Source: an uncultured Gemmata sp. (GTDB lineage: Bacteria > Planctomycetota > Planctomycetia > Gemmatales > Gemmataceae). Taken from it: a stretch of 64,000 nt of DNA. The stretch covers positions 62,001-126,000 of the forward strand of contig CALDUT010000007.1 in the NCBI GenBank assembly GCA_937924775.1, in the 5' to 3' direction. Under the pieces are notes generated by a model. The model saw nothing but the letters and a program-made list of their open reading frames with translations. It had not been told where the DNA came from and did not search any database. The position numbers and the translations under genes were made by a program. Shown piece by piece: positions 1 to 64,000 of this stretch; position 1 is the first letter of the stretch; every line of letters starts with the position of its first letter.

Positions 1-34
1 TCAGGTAGGCGTTGGTGGAGAAAGCCAATTGCAT
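1..34 (-). CDS. Sugar phosphate isomerase/epimerase-like protein, N-terminus only
   Basis: Only the first 11 codons lie in the window; they read MQLAFSTNAYL from an ATG at 34-32. This opening is typical of the TIM-barrel sugar phosphate isomerase/epimerase (xylose isomerase-like) family, where it forms the first beta strand. An AGGA box sits about 8 bases before the ATG. The gene follows the inositol phosphate synthase by 71 bases on the same strand, so the two probably share a transcript and act on related sugar or cyclitol substrates. The family call rests on 11 residues and is tentative. Confidence 0.5.
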   Translation of the reverse strand, partial: MQLAFSTNAYL

Positions 35-105
35 GAGAGAATCCTACCAGCGTTGGCCCAAGATTTCCCGATCGTCTGATGAAGGCGACCGTCGCAAACC
101 GCGTC

Positions 106-1326
106 TCAGCCGCGAGCCTGGAGGTAGTCTTCCAACAAAGCGAACTGCCGGCTGAAGTCGTGTTCCATCACCCCGACAGGGCTTTTGAAGAAGCACGCCG
201 TCTGCGGCATGGGGCCAGATTCCCCCCGCCGCTGGGCGAAGGCCGCCAACCGCACCAGATCGATGACCAACGGCGCGGCCAACAGCGAGTCGCAGCCTTG
301 CCAGGTGAATTGCAGCACCATCTTCGTACCGAGGAAGCCTTCGAAGTGGATGTGATCCCATGCGGTTTTCCAGTCGTCAAGCGATTCGACAAATTCGATA
401 CTCACCAGCGATTGCGGTTTGTAACCGAGGAGTGTGGCCAACAGGTTATCTTTGCTGCGGACCTTGCTGGCTTTGTTTTCAGGATCGTTGAGAACTTGCC
501 CGTCGCGGTTGCCAAGGATGTTGTGCCCCACCCAACTGAGGACACGGAGGTTGCGTTTGGCGAACAGTGGGGCCAGGACGCTTTTGAGGAGCGTTTCGCC
601 GGTTTTGAGGTCTTGCCCGGCGTGCGGCACGCGGCGTTGGCGGGCCAATTCGGCCAGTGCCGGTAGAGTCGCACCGGGGCTGGGCGTGAGGTTCACATAG
701 GGAAAGCCGGCATCGAGAGCGGCGAAGGCGTAGAGGCTGCTGGTAGGCAGCGCCCGGGAGGCCCGCCGCTCCAGTGCGGGCATCAACCGGTCGAGTGATT
801 GCTGTTCGTCCCCGATATCGAACGGGGGTTCGGTGGAAGCCGCATTCACCACAACGAGTTGATCGAGTTGGTGACTGTTTTGGAAGGCGCGCAGGTCTGT
901 TTGAATGGCGTCGATGGCTTCGCGTGGGCAGCGGGCTTCGCGGACATCGGGTCGGTCGACCAGCGCGGTGATCGCGGCGTTGGGCTGATAAACCACACCG
1001 GGGCGGATGTTGGCGCTCCATTTTTCCAACTCGTCCGCGCAGGCCGACAGCAGCCGTTCGTTGAACACGTTGGCGCGGGCATGCAATTCACGCACCGCGG
1101 CCAGAAAGTGGCTTTGGCGGATGTCGTGCCCACCCAGAACAAAGGCGCGGGGTTCGTCGAAATCGGGGTGGGCCAGTCGCGGCAACGCGGTGACCAATCC
1201 CGTGGGTTCGGTCAGTCCGCGAGCCAGCGCCGCCAGCCCCAGCGCGGTGGTGCTTGCGACACCGCCGCATGCTCCGATCAACCAGATTCCGACGCGGCGT
1301 TCAGCCATAATTCCAGTATCCGTCAT
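106..1326 (-). CDS. Inositol-3-phosphate synthase family protein
   Basis: Predicted cytoplasmic NAD-dependent enzyme that cyclises glucose 6-phosphate to myo-inositol phosphate. Visible marks are the N-terminal Rossmann motif GACGGVAST (about residues 18-26) and the family stretches SWVGHNILGNRDG and NKASKVRSKDNLL in the C-terminal half, which hold the catalytic lysine region. The 406 residues are typical of short prokaryotic forms. A second ATG at 1308 (MAERRVG) has a weak GGA box and may be the real start. It lies downstream of the GT87 gene and upstream of a TIM-barrel isomerase, which suggests an inositol-derived lipid or polar compound pathway; that link is inferred. Confidence 0.85.
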   Translation of the reverse strand: MTDTGIMAERRVGIWLIGACGGVASTTALGLAALARGLTEPTGLVTALPRLAHPDFDEPRAFVLGGHDIRQSHFLAAVRELHARANVFNERLLSACADELEKWSANIRPGVVYQPNAAITALVDRPDVREARCPREAIDAIQTDLRAFQNSHQLDQLVVVNAASTEPPFDIGDEQQSLDRLMPALERRASRALPTSSLYAFAALDAGFPYVNLTPSPGATLPALAELARQRRVPHAGQDLKTGETLLKSVLAPLFAKRNLRVLSWVGHNILGNRDGQVLNDPENKASKVRSKDNLLATLLGYKPQSLVSIEFVESLDDWKTAWDHIHFEGFLGTKMVLQFTWQGCDSLLAAPLVIDLVRLAAFAQRRGESGPMPQTACFFKSPVGVMEHDFSRQFALLEDYLQARG

Positions 1327-1440
1327 GAGTTTGGGAAGGCCGTGGGGGTGGGTTACGGTTAATGTAACCGAATTGTTCGCCCGCGTCTTGCCATGCTTGA
1401 GAGAACCGGGGGGCCAACCGCGGCTGTGGCCAACTTTTGG

Positions 1441-2751
1441 TCAGACCATCAAACGGGTCCCGCCACCGGACCAATCGCTTTGGCCGGCACTCCCACTGCC
1501 AACAACTTGCGATGATCCCGGCGTGGCAGCCGACCGCACCAGTTCCCGGGCGGTTAACCAACCCACTATCCCCATGACCGGCACGGCCACTTGCACCACA
1601 ACCGGGAAATCGGCTCGCAGTTGTAGAGCCGTCAGAGGTGTCGAACTTCCTAAGGCCAGCCAGGCGAGCGTAAAAACGACAAGCCACGCCGGCCGCTGGG
1701 CCGGAAATTCTTCCCACAGCACCACCGCCGCCGCGACCAGTAGCGCCCACTCGTAGATGAGCGCATGCGGCGATGCCCACAGGGAAAGGAAAATCGCAAG
1801 GGGGAACATCGCGGCCACCGGCGCGCCGGTGCGCTGCTTCACCCACCACGCCCCGGCCAGTCCGGCCAGCGAACATGCCCCGGCCAGCGCGATCACCAAC
1901 GGGGCTTGATCGTCGGCCTGGTTTTCGTCGCCGGTGCGTGTCAGAAGCAATGCCCAGAATGCCCGCGGCGATTGCTTATTCCAAAACGGATCACCCCGGA
2001 ACGCGGCAATCGCGGGGAGCGAATCGAGAAAAGCTCGTGTCCCAGTGGGTATCAGCGCCGCACTCAGGGCGGCCAGGGCGGCCCCCATCACCGCCACGCC
2101 GAGCCAACAGCGGGCATAGCGCCGCGGTTCCAACCCCCACCACACGAACACGCCCAACAACAACTGCGGCTTGAAGAACAGCAACCCGGCGACCAAGCCG
2201 GCGGCGAATTTCCGCTCGGCCTGCAGTAATCGGTAAACACCCGCAACAATCGCCAGGCTCTGAAATGTGTTTTGTCCAAAGCCGGCCACCGCACACACCG
2301 GGTAGAATGTGAGCGACCACAGCAATACCCGCAATGGCTGCTTCGGCCGCAGCACCACGATGGCCAACACCAGAAACGCCAAGCCGATCGCCAACCAAAT
2401 CGCCGCGCTGACGTAGTACGACAGCCCCGCTGTGGGCCAATAAAGCAACGCATAAAACGGTGGATTACGGAAGGCCTCGAAACCGCCCCACTCCCAGCCG
2501 ATCAGTTCGCGTTGGTAGTTCGTCGCGTTCAAGGCGCTGTAGTCGTACAGGCGCTGTGCGTTCCCCTCGCGGATGAGCCGGGCCGCGTGGTAGAACGCCA
2601 GATGATCCGCGGTGAAAAGTTGGTGGAAGGAATCTTTGTACCCGCCACCGAGGGCTAAACTACCCAGCCACGCCAGCCAGGGGGTCGTACCGATCACCAG
2701 GCCCATCCACAAACGCGGACGCAACCAGTTGGCCAGTCGGGCGTAGGTCAT
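1441..2751 (-). CDS. Membrane glycosyltransferase, GT87 (DUF2029) type
   Basis: The 436-residue protein is almost entirely hydrophobic, with about ten predicted membrane segments. It has the charged periplasmic loop after the first segment (DHLAFYHAARLIREGNAQRLYD) that is usual in GT87 enzymes, which transfer sugars from polyprenyl-phosphate donors. The RNPPFYALLYWP stretch after the loop is also typical of the family. Its ATG overlaps the aroB stop (ATGA, 2748-2751), so it is translationally coupled to aroB. Donor and acceptor cannot be told from sequence. Confidence 0.75.
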   Translation of the reverse strand: MTYARLANWLRPRLWMGLVIGTTPWLAWLGSLALGGGYKDSFHQLFTADHLAFYHAARLIREGNAQRLYDYSALNATNYQRELIGWEWGGFEAFRNPPFYALLYWPTAGLSYYVSAAIWLAIGLAFLVLAIVVLRPKQPLRVLLWSLTFYPVCAVAGFGQNTFQSLAIVAGVYRLLQAERKFAAGLVAGLLFFKPQLLLGVFVWWGLEPRRYARCWLGVAVMGAALAALSAALIPTGTRAFLDSLPAIAAFRGDPFWNKQSPRAFWALLLTRTGDENQADDQAPLVIALAGACSLAGLAGAWWVKQRTGAPVAAMFPLAIFLSLWASPHALIYEWALLVAAAVVLWEEFPAQRPAWLVVFTLAWLALGSSTPLTALQLRADFPVVVQVAVPVMGIVGWLTARELVRSAATPGSSQVVGSGSAGQSDWSGGGTRLMV

Positions 2752-3851
2752 CGCGTCTCCAGGACACTGCGGACCAGAGTTTCAGGAACCTCATCGACGA
2801 GTTTCACTTCCCCAAGGCGGGTCGGCAGAATGAAACGCAGCCGACCATCGGTGGCTTTTTTGTCGCACCGCATCACAGCGATCAGTTCGTCAGGGGCGAA
2901 CTCGGCCAGGGGTGCGGTCGGAAGCCAGAAAGCTTCCAGCAGCCGCCGCTGGCGTTCGACGAAATCCGCATCCACCATTTGGAGCCGCTGCGCCAGCCGG
3001 GCGGCATCCATCATGCCGATAGCGACCGCTTCACCGTGCAGTAGCGTGCCGTAACCGGCCAGAGTTTCGTAAGCATGGGCGAAGGTATGACCGTAGTTGA
3101 GAATCGCCCGCAAGCCGGTGGTTTCGAATTCATCCCGTTCCACTATATCGGCTTTCAGCCGGCAGCACCGGGCGACGACATCCGCAATCACGGCCGACTT
3201 GCGATCGCGGACCTGCGTGGCCTGCGCTTCCAGAAACGCGAAGAATTCCCCATCGAGAATGACCCCGTACTTCACCACTTCCGCCAAGCCACTGAGGTAT
3301 TCGCGTTCCGGCAGTGTGGTCAGGTGGGCCAGATCGATCCACACCCCGCGCGGCTGGTGGAAGGCCCCGATCAAGTTCTTCCCCTTCGGATGGTTGATGG
3401 CCGTTTTGCCGCCGACCGATGAATCGACCATTGCCAAAAGCGACGTGGGCACCATCACGAGGGGCAGCCCGCGGTTGTAAGTGGCCGCGGCCAGGCCGGC
3501 CAGATCGCCCACGACACCACCGCCCACCGCGATCACCGCGGTTTGGCGATCCGCGGTCAGTTCGTACAAGGCATCGTAGAGGTTCGCCAGTTGGGCGAGG
3601 CACTTCGCGGCTTCCCCCGCGGGCACCACCGCCACCGCGGTGCGCCAGCCGGCGGCGGCTAGAGCCGCTTCCGCTTCGCGAACGTAGGTTTGCGTGTTCG
3701 TATCACCCACGACCAGAGCCGCGGTGGACTTCGGAAGGGCGTGGCGCACAAATTCCGCGAAACCAGGCAGCGTGCGGCGAAGCTCCGGCTCGCGGGGAAC
3801 AATCGCGATGTCGTAACTGCGGGACCCCAGATTGATGCGAAGGGTTGGCAT
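2748..3851 (-). CDS. aroB: 3-dehydroquinate synthase
   Basis: Cytoplasmic second enzyme of the shikimate pathway; it converts DAHP to 3-dehydroquinate using NAD and a divalent metal. The NAD-binding GGGVVGDLAG lies at residues 110-119, followed by the hallmark DSSVGGKTAINHPKGKNLIG (143-162). Metal-ligand motifs are the glutamate in GLAEVVKYG, the histidine in NYGHTFAHA and the histidine in LLHGEAVAIGM. Length (367 aa) is normal. It is the first gene of a minus-strand run and overlaps the GT87 gene by four bases. The divergent comEC starts 73 bases away, so both promoters must lie in that short gap. Confidence 0.97.
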   Translation of the reverse strand: MPTLRINLGSRSYDIAIVPREPELRRTLPGFAEFVRHALPKSTAALVVGDTNTQTYVREAEAALAAAGWRTAVAVVPAGEAAKCLAQLANLYDALYELTADRQTAVIAVGGGVVGDLAGLAAATYNRGLPLVMVPTSLLAMVDSSVGGKTAINHPKGKNLIGAFHQPRGVWIDLAHLTTLPEREYLSGLAEVVKYGVILDGEFFAFLEAQATQVRDRKSAVIADVVARCCRLKADIVERDEFETTGLRAILNYGHTFAHAYETLAGYGTLLHGEAVAIGMMDAARLAQRLQMVDADFVERQRRLLEAFWLPTAPLAEFAPDELIAVMRCDKKATDGRLRFILPTRLGEVKLVDEVPETLVRSVLETR

Positions 3852-3924
3852 GTAGCCATTTCAGCGGAACGCGGGCTGTTCGCCAAGTAGCAACAGTCTT
3901 GGAGAATCGTTACGATAGGCGTTC

Positions 3925-6462
3925 ATGTCCGCAGTTTCCGTAAGTCCTGTGTCGGCGGAACCATTGTGGCGGTCGTTCGCGCGGGCCCCGCTGGTGCCGG
4001 TGGCATTGGCCGCGACGGGGGGCCTGTTGGTCGAGCGGTACATCGGCGTGCCGTGGGACGGGGGGGCGGTGGCCGCGGGGGCGGCGCTGGTGGGTTGGTT
4101 CAGCACACGGCGGGTGAACGGGCCGGTGGCGTTGGTGTGGCTATCTCTGGCGATCGCGGCCGCGGCGGCGCTGTATCACTGCACCCACCGGCAGGTGTTC
4201 GCTGCGCATGATATTTCCCACTGGGCGCAGGAACACCCGCAACCGATTCGCCTGCGTGGTCGTTTGGCGGAAGAACCCGATCGCTTCCGACCACCCCGGT
4301 TTGATCCACTGATGACAGTTCCGCGGGAAGCGGTCAGCACCGGGGTTCTGGACGTGACGGAAGTCGAAACGGCCGGTGGCTGGCAACCGGCGAGCGGGCG
4401 AGTGCGGCTGTGGGTGGCGGGCCGTTGGGACGATGGCCATTGTGGCGATCGGGTGGAAGTCGTGGGGCAATTGGCCCGATTGGAAGGCCCGCTCAACCCC
4501 GGCCAACGGGATCACCGCGCCGAACTGCACGACCGCCGTATTCACGCCGAGCTGCGAGTACGCCGGGGTGTGGATGCGATCGCTCGGCTCGACGACGGCT
4601 GGCGTTTCTCGCTGTTCGGCTGGCTGGCCGCGGTGCGCGGTTGGGGCCGACGGGTTCTTGAAGCTTCTGTGCCCGACGAATCCGGCCTGGCCGCCGCCCT
4701 TCTTCTTGGGGATAGTACCGCCCTGGAGCGTGACGAATGGGAACGCTTCTTACGGACCGGTGTCATTCATGTGCTGGCGATCTCCGGTCAGCATCTGATG
4801 GTTCTGGGGGCGTTTGTGTGGCTGGTGCTGCGGGTTGGCGGCGTTCGCCGTCGGCAGGCCGCGGTGGTGGTGGCCGGGTTTCTATTCGCATATGCGCTTC
4901 TGACCGGGGCACGGCCTTCGGCCGTGCGGGCCGCCGTGATGGGGGCTGTTGTGTGCGGCGGATGGATGCTGCGGCGGCCGGTGCATCCGGCGAATACGTT
5001 CGCGCTGGCGTGGCTGGCGGTGCTGGCCTGGAACCCGACGGATCTCTTCACCCCGGGGTTTCAGCTATCGTTTTTGTCGGTGTTTGTGCTGATTTGGGGT
5101 GTGGGGCGGTGGCTGGCCCCGCGTCCGCTCCGCCCGGCGGAGGAATTGATCGAAACGACCCGCGGCGCCGGGGAGAAAATCGTGCGCGCCACCGTCGGCG
5201 CTGGGGGGAAACTGCTGGCCACCTGCACGATTCTGACCGCGGTCAACGCCCCTCTGATTCTCGCCTGGCAGAATGTCGTTTCACCCGTGGCGGTGTTGCT
5301 CGGCCCGCCGCTGGTGGTGTTGACCTCCGCGGCACTGGTCACGGGTTTTTTGCTGCTCCTGGTGGCTCCGGTGAGCATGGCCCTCGCGTGGCCGGTCGCT
5401 CGGCTTACCGAAGCGAGCCTGGCCGCGTGCGAATGGCTCGTGCAGTACGGCGAACAACTCCCCTGTGGCCATTTCTACGCCCCCGGGCCATTCTTCCCGT
5501 GGCTCATCGGCTTCTACTCGGGTGTCATCGCAGTGATTCTGCTGGAAGAACCCTACCGGCGGAAAATCCTGCTGGCTCTTGTCGTCTGGACCATCTTCGG
5601 ACTGGTTCTCGCCTTACTGCCACGACCGTCCGACGAAGCCCGTGTGGCGTTTCTCGCTGTTGGGCATGGGGGCTGTGTGGTCATCGAATGCCCCGACGGC
5701 CGCGTCTTGCTCTACGATGCCGGAACCACCCTCGGGCCCGACGCGGTTCGCCGCATCATCGCACCCTACCTGTGGAGCCGCGGGGTGTGGCGTATCGACG
5801 AAATCTTCCTTTCCCATGCCGATCTGGACCATTTCAACGGCCTGCCAGAACTGTTGCGGCGCTTCCCAGTGGGTCAGGTCACGACCACCCCATCATTCGC
5901 CAATAAAGACAGCCCCGGGGTGGAGGCCGTTCTTGCTGTGTTGGACCATTACCGGGTTCCGCGGAACATCGTGCGGGCCGGGAATCGTCTGCACGCGGGG
6001 GAAAGAGTGACCCTGGAGGTGTTGCACCCACCGCAGTACGGGCCCGCTGGCAGCGAGAATGCCCGCAGCATGGTTCTCCTGTTGCGTCACGCGGGCCATA
6101 CGATATTGCTGACCGGCGATTTGGAAGGCGAAGGGCAACAGGTCGTGGCCCAGCAAGCGATTGCGGCGGTCGATGTGCTGTTGGCTCCGCATCATGGGGC
6201 CAAAGGAGCGAACGCTCCCGGGGGCAGTTCGAGCCACCCGGAAGCGGGGCTGATGGCGGCCTGGGCCAGGCCACGGTTGGTCGTTTCCAGCCAACAGGCC
6301 GGTTCGCCCACCGAGCATTTGCACGTTAGCTACGGCGCGGTGGGGGCGAAGGTGTGGGATACTCCAACCCGCGGTGCGGTCATTGTCTGCAGCCGTAGTA
6401 CCGGACTGGTCGCAGAAGCGTTCCGCAGTGGTGTACGCTTCGTCATCGCTGGCGACCGCTGA
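3925..6462 (+). CDS. comEC: ComEC/Rec2 DNA uptake channel protein
   Basis: Inner-membrane channel that passes single-stranded DNA into the cytoplasm during natural transformation. The 845-residue protein has the full layout: N-terminal membrane segments and an extracytoplasmic OB-like domain (to about residue 240), a competence domain with many membrane helices and the family motif HVLAISGQHL (about 281-290), and a C-terminal metallo-beta-lactamase-like domain from about 570. The latter carries LSHADLDHFNG near 629 and LLAPHHGAKG near 750. The metal-binding signature HADLDH is intact, which suggests a possibly active nuclease domain. No other com genes are nearby. Confidence 0.95.
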   Translation: MSAVSVSPVSAEPLWRSFARAPLVPVALAATGGLLVERYIGVPWDGGAVAAGAALVGWFSTRRVNGPVALVWLSLAIAAAAALYHCTHRQVFAAHDISHWAQEHPQPIRLRGRLAEEPDRFRPPRFDPLMTVPREAVSTGVLDVTEVETAGGWQPASGRVRLWVAGRWDDGHCGDRVEVVGQLARLEGPLNPGQRDHRAELHDRRIHAELRVRRGVDAIARLDDGWRFSLFGWLAAVRGWGRRVLEASVPDESGLAAALLLGDSTALERDEWERFLRTGVIHVLAISGQHLMVLGAFVWLVLRVGGVRRRQAAVVVAGFLFAYALLTGARPSAVRAAVMGAVVCGGWMLRRPVHPANTFALAWLAVLAWNPTDLFTPGFQLSFLSVFVLIWGVGRWLAPRPLRPAEELIETTRGAGEKIVRATVGAGGKLLATCTILTAVNAPLILAWQNVVSPVAVLLGPPLVVLTSAALVTGFLLLLVAPVSMALAWPVARLTEASLAACEWLVQYGEQLPCGHFYAPGPFFPWLIGFYSGVIAVILLEEPYRRKILLALVVWTIFGLVLALLPRPSDEARVAFLAVGHGGCVVIECPDGRVLLYDAGTTLGPDAVRRIIAPYLWSRGVWRIDEIFLSHADLDHFNGLPELLRRFPVGQVTTTPSFANKDSPGVEAVLAVLDHYRVPRNIVRAGNRLHAGERVTLEVLHPPQYGPAGSENARSMVLLLRHAGHTILLTGDLEGEGQQVVAQQAIAAVDVLLAPHHGAKGANAPGGSSSHPEAGLMAAWARPRLVVSSQQAGSPTEHLHVSYGAVGAKVWDTPTRGAVIVCSRSTGLVAEAFRSGVRFVIAGDR

Positions 6463-6528
6463 ACGTCCCGGCATCATCTGTCGCGATAGGTGTGGGACAG
6501 TCGGTATGAGAAAATCAAGAAAAAAATG

Positions 6529-6550
6529 AAAAAAATCCCCACCGGGGTTT
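6529..6550 (-). terminator. Possible terminator of the atp operon
   Basis: On the minus strand a short GC hairpin (CCCC, loop GGT, GGGG) is followed directly by ATTTTTTT. It lies about 180 bases after the atpC stop. The stem is only four base pairs, so this is a weak candidate, but the T-run is on the right side for the atp operon. The rest of 6463-6725 holds no recognisable gene. Confidence 0.4.
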
Positions 6551-6593
6551 GACACGGCAAGAGTTATTGCACATATTTACACTGAGGAGTCTG

Positions 6594-6653
6594 ATGTTCA
6601 GTATCGCGAGGAGGAGGGTTCACGCCAGCAACGACCTCGAAAAGCACTGGTAA
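6594..6653 (+). CDS. Possible 19-residue small ORF
   Basis: An ATG at 6594 opens a 19-codon frame (MFSIARRRVHASNDLEKHW) with a GAGGAG box five to ten bases upstream. A TTGACA and an AT-rich stretch lie 20-45 bases further up. It sits between the convergent comEC and atpC genes. No family is recognised and chance is a real alternative. Confidence 0.2.
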   Translation: MFSIARRRVHASNDLEKHW

Positions 6654-6725
6654 ATCACAGGACCACCACGACTTTTCCACCCCAAGCGTGAGGGTGTCGT
6701 GGGAATTGTTCGGCACGAGGCGCGG

Positions 6726-7208
6726 TCACGCTATGGTGTTTTTGGCTGCGACTTTTTTCAAGCCGCGGGCGCGGTCGCGGGCTTTCTCTTTGGCGGCCCG
6801 TTCCAGAGCGTTGCCCGCGGGCAGCGCTTCGGCCTCCGTGGCGGCTGCCGTGGCCATCTCCGCGGTGATCGCTGCGGCGTCTTCGGCATGGGATGTCAGC
6901 ACGGTGACGACATTCGACCGCACTTGAACGAAACCCGCTTCTACGAACAACCGCTGGGTGGTATTGCCCGATTTCAGTCGCAATTCGCCAGCGCCCAACC
7001 GACCAATGAGCGGGGCACGGCCGGGTAGCACACCCAACTCCCCATCGATCATGGGGAGAATGACCATGTCGGCGGTGTTGTCGAGAACCGCGCGTTCGGG
7101 AGTCACCACGACGACACGCACCCGACCTTTGCGCGTGTCGGCGAGTTCGGTGGCTTCGCTGGGCATCATGCGTTCCACGGCGGATTGCAACGTCGGTTCG
7201 CTGGACAT
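6726..7208 (-). CDS. atpC: ATP synthase F1 epsilon subunit
   Basis: Epsilon subunit of F1, part of the central stalk; it couples rotation to the catalytic head and inhibits ATP hydrolysis. The beta-sandwich domain is clear: VVVVTPERAVLDN, then the family signature GELGVLPGRAPLIGRL. The C-terminal helical region (about residues 110-160) is longer than usual and very rich in alanine, lysine and arginine. It is the last gene of the operon, 84 bases after atpD. Confidence 0.95.
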   Translation of the reverse strand: MSSEPTLQSAVERMMPSEATELADTRKGRVRVVVVTPERAVLDNTADMVILPMIDGELGVLPGRAPLIGRLGAGELRLKSGNTTQRLFVEAGFVQVRSNVVTVLTSHAEDAAAITAEMATAAATEAEALPAGNALERAAKEKARDRARGLKKVAAKNTIA

Positions 7209-7292
7209 AGGAGTGATCGCAGTCTGTCACCAGGGGCGAGGAATCGGGTCCACAGGCCGCGCCACCAAAGGTGCGGCTTGTCGCAGGGGTTG

Positions 7293-8792
<1,500 letters not shown>

Positions 8793-8909
8793 TTAGGAGG
8801 GATCTCAAATCGGCGGCAAGCAACAGGCGGCTTCACGCAGACCTTGTGCTTGCTGGACGTTGGTTGTCGGGCGTTGCTCGGTTTCTGGCCGCTCGCCGCG
8901 GCTGGTCTG

Positions 8910-9788
8910 TTACTTGAGGGCTTCGGCCCCGGCAATGAGTTCTGAGATTTCCTTGGTAATGTTCGCCTGCCGGGTGCGGTTGTACAGCCGGGTGATGTCC
9001 TTGATCAGTTCGCCGGCGTTCTCCGTGGCGGCTTTCATCGCCACACGACGGGCGATCTGTTCGCTGACCGCAGCATCGAGGAAGCACTTGAAGAGCCGGA
9101 TTTTCAGCGCCAAGGGCACCAGCTCTTCGAGAATCTCGCTGGCGTCGGGGAGGAACTCGTAGTTGACCCTGCCCACTGAGACTGAGGCCGTGGATGGGCC
9201 TTCGGTGACGCCCGCCAACGGTAGGAGCGTCTCCACCACCGCGGTTTGCCGGGCCGGATTGAGGAACTTCATGTACGCGACTTTCAGTTCGTCGATCTGC
9301 CCGGTGGCGTACAGTTCGATGAGGCGGCTGGCGAGCGCATCGACTTCGGCGAAGGTGGGTTTGTCTTCGAAGTTGGTGTACTCCTTGGTGCGGGCCAGAC
9401 CCTGGAATTTGAAGAAAGCGATACCGCGTTTGCCGGAAACCTCCAGATCGAACGCGGTGTTAGCGGTGGTGTATTGCCGCACCGCGAGCATCGCTTCACG
9501 CAACACACTGGCGTTGTAGCCACCGCACAGCCCGCGGTTGGCCGTGAGAACCAATAGCAAGGATTTTTTCACCGGCCGCGAAACCAAAAGCGGGTGGCTG
9601 ACGTCGCCCGCGTTCTGGCTGAGGTCGGCGGCCAGCTCGGCGATTTTGCGGGTGAACGCTTCCGCTTCCTGGGCACGCTTGAGGGCACGCTGGAAGCGGG
9701 AGGTCGCGATCAGTTCCATCGTTTTGGTGATTTTGCGGATGTTCCGCACTGCCTTGCGGCGTTTCACCAGCGAGCGGAGGTTAGCCAT
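8910..9788 (-). CDS. atpG: ATP synthase F1 gamma subunit
   Basis: Central rotor shaft of F1. The N-terminal helix MANLRSLVKRRKAVRNIRKI followed by TKTMELIA, and the C-terminal helix with the NRTRQANITKEISELIAGAEAL signature, are both present and form the coiled coil that turns inside the alpha-beta ring. The middle domain contains LTANRGLCGGYN, also diagnostic. Length 292 aa is normal. It lies 19 bases after the atpA stop, in the standard operon position. Confidence 0.97.
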   Translation of the reverse strand: MANLRSLVKRRKAVRNIRKITKTMELIATSRFQRALKRAQEAEAFTRKIAELAADLSQNAGDVSHPLLVSRPVKKSLLLVLTANRGLCGGYNASVLREAMLAVRQYTTANTAFDLEVSGKRGIAFFKFQGLARTKEYTNFEDKPTFAEVDALASRLIELYATGQIDELKVAYMKFLNPARQTAVVETLLPLAGVTEGPSTASVSVGRVNYEFLPDASEILEELVPLALKIRLFKCFLDAAVSEQIARRVAMKAATENAGELIKDITRLYNRTRQANITKEISELIAGAEALK

Positions 9789-9807
9789 TGTGGGGATCCC
9801 AATTTAG

Positions 9808-11529
9808 TTAGCCCTGGAACTGCAACTGGAATTCGGCAATCGAGGCATCCAGCTGGCGAACAACTTCATCGGTGAGAGCCTTTTCTTTCATCAGCAGGGC
9901 CCGCACCTCGGGCTTTTGTTCCCGCATGAAGGTGAGGAATTGCTCTTCCCAATCGCGGACTTTGCGGCGATCGATCTTATCGAGCGCGCCGCTATTACCC
10001 GCGTAGATGATCATGATTTGATCCACCACATGCAGCGGTTTATATTGCCCTTGCTTGAGAATCTCGACCATGCGGTAGCCGCGTTCCAGCTGCGCCTGCG
10101 TGACCTTGTCGAGATCGGTACCCAGTTGGGCGAAGGCCTCCAGTTCGCGGAACTGGGCCAACGCCAGTTTCAAACCGCCGGCGACGCGCTTATCCTTCAT
10201 CGCTTTGATCTGGGCGTTGCCACCGACGCGGCTGACCGAGATCCCGACATCGACCGCCGGCAACACCCCGGCGTTTTTCAGGTCGGGCTGGAGGTAAATT
10301 TGCCCGTCGGTAATCGAGATGACGTTGGTCGGGATGTAAGCCGAGACCTCCCCTTCGAGCGTTTCGATGATCGGCAACGCTGTCAGCGAACCGCCACTGC
10401 CGGCGACTTTGGCGATTTTGGCACCGGGGAAGTGTTGCAGGTCGTGCTGGGCCTGGTGGAGGCCGCCGCGTTCGCCGGGGCCGACATAGACCATGCCCGC
10501 GTCGCCGGGCCCGCGTCGTTCTTTGGGGTTGCTGGCTTTGTTGATGCCCCAATCGGCTTTGACGTTGGAATCGTCGGTGCTGCCGTCGATGAGGACGTAC
10601 TTTTCGGCGAGCTTGGCGGAACGTTCAAGCAAACGCGAGTGGCAGTAGAACACGTCGCCAGGGTAGGCTTCGCGGCCCGGGGGGCGGCGAACCAGCAGCG
10701 ACAACTGCCGGTAGGCCGCGGCTTGTTTCGACAGGTCGTCGTAAACGCACAGGGTGTCCCGGCCTTGCTCGTACATGAAGTATTCGGCCATCGCGGTGCC
10801 AGCGTAAGGGGCGTAGTATTGCAACGGGGCGGCATCCGAGGCCGAAGCGACCACCACGATGGTGTAATCCATCGCCCCGGTTTTGCGCAGAACTTCGACC
10901 ACGCCGGCGATCTTCGATTCCATCTGCCCGCAGGCGACATAGACGCAAATGACGTTTTCTTCCTTCTGATTGATGATGGTGTCGATGGCGATGGCGGTTT
11001 TCCCGGTTTTGCGGTCACCGATGATCAGTTCGCGTTGGCCGCGGCCGATGGGGGTCATCGAGTCGATAGCCTTGATCCCGGTTTGCAAGGGGGTTTTCAC
11101 CGGTTGGCGTTCGACAATCCCCGGGGCCGGGCTTTCGACCAGGCGGCGGTGCGTGGTGTTAATCGGCCCTTTGCCATCCAAGGGGTTGCCCAAGGGATCG
11201 ACGACGCGGCCGATGAGGGCTTCGCCGACGGGCACTGAGAGCAATTCCCCGGTGGTGCGAACTTCCATGCCTTCGGTAACTTTCAGATAGTCACCCAGGA
11301 TGATGACGGCGACGGAATTTTCTTCGAGGTTGAAGGCCAGTCCTTTGACGCCGGCCTGGGGAAAGTCGACCAGCTCACCGGCCATCACTTCGGACAGGCC
11401 GTAGCAGCGGGCGATCCCGTCGCCGACTTCGAGAACCTGCCCGACGGCCCGGGTTTCGATCTGGCGGTCATAGTTGCGGATTTGATTGGCGAGAACGCTG
11501 ACAATCTCGCTTGCGTTGCTAATAGCCAT
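9808..11529 (-). CDS. atpA: ATP synthase F1 alpha subunit with extra loop
   Basis: Non-catalytic nucleotide-binding subunit of F1. The P-loop GDRKTGKT lies at residues 171-178 and [10 protein letters not shown] follows near 197. The protein is 573 residues, longer than the usual 500-515. The excess is one insertion at about residues 309-377 (bases 10399-10605), between LLERSAKLA and the conserved [12 protein letters not shown]. The reading frame is open throughout and the insert is Gly- and charge-rich, so it is a genuine in-frame loop rather than an error. The C-terminal helical domain is normal. Confidence 0.97.
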
Positions 11530-11658
11530 GTCGGATGCCTCGTTGTCGCAGGAGGGAGGGAAACTCCGGGTCTTCGTCGATGGTTGCGGTTCGTCGTCAG
11601 AAGTCGCTGGTCAGGCGAGTCGCTTCCGCGGATAGTCTCCGGCGGATTGGGGTGGGGT

Positions 11659-12249
11659 TTACTGTTCCAACAACAGCGACCGCAGGGACTGCAAGCGGGT
11701 ACGCACCGAGGAGTCGATCACGGTGTCGCCAACCTGAACGATCATGCCGCCGAGCAATTCGGGATCGACGCGGACATATAGCACCGGTTCCTGGTGCAAA
11801 CGCTGTCGGAGGGTGGCCACCAGCCGTTCGCGTTCGGCATCGTTGAGGGGCACAGCGGCGGTCACCTTCACCGGGATACGCCCGGCCCGTTGATCGAGGA
11901 TTTGTTGATAGGCCGCCGCGATCGCGCCCAGCAGATAGAAGCGGTTGTTGGTCAACAGCACATGGAGCAGGCCGCGCAACAGTTGTGAGGCGCCGTGTTG
12001 GGTGGCTTCCGCCAGGGCCGCGGCTTTGGCTTTCTTGCCGATCGCGGGATTGGCCAGGAAGGCCGCGGCTTCGGGGTTGGCCGCCAGGGCTTCGACAAAG
12101 GCCCGCAGTTCCGCACCCACTTCCTCGATGCGTTCGGGGGCTTCCTGCGCGGCCGCGGTGAGCAAGGCTTCGGCATAAACCCGGGCTAGCCGCGACTGCC
12201 GCGCTGCGGTCTCGAGAACGGTGGGATGTTGAAAGTCCACTTTCGCCAT
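11659..12249 (-). CDS. atpH: ATP synthase F1 delta subunit
   Basis: Delta subunit linking the peripheral stalk to the top of F1. The N-terminal six-helix region begins near QSRLARVYAEALLTAA, and the C-terminal domain ends with VRVDPELLGGMIVQVGDTVIDSSVRTRL, which matches the family signature (GGxxxxxGDxxxDxSxxxxL). Length 196 aa is slightly above average. It sits between atpF and atpA as in most bacterial atp operons. Confidence 0.95.
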   Translation of the reverse strand: MAKVDFQHPTVLETAARQSRLARVYAEALLTAAAQEAPERIEEVGAELRAFVEALAANPEAAAFLANPAIGKKAKAAALAEATQHGASQLLRGLLHVLLTNNRFYLLGAIAAAYQQILDQRAGRIPVKVTAAVPLNDAERERLVATLRQRLHQEPVLYVRVDPELLGGMIVQVGDTVIDSSVRTRLQSLRSLLLEQ

Positions 12250-12341
12250 GAGTGTAGAGGCTCAGGTTACCGCGGAAAAGGACGAAAGCCGCTGGGGCTC
12301 CAAGCCGACGACAGCCACACCGAGTGGCTCATCTGGCCAAA

Positions 12342-13055
12342 TCAGGCTTTCAGTTGGCCCGCCGTCGTATTCAGCTCGGCGATCGCTTCGTCGAGCAACT
12401 GATGGTGGTTGTCGATCGTCACTTGTTGCCGCAGGGCTTTGGTGGCGATGAGCAGGGCCAGTTCCACGACTTCCTGGCGGAGTTCTTTGCGCATGGCATC
12501 CATGCGAATTTCGATATCGCGTTTGGCGCGTTCGCGTTCGGCTTGGGCTTCCTTTTGTCCCTTTTCGATTTCGGTGGCCTTCAGCACCTCGGCGTCGCGG
12601 CGGGCTTCCGCCAGAATCGCAGCGGCCTGTTGGGCGGCCTCCTGAAGTTGCTTTTTGGCTTCTGCCAGCCGGGCTTCGGCGTCGGCCCGATCCTTCTTGG
12701 CCTGCTCCAGGGCGGCCAGAATGTTGGCTTCGCGTTTCTCCAGCCCAGCGCGGATGTGCGGCCACGCGAAGCGGGAGAGAATGAACATCAGCAAGCCGAA
12801 GACGATGAGGGTATACAGGCCGAGGTCCCAGCGGTGGATGCCGGTGAAGCTTAGTCCGCCGCCGCTGCCGTGGTCGTGGTGGGCGGTGGCGGTCTTCAGT
12901 TCGTCGTCGCTGGCCAGCCGGAATTGGTCGCCGTCTTGGACGTAGAACGCCGGGGGGCTTTTCCCTGAGCCCGGGGCGGCCGCGGCCCATAATGAAGGGC
13001 CGCCGCTCACCACCACGGCGGTTGCCAGCGCAAAGAGAATCAGTGCCGAGCGCAT
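12342..13055 (-). CDS. atpF: ATP synthase Fo b subunit with N-terminal leader
   Basis: Peripheral stalk subunit b. The chosen ATG (13055) has a GGGGAG box 10 bases upstream; a longer frame to 13136 lacks this. The protein (237 aa) starts with a signal-peptide-like segment (MRSALILFALATAVVVSGG), then about 60 residues with a His/Gly-rich patch, then the normal membrane helix (LGLYTLIVFGLLMFILSRFAW). A long Ala/Glu/Arg coiled coil follows and dimerises to form the stalk. The extra N-terminal part is absent from typical b subunits of about 160 aa. Confidence 0.93.
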   Translation of the reverse strand: MRSALILFALATAVVVSGGPSLWAAAAPGSGKSPPAFYVQDGDQFRLASDDELKTATAHHDHGSGGGLSFTGIHRWDLGLYTLIVFGLLMFILSRFAWPHIRAGLEKREANILAALEQAKKDRADAEARLAEAKKQLQEAAQQAAAILAEARRDAEVLKATEIEKGQKEAQAERERAKRDIEIRMDAMRKELRQEVVELALLIATKALRQQVTIDNHHQLLDEAIAELNTTAGQLKA

Positions 13056-13111
13056 GGGTCGTTCACTCCCCAAAGCCGAAGGATCGCGAGCGCTTGCCAC
13101 AGGGAAAGCTG

Positions 13112-13399
13112 CTAGAGGAACAACAGGGACAAACACAGCACAAGGGCAATAATCCCCGCCCCTTCCACCAGACCGGCCAGAATGAACATCGCCCCTTGAA
13201 TCGCCCCGGCTTGCTCCGGTTGGCGGGCGATCCCGCTGAGCGCGGCATAACCGATGAGGCCAATACCAATGCCGATGCCGATGATGGCCAGGCCCATGCC
13301 CACACCGGCCCCTGGTCCGGCTTCCGGACCGGCCAACACCGGCATCGCGGTTGCCAACACCACCAGTACCGCCACCACCAACAGATTCGCGAAACGCAT
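13112..13399 (-). CDS. atpE: ATP synthase Fo c subunit (rotor ring)
   Basis: Proteolipid subunit that forms the ion-carrying rotor ring. The ATG at 13399 has a GGAGG box nine bases upstream. A signal-like segment (residues 1-24) precedes the two-helix hairpin with loop ARQPE and the ion-binding glutamate in AGLVEGAGII. The helix-1 glutamine and the Ser-Thr after the glutamate, which mark sodium-coupled rings, are replaced by Ile and Gly-Ala, so proton coupling is expected. Total 95 aa; about 70 after leader removal. Confidence 0.95.
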   Translation of the reverse strand: MRFANLLVVAVLVVLATAMPVLAGPEAGPGAGVGMGLAIIGIGIGIGLIGYAALSGIARQPEQAGAIQGAMFILAGLVEGAGIIALVLCLSLLFL

Positions 13400-13448
13400 G
13401 GTCGAAAACCTCCGAGGCTGAGTGAGAGTCATCGGAATCCCAAAGCTC

Positions 13449-14306
13449 TTAGTGCGCGGGGTGTTTTGCCAAGCCGATGAACACCGCCGTCAGGAACGTG
13501 AAGATGAACGCCTGCAAACCGGCGATGAACAACTCCAACACGCTCAACGCGGTCACCAACAGCACGCTGAATGGCGTGACCAGATAGTACAGCCAGCCTT
13601 TGCCTTCCGCGAAGGCAATTTGATACGGCGAGCCGTTGGCGACCATGGCAATGAACATCAGAATCATGAACAACACGGTATGTCCGGCCAGCATATTGGC
13701 AAAAAGACGAACGGCCAACACGGTGGCACGAATAAACGCAGTGGCGTATTCCAAAAGCGCGATACCCACGGTAATGGCTTTGCCCAAAAGCTGCATCACC
13801 GGGCCGCCTTCAATATGGATGTGCGGGATGAAACTTTTCAGATAACCGGCCCCGCCCATCTCCTGAATGCCCGAGATGTGAATCACAAAGAAACTGACCA
13901 GCGCCAACGCCCCCGTGACGGCCAGCGACGCGGTGGGCGAACCCATAAACGGGATCATCCCTAGCAGGTTCATGGCAAAGATGAACAGAAACAGCGTCGT
14001 CAGATAGGGCAGGTACTTGTTGGCGTCGTGTTCACCGATGCCGGGAACGGCGATTTTATCGCGCACGAAAAACAGTAACGCCTCGAGCAAATTCCAGAGC
14101 TTGCCACGGGGCGGATCGCCGTTTTTCATCTTCTGCGCCAGCCACAGCATTGCACCCCCCACGCCCACTGCACACAGGGCAATGAAGAGCATGAACTTCA
14201 GCGGGATACCGTGGTATTCCAGACCGTGGATTTCCAGACCGCCTACCAGTTCAATATGGTCGCTATCAACGACGTGGCTGAATGGATCAATCGTTTTGCC
14301 GGCCAT
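13449..14306 (-). CDS. atpB: ATP synthase Fo a subunit
   Basis: Stator subunit a, which provides the half channels for ion passage against the c ring. The start MAGKTIDPF at 14306 has GAGGTG six bases upstream and is preferred to an ATG at 14330. The protein (285 aa) has 5-6 membrane segments. The essential arginine lies in the helix reading ATVLAVRLFANMLAGH, the family signature. The C-terminal ELFIAGLQAFIFTFLTAVFI is also characteristic. It lies 49 bases upstream of atpE. Confidence 0.97.
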   Translation of the reverse strand: MAGKTIDPFSHVVDSDHIELVGGLEIHGLEYHGIPLKFMLFIALCAVGVGGAMLWLAQKMKNGDPPRGKLWNLLEALLFFVRDKIAVPGIGEHDANKYLPYLTTLFLFIFAMNLLGMIPFMGSPTASLAVTGALALVSFFVIHISGIQEMGGAGYLKSFIPHIHIEGGPVMQLLGKAITVGIALLEYATAFIRATVLAVRLFANMLAGHTVLFMILMFIAMVANGSPYQIAFAEGKGWLYYLVTPFSVLLVTALSVLELFIAGLQAFIFTFLTAVFIGLAKHPAH

Positions 14307-14338
14307 CGCCGCACCTCGTCTGATGCGCACCCAACAGG

Positions 14339-14740
14339 TCAGGATTTCGGCGGTTGGGAAGCCGCCCCGGTTCCTTGCGCCAAGAGGATCGTTTCAACGA
14401 TCAGAGTTATCAGGTATAAGCCCAGAACCCACGCGAAGTAACTGAGCGGGTCGGTGTGGAAGGTGGGGCGGGCCCCAAAAAATATCAGCACCGCACCGCC
14501 ATAACCGACGACCAGCCGGATCGCGGTTCCTAACACCAGGGCCAGCAATGGGCCCACAACCGACGCTTTCGCCAGCCGTTCCGCCACCAGGAGTGTGACC
14601 ACCCCCGGGGGAACAATCCACGCCGTGGCCACCGCGGCGCAAAGCCACTGATACGAACCCGCTACCAACCCTACCGGGCCGGCGACCGCGGCCGCGGCTA
14701 CCACCGGCACCCCCAGCAGGATCGCCGCTCGGCGGATCAC
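14339..14740 (-). CDS. AtpI-like ATP synthase accessory membrane protein
   Basis: A 133-residue protein with four predicted membrane segments, placed just before atpB, where AtpI usually lies. AtpI helps c-ring assembly or magnesium supply in other bacteria. It starts with GTG, overlapping the stop of the preceding gene by four bases (GTGA, 14737-14740), so the two are coupled. Sequence similarity to AtpI is limited to the hydropathy profile and position, so the call is by context. It ends 32 bases before the atpB start. Confidence 0.7.
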   Translation of the reverse strand: MIRRAAILLGVPVVAAAAVAGPVGLVAGSYQWLCAAVATAWIVPPGVVTLLVAERLAKASVVGPLLALVLGTAIRLVVGYGGAVLIFFGARPTFHTDPLSYFAWVLGLYLITLIVETILLAQGTGAASQPPKS

Positions 14741-14985
14741 GGCGCGCTCCTCTGCCGCGGCTCAGTGGGGCGGGAGGATTTCGCAGCCATCGCCTTCGCC
14801 AGCACCCTCACATGGTAGAAGGCGACTACCAACCCCAAGAGCGTCAGGCCAATGGTCAGGCCGGGCAGGGTGCCCAACGCGGAGTCGAGCAACAAGCCCA
14901 CGATGGTGAACGACGCCATCTCAGAGCCGATCACCAAGAGGCTGATCGACTGGCGGGGCCCGGACGCTGGCGGTCCGTCCGGCAT
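14737..14985 (-). CDS. AtpZ/AtpI family ATP synthase accessory protein
   Basis: First gene of the atp operon. The preferred ATG at 14985 gives 82 residues; the frame is open upstream, but a strong promoter lies inside that extension, so the longer start is unlikely. Two hydrophobic helices surround the family pattern SEMASFTIVGLLLDSALGTLPG, as in AtpZ proteins that pair with AtpI. It overlaps the next gene by four bases. Likely role: assembly of Fo or divalent cation supply. Confidence 0.7.
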   Translation of the reverse strand: MPDGPPASGPRQSISLLVIGSEMASFTIVGLLLDSALGTLPGLTIGLTLLGLVVAFYHVRVLAKAMAAKSSRPTEPRQRSAP

Positions 14986-15019
14986 AAGGCTCTCGCAAGG
15001 GGATTCAAACTTGAAGGCG

Positions 15020-15048
15020 TATTGTGTGAAGGGATTCTCTAAAGTCAA
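15020..15048 (-). promoter_or_regulatory. Promoter of the atp operon
   Basis: On the minus strand TTGACT (15048-15043) is followed after exactly 17 bases by ACAATA (15025-15020). This is a good sigma-70 type promoter. Transcription would begin near 15013, about 28 bases before the ATG at 14985, which supports that start. Confidence 0.65.
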
Positions 15049-15121
15049 CGGGCAACTCGTGAAAAAAATCACAAGCTAGCGAGCTGCCTGGTATAGGCGG
15101 AAAATCCGTCACAGGGCATGG

Positions 15122-15141
15122 GGTGTCAGGAAATTGACACC
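15122..15141. other. Hairpin upstream of the atp operon
   Basis: GGTGTCA and TGACACC form a perfect 7-bp inverted repeat around GGAAAT. It lies about 75 bases upstream of the atp promoter in a 630-base gap (14986-15615) that otherwise holds only the two promoter candidates. It could be an operator or a short hairpin; no function can be assigned. Confidence 0.4.
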
Positions 15142-15265
15142 GCGGTGGCGGCCCCACGAACCGGCCTGCGGAACTCGACCGACGTGGCGGGCCACCCGGG
15201 TCCAGGAATGCGTTGGAAAATCAGCAAAATCAATAGGGGAAACCAGTTCCGGCGAGGAAATCGCG

Positions 15266-15295
15266 TTGACACCGCCCCCGCACTTTTCCTAAGAT
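15266..15295 (+). promoter_or_regulatory. Possible promoter for the DUF4912 gene
   Basis: TTGACA (15266-15271) and TAAGAT (15290-15295) are separated by 18 bases. The site would leave a leader of about 310 bases before the ATG at 15616, which is long, so it may serve another short transcript. Confidence 0.35.
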
Positions 15296-15615
15296 GTGAA
15301 ACGAGCTAGGAACATGTGACGATTCACGGTTCCGACACCCGCCAAACATTCGGCTCTTCCTGCGGACTCACGGTTGGACTTTCCACCACTTTTGCGGCAC
15401 GACGCTACAACTGGGTAGGTAGAAAACCGTGACGCAGAAGAAATGTTGCGGCGGTTGCCGCCGGCGAACTGTTCCGACAGTTCTGCTGCTAGAATAACCG
15501 CCGGATACGCCCCGGCCGGGGATGGACCCCCACCCCGTGACCCATCCATCACGGTTTCTAACTCAGACCGCCTCCACACCACAAGTTGTCGCTCGTTGGG
15601 GGGAGTGGCTTGCCG

Positions 15616-16905
15616 ATGAAAACTGCCGGCTCGCTCAGTGACCGTTCTAAAACGGAACTGGCCAACTTGGCCCGCAACCGCGGCATTCGCGGATGGGCCA
15701 CCATGGATAAAAAGGCCTTAGTCAAAGCGTTATCTAAGCTTGCCGCGGCCAAGCCCGCCAAATCCGCTGCCAAAACCACCCGCCCGGTTAGCAAAACCCC
15801 AAAAGCCTCGGCCCCGGCGAAAGCCTTGCAGAAACCGGCCGCCGCGATGGTCGCCACCGCGCCGCCCGCGAAGCCGGCCCGGACGAAAGCCGCGGTGAAA
15901 ACCAAAGCTGCTTCCGGGGAGCCCTCGACATCCACCGCGCCAACCGCTGCGGCCAAGCCCACAGCCTCGGCCACCAATGGTTCGGCGAAAGCCACCACGC
16001 CGGCTGCCCCGGTGCCCAAACCCGTGGTCAAGACCCTGATTCCTCCCCGCGAGGCCACCAAAGAAACGCCGCCGCGGTCCAGCGCTCCGGTTGGCAAAGA
16101 TCGTCTGCTCTTGGCGGTTTCGAACCCGTATTGGTTGAACGCGTACTGGGAAATTTCGGCCCATTCCCTCCAGCGGGCCGAAGCTGCCTTAAAACAAGAC
16201 TGGCACGGAGCCAAACTCGTCTTGCGGCTGTTTGATGTCACAAGTGTCGATACAACCAGTACTTCGGAAACACCGGTCAAGGATATTGTGATTCCCGGGC
16301 CGGGGAACAACTGGTACATCGACGTGCCCCAGCCGCCCCGCACCTACCGGGCCGATCTGGGCTATTTGTCGCGACGAGGGGAATTTTACGTTCTGGCCCG
16401 ATCGAATGTTGTCACCCCGCCCAAAGCTGGGACCGTCGACAGTGGCGAAATCCTCGAAGCCGCCTGGGACGACAGCGACGCCAAATGGAAAGCGGAACGG
16501 ATGCTGGCTATGTCCTCGGGCTTTGAATCCAGCGGCAACCCGGAGCTGCGCGAATTCCTCGAGGAACGCACCGGTCGCTCGCTGGGCCCCCCGAAAGAAA
16601 CCGCCTTCGGCACCGGGGCCATGCTACCCAGTAGCGTCAAAAAGTTCTTCTTTGAAATCAATGCCAAGCTCATCGTCTACGGACGAACCGACCCCAACGC
16701 GCATCTGACGATCAACAACGACCCTATCAAACTCAACCCAGATGGCACCTTCCGCATGCTCTTCGATCTGCCCGATAGCCGGCAGATCATCCCCGCGGTC
16801 GCTGCCAGTGCCGACGGTGTGGAAGAACGTATCATCGTTCTGGCCATCGAGCGGAACACCAAATACCTCGACCCGATGATCCACGATCAGATGAACGACA
16901 TTTGA
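15616..16905 (+). CDS. DUF4912 protein with Rho-N/SAP-like start and Ala/Lys-rich linker
   Basis: The ATG at 15616 has a GGGGAG box 10 bases upstream and is preferred to one at 15586. The 429-residue protein has three parts: an N-terminal SAP or Rho-N-like helix pair (ELANLARNRGIRGWATMDKKALVKAL), a long Ala/Lys/Pro-rich linker (about residues 45-165) like a histone tail, and a C-terminal DUF4912 domain. The domain starts at RLLLAVSNPYWLNAYWEIS and ends with a beta-rich part (LIVYGRTDPNAHLTINND). DUF4912 function is unknown; the basic linker suggests nucleic-acid binding, which is inference. Confidence 0.8.
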   Translation: MKTAGSLSDRSKTELANLARNRGIRGWATMDKKALVKALSKLAAAKPAKSAAKTTRPVSKTPKASAPAKALQKPAAAMVATAPPAKPARTKAAVKTKAASGEPSTSTAPTAAAKPTASATNGSAKATTPAAPVPKPVVKTLIPPREATKETPPRSSAPVGKDRLLLAVSNPYWLNAYWEISAHSLQRAEAALKQDWHGAKLVLRLFDVTSVDTTSTSETPVKDIVIPGPGNNWYIDVPQPPRTYRADLGYLSRRGEFYVLARSNVVTPPKAGTVDSGEILEAAWDDSDAKWKAERMLAMSSGFESSGNPELREFLEERTGRSLGPPKETAFGTGAMLPSSVKKFFFEINAKLIVYGRTDPNAHLTINNDPIKLNPDGTFRMLFDLPDSRQIIPAVAASADGVEERIIVLAIERNTKYLDPMIHDQMNDI

Positions 16906-17034
16906 TCCGCGCCGATCAACCGCAACACCTGCCCCACGCGCAACGATTCAACCGCGGGGCGCACGATACCGGGAAACACCGGCCTTTCCGATGAGCCGCC
17001 CGGGCAGCCCAGTGAATTTTGCCCAACAACGATC

Positions 17035-18003
17035 ATGTGGCTCGATGATCTCCTGGCCGATCGGCCCGAAGCGCCAAGCGAATTTGCGCTAGTGCGGGTT
17101 TCGCGCCGCGCCATGGCCACCACCTTTGAAATCGCCATTCCCCTAGGCACCCATCGCTACGCCGTCGAAGCGGCCGAAGACGCCCTCAACCTCATCGACG
17201 AACTCGAAGACCAACTGACCGTTTACCGCGACCATTCCGAAGTTTCCCGGCTCAATGCCACGGCCGCCGGCGGCTTTGTGGATGTGGAGCCGCGGCTGTT
17301 CGACTTGCTGGCCCGCTGCGCGGTGTGGACGAAAGAAAGCTCCGGTGCTTTCGACATTGCTACCGGAGCGTTGATCAAGGCCTGGGGTTTCTTCCGGCGG
17401 GACGGCCGCGTGCCCCCACCGGCGGAACTCGTGGCCGCCATGCACGCCACCGGCTTCCGCCATGTTGTTCTCGATGTCCAGCGGCGGGCCGTGAAGTTCC
17501 GCGTGTCTGGGGTGGAACTCAACCTCGGCGCGGTGGGCAAAGGGTATGCGCTCGATCGGGCCGCAGAACGGCTCCGGGACCAATGGGGCGTTCGCTCCGC
17601 GTTGCTGCACGGCGGCGGCAGCAGCGTCTACGCCATGGGTCCGGCTCCGGGCGACAGCCGCGGCTGGCCGATCCGGCTGCGTCATCCCCACAGACCCGAC
17701 GAGAACCTGGGCACCGTCTACCTGTACGACGCCGGTTTGGGGACTTCCGCTGCCACCTTCCAGTTTTTCGAGTATAATGGCCAAAAGTTGGGGCATGTGC
17801 TCGATCCCCGCACCGGCTGGCCCGCGATGGGCACCGACAGTGCCACGGTGATCGCCCCCACGGCCGCGGAGGCCGATGCCATGGCGACCGCCGCCTTCAT
17901 TCTGGGGCCGCCGGGGGCCGAACGACTGACCCGCCTCCGCCCAGGACTCCAGGCGATCGTCCTCCGCGGGCAGGCGATCACCCGTTACCACAGCGTCGCC
18001 TAG
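17035..18003 (+). CDS. apbE: FAD:protein FMN transferase (ApbE family)
   Basis: ApbE enzymes move FMN from FAD onto threonine residues of target proteins such as NqrB/C or RnfG subunits. The family marks are present: RRAMATTFEIAI near residue 25, SGAFDIATGALIKAWGF, LNLGAVGKGYALDRAAERL, LLHGGGSSVYAMG and the C-terminal metal site LGHVLDPRTGWPA, with ATAAFILG following. No lipobox or clear signal peptide is seen, so it may act in the cytoplasm. No flavinylation target is visible nearby. It is followed 40 bases later by the DoxX gene. Confidence 0.9.
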   Translation: MWLDDLLADRPEAPSEFALVRVSRRAMATTFEIAIPLGTHRYAVEAAEDALNLIDELEDQLTVYRDHSEVSRLNATAAGGFVDVEPRLFDLLARCAVWTKESSGAFDIATGALIKAWGFFRRDGRVPPPAELVAAMHATGFRHVVLDVQRRAVKFRVSGVELNLGAVGKGYALDRAAERLRDQWGVRSALLHGGGSSVYAMGPAPGDSRGWPIRLRHPHRPDENLGTVYLYDAGLGTSAATFQFFEYNGQKLGHVLDPRTGWPAMGTDSATVIAPTAAEADAMATAAFILGPPGAERLTRLRPGLQAIVLRGQAITRYHSVA

Positions 18004-18043
18004 CCTCCCAACAACCACCGACAACCGCCCCCGACCCACCACC

Positions 18044-19369
18044 ATGAATTGGACGCAACTTCCTATTCCTGTCACGATCATCTACGCCGGGCTGGCTGGC
18101 ACCGTGCTGGCGCTCATCGTCGCCACCATCACCCACGGGTGGTCGTTGCGGGTGTTCTTCCTGTTGGCCCTGCGTCTGGCCATCGGTTGGCACTTCCTCT
18201 TTGAAGGCCTTTACAAGGTGCAGTCGCACTATCTGGGGCCGACGGAAACGAGCAAACCTTTCAGCAGCGAGCCGTATTTCCGCACCGCCCCTGGGCCGCT
18301 GGGGCCGATCCTGCGCCAGCAATTCGCCGATCCGCTCGCGGAAATCGAAGCCAAAGTGAAAGCTCCCAAGCCGCTCACCGCCGCCCAGTTCAGCCAACTG
18401 ACCCTCGAACAACAGGCGGCGGAGTGCCCCCCGGCGGTTGCGGCCCTGCTCGATCCGCTTGAGGCCAAAGCCCCAGACGCCGTTGCAGCGATGAAAGCCG
18501 CCGCAGATAAAGACATCGCCGCGGCCGACACGCAGGAGAAGAAAGCCCTCCAGGAAATTGATGCCTGGGAAGCCGCCGCGTTGGCCGCTGCGGACACCGA
18601 CTTTCAGAAAAAACAGATCGCGCGTCAGACCGCTGAAGCCCGTGACGAAGTCCGGTGGAAAGCAAAAGCCGCCCGCGACGCCGCCCAACGCAAGAAGGAA
18701 CAGTACCGCGATGGCCGGCACCTGTATCTCGCCACCAAAGCCACGTATGCCCGCTGGGTGTATGGCGTTGATCGCCGCGATTGCGCGCTGAAGGCCATCA
18801 CCGGGGAAGTGGCGATGTCGGCCCCCGAACGGCTGCGCCACCTGGATTGGCTCCGCGAGCAGGTGAACGCTGCGGACGAGGCCGCCGCGGCGCAACTGGG
18901 CAACGGCTACGGTACCGACGTCAAACGCCGGGCCGAGTGGCGGGCCGATCTGATCACTGCCGAACTCGACCTGGCCCGCGATGCTAACGCCTTCATCGCT
19001 GAGTTGCAGAAAGTTCTCAACAATGGTCAGCCGGTCGAAGCTACCGCGGGGCCATCACGCGGGGAACTGCTGGACCGCGTCACGATGTGGTTTCTCGTGG
19101 GGGTGGGGGCCTGCCTGATGGCGGGGTTCTTCACCCGGCTGGCCTGCCTGGCGGCCGCAGGCTTCCTCGCGACCACCTACTTGCTGCATCCCCCGTTCCC
19201 GTGGTATCCACTGCCGCCGGGCACCGAAGGTAACCCGCTGTTCATCAATAAGAACGTGATCGAAGCCCTCGCGCTGCTGACGCTCGCTTGTTTTCCCACC
19301 GGTCGCTGGCTGGGGCTCGACGCGATCATCCTGCGGCCCTTCCGCCGCGCTACCCCCCGGGCGGCATAA
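18044..19369 (+). CDS. DoxX-family membrane protein with large coiled-coil insertion
   Basis: A 441-residue membrane protein. Residues 10-30 form a membrane helix and 36-58 (RVFFLLALRLAIGWHFLFEGLYK) match the start of a DoxX fold. About 270 mostly helical residues, rich in Ala, Glu, Lys and Arg and likely coiled-coil (about 100-335), then interrupt the domain. It resumes at DRVTMWFLVGVGACLMAGFFTRLACLAA and ends with a further helix pair and a basic tail. Ordinary DoxX proteins are 130-180 residues, so the insert is the main feature. Function unknown; DoxX proteins are often linked to thiol or quinone redox processes. Confidence 0.75.
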   Translation: MNWTQLPIPVTIIYAGLAGTVLALIVATITHGWSLRVFFLLALRLAIGWHFLFEGLYKVQSHYLGPTETSKPFSSEPYFRTAPGPLGPILRQQFADPLAEIEAKVKAPKPLTAAQFSQLTLEQQAAECPPAVAALLDPLEAKAPDAVAAMKAAADKDIAAADTQEKKALQEIDAWEAAALAAADTDFQKKQIARQTAEARDEVRWKAKAARDAAQRKKEQYRDGRHLYLATKATYARWVYGVDRRDCALKAITGEVAMSAPERLRHLDWLREQVNAADEAAAAQLGNGYGTDVKRRAEWRADLITAELDLARDANAFIAELQKVLNNGQPVEATAGPSRGELLDRVTMWFLVGVGACLMAGFFTRLACLAAAGFLATTYLLHPPFPWYPLPPGTEGNPLFINKNVIEALALLTLACFPTGRWLGLDAIILRPFRRATPRAA

Positions 19370-19578
19370 CCGGTCCTGTGGCGGTGGGCGATGCCGGAAT
19401 TCTCGTTCCCCGAAGCAGTGCCAGTGGCTAGAATAATAACGATGTTGGCGGTTCTCGCCAACCGCGACGGCATCCCCCCGATGTGTGACGGGCTTTTCCC
19501 CCGACGGTTGGGCCGTAGTCTGACGGCCGTTGCCACAGGGGCGCGGCCCGTGCTCCCCAACCTCGCCTTCACCCGCCT

Positions 19579-20295
19579 ATGCCGGCCATTGTTCGCATCG
19601 TCGATTTGGTGAAAAACTACTACCTTGGGGCGCAGACGGTTCACGTTCTCAAAGGGCTGAACCTCGCCTTCGACGAGGGGGATTTCGTCGCTCTCATGGG
19701 GCCTTCGGGGTCCGGCAAGTCTACACTGTTGAATATTCTCGGCTGTCTCGACCGGCCCACAAGGGGGCAGTATTTCTTGGGCGATGTCGATGTCTCCGAG
19801 ATGAGCGACGATCAGTTGTCGGAGGTCCGCAGCACCTATTTGGGCTTCATCTTTCAGTCGTACAACTTGCTGCCGCAATACACGGTGGTAGAAAACATTG
19901 AACTGCCGCTTTTGTATCAAGGGGTGAAGTTGAATGAGGCGACGAAGGCCCGCTGCATCGCCTTGGCTGAGTTGGTCGGTTTGGGTGAGCGGCTCGACCA
20001 CCGCCCCTTGCAGCTCTCCGGCGGGCAGCAGCAGCGCGTGGCGATTGCCCGCAGTTTGGTCAACGATCCGCACCTGATTCTGGGCGACGAACCGACCGGG
20101 AATCTTGACACCAAAACCAGCATCGAAATTATGCAGATGCTGCGGCAACTGAATCAGAGCGGCAAAACCATCATCATGGTGACGCACGAAAACGACATCG
20201 CGGCGTGGGCACGGCGGGTGGTGCGGCTCCGCGATGGCCGTGTGGAATCGGATGTGCGTAACGACACCCGCACCATTGTGGAACTAGGCCGATGA
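19579..20295 (+). CDS. ABC transporter ATPase, MacB/LolD type
   Basis: Nucleotide-binding subunit of a MacB/LolD/FtsE-type transporter. Walker [10 protein letters not shown] lies at residues 41-49, the Q-loop in [10 protein letters not shown], the signature LSGGQQQR near 145 and Walker B with catalytic glutamate in [12 protein letters not shown]. The H-loop TVTHE-like stretch reads MVTHENDIA. No Shine-Dalgarno sequence is visible before the ATG at 19579. The stop overlaps the start of the permease gene by four bases, so the pair is coupled. Confidence 0.95.
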
Positions 20296-21749
20296 GCGCG
20301 TCTTTGCCATTGACGGGCCGTTGGGTGGCGCTGGCGATCTTTGCCGCTTTCGTCGGGCTGGTGCTGGCGGCTGGGCTGATCGCGAATCTGTTGGGGTTTT
20401 TGCCACTGTCGGGCAATCTGGCGAAATTCCAGCGGAGTGTGGCGCTGGCAATCAAGAGCCTGTGGCTGCACAAGTTGCGCTCGTTTCTGTCGGTCTTGGG
20501 CATCATCATCGGCACCTGTTCGGTGATTGCCCTCATGTCGTTTGGCGAAGGTTCGATGCAAGATGCCCTGGATGCCATCAAGCGGCAGGGGGCGACGAAT
20601 ATCGTGGTCCGCAGTGTCAAGCCACCGGACGATTCGGCGACCGCGGCCCGGGGGTTCGTCACCTCCTACGGGCTGACGAACAACGATCTGGCCCAATTCC
20701 TCAACCTGGGCGAAGCGATCGGCTTGGTGGTACCGATGCGGATTTTCCCCACTGAAGCCCGCTATCTCGAACGCCTGTTGCCCAACGCTCGGGTCATTGC
20801 CACCGTGCCCGCGTATCAGCAGGTGAACAAGCTGGAGATGGCCCGCGGCCGCTTTTTGATTCCCAGCGACGATACCGACCTGGAGAACTACTGTGTTCTG
20901 GGAGCCGAAGCGGCCGACCGGCTCTTCCCCTATGAAGATCCGATGGATAAATCCGTCAACCTCCGCGGTCATTTCTTCCGGGTCATTGGCGTGGTCAAAG
21001 AGCGGATGCCCACCGGGGGCGTTGGCGGCAGCCAGGCGGCGGAAGATTACAACCTCGACATCTACATTCCCCTGCGTACCAGCGCACGCCGATTCGGGGA
21101 AATCATTTACGTTCGCCAATCGGGTTCCCGCAGTGCTGAAAAGGTCGAAATCAGCCAGGTGACCCTGACCGTCAATGCCGAAGTCGATTCTCCGGAAGGC
21201 CGGGCGAAGGTGCAAGCGGTGGGCAACGAGATCAAACGGATTTTGGAACGCCGGCACCCCCGCAAAGATTGGGCCGTGACCATCCCGCTGGACAAGCTCG
21301 AAGAGGCCGAAGAAGCGCAACGCCGCTTCACTGTGCTGATGGCGATGATCGCCTCGATTTCGCTGTTTGTCGGGGGGATCGGCATCATGAACATCATGCT
21401 GGCGACGGTGACCGAACGTACCCGCGAAATCGGCATTCGCCGCGCCTTGGGCGCCAAACGCAAAGACATCACCATGCAGTTTCTCATTGAGGCGATTGTA
21501 CAAACGACCATCGGCGGGCTGTGCGGGGCGGCGCTGGGGATCGTGGCGGTTTATGGCCTACCCGAAGTGTGGGACATCATCCGCAAATGGCCGTGGTTTG
21601 CTTCCGACGCACGCTTGCCCGCCAAACTGCACGTCGGTTCCATCTTTATTGCGCTGTTCTTCTCGATTCTGGTCGGGATGGTTTTCGGGCTATACCCGGC
21701 GTGGCGGGCCGCGAAACTCGACCCGATCGAAGCTCTCCGCCACGAGTGA
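20292..21749 (+). CDS. ABC transporter permease, MacB/FtsX type
   Basis: Partner permease of the ABC ATPase. The N-terminus has an extra hydrophobic segment (residues 10-38) not usual in MacB, then the standard first helix (LRSFLSVLGIIIGTCSVIALMS). A periplasmic MacB-PCD-like domain of about 230 residues follows, then an FtsX domain with three C-terminal helices; ATVTERTREIGIRRALGA and GLYPAWRAAKLDPIEALRHE are the classic family marks. Such pairs export peptides or lipoproteins or act as mechanotransmitters; no adaptor gene is adjacent. Confidence 0.92.
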   Translation: MSASLPLTGRWVALAIFAAFVGLVLAAGLIANLLGFLPLSGNLAKFQRSVALAIKSLWLHKLRSFLSVLGIIIGTCSVIALMSFGEGSMQDALDAIKRQGATNIVVRSVKPPDDSATAARGFVTSYGLTNNDLAQFLNLGEAIGLVVPMRIFPTEARYLERLLPNARVIATVPAYQQVNKLEMARGRFLIPSDDTDLENYCVLGAEAADRLFPYEDPMDKSVNLRGHFFRVIGVVKERMPTGGVGGSQAAEDYNLDIYIPLRTSARRFGEIIYVRQSGSRSAEKVEISQVTLTVNAEVDSPEGRAKVQAVGNEIKRILERRHPRKDWAVTIPLDKLEEAEEAQRRFTVLMAMIASISLFVGGIGIMNIMLATVTERTREIGIRRALGAKRKDITMQFLIEAIVQTTIGGLCGAALGIVAVYGLPEVWDIIRKWPWFASDARLPAKLHVGSIFIALFFSILVGMVFGLYPAWRAAKLDPIEALRHE

Positions 21750-21770
21750 TGGGAAGGGCTGCGCTTCCCA
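21750..21770 (+). terminator. Hairpin after the ABC permease gene
   Basis: TGGGAAG and CTTCCCA form a perfect 7-bp stem with a 7-base loop starting at the first base after the TGA stop. There is no T-run, so it may be a weak or factor-dependent terminator or an mRNA end stabiliser. Confidence 0.4.
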
Positions 21771-21889
21771 CCTGTGGCCGACAACCGACAGAACAAGCGG
21801 CCTGGGACTGGCCCGCTCGCCGCGGAGCTACGGCCCGGCGACCGAACCGCATCGCCACGCCCCAGCATCCACGCAAGTTTTGATTCAGC

Positions 21890-21958
21890 AAGGACTTGCG
21901 ACGCACACGACGGCGCGGGGAACCGCCCTGGGGCCTCTTAACGATGGCGCAAGTCCTT
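21890..21958. terminator. Long inverted repeat at the end of the beta-propeller gene
   Basis: AAGGACTTGCG (21890-21900) and CGCAAGTCCTT (21948-21958) are perfect 11-bp arms separated by 47 bases. One arm overlaps the TAA of the minus-strand beta-propeller gene. In this convergent gap it may end transcription from either side. Confidence 0.35.
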
Positions 21959-23159
21959 ATTTGCCAATGGCATACAACGTTTTGTCGGTACGAATGTACA
22001 AGCGGCTGTGGGCGATGGCCGGGGTGCCGAGGGTTTCTTCGCCCAATTCGTTGACGGCGAGAATTTCGAACGTTTCGGCGGTCGCATCCACCACCGTGCA
22101 GATGCCGGTTTCGTTCAGGAAATACACTTTGCCATCCCCGGCGACGGGCGAAGCCGAGAACGCTCCCTTCAGCCGCTCGGTGTACAGCGTTTTGCCGGTT
22201 TTCGCGTCGGCACACATGACGATGCCGTTATCATTGGCTGCGAACAGTTTGCCGCGATACAGCAATGGCGACGGCATGCCGGGGCGTACTTCTTTGGCGG
22301 TCAGCAGGGGTTTTTCTTCCACGCCGGTGGCGGTGAGTTGGAAGACGGTTACGCCGCCGATGGGCATGTACAATTTTTGGCCATCCAGGACCCCGGTGGG
22401 AATGGAACCGCGGGTCAGTTGCGACGACCAGCGTTTCTGCCCGGTGGTGGCATCGTAGGCGGTCAGGCCGGTGGGGCCATCGAGGAGAATTTCTGTGGTC
22501 GTGCCGACGGTCCGCACCAGGGGTGTAACCCAGTTGATTTCGCGGGGCCGCTCCACTTTCCACACATTTTTGCCGTATTTGGTATCCAAAGCCGCCAGAA
22601 ATGATTCCCCCGCGTTATCCATCGGGACGATGAGCCGATCGCCGATCAGCACCGGCGATGCGGCCATCCCGACCTGATTGGTGATCCCCGGATAATCGCC
22701 GACCAGCGAGCGATACCAGCGCAAGGTGCCGTCGTTGTCGAAAGCGGCACAATCGCCGCAGGCAAAAAGAGCATAAACGCCGGTGGCGTCGGCCACGGGG
22801 GTGTTGGCGGCCATGCAGGTTTTTCGGTGGGCCACGGTACTGCCGGTGGCTTTGAGCGTCCGGTGCCACAGCTGTCGTCCGGTGTGAGCGTCGAAACAGA
22901 GAACGTGCAGTTTATCGTCGCGTGTCCCGGAGCTGCAGGTGACAAAGACACGATCGCCCACGACGACCGGTGAGGACACACCGCGGCCCGGGAGGGCGGC
23001 TTTCCATGTCAGCCCGGTGGTTTGGCTCCATTCGGTTGGCAGGTTCTGGTCCTGTGAAACTCCGGTGGCGTTGGGCCCCCGGAATTGCGGCCACGACTCC
23101 GCGAACACCAGCCCGCTTAAGGTTAGGACTGTGGCCGCGATCAGCAACAAGCGTATCAC
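21957..23159 (-). CDS. Secreted PQQ-like beta-propeller (BamB-like) protein
   Basis: A 400-residue exported protein that starts with GTG in a GTGA overlap with the upstream gene and has an AGGAG box. A signal peptide (IRLLLIAATVLTLSGLVFA) is followed by repeated WxxxL-type blades of a PQQ-like propeller, for example LLWHRTLKATGS-like, WKVERPREINW, RWSSQLTRGS and LYTERLKGAFSASP. SWPQFRGPNATGVSQDQNLP at the start is a planctomycete hallmark of this family. The role is probably a periplasmic scaffold; enzymatic PQQ binding cannot be shown. Confidence 0.85.
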   Translation of the reverse strand: MIRLLLIAATVLTLSGLVFAESWPQFRGPNATGVSQDQNLPTEWSQTTGLTWKAALPGRGVSSPVVVGDRVFVTCSSGTRDDKLHVLCFDAHTGRQLWHRTLKATGSTVAHRKTCMAANTPVADATGVYALFACGDCAAFDNDGTLRWYRSLVGDYPGITNQVGMAASPVLIGDRLIVPMDNAGESFLAALDTKYGKNVWKVERPREINWVTPLVRTVGTTTEILLDGPTGLTAYDATTGQKRWSSQLTRGSIPTGVLDGQKLYMPIGGVTVFQLTATGVEEKPLLTAKEVRPGMPSPLLYRGKLFAANDNGIVMCADAKTGKTLYTERLKGAFSASPVAGDGKVYFLNETGICTVVDATAETFEILAVNELGEETLGTPAIAHSRLYIRTDKTLYAIGK

Positions 23160-24343
23160 TTTTTCTTCTCCTGGGGGGCGAGAAAACCGAGGGGAACGAA
23201 CTTCGTGCGACCATCGATCATCACTTTCTGCTCCAGCGGCAGGGGGCCGCCGGTCGCGTCACAAATCCGCATCTGGAAGAACCACGCTTGCGCCCAACTT
23301 TGGGTCTGGTTGTTCTGACACACCTTCAGGACCACTACGTTTTCGCCCGGTTGGAGTGTACCACGGCCGATGTAGGCATCGAAGGCCGCGCCGTGGTGGT
23401 ATTCTTCGTGGGCCAACAGTTTCTGGCCGTTGAGGAAAATCTTGATCGCGGTCGGACTGGTGACGCGAATCTCGCATGGTTGTTCCTTCGCGGTTTGGAT
23501 GACGGCCAGGGCATAGGCGACGGCGTCTTTGTGTTTGCCGAGAAGTTCATTGAGGTCGAACTTGCCGTATTTGTCGGTGGTGGCAAAGGGGGCCCATGCC
23601 ACAGGACCGTTTTTGCCCTGGAAGGAGCCGGTGGTATCGCGGGCCTTCTCCGGGGGGTAAGCTTGGGCAAAGCCTTTCCCGCCGGTGCTGTCGAAGGGGC
23701 CGATCAACCACACATGGGTGACGAAGCCGAAGTGTTCGCTGATGCGGACCTGCCCGCCGTGGTCTTCGATCTTTTTGGCAATGGCATCCACTTGGTCTTT
23801 GTCGCGGGCGTAGGTGAAGAGTTTTTCCAAGTCCGCTTGGATGCTGGGTCGGGCCGACCTTTCGAGGCGTTCGAGTTTCTGAGCGATGGCTTCGCGTCGC
23901 AGGTCGGGGGATGGGTCGTTCAAACAACTGGGCAAAAGCCGGTCTTTGGCGGTGGCATCCTGCTCGACGAGCAGTTCGTAAGCATGGCGCCGGGCCGACG
24001 GAGCATGTCGCGTGTTTTTCACGAATTCTTCCAACGCGGCGGCGGGCAGTTTGTGCCCAGCGGCGCGGTGCTTTTCCGCGATGGCGTCCACGGCCGTGCG
24101 CAGCCAGTTGGTTGCGGTCGGATTCTGCTCATCGAACGCTTCCAAGGCGGGGAAGAGTGCGGCGATTCCTTGATCGACCAGTGTTTTCCACGCCGGTGCG
24201 GCATCTTCGTTACCGCGGCCTTCTTTGGTCACGGCTTGCAGCGTGGCAATCGCCCGCCGGGTGTCGTCGTCAGCGGCCGGGGCGAACGTCGCCGTCAGCA
24301 CAATCGCCGCGGCCAGCCCCAGCCGAGTCTTTCTCGCCTGCAT
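23156..24343 (-). CDS. Secreted helical-repeat protein of unknown function
   Basis: The ATG at 24343 (MQARKTRLGLAAAIVLTATF) has GGGAG seven bases upstream and gives a signal peptide; longer starts do not. The 395-residue protein has a helical, HEAT-like N-terminal half (about 30-210) and a beta-rich C-terminal half with TSPTAIKIFLNGQKLLAHEEYH and LQPGENVVVLKVCQNN. These resemble the carbohydrate-binding-like domains that planctomycete glycosidase-associated proteins carry. It overlaps the beta-propeller gene, so the pair probably works together outside the cytoplasmic membrane. Confidence 0.7.
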   Translation of the reverse strand: MQARKTRLGLAAAIVLTATFAPAADDDTRRAIATLQAVTKEGRGNEDAAPAWKTLVDQGIAALFPALEAFDEQNPTATNWLRTAVDAIAEKHRAAGHKLPAAALEEFVKNTRHAPSARRHAYELLVEQDATAKDRLLPSCLNDPSPDLRREAIAQKLERLERSARPSIQADLEKLFTYARDKDQVDAIAKKIEDHGGQVRISEHFGFVTHVWLIGPFDSTGGKGFAQAYPPEKARDTTGSFQGKNGPVAWAPFATTDKYGKFDLNELLGKHKDAVAYALAVIQTAKEQPCEIRVTSPTAIKIFLNGQKLLAHEEYHHGAAFDAYIGRGTLQPGENVVVLKVCQNNQTQSWAQAWFFQMRICDATGGPLPLEQKVMIDGRTKFVPLGFLAPQEKKK

Positions 24344-24488
24344 CGTTCGTCTCCCATCAGCCATGAAACAGATCTGTTGCGGCTTGTGAAATTTCTGTGA
24401 TCGGGTGGGGGAGGATCCTCCCGCTATTGTTCCGCCCCTGGGCCGACCCTTTCCTACGTCGGCCCAGGGAGGCGAAATACCCACGGCG

Positions 24489-25142
24489 TCAGGCCAGTGG
24501 CCGGCGGGAGCGGGCGGCCGCTTCCATCTGCTGGCGCAAGTGGGCGAAGTAGGTGGTCAGCTCTGCCGCCGAGGTGGCCGGGCCCCGAGAGCAAGAACTG
24601 GTGGCACAGCTACCGGGGCCGGCGGAGGAAGAGCCACACGACGAACGCCCACAGCCACAGCTGCCCGAACCACAGCTTCTCCCCGCCTGGGGCGTCTCTT
24701 CGCGGGGCAGCCGTGCGACATCCAAAAACCGTACCGGCATGGCGAATTGCGTGCCGAGTTCTTCCAAAAGCGCTGTGGCGTCGCACGGCTGCCAGGCCAG
24801 ACCGTGGAGAATCAATTGATCGTCGAAGGTCCATTCGGCATCGACGAACGTAAGCGGCAACTGATGGTGTTCAGCGGCGGCGTTGGCCTGAGCGAGCCGT
24901 TCGCTGGCCCGTTTGGCCAATTGGTCGTGGTGGGTTTCATCCGCGCTATCGGCCCGCCGAAGAATTTCTCCATCGGCCGCCCAGGGCGTAGCAAAGCGTT
25001 CGCGGACTTCGCACAAGATGGAGCCGATTTCTACGCCGCGGCCACTGCGCAGCACAACGCGGTCGCCCCGGGCCAGCGCCACGGCGGATGTCAACCGACC
25101 GACGAAACCGCAGCGGCCATACTGCACCCAATACGCCGGCAT
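24489..25142 (-). CDS. PSP1 domain protein with Cys/Gly/Ser-rich segment
   Basis: The first part (about residues 5-145) matches the PSP1 C-terminal conserved region found in RicT/YaaT-type proteins: YGRCGFVGRLTSAVALARGDRVVLRSGRGVEIG and a central helical part with DETHHDQLAKRASERLAQA. A segment of about 35 residues (about 155-190) follows that holds nine cysteines among glycine and serine (GSGSCGCGRSSCGSSSAGPG within it). The ATG at 25142 overlaps the TGA of the TPR-YggX gene (TGATG), so they are coupled. RicT in Bacillus belongs to an Fe-S-containing complex, which makes the cysteine patch and the YggX partner notable. Confidence 0.8.
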   Translation of the reverse strand: MPAYWVQYGRCGFVGRLTSAVALARGDRVVLRSGRGVEIGSILCEVRERFATPWAADGEILRRADSADETHHDQLAKRASERLAQANAAAEHHQLPLTFVDAEWTFDDQLILHGLAWQPCDATALLEELGTQFAMPVRFLDVARLPREETPQAGRSCGSGSCGCGRSSCGSSSAGPGSCATSSCSRGPATSAAELTTYFAHLRQQMEAAARSRRPLA

Positions 25143-25768
25143 CACTTCAGGGCTTCCTGTTCAAAGCCGAAAAATTCCCGCATATTGCGATCGTACTCGT
25201 ACAGACCACTTTCGGAACTGAGGTCGAGCCGCAGTTCGTTGATCACTTTGATGCTAAGGTCTTTCAACCACAGCATCCAACAGGCGGAACAGATCGTTTG
25301 ATAAATCCGCTCGCCGAGGGCATCGGGGATGGGTGGGGCGGGCAGTTGCACGGCTCGTCGGCCTTCCATGCAACCAGGACGCTCGCAGCGGAAACCGGTG
25401 CCTGGGCCGCTATCGGCAGCAACAGTCGCGGATTTTTGGGGAATCGGAGCCCCGAGCTGTTCCAGGAGCTTGGCCATGGCGTCGCGTGGAACCCGGTCGC
25501 CGCGCTCGTCGGCAATCGTCCATCCTTGAGTCAAGGTTTCGATCGCCTCGGCGGTTTGTCCCAGTTGAATGAGGCATTCTCCCAGCAGTTGATAAACCTT
25601 GGAAAACTCGGGGGTGATGTCCAAGGTGCGCCGAAACGATTTCACCGCTTCCGCGTGTTGGCCGTCGTTCATTAACAACTGACCCAGTCGGAAGTGCGCC
25701 AAATCGTTATCGGGGTCTTCTTCCGCCATTTTGCGGAAATGAGCAATCTGTTCGGCTAGTGTATTCAT
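25142..25768 (-). CDS. TPR protein fused to a YggX-like Fe(II)-trafficking domain
   Basis: Residues 1-100 form about three tetratricopeptide repeats (DLAHFRLGQLLMNDGQHAEA, SKVYQLLGECLIQLGQTAEA and a third). Residues 125-208 match the small YggX iron-trafficking family: RCERPGCMEG at the start with its cysteine, PPIPDALGERIYQTICSACW, MLWLKDLSIKVINELRLDL and a final FFGFE. YggX alone is about 90 residues and is thought to protect Fe-S clusters or deliver iron. The gene starts at 25768 and is first of a two-gene unit with the PSP1 gene. Confidence 0.8.
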   Translation of the reverse strand: MNTLAEQIAHFRKMAEEDPDNDLAHFRLGQLLMNDGQHAEAVKSFRRTLDITPEFSKVYQLLGECLIQLGQTAEAIETLTQGWTIADERGDRVPRDAMAKLLEQLGAPIPQKSATVAADSGPGTGFRCERPGCMEGRRAVQLPAPPIPDALGERIYQTICSACWMLWLKDLSIKVINELRLDLSSESGLYEYDRNMREFFGFEQEALK

Positions 25769-26034
25769 AAGTGACTGGAGGGTTGGCGTATGAAAGAGAC
25801 ACCATTATTGTAAGCATCCGCCACAGCCCGGGAGATCCGCGAAGAGAAATTTCACCTGCGGCAATGGCTGGCCATCTTCAAGGATCGGATGCCATTGGGG
25901 CCTGCGACGGCCGTTTCTGCCGCCCCGACTCCTTCACCGGCAAGGGCCTCCCGAGCCGCGGATCCGACAGTGCGGGCAGGAGCCATCAGATTCGGCCAAC
26001 CGGGGGGAGCGTGGGCGGCGGTTACGCCGACGTA

Positions 26035-26211
26035 TGTCTACTTTTGTATACTTTTGTAGAGTTTATATGGCCACTGTTGGCCCATTCCTGCCGGGCCTGA
26101 AAATTGTGAACATATCGTAATTATTCATATGTTCAATATTGCCAAACGCTTCGGCGCGACATTCTAACATTCGCCGACGTTCCACGTGGAACATTTCGAC
26201 AAAAGTAGACA
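26035..26211 (+). repeat. 177-bp TIR-bounded repeat with parS-like palindrome, copy A
   Basis: One of two 177-bp copies; the other is inverted at 49462-49638. Its ends are perfect inverted repeats, TGTCTACTTTTGT (26035-26047) and ACAAAAGTAGACA (26199-26211). Inside lie a 10-bp near-direct repeat ACTTTTGTAT/ACTTTTGTAG, a GGCCA-TGGCC hairpin, an 8-bp arm hairpin GAACATAT/ATATGTTC, and the palindrome GTTCCACGTGGAAC. By hand alignment about 147 of 177 positions match copy B, with a 38-base block fully identical. No target-site duplication is evident. The surrounding gap 25769-26410 holds nothing else that I can support. Confidence 0.85.
26179..26192. promoter_or_regulatory. parS-like ParB site in repeat copy A
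   Basis: GTTCCACGTGGAAC is a perfect 14-bp palindrome matching the core of chromosomal parS sites, for example the Pseudomonas form TGTTCCACGTGGAACC. ParB and CTP would load here. Binding is inferred from the match alone. Confidence 0.6.
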
Positions 26212-26410
26212 TTCCCTCGCGAAGGGAAGGCCACGATCGCGGCTGCTCGAAGGGTAACCTGTAACAGCTGCGACTAGCTGCGACCGCGAGCCAACCATTG
26301 GCGTTTCCGGGACCAGACACGCAGCTCAATTTTTCTCTGCGAGTGGTTGAAGATCGCGACAATCGTCGCGTGGGGGGAGCGAGCCGCCGCTGGACGGCTC
26401 CACAGCGGCT

Positions 26411-27229
26411 TCAGTTGGCCGGCAACACGGTAACCGGTAGCTTGTAGCTTGAGCGCTTCTTCGCGACGCGATCTTCCGCCGTTAGTTCGACCACGAACTT
26501 GCCGGGCCGATTCATGAACAGCGGAAATTGCAAGGCGAAGGCCCCATCGGCGGGTTTCACTAGAATGGGCGACATCGCGTCTTGTACCTGCTTGAGGGGT
26601 TTGTCGAGGATAGGGGTACCTTTCTCGTCGTAGACCTGGAATTGAATTTCTACATCCGGTTGGTTGGTTTTGGGGCTGCGCTCGAAGCTAGCAATACTGA
26701 AGTTGATGTAGATGGTTTGGCCGACGAAGCCGGTGGTCGGGGCTGACAACTTCGCCTCGGCATCGTGCGATGTGAAAACCGCGACAATGCCGAAGTCTTT
26801 TTTGACGACATCGAACTTCACTGTGATGCTGCTGGACGCTTTGGTTTTGGGATCGGTCACCGTCAGTTTGCAATTGTACGAACCAGGGGGTTGATCCAAA
26901 CCCACGGTGATGTAGGCGCGTGCGGGCAGGCGATTGCCCCGCAGGGGCACGAAATCTTCGGATTCACGCGGGTCTTGGCGGAAGATCAATTTCCCGGCGG
27001 CATCGGTCACTTCCATGGCCATGGAATAGCGGGCGATGCCTTTTTCATCGATCGTCAAGCCATCGATATCGTAGGCGATGAACAGCACATCCCCTGGGAG
27101 CAGTTTGGAGCTGTCGCGGGTGGGGCCCAGTTCGCCCACCGTCAGTCGAATGTTGGTTAGCTTTAGGTTGCCGGTCGCTTGACCGGGGAGGGTGGCCAAC
27201 GCGAGCGTCACGGCCATCGTGGTCAGCAT
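26411..27229 (-). CDS. Secreted beta-sandwich protein of unknown function
   Basis: A 272-residue exported protein with a short signal peptide (MLTTMAVTLALATLPGQATG). The rest alternates hydrophobic beta strands with charged turns, in two halves: about 25-135 (ends PPGSYNCKLTVTDPKTKASS) and about 145-270 (ends PGKFVVELTAEDRVAKKRSS). Both halves end like Ig or Big-type sandwich domains. No catalytic motif is seen. It stands alone, between rplI and the repeat element, with a GAGGCG box before its ATG. Confidence 0.65.
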   Translation of the reverse strand: MLTTMAVTLALATLPGQATGNLKLTNIRLTVGELGPTRDSSKLLPGDVLFIAYDIDGLTIDEKGIARYSMAMEVTDAAGKLIFRQDPRESEDFVPLRGNRLPARAYITVGLDQPPGSYNCKLTVTDPKTKASSSITVKFDVVKKDFGIVAVFTSHDAEAKLSAPTTGFVGQTIYINFSIASFERSPKTNQPDVEIQFQVYDEKGTPILDKPLKQVQDAMSPILVKPADGAFALQFPLFMNRPGKFVVELTAEDRVAKKRSSYKLPVTVLPAN

Positions 27230-27540
27230 GGGATCGCCTCATGTCGGGAGAAAGAACCGGTCGGTCCATCTGCTCTAACGGCGTATTGTGGGCGGTGTTG
27301 ACGCTTCTGACCAGAGGGAAGCGCAAGCCCAGTCCAACGGTAGCGATTCGACCGGAAGGGAGAGACGCGCCTACCTGTGGGGCCCCAAGGAGTCGAGAAA
27401 ACGCTGTTATTGGACAGTTTGTGCGGGTATGATGGACTTGGCTGGAACGGGTCGCGTATCCGTGACGCGACGGACGGGAGGCGGACGGCAGCGCGGGTCG
27501 CGTTGCCTGACGCGGGGCCTTATCGAAAGGAGGTGGTCCT

Positions 27541-27579
27541 GTGCCAACTGACCCATGTACCAAGGGTGGGCTGACTTAA
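27541..27579 (+). other. Extended Shine-Dalgarno before a 12-codon ORF
   Basis: CGAAAGGAGGTGGTCCT directly before 27541 is an almost full complement of the 16S rRNA 3' tail. It is followed at once by GTG and a 12-codon frame ending in TAA. The product VPTDPCTKGGLT resembles nothing known to me. The rest of 27230-27744 holds only the hairpin at 27624-27653. Confidence 0.3.
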
Positions 27580-27623
27580 CGGCCAGCTTCACGGGTGGTC
27601 CGTAAGCCGGCTACCCACAAAGG

Positions 27624-27653
27624 GCCGCGGAAAGTGGTATCTATTTCCGCGGC
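27624..27653. terminator. Hairpin downstream of rplI
   Basis: GCCGCGGAAA and TTTCCGCGGC form a perfect 10-bp stem around a 10-base loop, about 92 bases after the rplI stop. There is no T-run on the minus strand, but the stem is strong and well placed to end the ribosomal operon. Confidence 0.5.
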
Positions 27654-27744
27654 TCGCCACTTTTTTCCAGCCTTAGAGGACGCCAGCCGTGATGGGTGTA
27701 GAGCCAGCGCGACAAAGCCGCGCCAGCTGGCTCCAGAAGATAAC

Positions 27745-28326
27745 TCACTTCTTGCTTTGCAAAGCCACCACCAAAACCTGAATCTTCGCTTCGATGCCGT
27801 AGCCCAGAGCCAGCGGCACTTCCGTAAGTGTGTTGGCTTCCTTGATGTGGGCTTCGAGTTTGACCATATCAGGCTCGACTTTGAGATTCTTGCCCTTGAG
27901 GGTTTTGCTGATCTCGACCGGGCCGATCGAACCGTACAGGTGGCCTTCCTCGGTAGCATTAGCTTCGATGGTCACTGCGGGCAGGCGCGAGAGTTGTTCG
28001 GCCAGAACCTTGAGATCGGCGATCTTGGCTTCGCGGGCTTTCTCGACCTGAATCTTGTAGCGTTCGAGGGTTTTGAGATTCTCGGCGGTCGGCAGAACGG
28101 CTTTCCCGTAGGGCAGCAGGTAATTGCGGGCATAGCCGGGTTTGACTTCGACCACTTCGCCCTGTTTGCCCAAATGGGGCATATCGTCCACGAGGACGAT
28201 GAGGGTTCCGCCGTGCGGTCCTTTGCGGACTTGGTTGCGGACGCGTTCTTTTTTCTTGGGCAACTTTTTACCCGAAGCTTGAGCGGGGGTTTTGGTTTCG
28301 GTCTTTTTGGTTGTCGCCTTGGCCAT
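27745..28326 (-). CDS. rplI: 50S ribosomal protein bL9 with basic N-terminal extension
   Basis: bL9 binds 23S rRNA near the L1 stalk. The core begins near residue 42 (GTLIVLVDDMPHLGKQGEVVEVKPGYARNYLLP), the N-terminal domain signature, then a long linker helix and the C-terminal domain (VTIEANATEEGHLYGSIGPVEI). About 40 Lys/Thr-rich residues precede the core, giving 193 aa against the usual 150. It is the last gene of the rplY-pth-rpsF-ssb-rplI group; rpsR, usually just before it, is absent. Confidence 0.95.
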   Translation of the reverse strand: MAKATTKKTETKTPAQASGKKLPKKKERVRNQVRKGPHGGTLIVLVDDMPHLGKQGEVVEVKPGYARNYLLPYGKAVLPTAENLKTLERYKIQVEKAREAKIADLKVLAEQLSRLPAVTIEANATEEGHLYGSIGPVEISKTLKGKNLKVEPDMVKLEAHIKEANTLTEVPLALGYGIEAKIQVLVVALQSKK

Positions 28327-28428
28327 GATGAGGTCATCCTGTTAGCGTGTGAAGCGTGGGGCAGGCATGACACCCCCCCACGGGAACAGTCGTCAATCTC
28401 TCAGACACGACGGGCGATCGGCGAGCGA

Positions 28429-28932
28429 TCAGAACGGAATGGGGTCGTTGTTGCCGGAGGCGCCATGGCCGCTGTCGGGCCCGCCGCTGTCGTCGTCGTA
28501 GGGGTTATCCTCAACCGGCGGAGCCATGCGGCTGCCGCTGAGGGGGCGTCCGCTGCTGTCGTCACTGGACCGGCTGCCGAGGAATTCGAGGCTATCCACG
28601 ACCAGTTTGTGCTTCGAACGCTTCTGCCCGGTTTGTTTATCGTCCCAGGTTTCGTACACCAGGCGGCCTTCGAGGTAGAGCGAATCGCCCTTTTTCGCGT
28701 ACTGCTGAATGAGACTGACCAGATCCCGCTTGCTGTCGGGCCGGGAGTAGCATTCGCAGTCGATGTACAGTTGGTTGGGGTCTTTGTCCCAACCGCCTTG
28801 CTCGTTGCGGCGGCTACGGCCGACCGCGAAGCGGAACCGGATAACGCGGGTGCCACTATTGGGCAACGTACGCGGTTCCTCCGGGTTGTCGGTTAACCGA
28901 CCAATCAGCATCACTTTGTTCAAAGTCGCCAT
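28429..28932 (-). CDS. ssb: Single-stranded DNA-binding protein
   Basis: SSB coats single-stranded DNA during replication and repair. The OB fold spans residues 1-110 and starts MATLNKVMLIGRLTDNPE; SLYLEGRLVYETWDD lies within it. A flexible Gly/Ser/Asp-rich linker follows and the chain ends in DPIPF, the acidic tip that recruits partner proteins. Length 167 aa is typical. It is placed between rpsF and rplI as in many bacteria. Confidence 0.97.
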   Translation of the reverse strand: MATLNKVMLIGRLTDNPEEPRTLPNSGTRVIRFRFAVGRSRRNEQGGWDKDPNQLYIDCECYSRPDSKRDLVSLIQQYAKKGDSLYLEGRLVYETWDDKQTGQKRSKHKLVVDSLEFLGSRSSDDSSGRPLSGSRMAPPVEDNPYDDDSGGPDSGHGASGNNDPIPF

Positions 28933-29152
28933 GGCGCGACCTCCTCGTGGTTCACCCCGAAAGGGAAGGGTTCAAGCTACAGGTCAAGGATAATGGGGGA
29001 ACCGTCATTCAGGTTACGCCATAGTGCCCACTTGCTGCAATGTCGGTAGTGGGAGAAGTTTTCTAAGCCGTTGTTCGGCGTTTCTGGGAGGGCCCGGAAG
29101 GCCAGGTTTCTTGGCCTTCGCAGGTTTTCCCCAGCGAGGGGACAGGTCGGTC

Positions 29153-29653
29153 CTACTCGGGTTTTTCGGCCGTTTCGCGGCGGCGGCGACCGCTGCTTTC
29201 CCGGGGGGCTGCGGTCGTCGCGAGGCCCTCGTCGCCCAGCCCATCGGCCAGTGCCATCGGGTCGGTGGGTACGGCAGATTCATCGATCATACCGCGGAGG
29301 GCGAAGGCATTGCTGGGATCTTCCCGGGCGATGCGGAGAATTTCCTCTTGCCATTTGGGATGAATCCGCGTGGTCAGTTGCCGCAGCACCACGCCTTCTT
29401 GAATGGCGAAGTCGCGTTCGAGTTCGCCCTGCTTGGTGCTTTCCAGCGTGTAGTAGATGATGTGGTAGCTCCCCTTTTTCTGCTTGTTGATGGGGTAGGC
29501 CAGTTTATGGTTGTAATCCCACGGGCGGCTGATTTCGATATGGCCGCCGTGGCGCTCGATGAGGGCATGCAATTGCTGTTTGACCCCTTCGGCATCGGCC
29601 GAAACTTTGGTGGGGTCGAGCAGAAACAGTGTTTCGTAGAGTTTTTTCGCCAT
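29153..29653 (-). CDS. rpsF: 30S ribosomal protein bS6 with C-terminal extension
   Basis: bS6 sits on the 30S platform with S18. The core is plain: LYETLFLLDPTKVS at the start, HGGHIEISRPWDYNHKLAYPINKQKKGSYHIIYY, and IQEGVVLRQLTTRI. The 166 residues exceed the usual 95-135 because of a tail of about 60 residues that ends in a basic patch (SSGRRRRETAEKPE). It lies 221 bases before ssb and 126 bases after pth. Confidence 0.95.
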   Translation of the reverse strand: MAKKLYETLFLLDPTKVSADAEGVKQQLHALIERHGGHIEISRPWDYNHKLAYPINKQKKGSYHIIYYTLESTKQGELERDFAIQEGVVLRQLTTRIHPKWQEEILRIAREDPSNAFALRGMIDESAVPTDPMALADGLGDEGLATTAAPRESSGRRRRETAEKPE

Positions 29654-29779
29654 ATCGTTCTCGGGGTTGGTCCGCGTGGGCAGACGCGGTGGTTACTATG
29701 GTTCGGGTGGGGAACAATTGCCTTCTGGGGCTTATTCCCGCACGACCCCGCTGGCCCACACAGCGGGGAGCAACCGATT

Positions 29780-30460
29780 TCAGGGCTGGTTGTCGATGCC
29801 GCTCGGGGGTGAAGTCGCGTCGTTTGGGGGGGGGGGCGGCTTCTCCCGCGGGCCGTCTTTGTTGGGTTTCTCCGGTTTCTGGGGTTTCTTCTCTAGGGCC
29901 GCCTCGCCGGCGTTGAATTGGTTCATCGCGGCTTGGATACCCTGGCGGATGAAGACCACAACCGCTTGGGCGGCCGTGGCGATGGCGGTGTCGATCGTCG
30001 GCCGCTCGCTGGGGCGAAATTTTGACAGCACATGATCGACCGCGTCAAAACTCGGTGGGCCGATGCCGATCCGCAGCCGGGCATAGGCTGTGGTTCCGAG
30101 TTGTTCTTGGATGTTCCGCAGCCCATTTTGCCCACCGTGGCTGCCTTGGGCTCGCAGGCGGAGTTTGCCCAACGGCAGGTTGATGTCGTCGCAGATGACC
30201 AGCAGTTTCTCGAGCGGAACTTTGTAAAAGTCGAGGATCGCTCGCACCGCACGGCCGCTGAGGTTCATGAACGTCAGCGGTTTGACCAACAAGACGGTTT
30301 CGTCGCCTTCTTTTGTTTCCGCGATCAGGGCCTGGAATTTTTCGCGAAACGGCAAGCTGGCGGGGGCGGCCGCGAGGTAATCGATCACCTCGAAACCGAC
30401 GTTGTGCCGTGTCCCGGCGTACTGGGCACCGGGATTTCCAAGGCCGACGATCACTTTCAT
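29780..30460 (-). CDS. pth: Peptidyl-tRNA hydrolase
   Basis: Frees tRNA from peptidyl-tRNA that drops off the ribosome. The N-terminus VIVGLGNPGAQYAGTRHNVGF carries the catalytic histidine in TRHNVG; the second signature is KPLTFMNLSGRAV, and the third LRLRAQGSHGGQNGLRNI holds a further key histidine. The fold ends near residue 190; a Lys/Pro-rich tail of about 35 residues is extra. It lies between rplY and rpsF, a common arrangement. Confidence 0.97.
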   Translation of the reverse strand: MKVIVGLGNPGAQYAGTRHNVGFEVIDYLAAAPASLPFREKFQALIAETKEGDETVLLVKPLTFMNLSGRAVRAILDFYKVPLEKLLVICDDINLPLGKLRLRAQGSHGGQNGLRNIQEQLGTTAYARLRIGIGPPSFDAVDHVLSKFRPSERPTIDTAIATAAQAVVVFIRQGIQAAMNQFNAGEAALEKKPQKPEKPNKDGPREKPPPPPNDATSPPSGIDNQP

Positions 30461-30567
30461 AACAGGTGGCGGTAGTCTGGGGAGAAACCGTCAGCCAACG
30501 CCGGTAATCGCTGGAGATCCATCCTCGGGTGGGACCCGGCCCTCTGTGGGCCAGAAGGGAGGGTCGG

Positions 30568-31209
30568 TTACTTCTCGTCGGCTTCTTCTTCGGTCTTCTT
30601 CTCCTTCTTGATCACTTCGGGGCCAGCGCCCGGTTCGGCCGGTGCCGCGGGGGCCGCTTCCATACCCGGCAGTTTCAGTTGGACGACCACGGCATCAGGG
30701 GATTCCAAGACTTTCACCCCTTCGGGCAGTTGCAATTCCCGAACGTGGATCGGGGCTCCGAGGGTCAGGTTCGTGAGGTCGATGCGGATGGCTTCCGGGA
30801 TATTCCCCAACGGGCACTCGATGTGCAGGCTGTGGAGCGGTTGGTCGAGAACGCCGCCCCCGGTGGCTTTGGGCGTGTTCCGCAGTTCCACTGGGACCGT
30901 CACGCGGACCAGCTCCGTCCGGTCTTTCCGCTCGAAATCCACATGAATCATGGATTTGCCGAGGTAATCCCATTGGACTTCGCGGATCAGCACGGTTTCG
31001 GAGCGGCCGTTGAGTTCCAAATCCAGCACGCGCGCATGGTGAACGCGAATGGCCCGGTCAAGGGCATCCGCGGGTACGGCGACCGCGACATTCTCCTGCT
31101 TGTGACCGTAGAGGATGCCAGGGACCAGCCCTTGCTTACGCAGTTTGGCGGCTGCCCGCGAGCCGCGTTCGGTTCGGGGCGTCGCTTTCAGTGTCACGGA
31201 TTCTGACAT
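30568..31209 (-). CDS. rplY: 50S ribosomal protein bL25, Ctc form
   Basis: General stress/Ctc-type bL25 that binds 5S rRNA. The N-terminal domain has TPRTERGSRAAAKLRKQGLVPGILYG and the TL-type C-terminal beta domain follows (PLHSLHIECPLGNIPEAIRIDLTNL). The tail is acidic and lysine-rich (KKEKKTEEEADEK). The 213 residues match the long form. It is the first gene of the group, so the promoter should lie in 31210-31400. Confidence 0.95.
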   Translation of the reverse strand: MSESVTLKATPRTERGSRAAAKLRKQGLVPGILYGHKQENVAVAVPADALDRAIRVHHARVLDLELNGRSETVLIREVQWDYLGKSMIHVDFERKDRTELVRVTVPVELRNTPKATGGGVLDQPLHSLHIECPLGNIPEAIRIDLTNLTLGAPIHVRELQLPEGVKVLESPDAVVVQLKLPGMEAAPAAPAEPGAGPEVIKKEKKTEEEADEK

Positions 31210-31400
31210 GCTCCATCCCTCACGAACTCGCTACTCTCGCCGGGTTCTGGGTCCAGTCAGCCGGCTACCCTCGCTGAGTCGCTCGTGTGCCGTTTCGAGG
31301 GCCGCCTGTGGGCCCGACAATCGTATTCAGATGGTTAATTATGGAAGTTGCGCTAGCGACCGACAAGAGCCGCGGGGAAATTCCCATCGCCGCGTGGGGG

Positions 31401-31417
31401 TGTCGGATTTTCCGACA
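31401..31417 (-). terminator. 17-bp palindrome after the FHA gene
   Basis: TGTCGGATTTTCCGACA lies five bases past the stop of the FHA gene and can form a 7-bp stem. A near copy with the same G-rich left flank occurs at 39999-40015. It is likely an mRNA end hairpin of a small dispersed family. Confidence 0.45.
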
Positions 31418-31422
31418 GCGGT

Positions 31423-32901
31423 TCAGAGCCGGTGGCTGACCGGCTCGAGGGCGAATGTGAAGGCTTCGCAGGAAACCACCGCGGGCAGTGGCAGGATGGC
31501 CCGGTCGTGGTAACAGCCATCTTCGACGTGGAAACTCATGTCGGGAACACGAATGGCCAAGCCATCCTTGGAGCGATAGATCAGGACCGGCTGTTCGAGG
31601 TGGGGCAACACGATGTGGGCTTCCGGGGCCGGGCCAAGGATCAGTTCATTGCCCATGAGCAAAACGCCGTCCACGGCTACCGGCAAGCGGTGTCCGCTTG
31701 TCAGTTCCAAGCGGGCCGTGGAACTGATGGGGACCGGCTTGTGGAAGAGAAACTGACAGCTCGAACCGAGGGTGACACGGTCGCCGGCCGACAGAAAGCC
31801 GCGTTGGGTCTCTGCGCCGTTGAGGCGAATCCCGCGGTTGGATTCGATGACATACCCTTCGCCATCGCGGATCACTTCGGCATGGGTTCGGGAAACATCG
31901 GCAAACAGCGGGACATCCACCGGAGCCTCGGCCGTGGCCTGACCGAAGGTCACCCGTTGTGACAAACAGACCAAATAGCCGCCAATCCCATCAACCCACA
32001 GCAAAAACCGTTTGGGTAAAGCCACGCCAGCGCTCGAGGAGAGCATGGCGACGGCAGCTCCGCGTGATGCGGACTGAAGGCCCCGGCGGCCATGAGCGGG
32101 GCGGGGCGGCTGTTGCGTATCGCGCTGGGTTTCTCGGGGGGGGCGGGCCACAGCGGGGGCTGAGTTCTCCGCGTCGCTGAGGATGTGCAGCTCCACGGTT
32201 TCCGGGACGGCCATCATCCAGGCTTTCCCGCGAATGGCTTTTGCTTCGCGATGTTCTGGGGCGACGGCCAGCACTTCAGTGGCCCAGGCGATGGCGTCCC
32301 GCCAGCGTTGGGCGGCAGCGGCATCGTAGAGTCGGGCCACTGCTTCGCGGAAATGGGCGGCGCGGGTTTGCACCTCGTGGCAGTAGCGTTCATAACCGGT
32401 TTTGGGGGATGGCAAGCAGGGGGCCAGCCGTTCCAATTCCGCCAGCGCGCGGAGAAATTCCCCCTGATCGGCCAGTTCTTGGGCGTGAAGCCAATCCTGG
32501 GCGGCATCTTCCAACTGCTGCAAATCGGGGTGACGCACGCCATAATCGCGGCACTTCGCCATGTGGCCCAGGGCCTCGAGGGGCCGACCGGCTTCGAGCA
32601 TGGCCCGCACTTGCACGATAGCGAGTCTGGCCAGCGTCTGCCGCAGTTCGGCGACGGCCTGTTCCCCGGTGTTGAGGGCTTCCGCCGCAAGCAAATCCCG
32701 CCACGCCGCCTCGGGGTTATGCTGATCGAGAGCGTGCCGGGCCCGGGCCAGATAGGCCTTCACCACTTCGCGGGCCAATTTGTAAGCCCGGCGGTGACCC
32801 TCGGCCAACAGGGGTTCCAGTTTCCGGTGCGCGTCGTCCAGCCGCCCGGCGGCCAACGCCTCTTGGACCTGACGCAATACCAACCACGGCGACACGGCCA
32901 T
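31423..32901 (-). CDS. FHA-domain protein with helical-repeat N-terminus
   Basis: The start MAVSPWLVLRQVQEAL at 32901 is chosen because the longer frame upstream has no start signal. The 492-residue protein has a helical, TPR-like first half (about 1-230), a low-complexity linker, then a forkhead-associated domain near 310-395 (VSRTHAEVIRDGEGYVIESN and RGIRLNGAETQRGFLSAGDR). FHA domains bind phosphothreonine and usually serve Ser/Thr kinases. A further beta-rich module follows. The likely role is signalling with one of the genome's Ser/Thr kinases. Confidence 0.85.
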   Translation of the reverse strand: MAVSPWLVLRQVQEALAAGRLDDAHRKLEPLLAEGHRRAYKLAREVVKAYLARARHALDQHNPEAAWRDLLAAEALNTGEQAVAELRQTLARLAIVQVRAMLEAGRPLEALGHMAKCRDYGVRHPDLQQLEDAAQDWLHAQELADQGEFLRALAELERLAPCLPSPKTGYERYCHEVQTRAAHFREAVARLYDAAAAQRWRDAIAWATEVLAVAPEHREAKAIRGKAWMMAVPETVELHILSDAENSAPAVARPPRETQRDTQQPPRPAHGRRGLQSASRGAAVAMLSSSAGVALPKRFLLWVDGIGGYLVCLSQRVTFGQATAEAPVDVPLFADVSRTHAEVIRDGEGYVIESNRGIRLNGAETQRGFLSAGDRVTLGSSCQFLFHKPVPISSTARLELTSGHRLPVAVDGVLLMGNELILGPAPEAHIVLPHLEQPVLIYRSKDGLAIRVPDMSFHVEDGCYHDRAILPLPAVVSCEAFTFALEPVSHRL

Positions 32902-33136
32902 AACACGGCGACAGCGGGGAAATTGTGACCACAACCACCCTACTAGTGTATCACATTCCCCCCCGAACAACGACTCACGCGGGCCTTCGAGGGGCCAGAC
33001 CTAATTCTGGCTGGCTTTCAACTTTCCCACCGGCTATGCTGCAATCCTGGCGATATGATCTCTACCAACGTCGAACCCGCGGCGATTCGGGTTTCCCAGA
33101 ATCCACCGCGGCGTATGTTCGGCTAGGGAGGAAACC

Positions 33137-34225
33137 ATGGTCCGTTTAGCCCGTGGGGCGGCCTGCGGGGCGGCTCTGTTGATCGGCGGTTGGCTGATAC
33201 TGGAATTCGCCGGCGGGCAGGAGGGCTTCGCCGGTGGCCTGGCCAAGCCCGGTAAAGGCCCCAAGGGCGAGAAGGAGGATAAAGCCCATCCCGAAGACAA
33301 AGCCGTGTACAAAACCCTCGAAAAAGCCAGCAAAGGCTTCGAAACCGAACGGGACAAGTGGCTCAAGGAGCTGAATAAAGCCTTTCCGGGCCAAGTCAGT
33401 CCCGGGCAAACGCGGCACGACTTTGAACAATGGTACGATCTGCTCGCCGGCACGGGAGAATGGCAACGGCAGAAGGCCGCTAGCAAGCCCCTTGCCGAAC
33501 TGTTCGATCGTGTCGTGTATCGCCTGAGGCTCGGGGATGTACCGGCGATTGGGCGCGAGGAGTTTCTGGACTACGCCTGGCGGTATTTGCAACCGGGGGG
33601 GACGCCGCCGTGGAAAGATCCACTCGACGAGGTCCGCAAAGTCTTCCAACAACTCGATCGCGACACGAGCGGCTGGCTCGAAGCGGCCGAATGGCCGGAG
33701 CGTCTGCGAGCCAAAGTCCGCGACTTCGATGAAGATCGCGATGGCCGCATCAGTTTCGACGAATACCGGGCCTATTTCGAGGGGCGTGTCCTGAGACTGT
33801 CGGAAACCGGAACCGAAGACCCTCTGCCGCCGGCCACGCCCGCCCCCGGGGCTGGCGCGACCGTTCCTGCGGGGGCATTCCCTGGTCCAATTCGCTATGG
33901 GAAACTCCCCGACGGCTTGCCCTCGTGGTTTGTCGATCTCGATACCGACCGCGACGGGCAGATTTCCCTTTATGAATGGAAGTCGGAAGGTTATTCGCTC
34001 GCCGACTTTCAGGTCATGGACCTCAACGGCGATGGTCTACTGCCGCCTGAGGAATACCTCCGCTACCTCCGGTCCTTGCGCTCGCGGACCCCGGCAACAA
34101 CCGCGAATGGTCAGCCCGCTGCGGCCCCGGGGGTCGCGGTTGTTCCTCCGGCCTCAGGTCCGGGGAATGGAAATTCCGGCGGCGAACCGAACCGGGATTC
34201 TCCTCGCGTCAACACCCGGCGTTGA
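33137..34225 (+). CDS. Secreted EF-hand protein
   Basis: A 362-residue exported protein with a signal-anchor (residues 8-27). The middle is helical and Lys-rich. Two EF-hand pairs bind calcium: DRDTSGWLEAAEW and DEDRDGRISFDEY (about 175-220), and DTDRDGQISLYEW and DLNGDGLLPPEEY (about 270-315). The key Asp, Gly and Glu positions are intact in at least three loops. The C-terminus is Pro/Gly-rich. Such proteins are common in planctomycetes; partners are unknown. Confidence 0.85.
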   Translation: MVRLARGAACGAALLIGGWLILEFAGGQEGFAGGLAKPGKGPKGEKEDKAHPEDKAVYKTLEKASKGFETERDKWLKELNKAFPGQVSPGQTRHDFEQWYDLLAGTGEWQRQKAASKPLAELFDRVVYRLRLGDVPAIGREEFLDYAWRYLQPGGTPPWKDPLDEVRKVFQQLDRDTSGWLEAAEWPERLRAKVRDFDEDRDGRISFDEYRAYFEGRVLRLSETGTEDPLPPATPAPGAGATVPAGAFPGPIRYGKLPDGLPSWFVDLDTDRDGQISLYEWKSEGYSLADFQVMDLNGDGLLPPEEYLRYLRSLRSRTPATTANGQPAAAPGVAVVPPASGPGNGNSGGEPNRDSPRVNTRR

Positions 34226-34429
34226 GGCGGAGCCAGGCTTGGCAACCGAGCGAATCGCAGCGCAAGTTCTTTCCCCACGAGAAGTTTGGCATCAAAAAGC
34301 GACTCACCTGGTGTGAAGCGGTGATCCCCGGAATATTTTCTGCTTGCAGTACGCGGTTTTCGCGAGTAACCTGCAAGAACCTGCCAGAGAAGATTCCCCC
34401 CTGTGGACTTGCCCTCGGAAGTTCCTCCC

Positions 34430-35851
34430 ATGATCCGGGTTCTTGGTTACCCGACACGCGCCTGCGACGGGGTGACGCGTCGCGAACTGCTGCGGGCCGG
34501 CTCGTTGGCCGCCATGCTAGGAACAGCCGGCTTGAGAAGTCCGGGAGCGGCTCGGGCTTCCTCAGGGTCCGCCAAGCCTCGCAGCGCGCCGGCCCAAGCT
34601 GTCATCCTGCTAGATCTGTTTGGCGGCCCCAGTCATATCGACACCTTCGATATGAAGCCGAACGCTCCGGCGGAGATTCGCGGGGAATTCCAAAGCATTC
34701 CCACGGTGCTGCCGGGCTACCGGGTGTGCGAACACCTGCCGCTATTGGCTCAGCGGGTGAATCGTTTGGCGGTGGTCCGGACCGTGTCGCACCGGTACAA
34801 CTCGCACAACCCCTACGCTGTGATGACCGGCTTCGATGGTGGCCACGACCAAACCGACTACTTCGCCAAGCCGACGAACCATCCGAGCGTCCCGAGCGTT
34901 TGCCAGTACTTCGGCGTGGGTCGCGGGAAAGACCTGCCCGGTTATGTGATGCTCCCGGCCTACCCCGGCTACAGTCAAGGCTTACGCCGCGCCGGCCCCT
35001 ATGGCGGTTATCTCGGCCCTAAGTATGACCCGGTTTTTGCCACCGCCGATTCTTTCAGCGGACCTAATACCTCCAGCGACAAAGACTTCTACAACCCGCA
35101 TGTGCCGCTCATCGGCGAACCACGGCTGCCCAAACTCGACGGCGAGTTGACCCTCGACATTCTCAACGATCGCCGCTCACTTGTGCAACAACTCGAGGCG
35201 AAAGCCGCCGCGATCGATGCCCACAGCCACACCCTCCGCCGCGACGCCGCGTTCGATCTGCTGCTTTCGCCGAAAGCCAAAACGGCCTTTGATCTTTCGA
35301 AAGAACCGGCCAAACTCCGCGACCGTTACGGCCGTGATATTTTCGGTCAAAGCGTATTACTGGCCCGCCGTTTGGTGGAAGCCGGGGTGAGCTTCGTCAC
35401 CATCCACACCGAAGCCAAACCCAACGGCCACTGGGATACGCACGACAATAACTTCAATATGCTCAAGCACTTGCTGCTGCCGTTCCTGGATCGGGCCCTG
35501 TCGGCGCTGCTCGACGATCTGGAGAACCGCGGGCTTTTGGAAAGTACGCTGGTGGTCTGCACCGGGGATATGGGGCGCACGCCGAAGGTGAACGCCCGCG
35601 CGGGCCGCGACCACTGGACGCAATGCGGCTTTGCCCTGTTCGCAGGCGGCGGAACCCGGCCCGGTGTCATTTACGGCACCTCGGATAAGATCGCCGCGTA
35701 TCCGCTCGATCACCCCGTCAGTGCTGGTGATCTGGTGGCGACGGTCTACGACTTGGTCGGCGTCGATCCGGAAAGCACGGTACCCGATCATACCAACCGG
35801 CCCATCCATATATCGCATGGCGGCCAACCGATTCGGGGCATTTTGAAGTGA
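34430..35851 (+). CDS. DUF1501 protein, twin-arginine exported
   Basis: The ATG at 34430 has a GGAAG box eight bases upstream. A twin-arginine leader (TRRELLRAGSLAAMLGTAG) indicates folded export. DUF1501 belongs to the alkaline-phosphatase/sulfatase-like fold; the marks here are LLDLFGGPSHIDTFDMKPNAP near residue 60, LVVCTGDMGRTPKVNARAGRDHW and the closing PIHISHGGQPIRGIL. The family is very abundant in planctomycetes and often paired with a cytochrome-type DUF1549/1553 partner, which is absent here. 473 residues. Substrate unknown. Confidence 0.9.
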   Translation: MIRVLGYPTRACDGVTRRELLRAGSLAAMLGTAGLRSPGAARASSGSAKPRSAPAQAVILLDLFGGPSHIDTFDMKPNAPAEIRGEFQSIPTVLPGYRVCEHLPLLAQRVNRLAVVRTVSHRYNSHNPYAVMTGFDGGHDQTDYFAKPTNHPSVPSVCQYFGVGRGKDLPGYVMLPAYPGYSQGLRRAGPYGGYLGPKYDPVFATADSFSGPNTSSDKDFYNPHVPLIGEPRLPKLDGELTLDILNDRRSLVQQLEAKAAAIDAHSHTLRRDAAFDLLLSPKAKTAFDLSKEPAKLRDRYGRDIFGQSVLLARRLVEAGVSFVTIHTEAKPNGHWDTHDNNFNMLKHLLLPFLDRALSALLDDLENRGLLESTLVVCTGDMGRTPKVNARAGRDHWTQCGFALFAGGGTRPGVIYGTSDKIAAYPLDHPVSAGDLVATVYDLVGVDPESTVPDHTNRPIHISHGGQPIRGILK

Positions 35852-36029
35852 GAGAGTTCAGGACAAAGGTACACGCCGACCCGACAGCAGAACGCCAATG
35901 GCCCAGCTGATGGGGGAAAAAACGGTGTCGGACCGATCGCGAGAACCTTGGTATTGCGGCTTCCCCGCGTCAGGAATTTTGTCTGATAGGTTTGTGAAAA
36001 ACCGTCGAGGGTAAATCCGGGGGGGAATC

Positions 36030-37424
36030 ATGTTTCAGATCGGTGATGCGCGGCGATTGGGGCGGCGGGATTTCCTGCGGGTCGGTTCGTTGGCCCTCGG
36101 CGGCTTGTCGCTGCCGTGGCTGTTTCCTAGCGCCCAAGCGGGCACAAAACTGTCCGCGTATGGTAAACCGGTGACGGATAAGAGCGTCGTTTTCTTGTTC
36201 ATGCATGGTGGGCCGAGCCAATTCGAGACGTTTGACCCGAAGATGTCGGCTCCGGAGGAAATCCGCTCTGCGACCGGCGCGATTCGCACCGCCGTACCCG
36301 GCCTGAGCTTCGGCGGCAGCTTCCCCAAACTGGCCGAACGGGCCGACCGCTTGTGTATCGTGCGCTCGTTTGTGCCCGGCAACGGCAATCACGACATCAA
36401 AACCATCGTCGGCAAAGATTCGTTCGAGGCCAACATCGGCAGTGCCTACGCTAGCGCTGCAGGCAGCAGCCTGCCGAGTAACGGAATGCCGACCAATTGC
36501 ATCCTGTTCCCCCGTGCGGTGGATCCCGCCGCTGGGCCGGAGCAGAAAGGCTTTGGCAACTTCGTCTCCCACGGGCCCTTCCCGCCGCACACCGCCCCCT
36601 TCCAACCCGACGGCACCGGCTCGCTCAAAAGCGATATGAAGCTCAACATCCCGCTGGATCGTCTCGACGACCGCCGGGCCATGCTCGCGGCCTTCGACGC
36701 CGTCAAAGCCGGCATGGAGGAAACCTTCGACCGGCTCGATGATGCCCGGCAAAAGGCCCTCTCGATTCTGCTGAGCAATGTTGGCGAAGCCTTCGATGTG
36801 ACCCAAGAAGACCCCAAAATCGTCGACAAGTACGATACCGCCAAACTGTACGACGTCACTACGATCAACCGCAAGTGGAATAACTGGAAGCATTACACCG
36901 ACAACGCCAAAACCCTCGGCAAATTGATGCTGTTGGCGCGGCGGCTGGTCGAACGCGGGGCCGGCTTTGTGACCGTGACGACGAATTTCGTCTGGGACAT
37001 GCATGCGGACCAGAACAACGCCACGATGACCGAAGGCATGAGCTACATGGCCCCGCCGTTCGATCATGCGGTCAGTGTGTTCCTTGATGATCTGAAAGAC
37101 CGCGGTTTAGCCGATCGCGTGCTGCTGGTGGCCTGTGGGGAAATGGGCCGCACGCCGAAGATCAACAAGAACGCCGGTCGCGACCATTGGGGCGACCTCG
37201 GGCCGTTGCTTCTGGCCGGCGGCGGTCTGCCCGGCGGCGCGGTGATCGGCCAATCCACCGCCGACGGCGGTCGCCCGGCCAGTGATCCGGTGACCATCCC
37301 CAATCTCATCGGGACGATTCTGCACACGCTCTTCGACGTGGGCAAACTCCGCGTCCAACGCGGGGTCAGCCGCGAACTGCTAACGATGGCCGATTATGCC
37401 CCGATTCGTGGATTGCACAGCTGA
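36030..37424 (+). CDS. DUF1501 protein, twin-arginine exported (second copy)
   Basis: Second DUF1501 protein in tandem (464 aa), only distantly similar to the first. The twin-arginine leader is GRRDFLRVGSLALGGLSLPW. FLFMHGGPSQFETFDPKMSA and LVACGEMGRTPKINKNAGRDHWG are the family hallmarks. The gene is 178 bases after its neighbour, with its own GGGGGGAA box, so it may have its own promoter. It converges on the WD40 gene across a strong hairpin. Confidence 0.9.
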   Translation: MFQIGDARRLGRRDFLRVGSLALGGLSLPWLFPSAQAGTKLSAYGKPVTDKSVVFLFMHGGPSQFETFDPKMSAPEEIRSATGAIRTAVPGLSFGGSFPKLAERADRLCIVRSFVPGNGNHDIKTIVGKDSFEANIGSAYASAAGSSLPSNGMPTNCILFPRAVDPAAGPEQKGFGNFVSHGPFPPHTAPFQPDGTGSLKSDMKLNIPLDRLDDRRAMLAAFDAVKAGMEETFDRLDDARQKALSILLSNVGEAFDVTQEDPKIVDKYDTAKLYDVTTINRKWNNWKHYTDNAKTLGKLMLLARRLVERGAGFVTVTTNFVWDMHADQNNATMTEGMSYMAPPFDHAVSVFLDDLKDRGLADRVLLVACGEMGRTPKINKNAGRDHWGDLGPLLLAGGGLPGGAVIGQSTADGGRPASDPVTIPNLIGTILHTLFDVGKLRVQRGVSRELLTMADYAPIRGLHS

Positions 37425-37493
37425 CCCCGCCGGAGCCGGGAGCGGCATCTGGCCAGTATTTACCCAACGCGGAAATCGAAGAGATGGGTAACG

Positions 37494-37511
37494 GTCGGTC
37501 ATGTGACCGAC
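37494..37511. terminator. Terminator-like hairpin between DUF1501 and WD40 genes
   Basis: GTCGGTCATGTGACCGAC is a perfect 18-bp palindrome that ends two bases short of the WD40 stop, in a 90-base convergent gap. It could serve both strands. No T-run follows on either side. Confidence 0.5.
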
Positions 37512-37513
37512 GT

Positions 37514-38572
37514 TTAGCCGACGCGGAACACCGCCACCGCGCCGGTCCCGGATCCCGCGGCCAGGTTCTGGTCGTTTGGCGACCACTCCAATACCGACGC
37601 TTCAGCCTCCGGGAAACGAAATTCGCCCACCAGTGGGTTGCGGCGGTTGTGCGGTTGCCATAGCAGCACTTTCCCGTCCAGGCCGGCGGAGGCGAGTAAG
37701 AAGCCCCGGGCTTGGTACGCCAAGGCACTGATGCTCGATTCTTCCTCGTGCCCCATGAGCATCTGGGGTTTGGAGCCTTCGGGGCCTTGGGGGCCGGCCT
37801 GACAATCCCAGATACACACCACCGGGCCGCCGCCGGTTGCCAGATACCGCGACGAGTAATCCCAGGCCAATTCCCGCACCTTGGTGCGGTAACCCCACAT
37901 TTGCAGATCGCGAAGCGACTCGAAATACCAGAAGTGAACGGTGGCATCCTGGTTGCCGTGGGCGAGTACCTGACCATCCGGGCTCCACGCCATGGCCAGC
38001 GGCGAACCTTTCCAGGCCAGCACCCGGACCGGTTCGCTGCTGGCCAAGGGGTCGTAGGTGGTGGCCGCTCCGTAGGCCAGGACGGTGAGTTGGTGCGTGC
38101 CGGGCCGCCACTTCACATCCATCACCGTACCAGCTTGCGGCGGCAGTTCCCGGATCAAATCCCCGGTGTGGCTCCACACTTTCGCCTTCTTGCCCGCGGC
38201 GCTGGCCACATATTGCCCGCTGGGGTGCCAGACGACTTTCTCCGCCCACGAAGCGCCGGCGTCCAGCTCGCGGGCCAGTTGCCCGCTGGTGGTGTCCCAC
38301 AACCGCACGCGAGAGTCTTGCCCCACCGAGGCCAGTAAGGAACCGTGGGGTTGCCATGCAATCGCGGTGGTGCCAAACCCGTGACCGGGCAGGCGGTGAA
38401 CCTCTTGACCACTGACGCTATCGAAGATCGTGATCGGGCCGCTGACCGCTGCGGCGGCCAAGCGGGTACCATCGGGTGACCACGCCAGGCTGATCGCATG
38501 ATCGGGCACCGCGGCTTGCCATAGCGTCCGCAGGCGATTCTCCGGTCGGCCAAAAAGATTTGAAAGCGGCAT
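37514..38572 (-). CDS. WD40 repeat protein
   Basis: The ATG at 38572 (MPLSNLFGRPENRL) has GGGGA six bases upstream; the longer frame upstream looks non-coding. The 352-residue protein is a seven-bladed propeller with repeats such as SLAWSPDGTRLAAAAVSGPI, IAWQPHGSLLASVGQDSRVRLWD, MAWSPDGQVLAHGNQDATVHFW and ALAYQARGFLLASAGLDGKVLLW. No signal peptide, so it probably acts as a cytoplasmic scaffold. Planctomycetes have many; partners unknown. Confidence 0.85.
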   Translation of the reverse strand: MPLSNLFGRPENRLRTLWQAAVPDHAISLAWSPDGTRLAAAAVSGPITIFDSVSGQEVHRLPGHGFGTTAIAWQPHGSLLASVGQDSRVRLWDTTSGQLARELDAGASWAEKVVWHPSGQYVASAAGKKAKVWSHTGDLIRELPPQAGTVMDVKWRPGTHQLTVLAYGAATTYDPLASSEPVRVLAWKGSPLAMAWSPDGQVLAHGNQDATVHFWYFESLRDLQMWGYRTKVRELAWDYSSRYLATGGGPVVCIWDCQAGPQGPEGSKPQMLMGHEEESSISALAYQARGFLLASAGLDGKVLLWQPHNRRNPLVGEFRFPEAEASVLEWSPNDQNLAAGSGTGAVAVFRVG

Positions 38573-38837
38573 CAGAATTCCCCATCGGGAGAAGACCTTG
38601 GAGCGTAGTCCACGCCGCTCGTCGAGCGGCTGCGGCCAGCCGCCTGCGCACAGGCACGCACCCCGGCCACCACGGCGGCTAACTCTATCGGCCAGGCACC
38701 GCGTGCTGCGACTGGGTGTTCCGGTATCCAGAACCTCGCGGTGCGACGGGGGCCGTCTGTTTCGGTCACAGCCTGCTACGGCCTTGGGCACCAGCCGCTA
38801 AGCGGAGGACGATGGACCGTTGCGATTCGGGAACCGT

Positions 38838-39911
38838 TTACGCCAGGCAGCTCTTGAAGCCCGCGGTGAGGGCGTCGCGATCGAGGTTACGGCCGATGAA
38901 GACCAGTTTGTTTGCCCGCGGCGTCGTCCCCCACGGCTTATCGAGTTTACCGTCGAAGAGCATGTGAACGCCTTGGAAAACGAAGCGGTGTGGCTCGCCC
39001 TTGATCGCTAAGACTCCCTTCATGCGGAAGATGTCCGGCCCTTTTTCTTGCAACAATTTGCTCATCCACTGATTCAGCTTCTTGGCGTCCAGGTCGCCCT
39101 CCAGGGCAATGCCCACACTGCTGACAGCGCTATCGTGAACGTGATCCGGTTCTTCGGCCATGCCCAGTGCCTGCGTGGTGGCGGGGGCGTGTTCGCAGTG
39201 GCCGTGTTCGTGGTCGCAGTGCGAATGATCTTCGTGGGCGAAGGCGCGATGGTGGTTGCGGGTTTTGAGGAATTCGGGTTCGTGTTCCAAAATCCGGTCG
39301 AGATCAAAGCCTTTGATGTTCAACACATGATTGAGGTCGATTTGGGCATTGTGGGTGCGGTGGATGGTGGCGGTGGCGTTCATTTTGCGGATCATCCGCT
39401 CGAGCCGGTCGAGTTCCACCGGGGTGACCAGATCGATCTTGTTGAGCAAAATGACATCCGCGAAGGCGATTTGTTCTTGCACTTCGTGGCTGTCCCAGTG
39501 CAACAGAACGTGTTTGGCATCAACTACCGTCACAATGCCATCGATGGTGGTTTTGGCTTGGATTTCACTATCCATGAAGAAGGTTTGCGCTACCGGGCCG
39601 GGGTCGGCCATGCCCGTGGTTTCGATGAGGATATAGTCGAATTTGTCGCGGCGCTTCATCAGATTGCCCAAAATCCGGATGAGGTCGCCGCGCACGGTGC
39701 AGCAGATGCACCCGTTGTTCATTTCGAAGATTTCTTCTTCGGCATTGATGACGAGGTCTTGATCGACGCCGATTTCGCCAAATTCGTTTTCGATGACGGC
39801 AATGCGCTTGCCATGGTGGGCCGTGAGAATATGGTTCAGCAGCGTGGTTTTGCCGGCCCCGAGAAAGCCGGTCAGGACGGTGACGGGAACGCGAGCATTC
39901 GTGGCCGACAT
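38838..39911 (-). CDS. G3E (CobW/YjiA) GTPase with His-rich metal region
   Basis: Metal-chaperone GTPase of the COG0523 family. The P-loop GFLGAGKTT lies at residues 15-23, the metal-binding CxCC motif CICC near 69, a Walker B-like [10 protein letters not shown] and the NKID specificity motif in [10 protein letters not shown] histidine-rich loop (about 225-255, [17 protein letters not shown]) suggests zinc or another transition metal. The C-terminal CobW_C domain is complete. It is not near cobalamin or nitrile hydratase genes, so zinc homeostasis is the best guess. Confidence 0.9.
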
Positions 39912-39998
39912 GCAACTACCCCTGTTCGAGTCGATGAAAGCGAACAGAGGAATTGTACCACGCTCGGCCCCCGCGCGAAGCTAAGTAGACGGCGGGGG

Positions 39999-40015
39999 TG
40001 TCGGAATTTCCGACA
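39999..40015 (-). terminator. 17-bp palindrome, second copy
   Basis: TGTCGGAATTTCCGACA, differing by one base from the copy at 31401-31417 and with the same GGGGG left flank. It lies 90 bases past the stop of the secreted protein at 40106 and 88 bases upstream of the GTPase start. Confidence 0.45.
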
Positions 40016-40105
40016 GTGGCCTCTCAGCGACTTTGGGCTGTCGTGACTACGACGGGGGCCTCCGCGTTGGCAGGTCGGAATTGCACCCCCCTTGGGCAAG
40101 GGAAA

Positions 40106-41065
40106 TCACACGTTGTCCGGCTGTTCGGGTCGCCGTGGGGCATCACCCTCGGGCCGACCAGGGCCGAACAGACCCGGCAGCGGGAAACGACCATCGGGCA
40201 GCCGCTCGAACAGCCGTTGGAATTGGTCGTCGTTGAGAATTTTCTTCATAGTCTCGAGGGCATCCTTTTGCATGGCTTCGATCGTTTCTTGAATTTCCTG
40301 ACGCGGAATCAGACCCTCACGAACTTTCTCTCCGAATTCGCGCATCTTACGCCCTTGGGCTTCCAGCAGTTCGCGAATGTCGCCCTGTTGGCGATCGCTG
40401 AGTTTCAGGCCGCCGAAGAGCCGCTCGAAAGTGGGATTCCGACCGGCTGCCGGCGGTTGTGGCGGTTGCGGGGCGGGGGGTGGCTCAGGCGTTTGAGAAC
40501 CGGGCCGAGTCGGACGTTCCGGCGGCCCCATCGGCCCACCTGGTCCACGCGGTCCCATGCCCCAAGGCCCACCCCCACCCCACGGACCACCAAAACCCCA
40601 CGGGCCGCGGCCCCGCTCTGGATCGCCGCCCTCCCGCCGTTGCATGTTCCGTTGGATTTCTTGAATCAGTTTCTGGGCCGCTACGGCCTTGGCCGGATCG
40701 CGCCCCGCGAGCAACTGTTCGAGGGCCGGAATCGCTGGCGGACCGACGGCAATCACCGCGATCCGGGCACTTTCCCGGACCCCATCGTGGGGATCGGTGA
40801 TCCGCTCTAACAGAATCTTCACCCACGCCTCGATAGTCGGATCCGGCCGGGGGGCTGGGGGTCGGGGGCGTTCGGTGGGTTCTTTCCGGTCGTCTTTTTT
40901 GTCCGTTTTTTCCTTTTTGTCGCCTTTGTGTTTGTCGTCTCTGCCCGCTTTGCCGGGGGGGCCTTTGCCAAACGGGGGTTGGCCTTCGGCGAAAACAAGG
41001 GACGTGGTGGTCGCCATACCGGCCATCAAGGCTAGGGGAGCAACAACTTTCGTTAGCCAAAACAT
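40106..41065 (-). CDS. Secreted HEAT-like and Spy-like protein with Gly/Pro/Trp-rich segment
   Basis: The start at 41065 (MFWLTKVVAPLALMAGMATT) has GGGAGA nine bases upstream and gives a signal peptide. The 319-residue protein has a Lys-rich stretch, a single HEAT-like repeat pair (about 80-140: VRESARIAVIAVGPPAIPALEQLL), a low-complexity part (about 155-205, GPWGFGGPWGGGG), then a helical C-terminal domain (LKLSDRQQGDIRELLEAQGR) like the LTXXQ/Spy family. It is divergent from the sigma factor and may be its regulated target; that is inference. Confidence 0.7.
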   Translation of the reverse strand: MFWLTKVVAPLALMAGMATTTSLVFAEGQPPFGKGPPGKAGRDDKHKGDKKEKTDKKDDRKEPTERPRPPAPRPDPTIEAWVKILLERITDPHDGVRESARIAVIAVGPPAIPALEQLLAGRDPAKAVAAQKLIQEIQRNMQRREGGDPERGRGPWGFGGPWGGGGPWGMGPRGPGGPMGPPERPTRPGSQTPEPPPAPQPPQPPAAGRNPTFERLFGGLKLSDRQQGDIRELLEAQGRKMREFGEKVREGLIPRQEIQETIEAMQKDALETMKKILNDDQFQRLFERLPDGRFPLPGLFGPGRPEGDAPRRPEQPDNV

Positions 41066-41258
41066 ACCGGGTTCTCCCATCGGTTGAGGGATTCGCGACT
41101 TTGGTCGCGCCGTTCCGCGTCAACTCTGTCATAATGAAAAACGGCACAGCGGCACAATGGAGACATCCACGACACGCTCAGAGCTTTTTCCTGTGGCTGC
41201 TGGGTGAATTTCGCGGTGTGCATACGTTTCATCTGATAGTTCCTGACGAGGACTGACA

Positions 41259-41897
41259 ATGCCCGCAGACAGCGAATCGGCGATTGCCAGATTGTTGGAG
41301 CAAGTGCGGGCTGGCGACCAACAGGCCTTAGCCGAACTGTACGCCCGCCACCGCGATAAACTCCGGCGTATGATACAGTTGCGGCTCGATCCCCGCCTCG
41401 CGGGGCGGGTTTCGCCGTCGGACATTTTGCAGGAAGCCTTCATCGACGCGGTCAAACGCATTCACCATTATTTTGAGAAGCCGGATCAGCCGTTTTTGGG
41501 TTGGCTGCGGCTGATTGTCGGTCAGCGCTTAGCCGACGTGCATCGCGAACATTTGGCGCTCAAACGCGCTGTGAGTCAGGAAATCCCGATGTATCGCAGC
41601 GGCCCCGGGGTGGATTCGGGGTGTTTGGCGGCGTGTCTTTTGGGCAACGGTACCAGCCCCAGCCATGCGGTAGCCCGTCGCGAAGCCGTCGCGCGACTCG
41701 AAGACGCCCTCGAGCACATGGATCCACTCGATCGGGAAGTCCTGGCCCTGCGGCACTTCGAGGAACTCAGTAATACCGAAACTGCGGCGATTCTCGGTAT
41801 CCAACCCGCCGCGGCCAGCAAACGCTATGTGCGGGCTTTGGCCCGGCTCAAACAGATTCTCGAAGCCCTCCAAGGCTTTGGCGCAAGCGAAGGATGA
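41259..41897 (+). CDS. ECF-type RNA polymerase sigma factor
   Basis: A 212-residue group 4 sigma factor. Region 2 contains SPSDILQEAFIDAVKRIHHYF and FLGWLRLIVGQRLADVHREHL, and region 4 LDPLDREVLALRHFEELSNTETAAILGI-type sequence with the helix-turn-helix. Planctomycete ECF sigma factors of this length often pair with a Ser/Thr kinase gene instead of a classic anti-sigma factor, and the kinase gene starts seven bases after this stop. A GACGAGGA stretch precedes the ATG. Confidence 0.92.
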   Translation: MPADSESAIARLLEQVRAGDQQALAELYARHRDKLRRMIQLRLDPRLAGRVSPSDILQEAFIDAVKRIHHYFEKPDQPFLGWLRLIVGQRLADVHREHLALKRAVSQEIPMYRSGPGVDSGCLAACLLGNGTSPSHAVARREAVARLEDALEHMDPLDREVLALRHFEELSNTETAAILGIQPAAASKRYVRALARLKQILEALQGFGASEG

Positions 41898-41904
41898 ACC
41901 CATC

Positions 41905-44472
41905 ATGACAACCGAAGACCGCGACCCGGTGGATATTCTGGCCGAAGAATTCGCCGATCGCTTGCGCCGCGGCGAGCATCCGTCGGTCAGCGATTATGCG
42001 TCCGCCCATCCGCAATACGCTGAGCAACTGCGGGAAATCCTCCCGGCGGTAGCGCAAATCGAGTTGTTGAAACGGTTTCGAGAATCGGGCGCAACGCTGA
42101 CGTTACCCGATCGGCTCGGCGATTTCCGGATTGTCCGCGAATTGGGCCGCGGTGGCATGGGGATTGTCTTTGAGGCGGTGCAGGAATCCTTGGGCCGCTC
42201 GGTGGCTTTGAAAGTGTTAGCCCGCCATGCCCAACTGGATCGCAAACGCCGCGAACGCTTCATCCGCGAAGCGCAGGCCGCAGCCAGATTGCACCATACT
42301 AACATCGTGCCGGTTTTTGGTGTCGGCGAGCAGGACGGCTTGCCCTATTACGTCATGCAATTGATCCCCGGCCGCGGCCTACACACCATCATCCGCCAGT
42401 GGCGAATCGAACTTGGCAAGGAGGCTCCGGCGGCCGCCACCGTCAGCACCCCTCCCGACACCGTTGCCGACGACATCCGCGAATCGCCTCCACCCCAAAG
42501 CCCCGGCAGGGCCCCCCCTTACGGCGATTGGCGGTTCGTGGCCGAAGTGGGCCGGCAAGCGGCTGATGCTTTGCACTACGCCCACAAACAGGGAGTCTTG
42601 CACCGCGACGTCAAACCGGCCAACTTGATTCTCGATGGGGAAACGGTGTGGATCGCCGATTTTGGCCTCGCAAAGATGACCAACACCGACGGCCTGACGG
42701 CCACCGGCGACATCCTCGGCACGCTGCAGTATCTTCCCCCCGAATGCCTGGTGGGCCTAGCCGACGTCCGCAGCGATGTTTACGGCCTCGGGGCGACGCT
42801 CTACGAACTGCTGACGCTCGAATCGCCCTACGCGGCGGAAACCCCGGCGCGGCTGATCAAACTGGTTGCGGATACCGACCCCCGACCACCGCGCGAAATC
42901 AACCCGCACATCCCCCGAGATCTGGAAACGATCGTTCTGAAGGCCATGGCCCGGCGACCCGACGACCGCTACGCCACCGCTGGTGAACTGGCCGAGGATC
43001 TCCAAGCCTTTCTCGACGATCGCTCGATCCAAGCCCGCCGTGCCTCCACCGCGGCCCGGTTGTGGCGCTGGTGCCGGCGTAACCCCGCGGTCGCCTCGTT
43101 GGCGGCCAGCACCATGCTCGCGTTCGCCCTGGCCGCGGCCGCCGGCTGGATCGGCTATGCCCGCGCCGAAGCCCGCCGCCTCGACGCCGAACGCGAACAA
43201 CACAACGCCATGCTGGCCAAAGCTGACGCCGAGCAGGCCAAAGCGATGGCCGAGCAGGCCAAAGCCGAAGCGCAACAGCTGGCGCAGCGGTTGGAAGAAA
43301 ATCTCCAACGCTCGTTAGAAACCTTCGAGAAGGTGTTTGAAGCCGCGGGCGGATCGAATCCGCAGAACCTGGTGATTCCGTTGCCGCCGATGATGTTTGG
43401 CCGCGGTCCCGGCGGCCCGGACCGTTGGTTCGGTGGCCCGGGAGGAGTCTGGATGGCGCTGGGGAGCGACCCGGACCGCGGACCGGTCAGCATGGGCGGC
43501 CCGGGCGGCTCCGGCGGAGCTCCGCCCAACCCGCAATCGGGGCCAGGGCTGTCAGCGGCTGCCTCCGAGGCCACCGACAAAGCTACCATTCTCGAAGCCG
43601 TACTCAGCTTCTACGACAAATTCTCCGAGCAGAACCCGCCGACCCCGCAATTGCAATTCGAAGCCGCCAAGGCCTCGCGCCGCGTCTGCGAAGCCCATCT
43701 GTGGTCCAAACGGCCCGAAACTTCGGCCTCGGCCGTCGCCGCGTTCCGCCGTGCGGTCAACCTGCTCGAACCCCTCGTCCAGCGGTTTCCCCACGATGAG
43801 GCCATGCGCACCGAACTGATCCTCACCTATCTGGCCGCTCCGGAAGACGCCTATCCCTACAATCGGGACGAACCCTTCCGCCAGGCGGTCGAACTGGCCG
43901 CCGGCCATCCCTGGCTGACCGGGACCGTCCAATTCCGCATCGGCTTGATCCGCACGGCTCGCGGTGACTGGCCCGAAGCAGAAATCGCCTTTCATGAAGC
44001 TCTGGATACGCTCCTGAGCGTTCCGCCGCCGCAGCGACCGGCTCACGCCCATCTGGACATTGCCTGTGTGCGGCTGCACTTGGCATGGGCCCAAGGCCGG
44101 CAACGGGGCTGGGCCGCGGCCCGCAAAGTGCTGAATGATTCTGTTCGCGAATTGGCTCCCCTGGCCCCCAAAATCGAACTGCGTGGCCCGCCGGCTGCCC
44201 GCGGCGAGCCTGTCCTCACCCCCGCGCAACAGCTCATGGCCCTCACCTATTTCGCCCTCTACGACGTGTGCGAAAAGCTCAACGACACCGCAGCGATGGA
44301 ATCCATTCGCCTGCGGGCGGGGCAATTCGGCCTGGCCCTCAACGAGGCCGGCGGCCGCTGGCGGAACCCGTGGGGCGGCGGCTTCGGCGGCCCGCCCTTC
44401 GGCTGGCCGGGCAAGAAGGACGGACCGCCCAAAAAGGACAAGGACAAAGACGGACCGAAGGCCAAGGACTAA
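41905..44472 (+). CDS. Membrane-anchored Ser/Thr protein kinase
   Basis: The ATG at 41905 follows the sigma stop by seven bases; an AAGGA box is 11 bases upstream. The 855-residue protein has an N-terminal helical segment (1-70), a kinase domain (about 73-370; GRGGMGIVFEA, ALKVL lysine, catalytic HRDVKPANL at 233, DFGLAK at 252) and a membrane helix near 405-420. A coiled coil and a Gly/Pro-rich stretch follow, then a TPR-like exported part. The kinase domain has an extra Pro-rich loop of about 40 residues between its lobes. It probably controls the adjacent sigma factor. Confidence 0.93.
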   Translation: MTTEDRDPVDILAEEFADRLRRGEHPSVSDYASAHPQYAEQLREILPAVAQIELLKRFRESGATLTLPDRLGDFRIVRELGRGGMGIVFEAVQESLGRSVALKVLARHAQLDRKRRERFIREAQAAARLHHTNIVPVFGVGEQDGLPYYVMQLIPGRGLHTIIRQWRIELGKEAPAAATVSTPPDTVADDIRESPPPQSPGRAPPYGDWRFVAEVGRQAADALHYAHKQGVLHRDVKPANLILDGETVWIADFGLAKMTNTDGLTATGDILGTLQYLPPECLVGLADVRSDVYGLGATLYELLTLESPYAAETPARLIKLVADTDPRPPREINPHIPRDLETIVLKAMARRPDDRYATAGELAEDLQAFLDDRSIQARRASTAARLWRWCRRNPAVASLAASTMLAFALAAAAGWIGYARAEARRLDAEREQHNAMLAKADAEQAKAMAEQAKAEAQQLAQRLEENLQRSLETFEKVFEAAGGSNPQNLVIPLPPMMFGRGPGGPDRWFGGPGGVWMALGSDPDRGPVSMGGPGGSGGAPPNPQSGPGLSAAASEATDKATILEAVLSFYDKFSEQNPPTPQLQFEAAKASRRVCEAHLWSKRPETSASAVAAFRRAVNLLEPLVQRFPHDEAMRTELILTYLAAPEDAYPYNRDEPFRQAVELAAGHPWLTGTVQFRIGLIRTARGDWPEAEIAFHEALDTLLSVPPPQRPAHAHLDIACVRLHLAWAQGRQRGWAAARKVLNDSVRELAPLAPKIELRGPPAARGEPVLTPAQQLMALTYFALYDVCEKLNDTAAMESIRLRAGQFGLALNEAGGRWRNPWGGGFGGPPFGWPGKKDGPPKKDKDKDGPKAKD

Positions 44473-44682
44473 CCCGAGCTTCCCACAGAGGTGATCTGGA
44501 CAAGCGGACAGAATCGCATCCCACATGGCCGGTCGCTTCCCTGCGGACACGCGGGCTGGCGGCGGAAATCAGTGAGAGTCGCAGTCGTCGTCTGGGGATC
44601 CCGCGGCGCAGAATCCACCCACCCGCGCCTGATCAGCTTGGGAAAGGATATTCGCTGGCGGCGAGCGCGGCCTTTCGCCGGC

Positions 44683-46923
44683 TCAGGGGCGGCGACTGCG
44701 ACCGCGGCGAGCCGGTTTGGCCAATTTGGGCGTTGGCGGGGGGGGCAGAGGTTCGTTCACTTGCTCCAAGAACCGCACCTGGCTGCGGATCAGCGGTTGC
44801 CCTTCCGCGGGTACCACGCGGCGATAGGTGCCATCGGGCAACAGTTCGCGGGCTTTCACATTATCGGCCAGGGTGGTGCGCAGAATGTCGATGACCCGCT
44901 GTTTCAAATCGGGTTGCTCGATGGGAAAGACCACTTCCACCCGCCGGCTGAGGTTGCGGTCCATCCAGTCCGCACTGCCGATGTATACCTCTGGATTGCC
45001 GCCATTTTCAAAGTAGAAGATCCGGCTGTGTTCCAAGAAACGATCCACGACAGAAATCACCCGAATATTCTCACTGACACCGGGAAGGCCTGGCCGCAGC
45101 GAACAGATGCCGCGGCAGGCGATCTCGATTTTCACCCCCGCCTGGCTGGCCCGGTACAGCGCTTTGACCACCGCCGGTTCGAGAATGCCGTTGACCTTCA
45201 CTTGCAGCCGGGCCGGTTTGCCCGCACGCTGGTTGGCGGCTTCGCGGTCGATCATCTCGATCATCTGGTTTTGCATATGCACCGGGGCGACGATCAACTT
45301 CCGCATCGGTGGTAGCGTCGTGCTGGCGGTCAGATGGTTGAAAAGCAGGGTGGCATCTTCGGCAAACTCAGGATTGCAGGTGAACAGGCCCAAATCGGTA
45401 TAGACGCGGGCCGTCTGCGGGTTGTAGTTGCCAGTAGACAAATGAACATAGCGACGAATGACATGGTCTTCATCGCGGCGAACCACCAAAGCGATTTTGC
45501 AGTGCGTTTTCAACCCCACAAAGCCGAACACGACATGGACGCCAGCTTTTTCTAACTCGCGGGCCCACAGAATGTTACGTTCTTCGTCCATCCGAGCTTT
45601 GAGCTCCACGACCGCGGTCACCTGCTTGCCCCGGTCGGCGGCTCGTTGCAACGCCCGAACGATGGGCGAATCGCTACTGGTCCGGTAGAGCGTTTGTTTG
45701 ATGGCCAAGACGCGATCGTCGCTGGCCGCAGCTTCGATGAAGTCGACCACCGGGGCGAACGATTCATACGGATGAAAGACCAGCACATCGCGGCCACGGA
45801 TCACCGACCACGGGTTGGTAGCTTGGGCGAAAGCGGCCACCGGGGCCGGGGTAAACGGCGGATCGCGCAGCTCGGCATAACCGGAGATGCCATAGATTTG
45901 GAAGAGGCCCGTGAGGTCGAGCATGCCCGGAATCGGGCAGACGTCGGCGGTGTTGAGGTTCAGCCCATCGGTAAGAAACAACACCATATCCGGCGGTGCG
46001 CCTTCTTCGATCTCCAGCCGCACCGGATGGCCGCGGCGCCGGGCCCGTACATGGGCTTCGATTTCTTCGAGCAGGTCGTCCACTTCGTCGTCGAGTTCGT
46101 ATTCGCTGTCGCGCGTCAGCCGGAAGGCGATGGCCGGGCCGGTTTCCAAACCGGGGAACAAATCCGCCAGATGCAAGCGGATGGCATCTTCCAGCGGCAA
46201 GAACGCGTGCGCCGGCGGGGGCGATGGTGGCATTTCGCCGTTGACCGTGGGGTTGCGGTCGGTGAGGGTGTCGTTTCTGCTGGTGTTGGCATTGGTCGCT
46301 TTCGCTTCGGCGGGCAGCACGAGGAAGCGTGGCAGAACGCTGGGCACTTGCACAATCGCGTAGATGGTTTCGGCATTGTTGGGGCGGCGGAGCATGACCG
46401 CGAGGTTGAGGGTTTTGTTGGACAAATGCGGGAAGGGGTGAGCCGGATCGGTCGACAGGGGCGTTAGCACGGGGAAGATTTCCCGCGTGAAGACGTCGTG
46501 AACGTAGGCCAACTCCGGGGCTGTCAGTTGGTCGATGGTGCGCAGCACGATACCGCGTGCGGCCAGCGCCGGCAGAACTTCCTCCCGCAGGACGCGATAT
46601 TGTTCGTGAACCAATTCCCGCGTCAGTTCGCGGATGCGATCAAGCTGTACGCGGGGCGGCATCTGATCGGCCCCCGACCCCACCGGAATGTTGGCCTGCA
46701 CCTTCTGCTGCACATTTCCCACCCGCACCATGTAGAATTCATCCAAATTCGAGCTGAAAATCGCCAGAAATTTCAGCCGCTCCAGCATCGGTACGCTGGG
46801 GTCTTGCGCTTCCTCCAAGACACGGCGATTGAATTCCAGCCAGCTGAGGTCGCGGTTGATGTATAACGCGGGGTCGTCGAGATTGACGACAGTTTGTGGG
46901 GCTTGCACGGTCAGCGCTCCCAA
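44683..46923 (-). CDS. ppk1: Polyphosphate kinase 1
   Basis: Makes polyphosphate from ATP, reversibly. The N-terminal domain begins LYINRDLSWLEFNRRVLEEA and SSNLDEFYMVRVG. The catalytic core has RTSSDSPIVRAL, VTAVVELKARMDEERN and FVGLKTHCK, which holds the autophosphorylated histidine; near the end EVYIGSADWMDRNLSRRVEV. The 746 residues are about 60 more than in E. coli because of a low-complexity loop near 200-240 and a basic Pro-rich tail. It stands alone. Confidence 0.97.
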   Translation of the reverse strand: MGALTVQAPQTVVNLDDPALYINRDLSWLEFNRRVLEEAQDPSVPMLERLKFLAIFSSNLDEFYMVRVGNVQQKVQANIPVGSGADQMPPRVQLDRIRELTRELVHEQYRVLREEVLPALAARGIVLRTIDQLTAPELAYVHDVFTREIFPVLTPLSTDPAHPFPHLSNKTLNLAVMLRRPNNAETIYAIVQVPSVLPRFLVLPAEAKATNANTSRNDTLTDRNPTVNGEMPPSPPPAHAFLPLEDAIRLHLADLFPGLETGPAIAFRLTRDSEYELDDEVDDLLEEIEAHVRARRRGHPVRLEIEEGAPPDMVLFLTDGLNLNTADVCPIPGMLDLTGLFQIYGISGYAELRDPPFTPAPVAAFAQATNPWSVIRGRDVLVFHPYESFAPVVDFIEAAASDDRVLAIKQTLYRTSSDSPIVRALQRAADRGKQVTAVVELKARMDEERNILWARELEKAGVHVVFGFVGLKTHCKIALVVRRDEDHVIRRYVHLSTGNYNPQTARVYTDLGLFTCNPEFAEDATLLFNHLTASTTLPPMRKLIVAPVHMQNQMIEMIDREAANQRAGKPARLQVKVNGILEPAVVKALYRASQAGVKIEIACRGICSLRPGLPGVSENIRVISVVDRFLEHSRIFYFENGGNPEVYIGSADWMDRNLSRRVEVVFPIEQPDLKQRVIDILRTTLADNVKARELLPDGTYRRVVPAEGQPLIRSQVRFLEQVNEPLPPPPTPKLAKPARRGRSRRP

Positions 46924-47147
46924 GGCCTATCCTTTGTTCGATCATCCAGTATAGACGTTGGAGTTGCCGGAAGAACAGAGCAACCCTGGGCCAAGCCTGT
47001 CGATACCCTGCCGGCGAGAAGCCCAACGAAGGGCGATAGCGGTGAAATACGAGAAGAACAATCGTTGGATTCTCTGGCTAGGCGGCGATTCGCGGACCCA
47101 GCACTTGCTCTTCCCTTTATGGCGTGGTTGTGGCATGCTCTGGCCGT

Positions 47148-48224
47148 ATGACGGAACCCAAATCCCTCGATCCCCCCCCGGTGGAGCGCGATCGCTCGTC
47201 TCCGGCGGCTGGGAGTGTGCCGCCTCCGCCTCGGAAACGCTGGCTGACTCGCCGGCGAGTTCTCCAACTGGTAGGTGGAGCAGTGGCTGTGGGTTGGGGG
47301 GCAGAATTCGTGCGTGTTGTGGTGGGGCCGAACGCGCACACAGTGATTCCCGGGCGTGTGTACCGCACCGCGCAGCTCTCCCCTCAGCGGCTCGAAGCGT
47401 TCATCGCCGAAAAAGGGATTCGCACCGTCGTCAATCTCCGCGGGATTTGCGTTAACATGCCGTGGTATCTGGATGAATGCCGGGTGACGCACGCCGCGAA
47501 TGTCAATCAGGAAGACATCACGCTCTCGGCCAAGCGTTTGCCAGCTCCGGCGGAAGTGCAGCGGCTCATCGACGTTTTCGACCACACGGAATACCCGTTG
47601 CTGATTCACTGCCAACGCGGGGCTGACCGCACGGGGCTAGCGTCCACCATGGCACGCTTACTGCTAACCACCGACACGCTCGTCGCGGCCCGGCGGCAAC
47701 TTTCCCCCCGCTATGGCCATTTGCCAGTGGGCCTGACCGCAGTGATGGGCCAATTCTTCGATTACTACGAACAGGCGCTAGCAGAACGCGGCGAAACCCA
47801 CACGCCTGACCGTTTCCGCCGCTGGGTGAACACGGAATACTGCCCAGGTCCGTATCGGGCTAGCTTGCAACTGTTGACCACACCCCAATTCCCGGCACAT
47901 CGCGGCTTCTCCTTCACCATCCGGGCCGTCAATACGTCGATCCAACCGTGGCGGTTCACACCGGGGGCCGCGGGGGGCTTACGCTTGTGCTACACGATCA
48001 CCAACCCCACCGGGCAGGGGATTTACCGCGGCTATGCCGGCTTTTTGGCGCATGTGGTCCGACCCGGCGAATTCCTCGACATCGTCTGCGGCGTACCGCC
48101 GTTGCCCGCCGGAACGTATCACTTGCATGGGGACTTGCACGATACCAGGCCGATGGAGTTATTGAATACAGCGTTTGTTCAGTACGGTTCAGAACCCTTG
48201 GAAATCCCCCTGCATGTGGGCTGA
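47148..48224 (+). CDS. Dual-specificity/tyrosine phosphatase-like membrane protein
   Basis: The start MTEPKSLDPPPVER at 47148 is chosen because translation from 47124 would lie in unlikely sequence. The protein has a Pro-rich N-terminus, one membrane helix (about 45-60), then a phosphatase domain with GRVYRTAQLSPQRLEAFI and the active-site loop HCQRGADRTGLAS (CxxGxDRT). This class includes SirA/plant PFA-DSP types acting on phosphotyrosine or inositol pyrophosphates. A C-terminal beta domain of about 110 residues is unassigned. It is the first gene of a pair with the GT2 gene. Confidence 0.85.
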   Translation: MTEPKSLDPPPVERDRSSPAAGSVPPPPRKRWLTRRRVLQLVGGAVAVGWGAEFVRVVVGPNAHTVIPGRVYRTAQLSPQRLEAFIAEKGIRTVVNLRGICVNMPWYLDECRVTHAANVNQEDITLSAKRLPAPAEVQRLIDVFDHTEYPLLIHCQRGADRTGLASTMARLLLTTDTLVAARRQLSPRYGHLPVGLTAVMGQFFDYYEQALAERGETHTPDRFRRWVNTEYCPGPYRASLQLLTTPQFPAHRGFSFTIRAVNTSIQPWRFTPGAAGGLRLCYTITNPTGQGIYRGYAGFLAHVVRPGEFLDIVCGVPPLPAGTYHLHGDLHDTRPMELLNTAFVQYGSEPLEIPLHVG

Positions 48225-48236
48225 AGGAGCAGGACC

Positions 48237-49226
48237 ATGTTGCTGTCTGTCGTGGTGCCGGTGAAAGACGAACAGGAGAACGCTCGGCCACTCTATGAAC
48301 GTGTCCGTGGGGCGCTTGATGGTTCACGCACCGGAGCGTGGGAGCTGATTTTCGTGGACGACGGCAGTACCGACGGCACCTTCACCGAATTGGAGAAGCT
48401 CGCGGCGGCCGATGAGCGGGTCAAGATTGTTCGTCTGCGTCGCAACTTCGGTCAAAGTGCCGCCACCCAGGCCGGGCTCGACGCCGCCTGTGGCGAAATC
48501 ATCGTCACCATGGACGGCGACCTGCAAAACGACCCGGCCGACATCCCGCTTCTGCTGGCCAAACTCCACGAAGGCTACGATGCCGTTCTCGGCCAACGCC
48601 ACAACCGGCAAGATAAACTGCTATTGCGCAAGCTGCCCAGCCTTTTGGCCAATGCGATCATCCGTCAGGTGCTGGGCGTGCCGTTCAAAGACTTCGGCTG
48701 CACCCTGCGCGCGGTTCGCCGCGACGTGTTCGAGGGGATGGTACTCTACGGCGAGATGCACCGCTTCATCACGGCTCTCATCCTGCAACAAGGGGCCAAT
48801 GTCACGCAGATTCCGGTGCGGCACCATCCGCGGACTGCCGGCAAATCGAAGTACAACCTGACCCGGACCCTTCGCGTCCTGCTGGACCTGATGACAGTGA
48901 AGTTCCAAGGGAGTTTTCAAACCCGGCCCATGCACCTGTTCGGCGGGGTGGGGATGGTCTGCTTGCTGGCCGGGGCCGTCAGTGTGATCGCCAGTGCCGT
49001 GATGAAATACACCACCGGTCCCGGCATGACGCACAATCCGCTGTTTTTGCTGGGGGCGGTTGCCGGCTTGATCGGAGTGCAGTTCGTTTCGCTGGGCCTG
49101 ATGGGCGAGGTTCTGACCCGGGTTTACTACGAAAGCCAAGGCAAGCGACCGTACGTGATTCGCGAACGCCGCAATCTGGAGCAATCGCCAAGCCCCAACA
49201 CCCGCAGCCGCCGCTCCGCGGCCTGA
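48237..49226 (+). CDS. Glycosyltransferase family 2, polyprenyl-phosphate type
   Basis: DPM1/ArnC-like enzyme that moves a sugar onto polyprenyl phosphate. Marks are LSVVVPVKDEQENARPLYE, the DxD-type VDDGSTDGT and TMDGDLQNDPADIP, and the acceptor-binding RHHPRTAGKSKYN near 200. Two C-terminal membrane helices (about 235-290) anchor it. 329 residues. It follows the phosphatase by 12 bases. It could feed the GT87 enzymes elsewhere in the genome; inference. Confidence 0.9.
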   Translation: MLLSVVVPVKDEQENARPLYERVRGALDGSRTGAWELIFVDDGSTDGTFTELEKLAAADERVKIVRLRRNFGQSAATQAGLDAACGEIIVTMDGDLQNDPADIPLLLAKLHEGYDAVLGQRHNRQDKLLLRKLPSLLANAIIRQVLGVPFKDFGCTLRAVRRDVFEGMVLYGEMHRFITALILQQGANVTQIPVRHHPRTAGKSKYNLTRTLRVLLDLMTVKFQGSFQTRPMHLFGGVGMVCLLAGAVSVIASAVMKYTTGPGMTHNPLFLLGAVAGLIGVQFVSLGLMGEVLTRVYYESQGKRPYVIRERRNLEQSPSPNTRSRRSAA

Positions 49227-49461
49227 ACCGGAACAAAAAGTGTGTTGCTGGTGTCGCGGCTAAGAGCAAACGGAGCCAACATCGGCCGTTCGCGGACGAC
49301 CGCAGTTCGTCTCAGGGAAGCGAATGCTGTTGTCTGGCGGTCATTCGAATAGACTGCAGGGACCAAGACGATACGTCGATGTACAATCCCGCCGGGGGCG
49401 AAGGTTGTTACTCAGCGATTACTCCCGACGGGGGTCTCCACTTTGCCGGCCTCTGTGGAGA

Positions 49462-49638
49462 TGTCTATTTTTGGCGAAGTGTTCCACGTGGAACGTCGGC
49501 GAATGTTAGAATGTCGCACCGAAAGGCTTGGCTGCATTGAACATACAAATATTTATCGTTTGCCCACAATTTTCATGCCTGGCAGAAATTAGCCAATAGT
49601 GGCCATTAAAACTATACAAAAATATACAAAAGTAGACG
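49462..49638 (-). repeat. 177-bp TIR-bounded repeat with parS-like palindrome, copy B
   Basis: Inverted partner of copy A (26035-26211). Minus-strand ends read CGTCTACTTTTG and CAAAAATAGACA, nearly perfect inverted repeats. The 38-base block around the palindrome is identical to copy A; the hairpin arms differ, but several changes keep pairing (for example a terminal T-A pair becomes C-G). It lies between convergent genes. The rest of 49227-49755 holds nothing I can support. Confidence 0.85.
49481..49494. promoter_or_regulatory. parS-like ParB site in repeat copy B
   Basis: Second perfect GTTCCACGTGGAAC palindrome; with flanks TGTTCCACGTGGAACG. Same reading as in copy A. Confidence 0.6.
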
Positions 49639-49755
49639 AAAGGCGACATCCGGAATTTGTCTTGCGGACCTGAATCCGGTACGGTGTAGCGGACTAAGAA
49701 CAGAAGTGAGTCGATGAAACGGGGAGAATTTTTCGTGTCACTATGCCTGCGGCAA

Positions 49756-50640
49756 TTACGGTGACGGCAGCAGTTGCCGCGATTTCAGCCAGTCCACCAA
49801 CCGGTCGGGCCACGTTGCGACCGAGGTTTCGCCTCCGGTCCACTTCGGATCACGACCCAAGCCCACGCCGTGTTTGCCTTTCTCGTAAATGTGCATCTCC
49901 ACCGGGACCCCAGCTTTCCGGCACGCGCGGTAGAAACGGATCGCATTCTCCACGGGCACGACTGTATCCGCAGTGGTGTGGAATAGGAATACTGGAGGAG
50001 TATCCTTCGTGACGTGCTTCTCGTTGGAGAAGAATTCCACCCATTGGGGATCAGGCTTCTCGCCCAAAAGATTGCGACGCGAGCCGGCGTGGGTCGCCGC
50101 GGGGTCGAACGTAATGACCGGGTAGGAGAGAATCACAAAATCGGGCCGGCTGCTGATGCGATCGATCGCGTCGCCTTCGGGTTGGCCCGCGTCGAAGTGC
50201 GTGGCCACTGTACTGGCCAGATGGCCACCGGCAGAGAACCCCCAAATACCGATGCGATCGGCAGCAATCCCGTACTCCTTGGCATGGGCTCGTACCATGC
50301 GAATCGCTCGTTGCGCATCGCGAAGCGGTGCTTCTCCCAACGGCCCGGGCCGCTCTTTGTTCGCTACCCGATACTTCAGCACAAACGCGGTCACGCCCAA
50401 CTCGTTCAGAAACGCGGCCACCTGCCGGCCTTCATGGTCGATCGCCAGGGTTCCATAGCCGCCCCCGGGGCAAACGACGATCGCTGTTCCGTTGGGCTTG
50501 GCAGGTTTGTAGAGGGTCAATTCGGGCTTGTCTGTGGGGGAATCGCCGATGGCCAACGGAGCTTTCCCCGGCCACAAGGGGAGGGTGCGGGGCTGTGGAT
50601 CAGCGGCTAGAGCCGTTAACAGCAGTGCCGAAGCCAGCAT
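49756..50640 (-). CDS. Secreted alpha/beta hydrolase, BD-FAE/acetyl-esterase type
   Basis: The ATG at 50640 has GGAG seven bases upstream and gives a signal peptide (MLASALLLTALAAD). The 294-residue esterase has the oxyanion motif CPGGGYGTLAIDHEG, nucleophile GFSAGGHLAS, aspartate in FLFHTTADTVVPVENA and histidine in IYEKGKHGVGLG. This matches the acetyl-xylan esterase/BD-FAE group. It is exported to act on polysaccharide or small acyl esters. It stands alone next to ssrA. Confidence 0.88.
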   Translation of the reverse strand: MLASALLLTALAADPQPRTLPLWPGKAPLAIGDSPTDKPELTLYKPAKPNGTAIVVCPGGGYGTLAIDHEGRQVAAFLNELGVTAFVLKYRVANKERPGPLGEAPLRDAQRAIRMVRAHAKEYGIAADRIGIWGFSAGGHLASTVATHFDAGQPEGDAIDRISSRPDFVILSYPVITFDPAATHAGSRRNLLGEKPDPQWVEFFSNEKHVTKDTPPVFLFHTTADTVVPVENAIRFYRACRKAGVPVEMHIYEKGKHGVGLGRDPKWTGGETSVATWPDRLVDWLKSRQLLPSP

Positions 50641-50841
50641 GGGTCCGCTCCACGGGCAAAAACTACCATGGGTATTATGTTCCACGGTGGCCATCTGACC
50701 AGCCACGCTCGAGGGAGGCGAGGGGAAATCGCGTTGAAAAGAGCCGTTTTTCCCATCACAGCCTGCGAATCGACGGGTTTTTCGCCATCAGAGAGAAAAT
50801 TCCGAAGAATCGCGCGAACTTTTTCCCGCCCTGGGGAATCG

Positions 50842-50847
50842 TATAAT
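50842..50847 (+). promoter_or_regulatory. Minus-10 box of ssrA
   Basis: TATAAT lies 36 bases before the mature tmRNA 5' end, which fits a precursor trimmed by RNase P. No good -35 box is seen (a T-rich stretch lies at 50819-50825). Confidence 0.5.
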
Positions 50848-50883
50848 AAGGATGAGCTATCGAAAGATAGGACACCCCAAAAT

Positions 50884-51286
50884 GGGGGCGATTGGTTTCG
50901 ACCGGGTATCGGAAGTGATTGGTGGCGTGTCGTGGTTGATCGGTTGGCCACGTAAAAAGCCGGTCACACTATAACTGCTGAACCGCAGTATTCTCTCGCG
51001 GCCTAAGTGCCATGAGCCGTTCCAGTGTCTTTGCCTGAGAGATGCTGGTTCGGACGCAAATCAGGCTCGCAGGAACTTGAGGGATAGGGCGACCTATCTC
51101 GCCTCGGCGGCGGTTCCTGCTAAGAGATTCTGGCCGATAGTTGCTCCGGGGTCCTGCCTGCCGGAACCCAGTGCAATGAACGCGGCATGATCCGTTCGCG
51201 GAGGCATGCCGGGCATAGACAGGCTACACACGTAGAGGCCAACACGGAAGTACTTCGGGACCGGGGTTCGATTCCCCGCGCCTCCA
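50884..51286 (+). ncRNA. ssrA: Transfer-messenger RNA
   Basis: tmRNA rescues stalled ribosomes. The 5' end GGGGGCGATTGGTTTCGACC and 3' end with GGTTCGATTCCCCGCGCCTCC form the tRNA-like part; GGGGGCG pairs with CGCCTCC. The CCA is not encoded. The tag frame starts with GCT at 50977 and reads AEPQYSLAA, then TAA (51004-51006). The tag is 9 residues and ends in LAA as expected for protease recognition. No group I intron or split form is seen. Length is about 403 bases. Confidence 0.93.
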
Positions 51287-51287
51287 C

Positions 51288-51545
51288 TAAGTCCTTTTGT
51301 AGCAAGGAGTTACGACAAGCACTAAGCGGCACAAACTCGCAATCCCCAAGGGCTTCTGGCGACGCTTGCGATGCATCGCCATTCCCCGCTGAACCTTGCT
51401 GCGCTGCTTTTTGCGCCGCCAACGCGTCGCTTTGTGCGTCGCTTTCTGGCACCCACCCTAACCCAAAGTCCGGTCGAAGGCCGCCTCCGTGGGGTCGACG
51501 TGACGTAGTGACGTAGTGCGACACTCGGCGTGTTGCCTAGCCCGC
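51288..51545 (-). pseudogene. Decayed C-terminus of a tyrosine integrase at ssrA
   Basis: Read on the minus strand, three frames together give an integrase tail: LGNTPSVALRHYV (the tyrosine-nucleophile segment), then VDPTEAAFDRTLG, then ESDAQSDALAAQKAAQQG in a third frame. The last resembles the tails of planctomycete integrases that end at tRNA-like targets. At least two frameshifts separate the pieces, and the rest of the gene is missing. The open frame runs on into the reverse complement of the tmRNA 3' end. This is the usual layout of an integrase next to its attachment site. Confidence 0.6.
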
Positions 51546-51579
51546 CTCTCAAGGGTGTTCCCGATGTTGTGGGGGGGGC

Positions 51580-52285
51580 GTGTGGCTGTCAGTATATATG
51601 GGGCCGCTCCGGAACGAGGCCGGGACCCGGGCACGGCTCGTCGTTCTCACGGAGGCTGAGGTGGATGGCCGCCGCATCGCGTTTTGGGCCTAGGCGTCCG
51701 AGGTGGCGTGGGCCGATCACGCCGCCACTTTTGAAACGATTCTCAAGAGTGTGCGATTTGCGACTACGGGTGCTCCGCCGTCACCGCCTTCGCCCCTAGT
51801 CCTGCCACCGGTCGCACCACCCCCGGCTGTGGATAGTCTCAAAGAGTTGGCGAAAGTCTCGCGCATTCCCGGCTTCACAGCTGCTCTCACCTATACCGCT
51901 TCCGAGGACCGCGTTGTACTCGTCAATGCCGACGGTAAAACAGTCACCATCGGCGTCGCCAGACAGGGTAAAGCTATCGGGGCGGCCTACCGGGATTATC
52001 TTCGCACAGAGCCAGCGGTCGCGGCCATTTTTGGGCGATGCCGTGACGTTGGAGATGAGTGCGTTCAACAACACCATCCTGGTACAAGTCTGTGAAGGCG
52101 GGGCTTTGGTCAAAGAGAAAGCCAGTGGCCAAATCTGGTGGAATGCCCCCACCAAACGGCCGCGGACCCTCCGCCCCGACGATGAGTTAACACGCTATCC
52201 GGCCGTTGTCTTCGGGGGTCGCCTATGCGAAATCAGCACATTCCCTGAGCGGAACGGCCCCATCCAGACACAGCCAATTGGCTAA
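51580..52285 (+). pseudogene. Broken gene with nonsense codon and frameshift
   Basis: From 51580 one frame reads GPLRNEAGTRARLVVLTEAE then VDGRRIAFWA, stops at a TAG (51691-51693), and continues in the same frame with ASEVAWADHAATFETILKSV. A second break is near 52030 (run TTTTTGGG), where the frame moves by one base to GDAVTLEMSAFNNTILVQVC. The TAG could be a single mutation from GAG. The first part resembles secreted PsbP/DcrB-like domains; a Pro-rich linker and a second unassigned domain follow. The family is not recognised with confidence. Confidence 0.5.
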
Positions 52286-52423
52286 TCGCCCCCCTCCTTT
52301 GCCTCGCCTTCCCCCCTGATTGCTCGCAGGCTCCATCCCACGGGAGCTCTGGGAACCGCTTCACCCGGGCGGCCACCATACGTGAGAACCCTCAAGGGGG
52401 GTATGTGGTGTCTTCAGGATAAT

Positions 52424-52429
52424 TATAAT
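52424..52429 (+). promoter_or_regulatory. Minus-10 box before the CRISPR operon
   Basis: A consensus TATAAT lies about 90 bases upstream of the cas3 start in an AT-rich stretch. The -35 region is poor. Confidence 0.4.
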
Positions 52430-52520
52430 TCCGCACTAGCGATCCAATGAACGTCTACTGACTTTGCAGAGACAAGGAATTGACAGTAAACTCGGGGCAG
52501 GCCTCGATGAAGGAGTTATG

Positions 52521-55013
52521 ATGGAACCATGGGAATTTGCTTCGGTGTTCCAGCGATTAACGGGTCATCCGCCTTTTCCCTGGCAGCAGGCCTTGTACCA
52601 CACCTGGTTTGCGCAGGGCCGCGTGCCCCCGTCATGCAACCTGCCCACCGGGTTGGGCAAAACCGCGGTCATCGCGGTATGGCTGCTGGCATTGGCCCAG
52701 GGAGCGAATATTCCCCGGCGGCTGGTGTACGTTGTCAATCGCCGCACGGTGGTGGACCAAACCACCGCGGAAGTGGAGAACTACCGCAATCGCTTACGCG
52801 ACGCCGGGCTATTCGAACCCCTGCGGGCGTTGTCGGTGGCTGCCGCCGCGTCGGACGATTGCCCGTTGGCGATCAGCACACTGCGGGGGCAATTCGCTGA
52901 CAATCGCGAATGGAGTGCCGACCCCTCCCGCCCGGCGGTGATTTGCGGCACGGTCGACATGATCGGCAGCCGCTTACTTTTCAGCGGTTATGGGGTGGGA
53001 ATGAAGGCCAAACCGCTCCATGCCGGCTTTCTCGGTCAGGATACGCTGCTGATTCATGATGAAGCCCATCTCGAACCGGCCTTTCAGAAGCTGATCGAAG
53101 CCATTTGCGAGGAACAAACCCGCTGTTGCGACATCCGCCCGCTGCATGTCATGGAGTTGACCGCCACCAGTCGCGGAACTGGCGCAGCTTTTGGCCTGAC
53201 GGAAGCCGATCACGCCCACGACGTTGTTCGTCAGCGTGTCAGCGCGGTCAAACGATTGCATTTGCAGCCTCTGGACAAGGATAAGAAAGTCGCCGACGAG
53301 CTGGCGAAAAAGGCCCAGGAATTCGCGGACCAGAACCGGGCCGTGGTGGTGTTTGCCCGCACGGTGGAAGATGTGCTGAAAATCGCGGAAAAACTCCCCA
53401 AGAATCGCGTTCTGACGCTCACCGGCACCATGCGTGGCTGCGAACGTGATCGGTTGGTGGAAGAGCCGATTTTCCAGCGCTTCCTCCCGGGGGGCACCTC
53501 GGACGAACCCACCGTGTACCTCGTTTGCACCGCGGCGGGCGAAGTGGGGGTGAACATTTCCGCGGATCACCTCCTCAGCGATCTGACGCCGTTCGATAGC
53601 ATGGCGCAGCGGTTGGGCCGCGTCAATCGCTTTGGCCTTCGCTCCGATAGCGAAGTGCATGTGTATCACCCCACTGAGTTCGATAATGACAACCCTTACG
53701 AGCAAGCCTGCGCGCAAACCTTGGAACTGCTCCGCCAACTCGACGGCGACGCCAGCCCCGCCGCGCTCAGTCGCCTCGATACTCAGCAACGCCAATCGGC
53801 CTTCACCCCGCCACCGACCATTCTGCCGGTCACCGACATCCTCTTCGATGCCTGGGCCCTCACCACCATTCGCGAACCGCTACCGGGTCGGCCCCCGGTG
53901 GAACCGTACTTGCACGGTTTACCCGCCGAATGGCAACCACCAGAAACCCAGGTGGCCTGGCGAGAAGAAGTCGGGCGCATCACGGGCGCGTTGTTGGATT
54001 TCTACCGACCCGCCGATCTGCTCGAGGCCTACCCGCTCAAGCCGCACGAATGGCTCAAAGAACCCAGTTATCGAGCTTTCAAACACTTCGCGGCCCTGGC
54101 CGAACGCCACCCGGACGCCCCGGTGTGGCTGATGAACGACACCGGCAGCGTCGAAGTCCTCACCCTCCAGCAGATTGCCGACAAAAACAACAAGGAACGC
54201 ATCGAGGGCCAAACCGTCCTGCTGGCGCCTTATGTCGGTGGCCTCACCCGCCAAGGTTTGCTTGATGGCAGGGTGGCCGCTCCTTCCGAAGGTTCGCTCG
54301 ATGTCGCGGACATCCCCGGGGAACGGGTGCGAGTCTGGAGCGATGATGACGCATTCGAGGCGAAAACCGCCGGTATGCATGCCGTCGCCACCATCACCTT
54401 CCCAAGCGCCGACGATGACGCGGACGAAATCACCTGGGAATGGTTCACCCGTCGCAATGAGGGGGACCAATCCGCCCATCGACCGGTGCTTTGGGAAATT
54501 CATGTCGCGGATGTAGTCCGTCAGGCGGAACGTATGGTGACGGCCTTGGCGATGGAGCGTGAGTTGGCGGCAGCCATTGTGACCGCGGCCCAGTTCCACG
54601 ATCATGGGAAGAAACGCGAATTGTTCCAACAGATTCTCGGCAACAACCGTTACCCGCAGCGATGGTTGGCCAAATCCGGCCAACGCAGCACCACTCTCCC
54701 GGAAACCTACCGGCACGAGTTCGGTTCGCTGCTGGAGGCGGAGAAAGAACTGACCGGTGAACACCGCGACCTGATCCTGCACCTGATCGCGGCCCACCAC
54801 GGCCGAGCCCGGCCGCATTTTCTGCCTGATGAAGCCTTTGATCCGGAACGCCCCCCAACCGACGCCCAGCGGATGGCTACAGACGTGCCGCAGCGGTTCG
54901 CCCGCCTGCAACGAAGATACGGCCGCTGGGGCTTGGCGTATTTGGAATCACTCCTGCGGGCCGCTGATTGGGCCGCCAGTGCCAACCCGTCGGAGTTCGT
55001 GGACGGCAAATGA
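52521..55013 (+). CDS. cas3: CRISPR-associated helicase-nuclease Cas3, type I-G
   Basis: Unwinds and cuts target DNA after Cascade recognition. The second of two adjacent ATGs (52521) is spaced well from AAGGAG. The 830-residue chain has helicase motif I PTGLGKT (42-48), DEAH box at 180-183, the later motif VGVNISADHL, and QRLGRVNRFG. The HD nuclease is at the C-terminus (HDHGKKRE at 693, then HHGRARPHF), the reverse of the usual Cas3 order and typical of type I-U/I-G. A conserved WQQALYH motif lies near the start. It is the first gene of the operon. Confidence 0.93.
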   Translation: MEPWEFASVFQRLTGHPPFPWQQALYHTWFAQGRVPPSCNLPTGLGKTAVIAVWLLALAQGANIPRRLVYVVNRRTVVDQTTAEVENYRNRLRDAGLFEPLRALSVAAAASDDCPLAISTLRGQFADNREWSADPSRPAVICGTVDMIGSRLLFSGYGVGMKAKPLHAGFLGQDTLLIHDEAHLEPAFQKLIEAICEEQTRCCDIRPLHVMELTATSRGTGAAFGLTEADHAHDVVRQRVSAVKRLHLQPLDKDKKVADELAKKAQEFADQNRAVVVFARTVEDVLKIAEKLPKNRVLTLTGTMRGCERDRLVEEPIFQRFLPGGTSDEPTVYLVCTAAGEVGVNISADHLLSDLTPFDSMAQRLGRVNRFGLRSDSEVHVYHPTEFDNDNPYEQACAQTLELLRQLDGDASPAALSRLDTQQRQSAFTPPPTILPVTDILFDAWALTTIREPLPGRPPVEPYLHGLPAEWQPPETQVAWREEVGRITGALLDFYRPADLLEAYPLKPHEWLKEPSYRAFKHFAALAERHPDAPVWLMNDTGSVEVLTLQQIADKNNKERIEGQTVLLAPYVGGLTRQGLLDGRVAAPSEGSLDVADIPGERVRVWSDDDAFEAKTAGMHAVATITFPSADDDADEITWEWFTRRNEGDQSAHRPVLWEIHVADVVRQAERMVTALAMERELAAAIVTAAQFHDHGKKRELFQQILGNNRYPQRWLAKSGQRSTTLPETYRHEFGSLLEAEKELTGEHRDLILHLIAAHHGRARPHFLPDEAFDPERPPTDAQRMATDVPQRFARLQRRYGRWGLAYLESLLRAADWAASANPSEFVDGK

Positions 55014-55134
55014 GGCCGGATGTGCAAAATAGACGACGACGAGTGACTCGGAGCTTCGCCGAACCAAGCCTGAACGGCTCGGCCCGCGTGGAGATCGCGG
55101 CAGGGAAGGCCTGATACGGGGGGAAGTAACTAGC

Positions 55135-55935
55135 ATGCGTGAATTCGATCCGGCGATCACAGTCCGCGTGGACCCCACCAACCCGGGGCAGTTTTTCGCC
55201 TGCTGTGGCCTGTTGGAACTAGCCGACCGCCTGTGGGCCGGCGTCGAAGGCTCGTTCGCGGACAACGACCGCCAGTTTCACCTCCACGGCAACGGTACAC
55301 TCAACGAACTCGTGGACGCCATCGCCCATGCGGAGTTGAAACCCACCCGACCCGATGATCCCTATTCCACGCCGTTTGTGGTGGGCCGGCCATTTCGGCC
55401 CCTGTCGATCGATTGGTGGGAAACGGACCTCACCGGTGCCAAAGACCTCAAGGTGTGGGCCGGAACCATGGAAAGTTACGGCATCGCCGCGGCCATGCAG
55501 CAGGCCCTGCGTGATGAACGGTTCCGGAAACCGGATCTGTTCGACGTGGGGCTGGTCGTCATGAATGCCGAGGAACCGGAGAAAAAGAAAGAGCCGTATT
55601 ACTACGATGCCCGCCGGTCGCTCAATGCCCACTCCCGCGACACCGGCTTTTCAGTCAACGACTTGGGGCTGACGACCACGGCGTTCCCGGCTGTGGAATT
55701 CTTATGCATCATCGGGCTGCAAGTGGCTCGGCCGGCGTTCACTGGAGAAACCCGGGTGTACGACTATTTCACATGGCCGGTGCCGTTACCCACCAACCTG
55801 CTCCTAGCGGCCTCCAGCGGTGCGTTGGCACTCCCCGGACGCAAGGGCTACCGCTTCGAGAACTGGTTCCGCACCGGTCAGAAAAAACACAAAGCCTTCC
55901 GTCCGGCGATTCCTCTTCCTTCGAGTGGAGTTTAA
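55135..55935 (+). CDS. csb3: Type I-G CRISPR protein Csb3 (Cas8-like)
   Basis: Second gene of the type I-G module. The opening FDPAITVRVDPTNPGQFFAC followed by CGLLELADRLW matches the Csb3/GSU0052 group, which replaces the Cas8 large subunit (some I-G systems have Csx17 instead). 266 residues. The following gene starts three bases after its TAA, so they are coupled. A 120-base gap to cas3 holds a GGGGGGAAG box only. Confidence 0.8.
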   Translation: MREFDPAITVRVDPTNPGQFFACCGLLELADRLWAGVEGSFADNDRQFHLHGNGTLNELVDAIAHAELKPTRPDDPYSTPFVVGRPFRPLSIDWWETDLTGAKDLKVWAGTMESYGIAAAMQQALRDERFRKPDLFDVGLVVMNAEEPEKKKEPYYYDARRSLNAHSRDTGFSVNDLGLTTTAFPAVEFLCIIGLQVARPAFTGETRVYDYFTWPVPLPTNLLLAASSGALALPGRKGYRFENWFRTGQKKHKAFRPAIPLPSSGV

Positions 55936-55938
55936 TCC

Positions 55939-57015
55939 ATGGCTGATGTTGCTCAGTTCGATCAGTATTTAGCGCCCGATGGACCCACGGCGTTGGTTAT
56001 TCGCGAATATCTGATGCCGGTGGAAGGTCCGGATGGCGTTGTGTTTCCGGCGACCTTTGCGGCTGGCGATGGCTTTCCGGGGGGGTACAACATCGATCGC
56101 GACGCCCACGGTAACAACGTCGTTCTGATTGATAGCGTTGGTTCGCAGGCCAACCGTATCGAGCCAATTTTCAAGGAAGACAAGTATCGTCACCTGGTTC
56201 CCCAAATCGTCATCGAGGCGGGGGAGAAAATGATCCACCTTCTCGAAGCCGGACACCGCGCAGGCGATGCGATTGTGCGATGTTCGGAGCTTAAAGAAGA
56301 CTTGCAAAAAGCCTTCCACGAGGTGCTGAGGGGTAATGCCGAACCGCTAGCGAGGCTGGCCCCCACGTCGTTGGTCTTTGGGGTGTGGGATTCTCGCGAT
56401 ACCCAAGCGAAACTGCCACGATTGGTGGCCTCGACCATCCGGGCTTTCAATGCCCGCCCCCTCACCCGCAGTGCGGTGTACATTCCACCGGTCGATTACG
56501 CGGCCCTGGATGTCTTCACTGAGGAAGAGAAAGCGAAAGCGGAAGGCGACCAGAAGAATCCCCTGGCCCAACGTGGATTCGTGCATGTCCCGGCTAGCGG
56601 TACGCACGGGGGCATCATCGCCGACGGGGGCATCCGTCGCGATGCCACCCTCGGTCTGGCCGCCCTGCGCTTACTTCAAGCGGGAAACGACGCCACCAAG
56701 ACAAAAGCTCTGCAGCGTTACATCTTGGGGCTGGCTCTGGTCGCATTCACCTACAGCCCGTTGGGTTACTTGCGCCAAGGTTGCCTGTTGGTTCTCGATC
56801 CCAATAAGCAACGCGAGTTTGTGGAAGTGTATCCCGATGGTAGCCGCCGTGACTGTCGCCTCACCCACGAGGAAGCCTTGGCCTACGCCAAGGCGGTAGC
56901 CGAAGAATTTGGTGTGGCTCAACCCCAGTCCGTGAGATTCGACAAAGACAAGGCCAAAGCGGACGTTCTCGAGAGCGGCGAGAAAGCCAAAACCAAGAAG
57001 GGTAGCAAGAAGTAA
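55939..57015 (+). CDS. csb1: Type I-G CRISPR protein Csb1 (Cas7 backbone)
   Basis: Cas7-type RRM protein (GSU0053 family) that coats the crRNA along Cascade. Marks are VFPATFAAGDGFPGGYNID (glycine-rich substrate loop), DSVGSQANRIEPIF near 65, THGGIIADGGIRRDATLGL and RYILGLALVAFTY. 358 residues with a Lys-rich C-terminal tail. It is packed between csb3 and csb2. Confidence 0.88.
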   Translation: MADVAQFDQYLAPDGPTALVIREYLMPVEGPDGVVFPATFAAGDGFPGGYNIDRDAHGNNVVLIDSVGSQANRIEPIFKEDKYRHLVPQIVIEAGEKMIHLLEAGHRAGDAIVRCSELKEDLQKAFHEVLRGNAEPLARLAPTSLVFGVWDSRDTQAKLPRLVASTIRAFNARPLTRSAVYIPPVDYAALDVFTEEEKAKAEGDQKNPLAQRGFVHVPASGTHGGIIADGGIRRDATLGLAALRLLQAGNDATKTKALQRYILGLALVAFTYSPLGYLRQGCLLVLDPNKQREFVEVYPDGSRRDCRLTHEEALAYAKAVAEEFGVAQPQSVRFDKDKAKADVLESGEKAKTKKGSKK

Positions 57016-57035
57016 CCGGAAGGCGGAGAACACCC

Positions 57036-58601
57036 ATGCCTGATTACTTGTGTTTCACCGTCCGCTTTTTGCAGCCGCTGTGCCATGGCCGCGGCGAGGG
57101 TGGCAAACCGGAGTGGCCGCCTTCGCCGTTGCGGCTGTTTCAAGCCCTCACCGCAGCTTCAGCAGCCCGCTGGAATGAGCGGCAACGACTCGATTACGCG
57201 GTACCGGCTCTGCAGTGGTTGGAAGTACAGCCGCGGCCGTGGATTGTCGCGGCTCATGGTAGCGTGTCACAAAAACCGCGTTTGTTTTACGTTCCCGACA
57301 ACACCACGGATTTGCTCGTGCCGCAATTCAAAAAGGGTATTGTGGACGCCACGCCCAAACGTACGGAGAAGATCGTCCGGCCCACACATCTGGCCGGGGA
57401 GGCCGTTCATTACTTGTATCCCTTGCCCCCAGAGGGGTGTCCCCGCTTCGACGTGTTGAAAGCCGCGGCTCGCAGTATCACCCATCTGGGCTGGGGCATC
57501 GACATGGTCGCGGCCGATGCTACGATCATTTCTCCGCACGACGCGGACAAACTGTCTGGTCACCGCTGGCGGGAAGTCCCCAACGGTGGTGTGTCGCTGC
57601 GCGTTCCCAAAGCCGGCACGCTCGCCGATCTGATGCGGAAACACGAGGCGTTTCTCGTTCGCATGGCGGATGATTGTTTTCGGCCGGTTCCGTCGCTTGC
57701 ATGTTTCGACGTGGTCCGCTATCACGCGCCCACCGCCGAGGGAAGCGAATATCCGCAACGCCCGCTGGCCGTGTTTGAAATTCACCGGACTCTTGAGGAC
57801 CGCGAGCGCAACCCGAGAGCAAGCCGGTTCCGGCCGTTCCACCCCGTTCGCCACGTCGCTTCGGTCGCGGGGATGGTCCGCCATGCGGCTGCGCGTGTGG
57901 CTCAACAAATGGGCTACGACCAATCGTGGATCGACGAACACATTCTCGGCCACAGCGAGGAAAAAAATGGTCAGGCCACCACCGACGAACGGCTGATGTT
58001 TCTCCCCCTGCCGAGCCTGACGCTGGTGGGTGTCAGTGGCATCCGCCGTGTCGCGATCGTGGGCTGGTCGGGCTGGGACGGATTTGTCGACCTGCGTCGG
58101 CGCTTGAATGGTGCCAAATTGATCGACGAACGCTCAGGCCAACCGGTCGCAGTACTGGCCCAACTGAAGACCCCCGATCAGATCGTTTGGAAATTTCTCG
58201 GACCCAGTCGCACGTGGACCACGGTGACACCGGTGATTCTGCCTGGTCATGATGATCCGGACGGCCTGCGGCGGAAATACCGCGAACGCGTCGCCGCGGG
58301 AAAGGCCTTGGCGGCCGACCAGCGACACCTCCTTGCGCGGCTCAATGACCGCATCGAAAACCTGCTGTGGAAGGCCTTCGGGCAAGCCGGCTGGCCAGCG
58401 GATGCCCTCGCCGGGGCGACGTTGGAGTATCGCGGCGTGGGGTGGCTACCGCGGTTGGGCTTAGCCCGGGAGTATGAACTGCCGAAAGTGCCTTATCCCC
58501 GTTACCATGTCCGCGTGACGTTTCCGCGTCCTGTTCGCGGGCCACTAGTGATCGGGGCCGGCCGCTACCGCGGCTTGGGGTTATTCGTGCGTGATGAATG
58601 A
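57036..58601 (+). CDS. csb2: Type I-G CRISPR protein Csb2 (Cas5-Cas6 fusion)
   Basis: Cas5u6u-type fusion (GSU0054 family), the signature gene of type I-U/I-G; it caps the crRNA 5' end and processes precursor crRNA. The N-terminal Cas5 half begins LCFTVRFLQPLCHGRGEGG and has EWPPSPLRLFQALTAA; the Cas6-like half includes a glycine-rich loop near the C-terminus (VIGAGRYRGLGLF). 521 residues. cas1, cas2, cas4 and a repeat array do not follow within 300 bases. Confidence 0.9.
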   Translation: MPDYLCFTVRFLQPLCHGRGEGGKPEWPPSPLRLFQALTAASAARWNERQRLDYAVPALQWLEVQPRPWIVAAHGSVSQKPRLFYVPDNTTDLLVPQFKKGIVDATPKRTEKIVRPTHLAGEAVHYLYPLPPEGCPRFDVLKAAARSITHLGWGIDMVAADATIISPHDADKLSGHRWREVPNGGVSLRVPKAGTLADLMRKHEAFLVRMADDCFRPVPSLACFDVVRYHAPTAEGSEYPQRPLAVFEIHRTLEDRERNPRASRFRPFHPVRHVASVAGMVRHAAARVAQQMGYDQSWIDEHILGHSEEKNGQATTDERLMFLPLPSLTLVGVSGIRRVAIVGWSGWDGFVDLRRRLNGAKLIDERSGQPVAVLAQLKTPDQIVWKFLGPSRTWTTVTPVILPGHDDPDGLRRKYRERVAAGKALAADQRHLLARLNDRIENLLWKAFGQAGWPADALAGATLEYRGVGWLPRLGLAREYELPKVPYPRYHVRVTFPRPVRGPLVIGAGRYRGLGLFVRDE

Positions 58602-58896
58602 CCGGCACACGGCATTAGCCACACCGGGGCAGCTATCGCCGAAACGACTGATCCGTTAGCCGCGAGTGCACTTTAATGCTTGATTCAGGGAAAACCCAAT
58701 GCCACGATAAGAATAAGAGGTATGTAAATCGTTCGCCAAAATCGTTCCCGATGACGAATGAACTGTCACCATTCGTTCGTTGGGACGACGATACAGCCCG
58801 CCTGTGGGGTCGCCCTCCCGCTACTAACTTCCTGATCATTACCGGCCATCAACATGGTATGGGGATGGACACGGACTAACTGTCGAGGATGAACCG

Positions 58897-61800
58897 ATGG
58901 GGCTTGTTCGACTGGCGCTGGGCAACATTTACGGCGTGGTCGTCTTTGCCCTGTTCATCATGGTGTTGGGATCGGTGGCCTTGGTCTCGATCCCGGTGGA
59001 CATTCTGCCAGCTTTTAAAGTTCCTGCGGTGCAGGTCCTGACGTACTACAACGGTATGCCGGCCCGGTCGGTCGAGCGAACACTGACCGATCGCATCGAG
59101 CGCTGGGTGAATCAAGCACCGGGTGTCGCCAACATTGAAAGCCGCTCGGTGTCTGGCGTCAGTGTGGTGAAGGTGTATTTCCGGGACGATGTGGATCCGA
59201 ATACGGCCATCACCATGACCAGCTCGTTAGCCGATGCGGCCCGGCCGTATCTGCCAACGAATACCCTTCCGCCGGTGATTCTCCCTTTTGACCCCACTGG
59301 CACCTTACCGTTGGGGATTCTGACGGTCAGCAACCCGCGCCTGGTCGAGCAGGAAGTGAAGGATCTGGCCCGGGTTGATGTCCGCAATCAGCTGGGCAGC
59401 ATCAGTGGCGTGGTCGCCCCAGTGGTGGTCGGCGGCAAGGATCGCCGCGTCATGATCTATTTGGACCCCAAAAAGCTTGAAGCCCGCAAGCTGTCGCCGG
59501 TCGACGTGGTGGAAGCGTTGGATCGCGGCAACATGATGGCTTCTCCCGGAACGGCCTACTTCGGCGACAATCAAGTGTCGCTCGATACCAACCTGATGGT
59601 GCGGACCGTTGACGAGCTCAATGATTTGCCGATCGTATTTGAACCGGGCCGGCGCATTGTTCTGCGCGATGTCGGTGAAGCGATCGACGATGCGGTTATT
59701 CAGAAGTCACGCGTGCGGGTCAACGGCCAGCAACAGGTTTACATCCCCATCTACCGCCAAGCCGGGGCTAGCAGCTTAACGGTCGCCGACGGTGTCCGCG
59801 ACGCTATCGGACGCATCGAATCCGAACTGCCCGAAGGCACCCGGCTAGAGTTTGTCATCGACCAGTCGGAATATGTTCGCAAGGCGATCGAGAGCCTCAT
59901 TCATGAAGGGATCCTCGGAGCCATTCTGGTCGCATGGATGATCCTGCTTTTTCTGGGCAACTGGAAGATGACGCTGATTGCGTCCCTGTCGCTGCCGCTG
60001 GCCATTCTGGGCGCGATCATCGGCCTGAAAACCTCGGGCCAAACCATCAACGTGATGACCCTCGGCGGGCTGTTTTTGGCGATCGGCCCTCTGGTGGATA
60101 ACGCGATAGTCGTTCTGGAGAACACACACCGGCACTTGGGAATGGGCAAATTGCCAGCGCAGGCGGCGCTCGATGCCTGTGGCGAGCTGTTTCTGCCTGT
60201 GGTCATTGCCACGTTAGCACTGATTATCGTCTTGGCCCCAGTCGCCCTGACGCCCGGGGTCAGCGGTTTTCTCTTCCAGCCGCTGACAGTCGCCGTAGCC
60301 TTCGCCATGCTCACCTCGCTGGTTCTATCGTGGACGTTCGTTCCGGCTCTGTGTGCAAAATTGCTCAAAAACGACCATCAGCACGCCACGTCGCTGGCCC
60401 AACCGCAGCCGCCGGGCTTCTTCCACCGCCTGTATGCTCCCATCCCCGCTACGATCACCTGGTTGGGCCGGCAATATGCCGCATTGTTGGCGGTGGCTTT
60501 GCGATACCGGATGACCATCTTGAGTGGGATTGGGATTCTCTTTGTGGGGTCGTTGGGGTTGGCCCGCGTCATTGGGCAAGAGTACTTCCCAGCGGTCGAT
60601 GCCGGCCAGATCACCCTTGAAGTCCGCGGACCCTCGAACATGCGGCTTGACGCCACGGAACGACGCATCATCGACGTGGAGGCGGCCCTGTTGCTCGATC
60701 CAGAACATCCCGAACGTGGCGGCATTCCCGGTCAAGAACTGCAAATGGTCGTCTCGGAAATCGGCCTGAATAATGATTGGTCAGCGGCCTATTCGGCTAA
60801 CGCGGGTCAACAAGACACCACAATTCGCATTCAATTGACGCCGCAACGCAGCCGCAGCGCCCAGGAATATGCCATGGAATTGCGGCAGAAATTGACCACC
60901 GATCCCCGCTTCGCAGACCTCGAATTCAGCTTCAACACGGGGGGCATGGTGTCCGCCGCTCTCAACTTCGGCTCATCCTCACCGATTGATATTCAAATCA
61001 CCGGGGGTACGGCGGAACAAAAATTCCTGGTCGCCGAGCAGATCAAGAATGTGGTGCGCGACATTCCGGGAGCTGTGGATGTGCGCGTGCTGCAACGCAA
61101 CGATGCACCCTACTTGATTCTGGAGGTCAACCGGGAGAAAGCCCAGGCCGTGGGCTTATCGGCCCGCGACGTGGTCATGCAGCTGGTCACCGCGATGAAC
61201 TCAAGCATTACCCTGACCCGCAACTTCTGGATCGATCCCAAAAGTGGCAATCAATATTTCGTGGCCGTGCAATATCCAGATAATCCCTATTTCACGATGG
61301 AGGATCTGAACAACGTTATTGCCACGGGCACCAAGCAGAGGACACCGGTGCGACTCGGCTCGCTAGTGACAGTACGCAGTACCACGGAACCTGTGGAATT
61401 CAACCACAATGGCCTCAAACGGGTGGTCAATGTGCAAGTCAACACGCAGGGCTGCGATATCGGTAGCCTGGCGGCGGATATCCGCCGGCGTCTGAAAGGA
61501 TTGGAACTGCCATCCGGTATGAAAGCGGAACTGCGCGGCGAGTATGCCCGCATGAAAGAATCCTTCGACAGCCTGTCGGTGGGGTTAGCACTCGCTTCCG
61601 TTTTGGTCTACCTCTTGATGGTGCCATTGATGCGATCGTTTGTACAGCCATTGATCATCATGGCGACCGTTCCACTGGGCTTGATCGGTGTTTTGGTAAT
61701 GCTGTGGGCCACCCGCACAACGCTCAACATCCAATCGGAAATGGGTGTGATCTTTTTGGTGGGGATCATTGTTTCCCAGGGTGTGCTGTTGATGGACTTT

Positions 61801-62094
61801 GCCAACCAACTGCGCCACCAGGGTTATTCCGTCTACGAAGCCATCACACAATCCGCACTCATCCGCTTCAAACCGATTCTGATGACGTTTCTGGCGACGT
61901 TTTTGGATCTGTTGCCGATGGCGATCGGGCTGGGGCGTGGTAGTGAAGCGTTAACCCCTCTGGCCCGTGCGGTCGTCGGCGGCTTGCTGTCCGCCACAGT
62001 GTTGACTCTCTTCGTGGTGCCGATTCTGTACACATTGCTGATTCGCGACAAACGCCGGCGCGGATCCCATGACATGCCGGCTGATTCCCAGTGA
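58897..62094 (+). CDS. RND efflux transporter permease (AcrB/MdtB-like)
   Basis: Inner-membrane pump of a tripartite efflux system driven by protons. The 1065-residue protein has 12 membrane helices in two halves, with large periplasmic porter domains. Marks are GVVVFALFIMVLGSVALVSI followed by PVDILPA, VERTLTDRIERWVNQAPGV, FLGNWKMTLIASLSLPLAIL and GGLFLAIGPLVDNAIVVLEN (the latter in the proton-relay helix), and VGIIVSQGVLLMDFAN in the second half. The start has GAGGA eight bases upstream. It is followed by the adaptor and an outer-membrane gene. Substrate is unknown. Confidence 0.95.
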   Translation: MGLVRLALGNIYGVVVFALFIMVLGSVALVSIPVDILPAFKVPAVQVLTYYNGMPARSVERTLTDRIERWVNQAPGVANIESRSVSGVSVVKVYFRDDVDPNTAITMTSSLADAARPYLPTNTLPPVILPFDPTGTLPLGILTVSNPRLVEQEVKDLARVDVRNQLGSISGVVAPVVVGGKDRRVMIYLDPKKLEARKLSPVDVVEALDRGNMMASPGTAYFGDNQVSLDTNLMVRTVDELNDLPIVFEPGRRIVLRDVGEAIDDAVIQKSRVRVNGQQQVYIPIYRQAGASSLTVADGVRDAIGRIESELPEGTRLEFVIDQSEYVRKAIESLIHEGILGAILVAWMILLFLGNWKMTLIASLSLPLAILGAIIGLKTSGQTINVMTLGGLFLAIGPLVDNAIVVLENTHRHLGMGKLPAQAALDACGELFLPVVIATLALIIVLAPVALTPGVSGFLFQPLTVAVAFAMLTSLVLSWTFVPALCAKLLKNDHQHATSLAQPQPPGFFHRLYAPIPATITWLGRQYAALLAVALRYRMTILSGIGILFVGSLGLARVIGQEYFPAVDAGQITLEVRGPSNMRLDATERRIIDVEAALLLDPEHPERGGIPGQELQMVVSEIGLNNDWSAAYSANAGQQDTTIRIQLTPQRSRSAQEYAMELRQKLTTDPRFADLEFSFNTGGMVSAALNFGSSSPIDIQITGGTAEQKFLVAEQIKNVVRDIPGAVDVRVLQRNDAPYLILEVNREKAQAVGLSARDVVMQLVTAMNSSITLTRNFWIDPKSGNQYFVAVQYPDNPYFTMEDLNNVIATGTKQRTPVRLGSLVTVRSTTEPVEFNHNGLKRVVNVQVNTQGCDIGSLAADIRRRLKGLELPSGMKAELRGEYARMKESFDSLSVGLALASVLVYLLMVPLMRSFVQPLIIMATVPLGLIGVLVMLWATRTTLNIQSEMGVIFLVGIIVSQGVLLMDFANQLRHQGYSVYEAITQSALIRFKPILMTFLATFLDLLPMAIGLGRGSEALTPLARAVVGGLLSATVLTLFVVPILYTLLIRDKRRRGSHDMPADSQ

Positions 62095-62139
62095 CGCCAC
62101 GAGCGTGTTGTGTCTGAGCACAGAGGGACAGGGGGACTC

Positions 62140-63798
62140 ATGAAAGCCATCGATCCGGGAGGAAACCCGACCCCTAAGGCTACGGCGGAACTACGTCTTG
62201 CGGCAACCCGCTCACGCCGACGCGTTATCGGTCTTGTGTTGGCCGTCGTGGTGTTGGCTGGCGCGGGCGCCGCGGTCGGCGTCCTCACCGGTTTTCTGCC
62301 CCATCCGGTGGTGGCCGGTGATCCGCAGGCCAGTGGCTGGGATCGTGACGCCTCATTCCAGCAACCACTGCCGGTGAAGGTGGTTCATCCCAAACGCGAC
62401 CCGGACTTCCGGATTACCGTCAAACAATTCGTCACGGTGGAACCCTACTATCAAGCCGGGTTACGGTCGCGGGTGGCCGGTGTTGTTCAGTCGGTCACCA
62501 AAGACATCGGCGACCCGGTTCATAGTGGCGAACTTCTCGTGGAACTGGCCGTACCCGACTTGTGGCAAGCCCTGGAACAAAAATCGGCCCTGATTGCCCA
62601 ACGGGAAAAAGAACTCGAAGTAGCCCGCAAAGAGTTGGCCGTGGCCGAAACGGCCGTGAACGCGGCCCAAGTGCTGGTTCGCCTCAAGGAAATCGACGTG
62701 GCCCGGGCCAAAGACCACCGCGACGCACGCCGGACCGAATGGGAAGCGATCACGCTCCTCTACAACCAGAATGCTGTGGTTAAGTCTCGGGTCGATGCCG
62801 CGTGGTTGGATTATCAAGCCGCGCAACGGTTGGTCGAAGTTGCGGAAGTCGAACTCGAGAAAGCGAAAGTGGAATGGACTGGGAAAGTCTCAAGTCGGGA
62901 GAAAGTCGCTGCCGAAGTGGAGTTAAAGCGTGTCCTCATCGACGTTGCCCGCCGCGAACAGGAAGCTGCGGCCATTCAATTGGGTTATTCCCGCTTGTAT
63001 GCTCCGTTTGATGGGATCGTCATCGCCCGTACGACCGACCCTGGTCAATTCGTTTCCGGCGGAAGCGGTGGCCCCAGTGAACCGCTCATCACTGTGGCCC
63101 GGATCGATCTTGTCAAAGCTGTCGCCAAGGTTGCCGATAACGTGGCCCCGTTTATCTCGCACGATACCGAAGCGACGATTGAATTCACCCAACTACCCGG
63201 TGTGCAAATCCGTGGCCCGATCACCCGCTTCAGCCAGGCGATTGATCCCAATGACCAAACCATGCGTCTGGAAGTCGATATTTTTAACGGCACATATGCT
63301 GATTACCAAGCATTACTAACCCAAACGGCGTTGCGTACCACCATCACGCCGTTACTTCCCGAACCGCACCTGGCCTTAGGACTGTTGGCCGCTGGGACCT
63401 TCAGCAGTTACGTCGACGATGGCAACTGGCACGAAGGCTTCGCGCTACCCATCAACCCCGGGCCGGAACATCATTACCAAAGAATCTATCCCGGGACCAC
63501 CGCCACCATGTGGTTGGATTTGCAAAAATTCGCCTATGCCATGTTGCTGCCTTCCAGTGCGGTTTTCACGCGTTCGGGGCAAGCGTACATCTTGGTTGCT
63601 GACAATGGCGTCACGCAGATGGTGCCTGTCGTGGTCCAAGTCAACGACGGGAAAATGGCCAAAGTGGCGATCGTCACCACTCACAACGGCGGACAGCCCA
63701 GAACCCGCGAGCTGACCGGTCAGGAATTGATCGTCCTCCATCGCCAACTGGAAGTCGGTGAGGGGCGGCGTGTCCAACCCATCGTGGAAGATTGGTAA
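62140..63798 (+). CDS. RND efflux periplasmic adaptor (HlyD/MFP family)
   Basis: Periplasmic adaptor bridging pump and outer-membrane channel. The ATG at 62140 is chosen over a GTG at 62110. The 552-residue chain has an N-terminal anchor helix (about 30-50), a lipoyl-like half (RVAGVVQSVTKDIGDPVHSG, with its partner LYAPFDGIVIARTTDPGQF), a coiled-coil hairpin (about 140-270) and beta-barrel and MP domains. It is about 150 residues longer than usual; the excess lies in the barrel part and near GLLAAGTFSSYVDDGNWHEG. Confidence 0.88.
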   Translation: MKAIDPGGNPTPKATAELRLAATRSRRRVIGLVLAVVVLAGAGAAVGVLTGFLPHPVVAGDPQASGWDRDASFQQPLPVKVVHPKRDPDFRITVKQFVTVEPYYQAGLRSRVAGVVQSVTKDIGDPVHSGELLVELAVPDLWQALEQKSALIAQREKELEVARKELAVAETAVNAAQVLVRLKEIDVARAKDHRDARRTEWEAITLLYNQNAVVKSRVDAAWLDYQAAQRLVEVAEVELEKAKVEWTGKVSSREKVAAEVELKRVLIDVARREQEAAAIQLGYSRLYAPFDGIVIARTTDPGQFVSGGSGGPSEPLITVARIDLVKAVAKVADNVAPFISHDTEATIEFTQLPGVQIRGPITRFSQAIDPNDQTMRLEVDIFNGTYADYQALLTQTALRTTITPLLPEPHLALGLLAAGTFSSYVDDGNWHEGFALPINPGPEHHYQRIYPGTTATMWLDLQKFAYAMLLPSSAVFTRSGQAYILVADNGVTQMVPVVVQVNDGKMAKVAIVTTHNGGQPRTRELTGQELIVLHRQLEVGEGRRVQPIVEDW

Positions 63799-63833
63799 TC
63801 CCCGGACGATCCACCCAGGTGCAGGGAGGCACT

Positions 63834-64000
63834 ATGTACCAACGCCAAGCACGGCTCGGGCTTGTTATAGTACTCGGTGGCGGGTGGGTACTTGGAGCGC
63901 CACTATTGCAGGCCGAGCCTCCGCCCCAGTTCCCGTCCGCATCCACGCCCGCAGCGCCGGCCACCACCAGCCAACCGATCGACTTATTGACCGCGTTACG
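63834..64000 (+). CDS. TolC-like outer-membrane efflux protein, N-terminus only
   Basis: An ATG at 63834 with a GGAGG box opens a frame that runs off the window. The visible 55 residues are a signal peptide (RLGLVIVLGGGWVLGAPLL) and a Pro-rich segment. No family core is seen; the TolC call rests on its place after a pump-adaptor pair. Confidence 0.55.
   Translation, partial: MYQRQARLGLVIVLGGGWVLGAPLLQAEPPPQFPSASTPAAPATTSQPIDLLTAL

Follow-up and report, generated by a model that had tools for sequence, protein, structure and literature searches.

An eroded integrase tail at the tmRNA gene of a Gemmata genome, probably left by an element of a family whose integrase C-terminus is proposed to be replaced on integration

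Results

The tmRNA gene and its surroundings

The DNA analysed here (the window) is a 64,000-nt stretch of a 4.79-Mb planctomycete genome (G000, contig C7: 62001-126000), and the region of interest is the 3' side of its tmRNA gene, ssrA, and the genes that follow it:

49756-50706, minus strand: alpha/beta hydrolase (Pfam BD-FAE), the left flank of ssrA kept in the genus
50884-51287, plus strand: ssrA (tmRNA, found by ARAGORN), tag AEPQYSLAA, the probable target of the lost element's insertion
51265-51286, plus strand: att core GGTTCGATTCCCCGCGCCTCCA, 22 nt spanning T loop to CCA, of which relatives carry a second copy as attR
51120-51524, minus strand: open frame with integrase piece 3 and 168 nt antisense to the tmRNA gene (ORF list, translation)
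51470-51243, minus strand: integrase C-terminal piece 3, DFGLGWVPES...QKDLVEARGIEPRSRSTSV (tblastn, 72% identity, E 2.5e-26)
51517-51464, minus strand: integrase piece 2, LRH-VDPTEAAFDRTL, in a second frame (tblastn, E 2.7e-6)
51540-51493, minus strand: integrase piece 1, LGNTPSVALRHYV, with the presumed catalytic Tyr, in a third frame (tblastn, E 1.7e-7)
51802-52282, plus strand: degraded gene fragment in two frames, resembling the C-terminal half of large Gemmata proteins
52464-55013, plus strand: cas3 (type I-G; TIGR02621, E 1e-207), whose ortholog adjoins ssrA in G012
55135-55935, plus strand: cas8g2 (profile match; TIGR04106, TIGR02570 and TIGR02165 cover this gene and the next two)
55939-57015, plus strand: csb1 (profile match)
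57036-58601, plus strand: csb2 (profile match)

The tmRNA gene is scored at 150.3 bits by Rfam RF00023, with the match extending to 51289. On its right lie, in this order, the integrase pieces, the degraded fragment of another gene (49-55% identity to proteins of G005, G006 and G009, in frames of 653-1211 aa) and cas3; the N-terminal part of the degraded fragment is visible from about 51610 (window 51610-52285, plus strand). The left side, from the hydrolase to ssrA, is conserved in eight members of the genus (G001, G002, G004, G008, G010, G013, G017 and G018), while the right side differs. In the sister species G012 (L076 / G012:C65) there is no hydrolase upstream of ssrA, unlike in the rest of the genus, and the synteny with the genus ends about 72 nt before ssrA.

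A decayed integrase tail crosses into ssrA

Using as tblastn reference the integrase tail found at ssrA of a genome from the same family (G045), the C-terminal ~95 codons of a planctomycete tyrosine integrase were recovered on the minus strand (51243-51540), spread over three frames. The first-pass annotation had described a frameshifted integrase tail at the 3' end of ssrA, and this description is borne out by similarities far above chance (best E 2.5e-26); the limits that it gave (51288-51545) are correct, yet they end at the edge of the tmRNA gene, and the reading frame continues beyond it. Piece 3 runs antisense into the tmRNA gene and its frame stays open to 51120 (ORF list and translation); the resulting open frame (51120-51524) is no functional gene at present. 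Of the tyrosine recombinase domain, the window keeps only the end, with LRHYV, the homology breaking off just upstream of LGNTPS, so that about 350 N-terminal codons are missing. Neither Pfam nor NCBIfam matches the integrase pieces of the window, since a tail so short cannot score, and the relic was therefore identified through its homologues. The tblastn comparison with planctomycete integrases did return matches, and a lack of them was one of the outcomes that would have spoken against the earlier description. Piece 3 is matched in 10 of 98 relatives (several times in open frames of 430-584 aa), and at 13 of the 15 match loci that were fetched a tRNA or tmRNA 3' end lies at the match.

Draft assemblies can acquire indels, and one of the frame changes coincides with a short tandem duplication (GACGTAGT), which could suggest that the frameshifts are assembly errors in an otherwise intact integrase gene. 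We regard this as very improbable, given the abrupt end of the homology and the fragment of another gene that now stands in place of the N-terminal codons. At least two frame changes mark the decay of the tail, and the homologues argue that this tail is the attL-side remnant of an old element that recombined into the 3' end of ssrA.

ssrA is an insertion hotspot, and no attR was found in this genome

The proposal that ssrA served as an integration target agrees with what is found in the group, where the gene is a hotspot with a constant left flank and a variable right side: ssrA is accompanied by an intact integrase in G018, G006 and G011, and by decayed integrase pieces in G008, G010, G013 and G014. 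Exact second copies of the 22-nt att core are present in G017 (42.7 kb away), G045 and G061, and G026 has, 57 kb downstream of ssrA, a copy of the tmRNA 3' end with 2 mismatches, followed by a hairpin that resembles the native ssrA terminator of other genomes. In G017, the exact copy of the tmRNA 3' end stands together with the AWP tail described below (G017:C1:5252873; L133, L162), ssrA retains the native terminator, and the integrase is about 20 kb further in, an arrangement that looks like a rearranged or decayed island.

The genome holding the window gives another result. No second copy of the 27-nt tmRNA 3' end was found in the whole of G000 with 3 mismatches allowed, a 101-nt DNA search for attR in the same genome found none, and a local attR scan of the contig of the window gave best matches only at control level. 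The first-pass annotation had expected such a copy to mark the far end of an old island downstream of ssrA; four relatives have one, and G000 does not at up to 3 mismatches. What stands of the proposed island is the decayed integrase tail from an insertion into ssrA, and an island still flanked by attL and attR finds no support. Because no displaced copy of the tmRNA 3' end was found in G000, the window is best read as showing an eroded attL end, a relic rather than an island.

The type I-G cas genes are neighbours of the relic

It had also been suggested that the CRISPR module came as cargo of the island. In the sister species G012, ssrA, cas3, cas8g2, csb1 and csb2 stand in identical order, and the spacer between ssrA and cas3 (~0.5 kb) is unrelated to that of G000 and carries no integrase tail; in the other relatives, where the contigs permit checking, the type I-G cas genes lie away from ssrA. 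The order is thus common to the sister species only, and conservation of it in distant relatives, which would have counted against an island, was not seen. The cas proteins of G000 and G012 share 66-82% amino acid identity, against about 87-97% for the nearest flanking proteins, a difference that fits either faster evolution or separate replacement.

The relic could then mark an island that still holds the cas module, with an attR eroded past recognition, as the position of the cas genes directly downstream of ssrA in G000 and G012, away from it in the other relatives checked, and the lower identity of their proteins might suggest. We consider this unlikely: no second tmRNA 3' end exists genome-wide at up to 3 mismatches, the G012 cas genes have neither the tail nor a related spacer, and faster evolution of the cas genes could by itself explain the lower identity. 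The suggestion of cargo is not borne out, with ssrA-cas3 occurring in G012 without the integrase tail and in G000 without attR; the cas genes are neighbours of the relic, with no evidence that they arrived with that element, and the window itself is a modest find, an old scar at ssrA.

Beyond the cas module, G000 and G012 are collinear, except that G000 has an additional 6.8 kb, an efflux pump operon. This operon (window 58897-64000, continuing into L028) comprises an RND efflux pump, a membrane fusion protein and a third gene (509 aa), and it sits between csb2 and the flank that in G012 comes almost directly after csb2. The type I-G effector genes adjoin ssrA in G000 and G012 only, with neither an array nor Cas1 nearby: Cas1 (a 576-aa frame) is on another contig (C24), and no CRISPR array was found on contig C7, where the sole repeat is a 3-copy GC-rich run at 261561.

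An integrase family that ends inside tRNA and tmRNA genes

The homologues of the relic have their C-termini antisense in the 3' ends of tmRNA, tRNA-SeC, Glu, Met, Lys and Ser genes, to which later searches added tRNA-Leu, Val, Arg, Asn and Gln, and the family matches Phage_integrase (PF00589, E 1.4e-9). Among 37 integrase loci with an adjacent RNA gene (a set spanning tRNA-Ser, Leu, Glu, Val, Arg, Met, Asn, Gln, SeC and tmRNA), the frame is open into the RNA gene in 31. All three phases through the tRNA are in use (GxEP, GxRT and xESN), and the overlap is therefore not one fixed inherited frame. The catalytic residues (R226, K252, HxxR 328 and Y362) all precede the tRNA-like block, at 436, so the integrated gene still encodes the whole catalytic domain.

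Beyond the relic, G000 contains at least five members of this family next to tRNA genes, in intact or decayed form, and four of these lie at the ends of contigs. The integrases are at C4:80, C6:145471, C13:114134 and C15:650, and the tail-bearing contig ends are the end of C8, the starts of C9 and C19 and the end of C21. Four contig ends of this genome bear integrases and four bear tails; the sequences match up the Leu ends (C15/C21) and the Glu ends (C4/C8), so the assembly seems to break inside these elements.

A conserved tail is encoded at attR

The attR ends of the relatives encode a conserved peptide of ~45 aa (PDLAALIDAWPTLPEAIRAGILAMV). At the right end of the G045 element, the sequence read in the int frame across the 22-nt block is open and encodes NPRKTALLASGGAESGALAPDLAELIDAWPTLPEAIRAGILAMVRA. 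Matches to the peptide occur in 52 of the 99 planctomycete genomes searched. For 47 of 63 tails, the 150 nt upstream contain a tRNA T-arm antisense motif (against 1.8% of control windows), and the stretch from motif to tail is free of stops in all of these but one (46/47). Searches of the AWPxLPExIR tail against Pfam, NCBIfam and PHROGs gave no family, with one PHROG at E 0.14. The pN/pS of the tails is 0.46, a value biased by their selection with a peptide pattern and not relied on here. In G026 a recognisable tail is absent, and int stops early. At one locus of G031 (L151, C14:54309-57073), an apparent serine-recombinase C-terminus leads in frame, by way of a tRNA-Asn att block, into the tail; this locus is perhaps a tandem element, and the tail may be common even to serine recombinases.

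The int frame continues into the tail

Integrases and attR tails were paired within one genome by their shared tRNA block. Automatic pairing gave 20 pairs, 17 of them agreeing in frame; two of the three that disagreed were judged mispaired (one of which agreed once it was paired with tRNA-Ser instead), and the third (L186) was judged to come from a decayed local int. L240, which has a single stop, L243/L215, whose int frame is interrupted ahead of the block, and L162/L201, with a broken int, were left out; 16 pairs were accepted, and in every one the int frame, joined in silico to the attR side at the shared block, continues into the tail. The pairs fall into the three phases as 11, 4 and 1 (exact permutation P 4.6e-5, a value weakened by the choice of the 16 pairs by eye after the frames were seen); the 46 of 47 open frames are independent of how these pairs were chosen. 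Between the block and the conserved Trp lie linkers of different lengths (27-45 residues), which are in frame every time. Additionally, one junction of the attP type was found in G011 (L152), with 90 nt of int tail, the block and the AWP tail in a single open frame, its int part matching, at 98.9% identity, the tail of the integrase that resides at ssrA in that genome.

No intact full-length gene with int, block and tail was seen in the genomes searched, and no free circular form in viral, phage and plasmid collections. Four long frames considered as int-tail fusions (L165, L178, L180 and L181) were rejected, as they look like spurious antisense frames or another protein. The evidence on the family is inference from sequence, mostly of draft genomes.

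These observations bear on a simpler explanation, namely that the window holds the relic of an ordinary tDNA island, in which the integrase merely overlaps ssrA, and some element gene with no link to int happens to end in the attR peptide. The window has the attL side only, and an int that overlaps its target RNA gene is commonplace, both of which accord with such an explanation. Nevertheless, an unrelated gene would hardly give the agreement in frame of all accepted pairs across different tRNAs and with linkers of varying length, nor the open frames that lead from the tails back to the tRNA block; and in a fusion, the tail requires no start codon. An ordinary island relic seems improbable to us.

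Discussion

The relic, its overlap with ssrA, the attR copies, the continuity of frame and the conservation of the tail are all seen in the sequences, and we give a probability of about 0.8 to the reading that the window holds the relic of an ssrA element from a family with attP inside int, in which integration replaces the C-terminal tail. The placement of attP inside int is argued from the int frame, which continues into the attR tail in all 16 pairs. The window copy has neither attR nor tail, and so the relic is placed in the switching family by homology only.

According to this reading, the integrase gene of the lost element would have converged on ssrA, with its last codons read from the antisense strand of the tmRNA gene, and the rest of the element and its attR would since have gone from G000. 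In the living family, int contains the att core (attP). In the predicted circle, int would read through the tRNA-like block (about eight codons) into the conserved tail; integration would leave this tail at attR, at the other end of the island, and join int to the sequence of the host tRNA or tmRNA gene, leaving an integrase with an intact catalytic domain and a different C-terminus. The element would then express a tailed integrase when circular and, when integrated, an altered one, probably less active or different in specificity. By analogy with Myxococcus phage Mx8, the most likely role of this arrangement would be that of an integration-state switch.

A broader proposal can be made with less confidence, at slightly under even odds: that throughout the Planctomycetes a large family of such tRNA and tmRNA elements switches its integrase by integrating, where only the circle would encode the integrase with the AWPxLPExIR tail, needed for integration, and the chromosomal form, ending in an antisense tRNA or tmRNA peptide, would be adapted to staying in the chromosome or to leaving it.

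Self-disrupting recombinases are exclusively archaeal according to one review (PMC8371274), and self-modifying integrase genes have otherwise been rarities, such as those of phage Mx8 and the rumA ICEs (PMC4701971). A bacterial family spread over a phylum, with an uncharacterised tail, would offer many natural pairs of circular and integrated integrases to test, as well as natural integrases whose final residues come from many different tRNA genes. It would also account for the odd GxEP or GxRT peptides that end planctomycete integrase frames, and in element mapping the tails could flag attR ends even in fragmented assemblies.

The closest known system is the integrase of the Myxococcus phage Mx8, a tyrosine integrase with attP within the int coding sequence, in which integration swaps 112 C-terminal residues for 13 and lowers the activity (PMC4701971); a review describes an altered specificity and a molecular switch (PMC6070905). 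The phage form of Mx8 Int has the peptide RSTGLEP, which resembles a tRNA antisense translation and stands between the catalytic domain and the C-terminal tail, in the place that matches the planctomycete block. The two integrases differ in that Mx8 Int has another tail and a weak similarity (31% over 65 aa, E 5e-4 as a single comparison), whereas the planctomycete family uses many tRNA genes as well as tmRNA and is widespread in one phylum. The planctomycete integrases may therefore be said to work like that of Mx8, at a similarity too low to place them in the same family.

The archaeal suicidal (SSV-type) integrases also have attP inside int and frequently target tRNA genes, but their integration severs Int(N) from the catalytic Int(C), leaving fragments that are inactive where tested in vitro; in the planctomycete family, only the tail past the catalytic Tyr would be replaced, the catalytic residues lying upstream of the block. 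The streptococcal ICEs in rumA have their att site in the integrase gene and an excised form with a different C-terminus (PMC4701971), but their integrase is a serine integrase and their target is a protein-coding gene. In mycobacteriophage BPs, attP lies inside a regulatory gene and integration shortens the C-terminus of the protein and alters its activity (PMC4557955), the altered protein being the repressor and not the integrase. Finally, the tDNA and tmRNA islands mapped by Islander share the tmRNA target, the displaced 3' fragment as attR and the integrase at the target (PMC4383910; the same paper mentions that the Mx8 and SSV integrases extend across attP), but the window copy differs in having neither attR nor most of int, and a search of the Islander type would for that reason miss it. 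No planctomycete case of an integrase spanning attP was found in the full-text literature (mostly open-access), and the family and its tail appear to be undescribed. Switches of this type have rarely been described.
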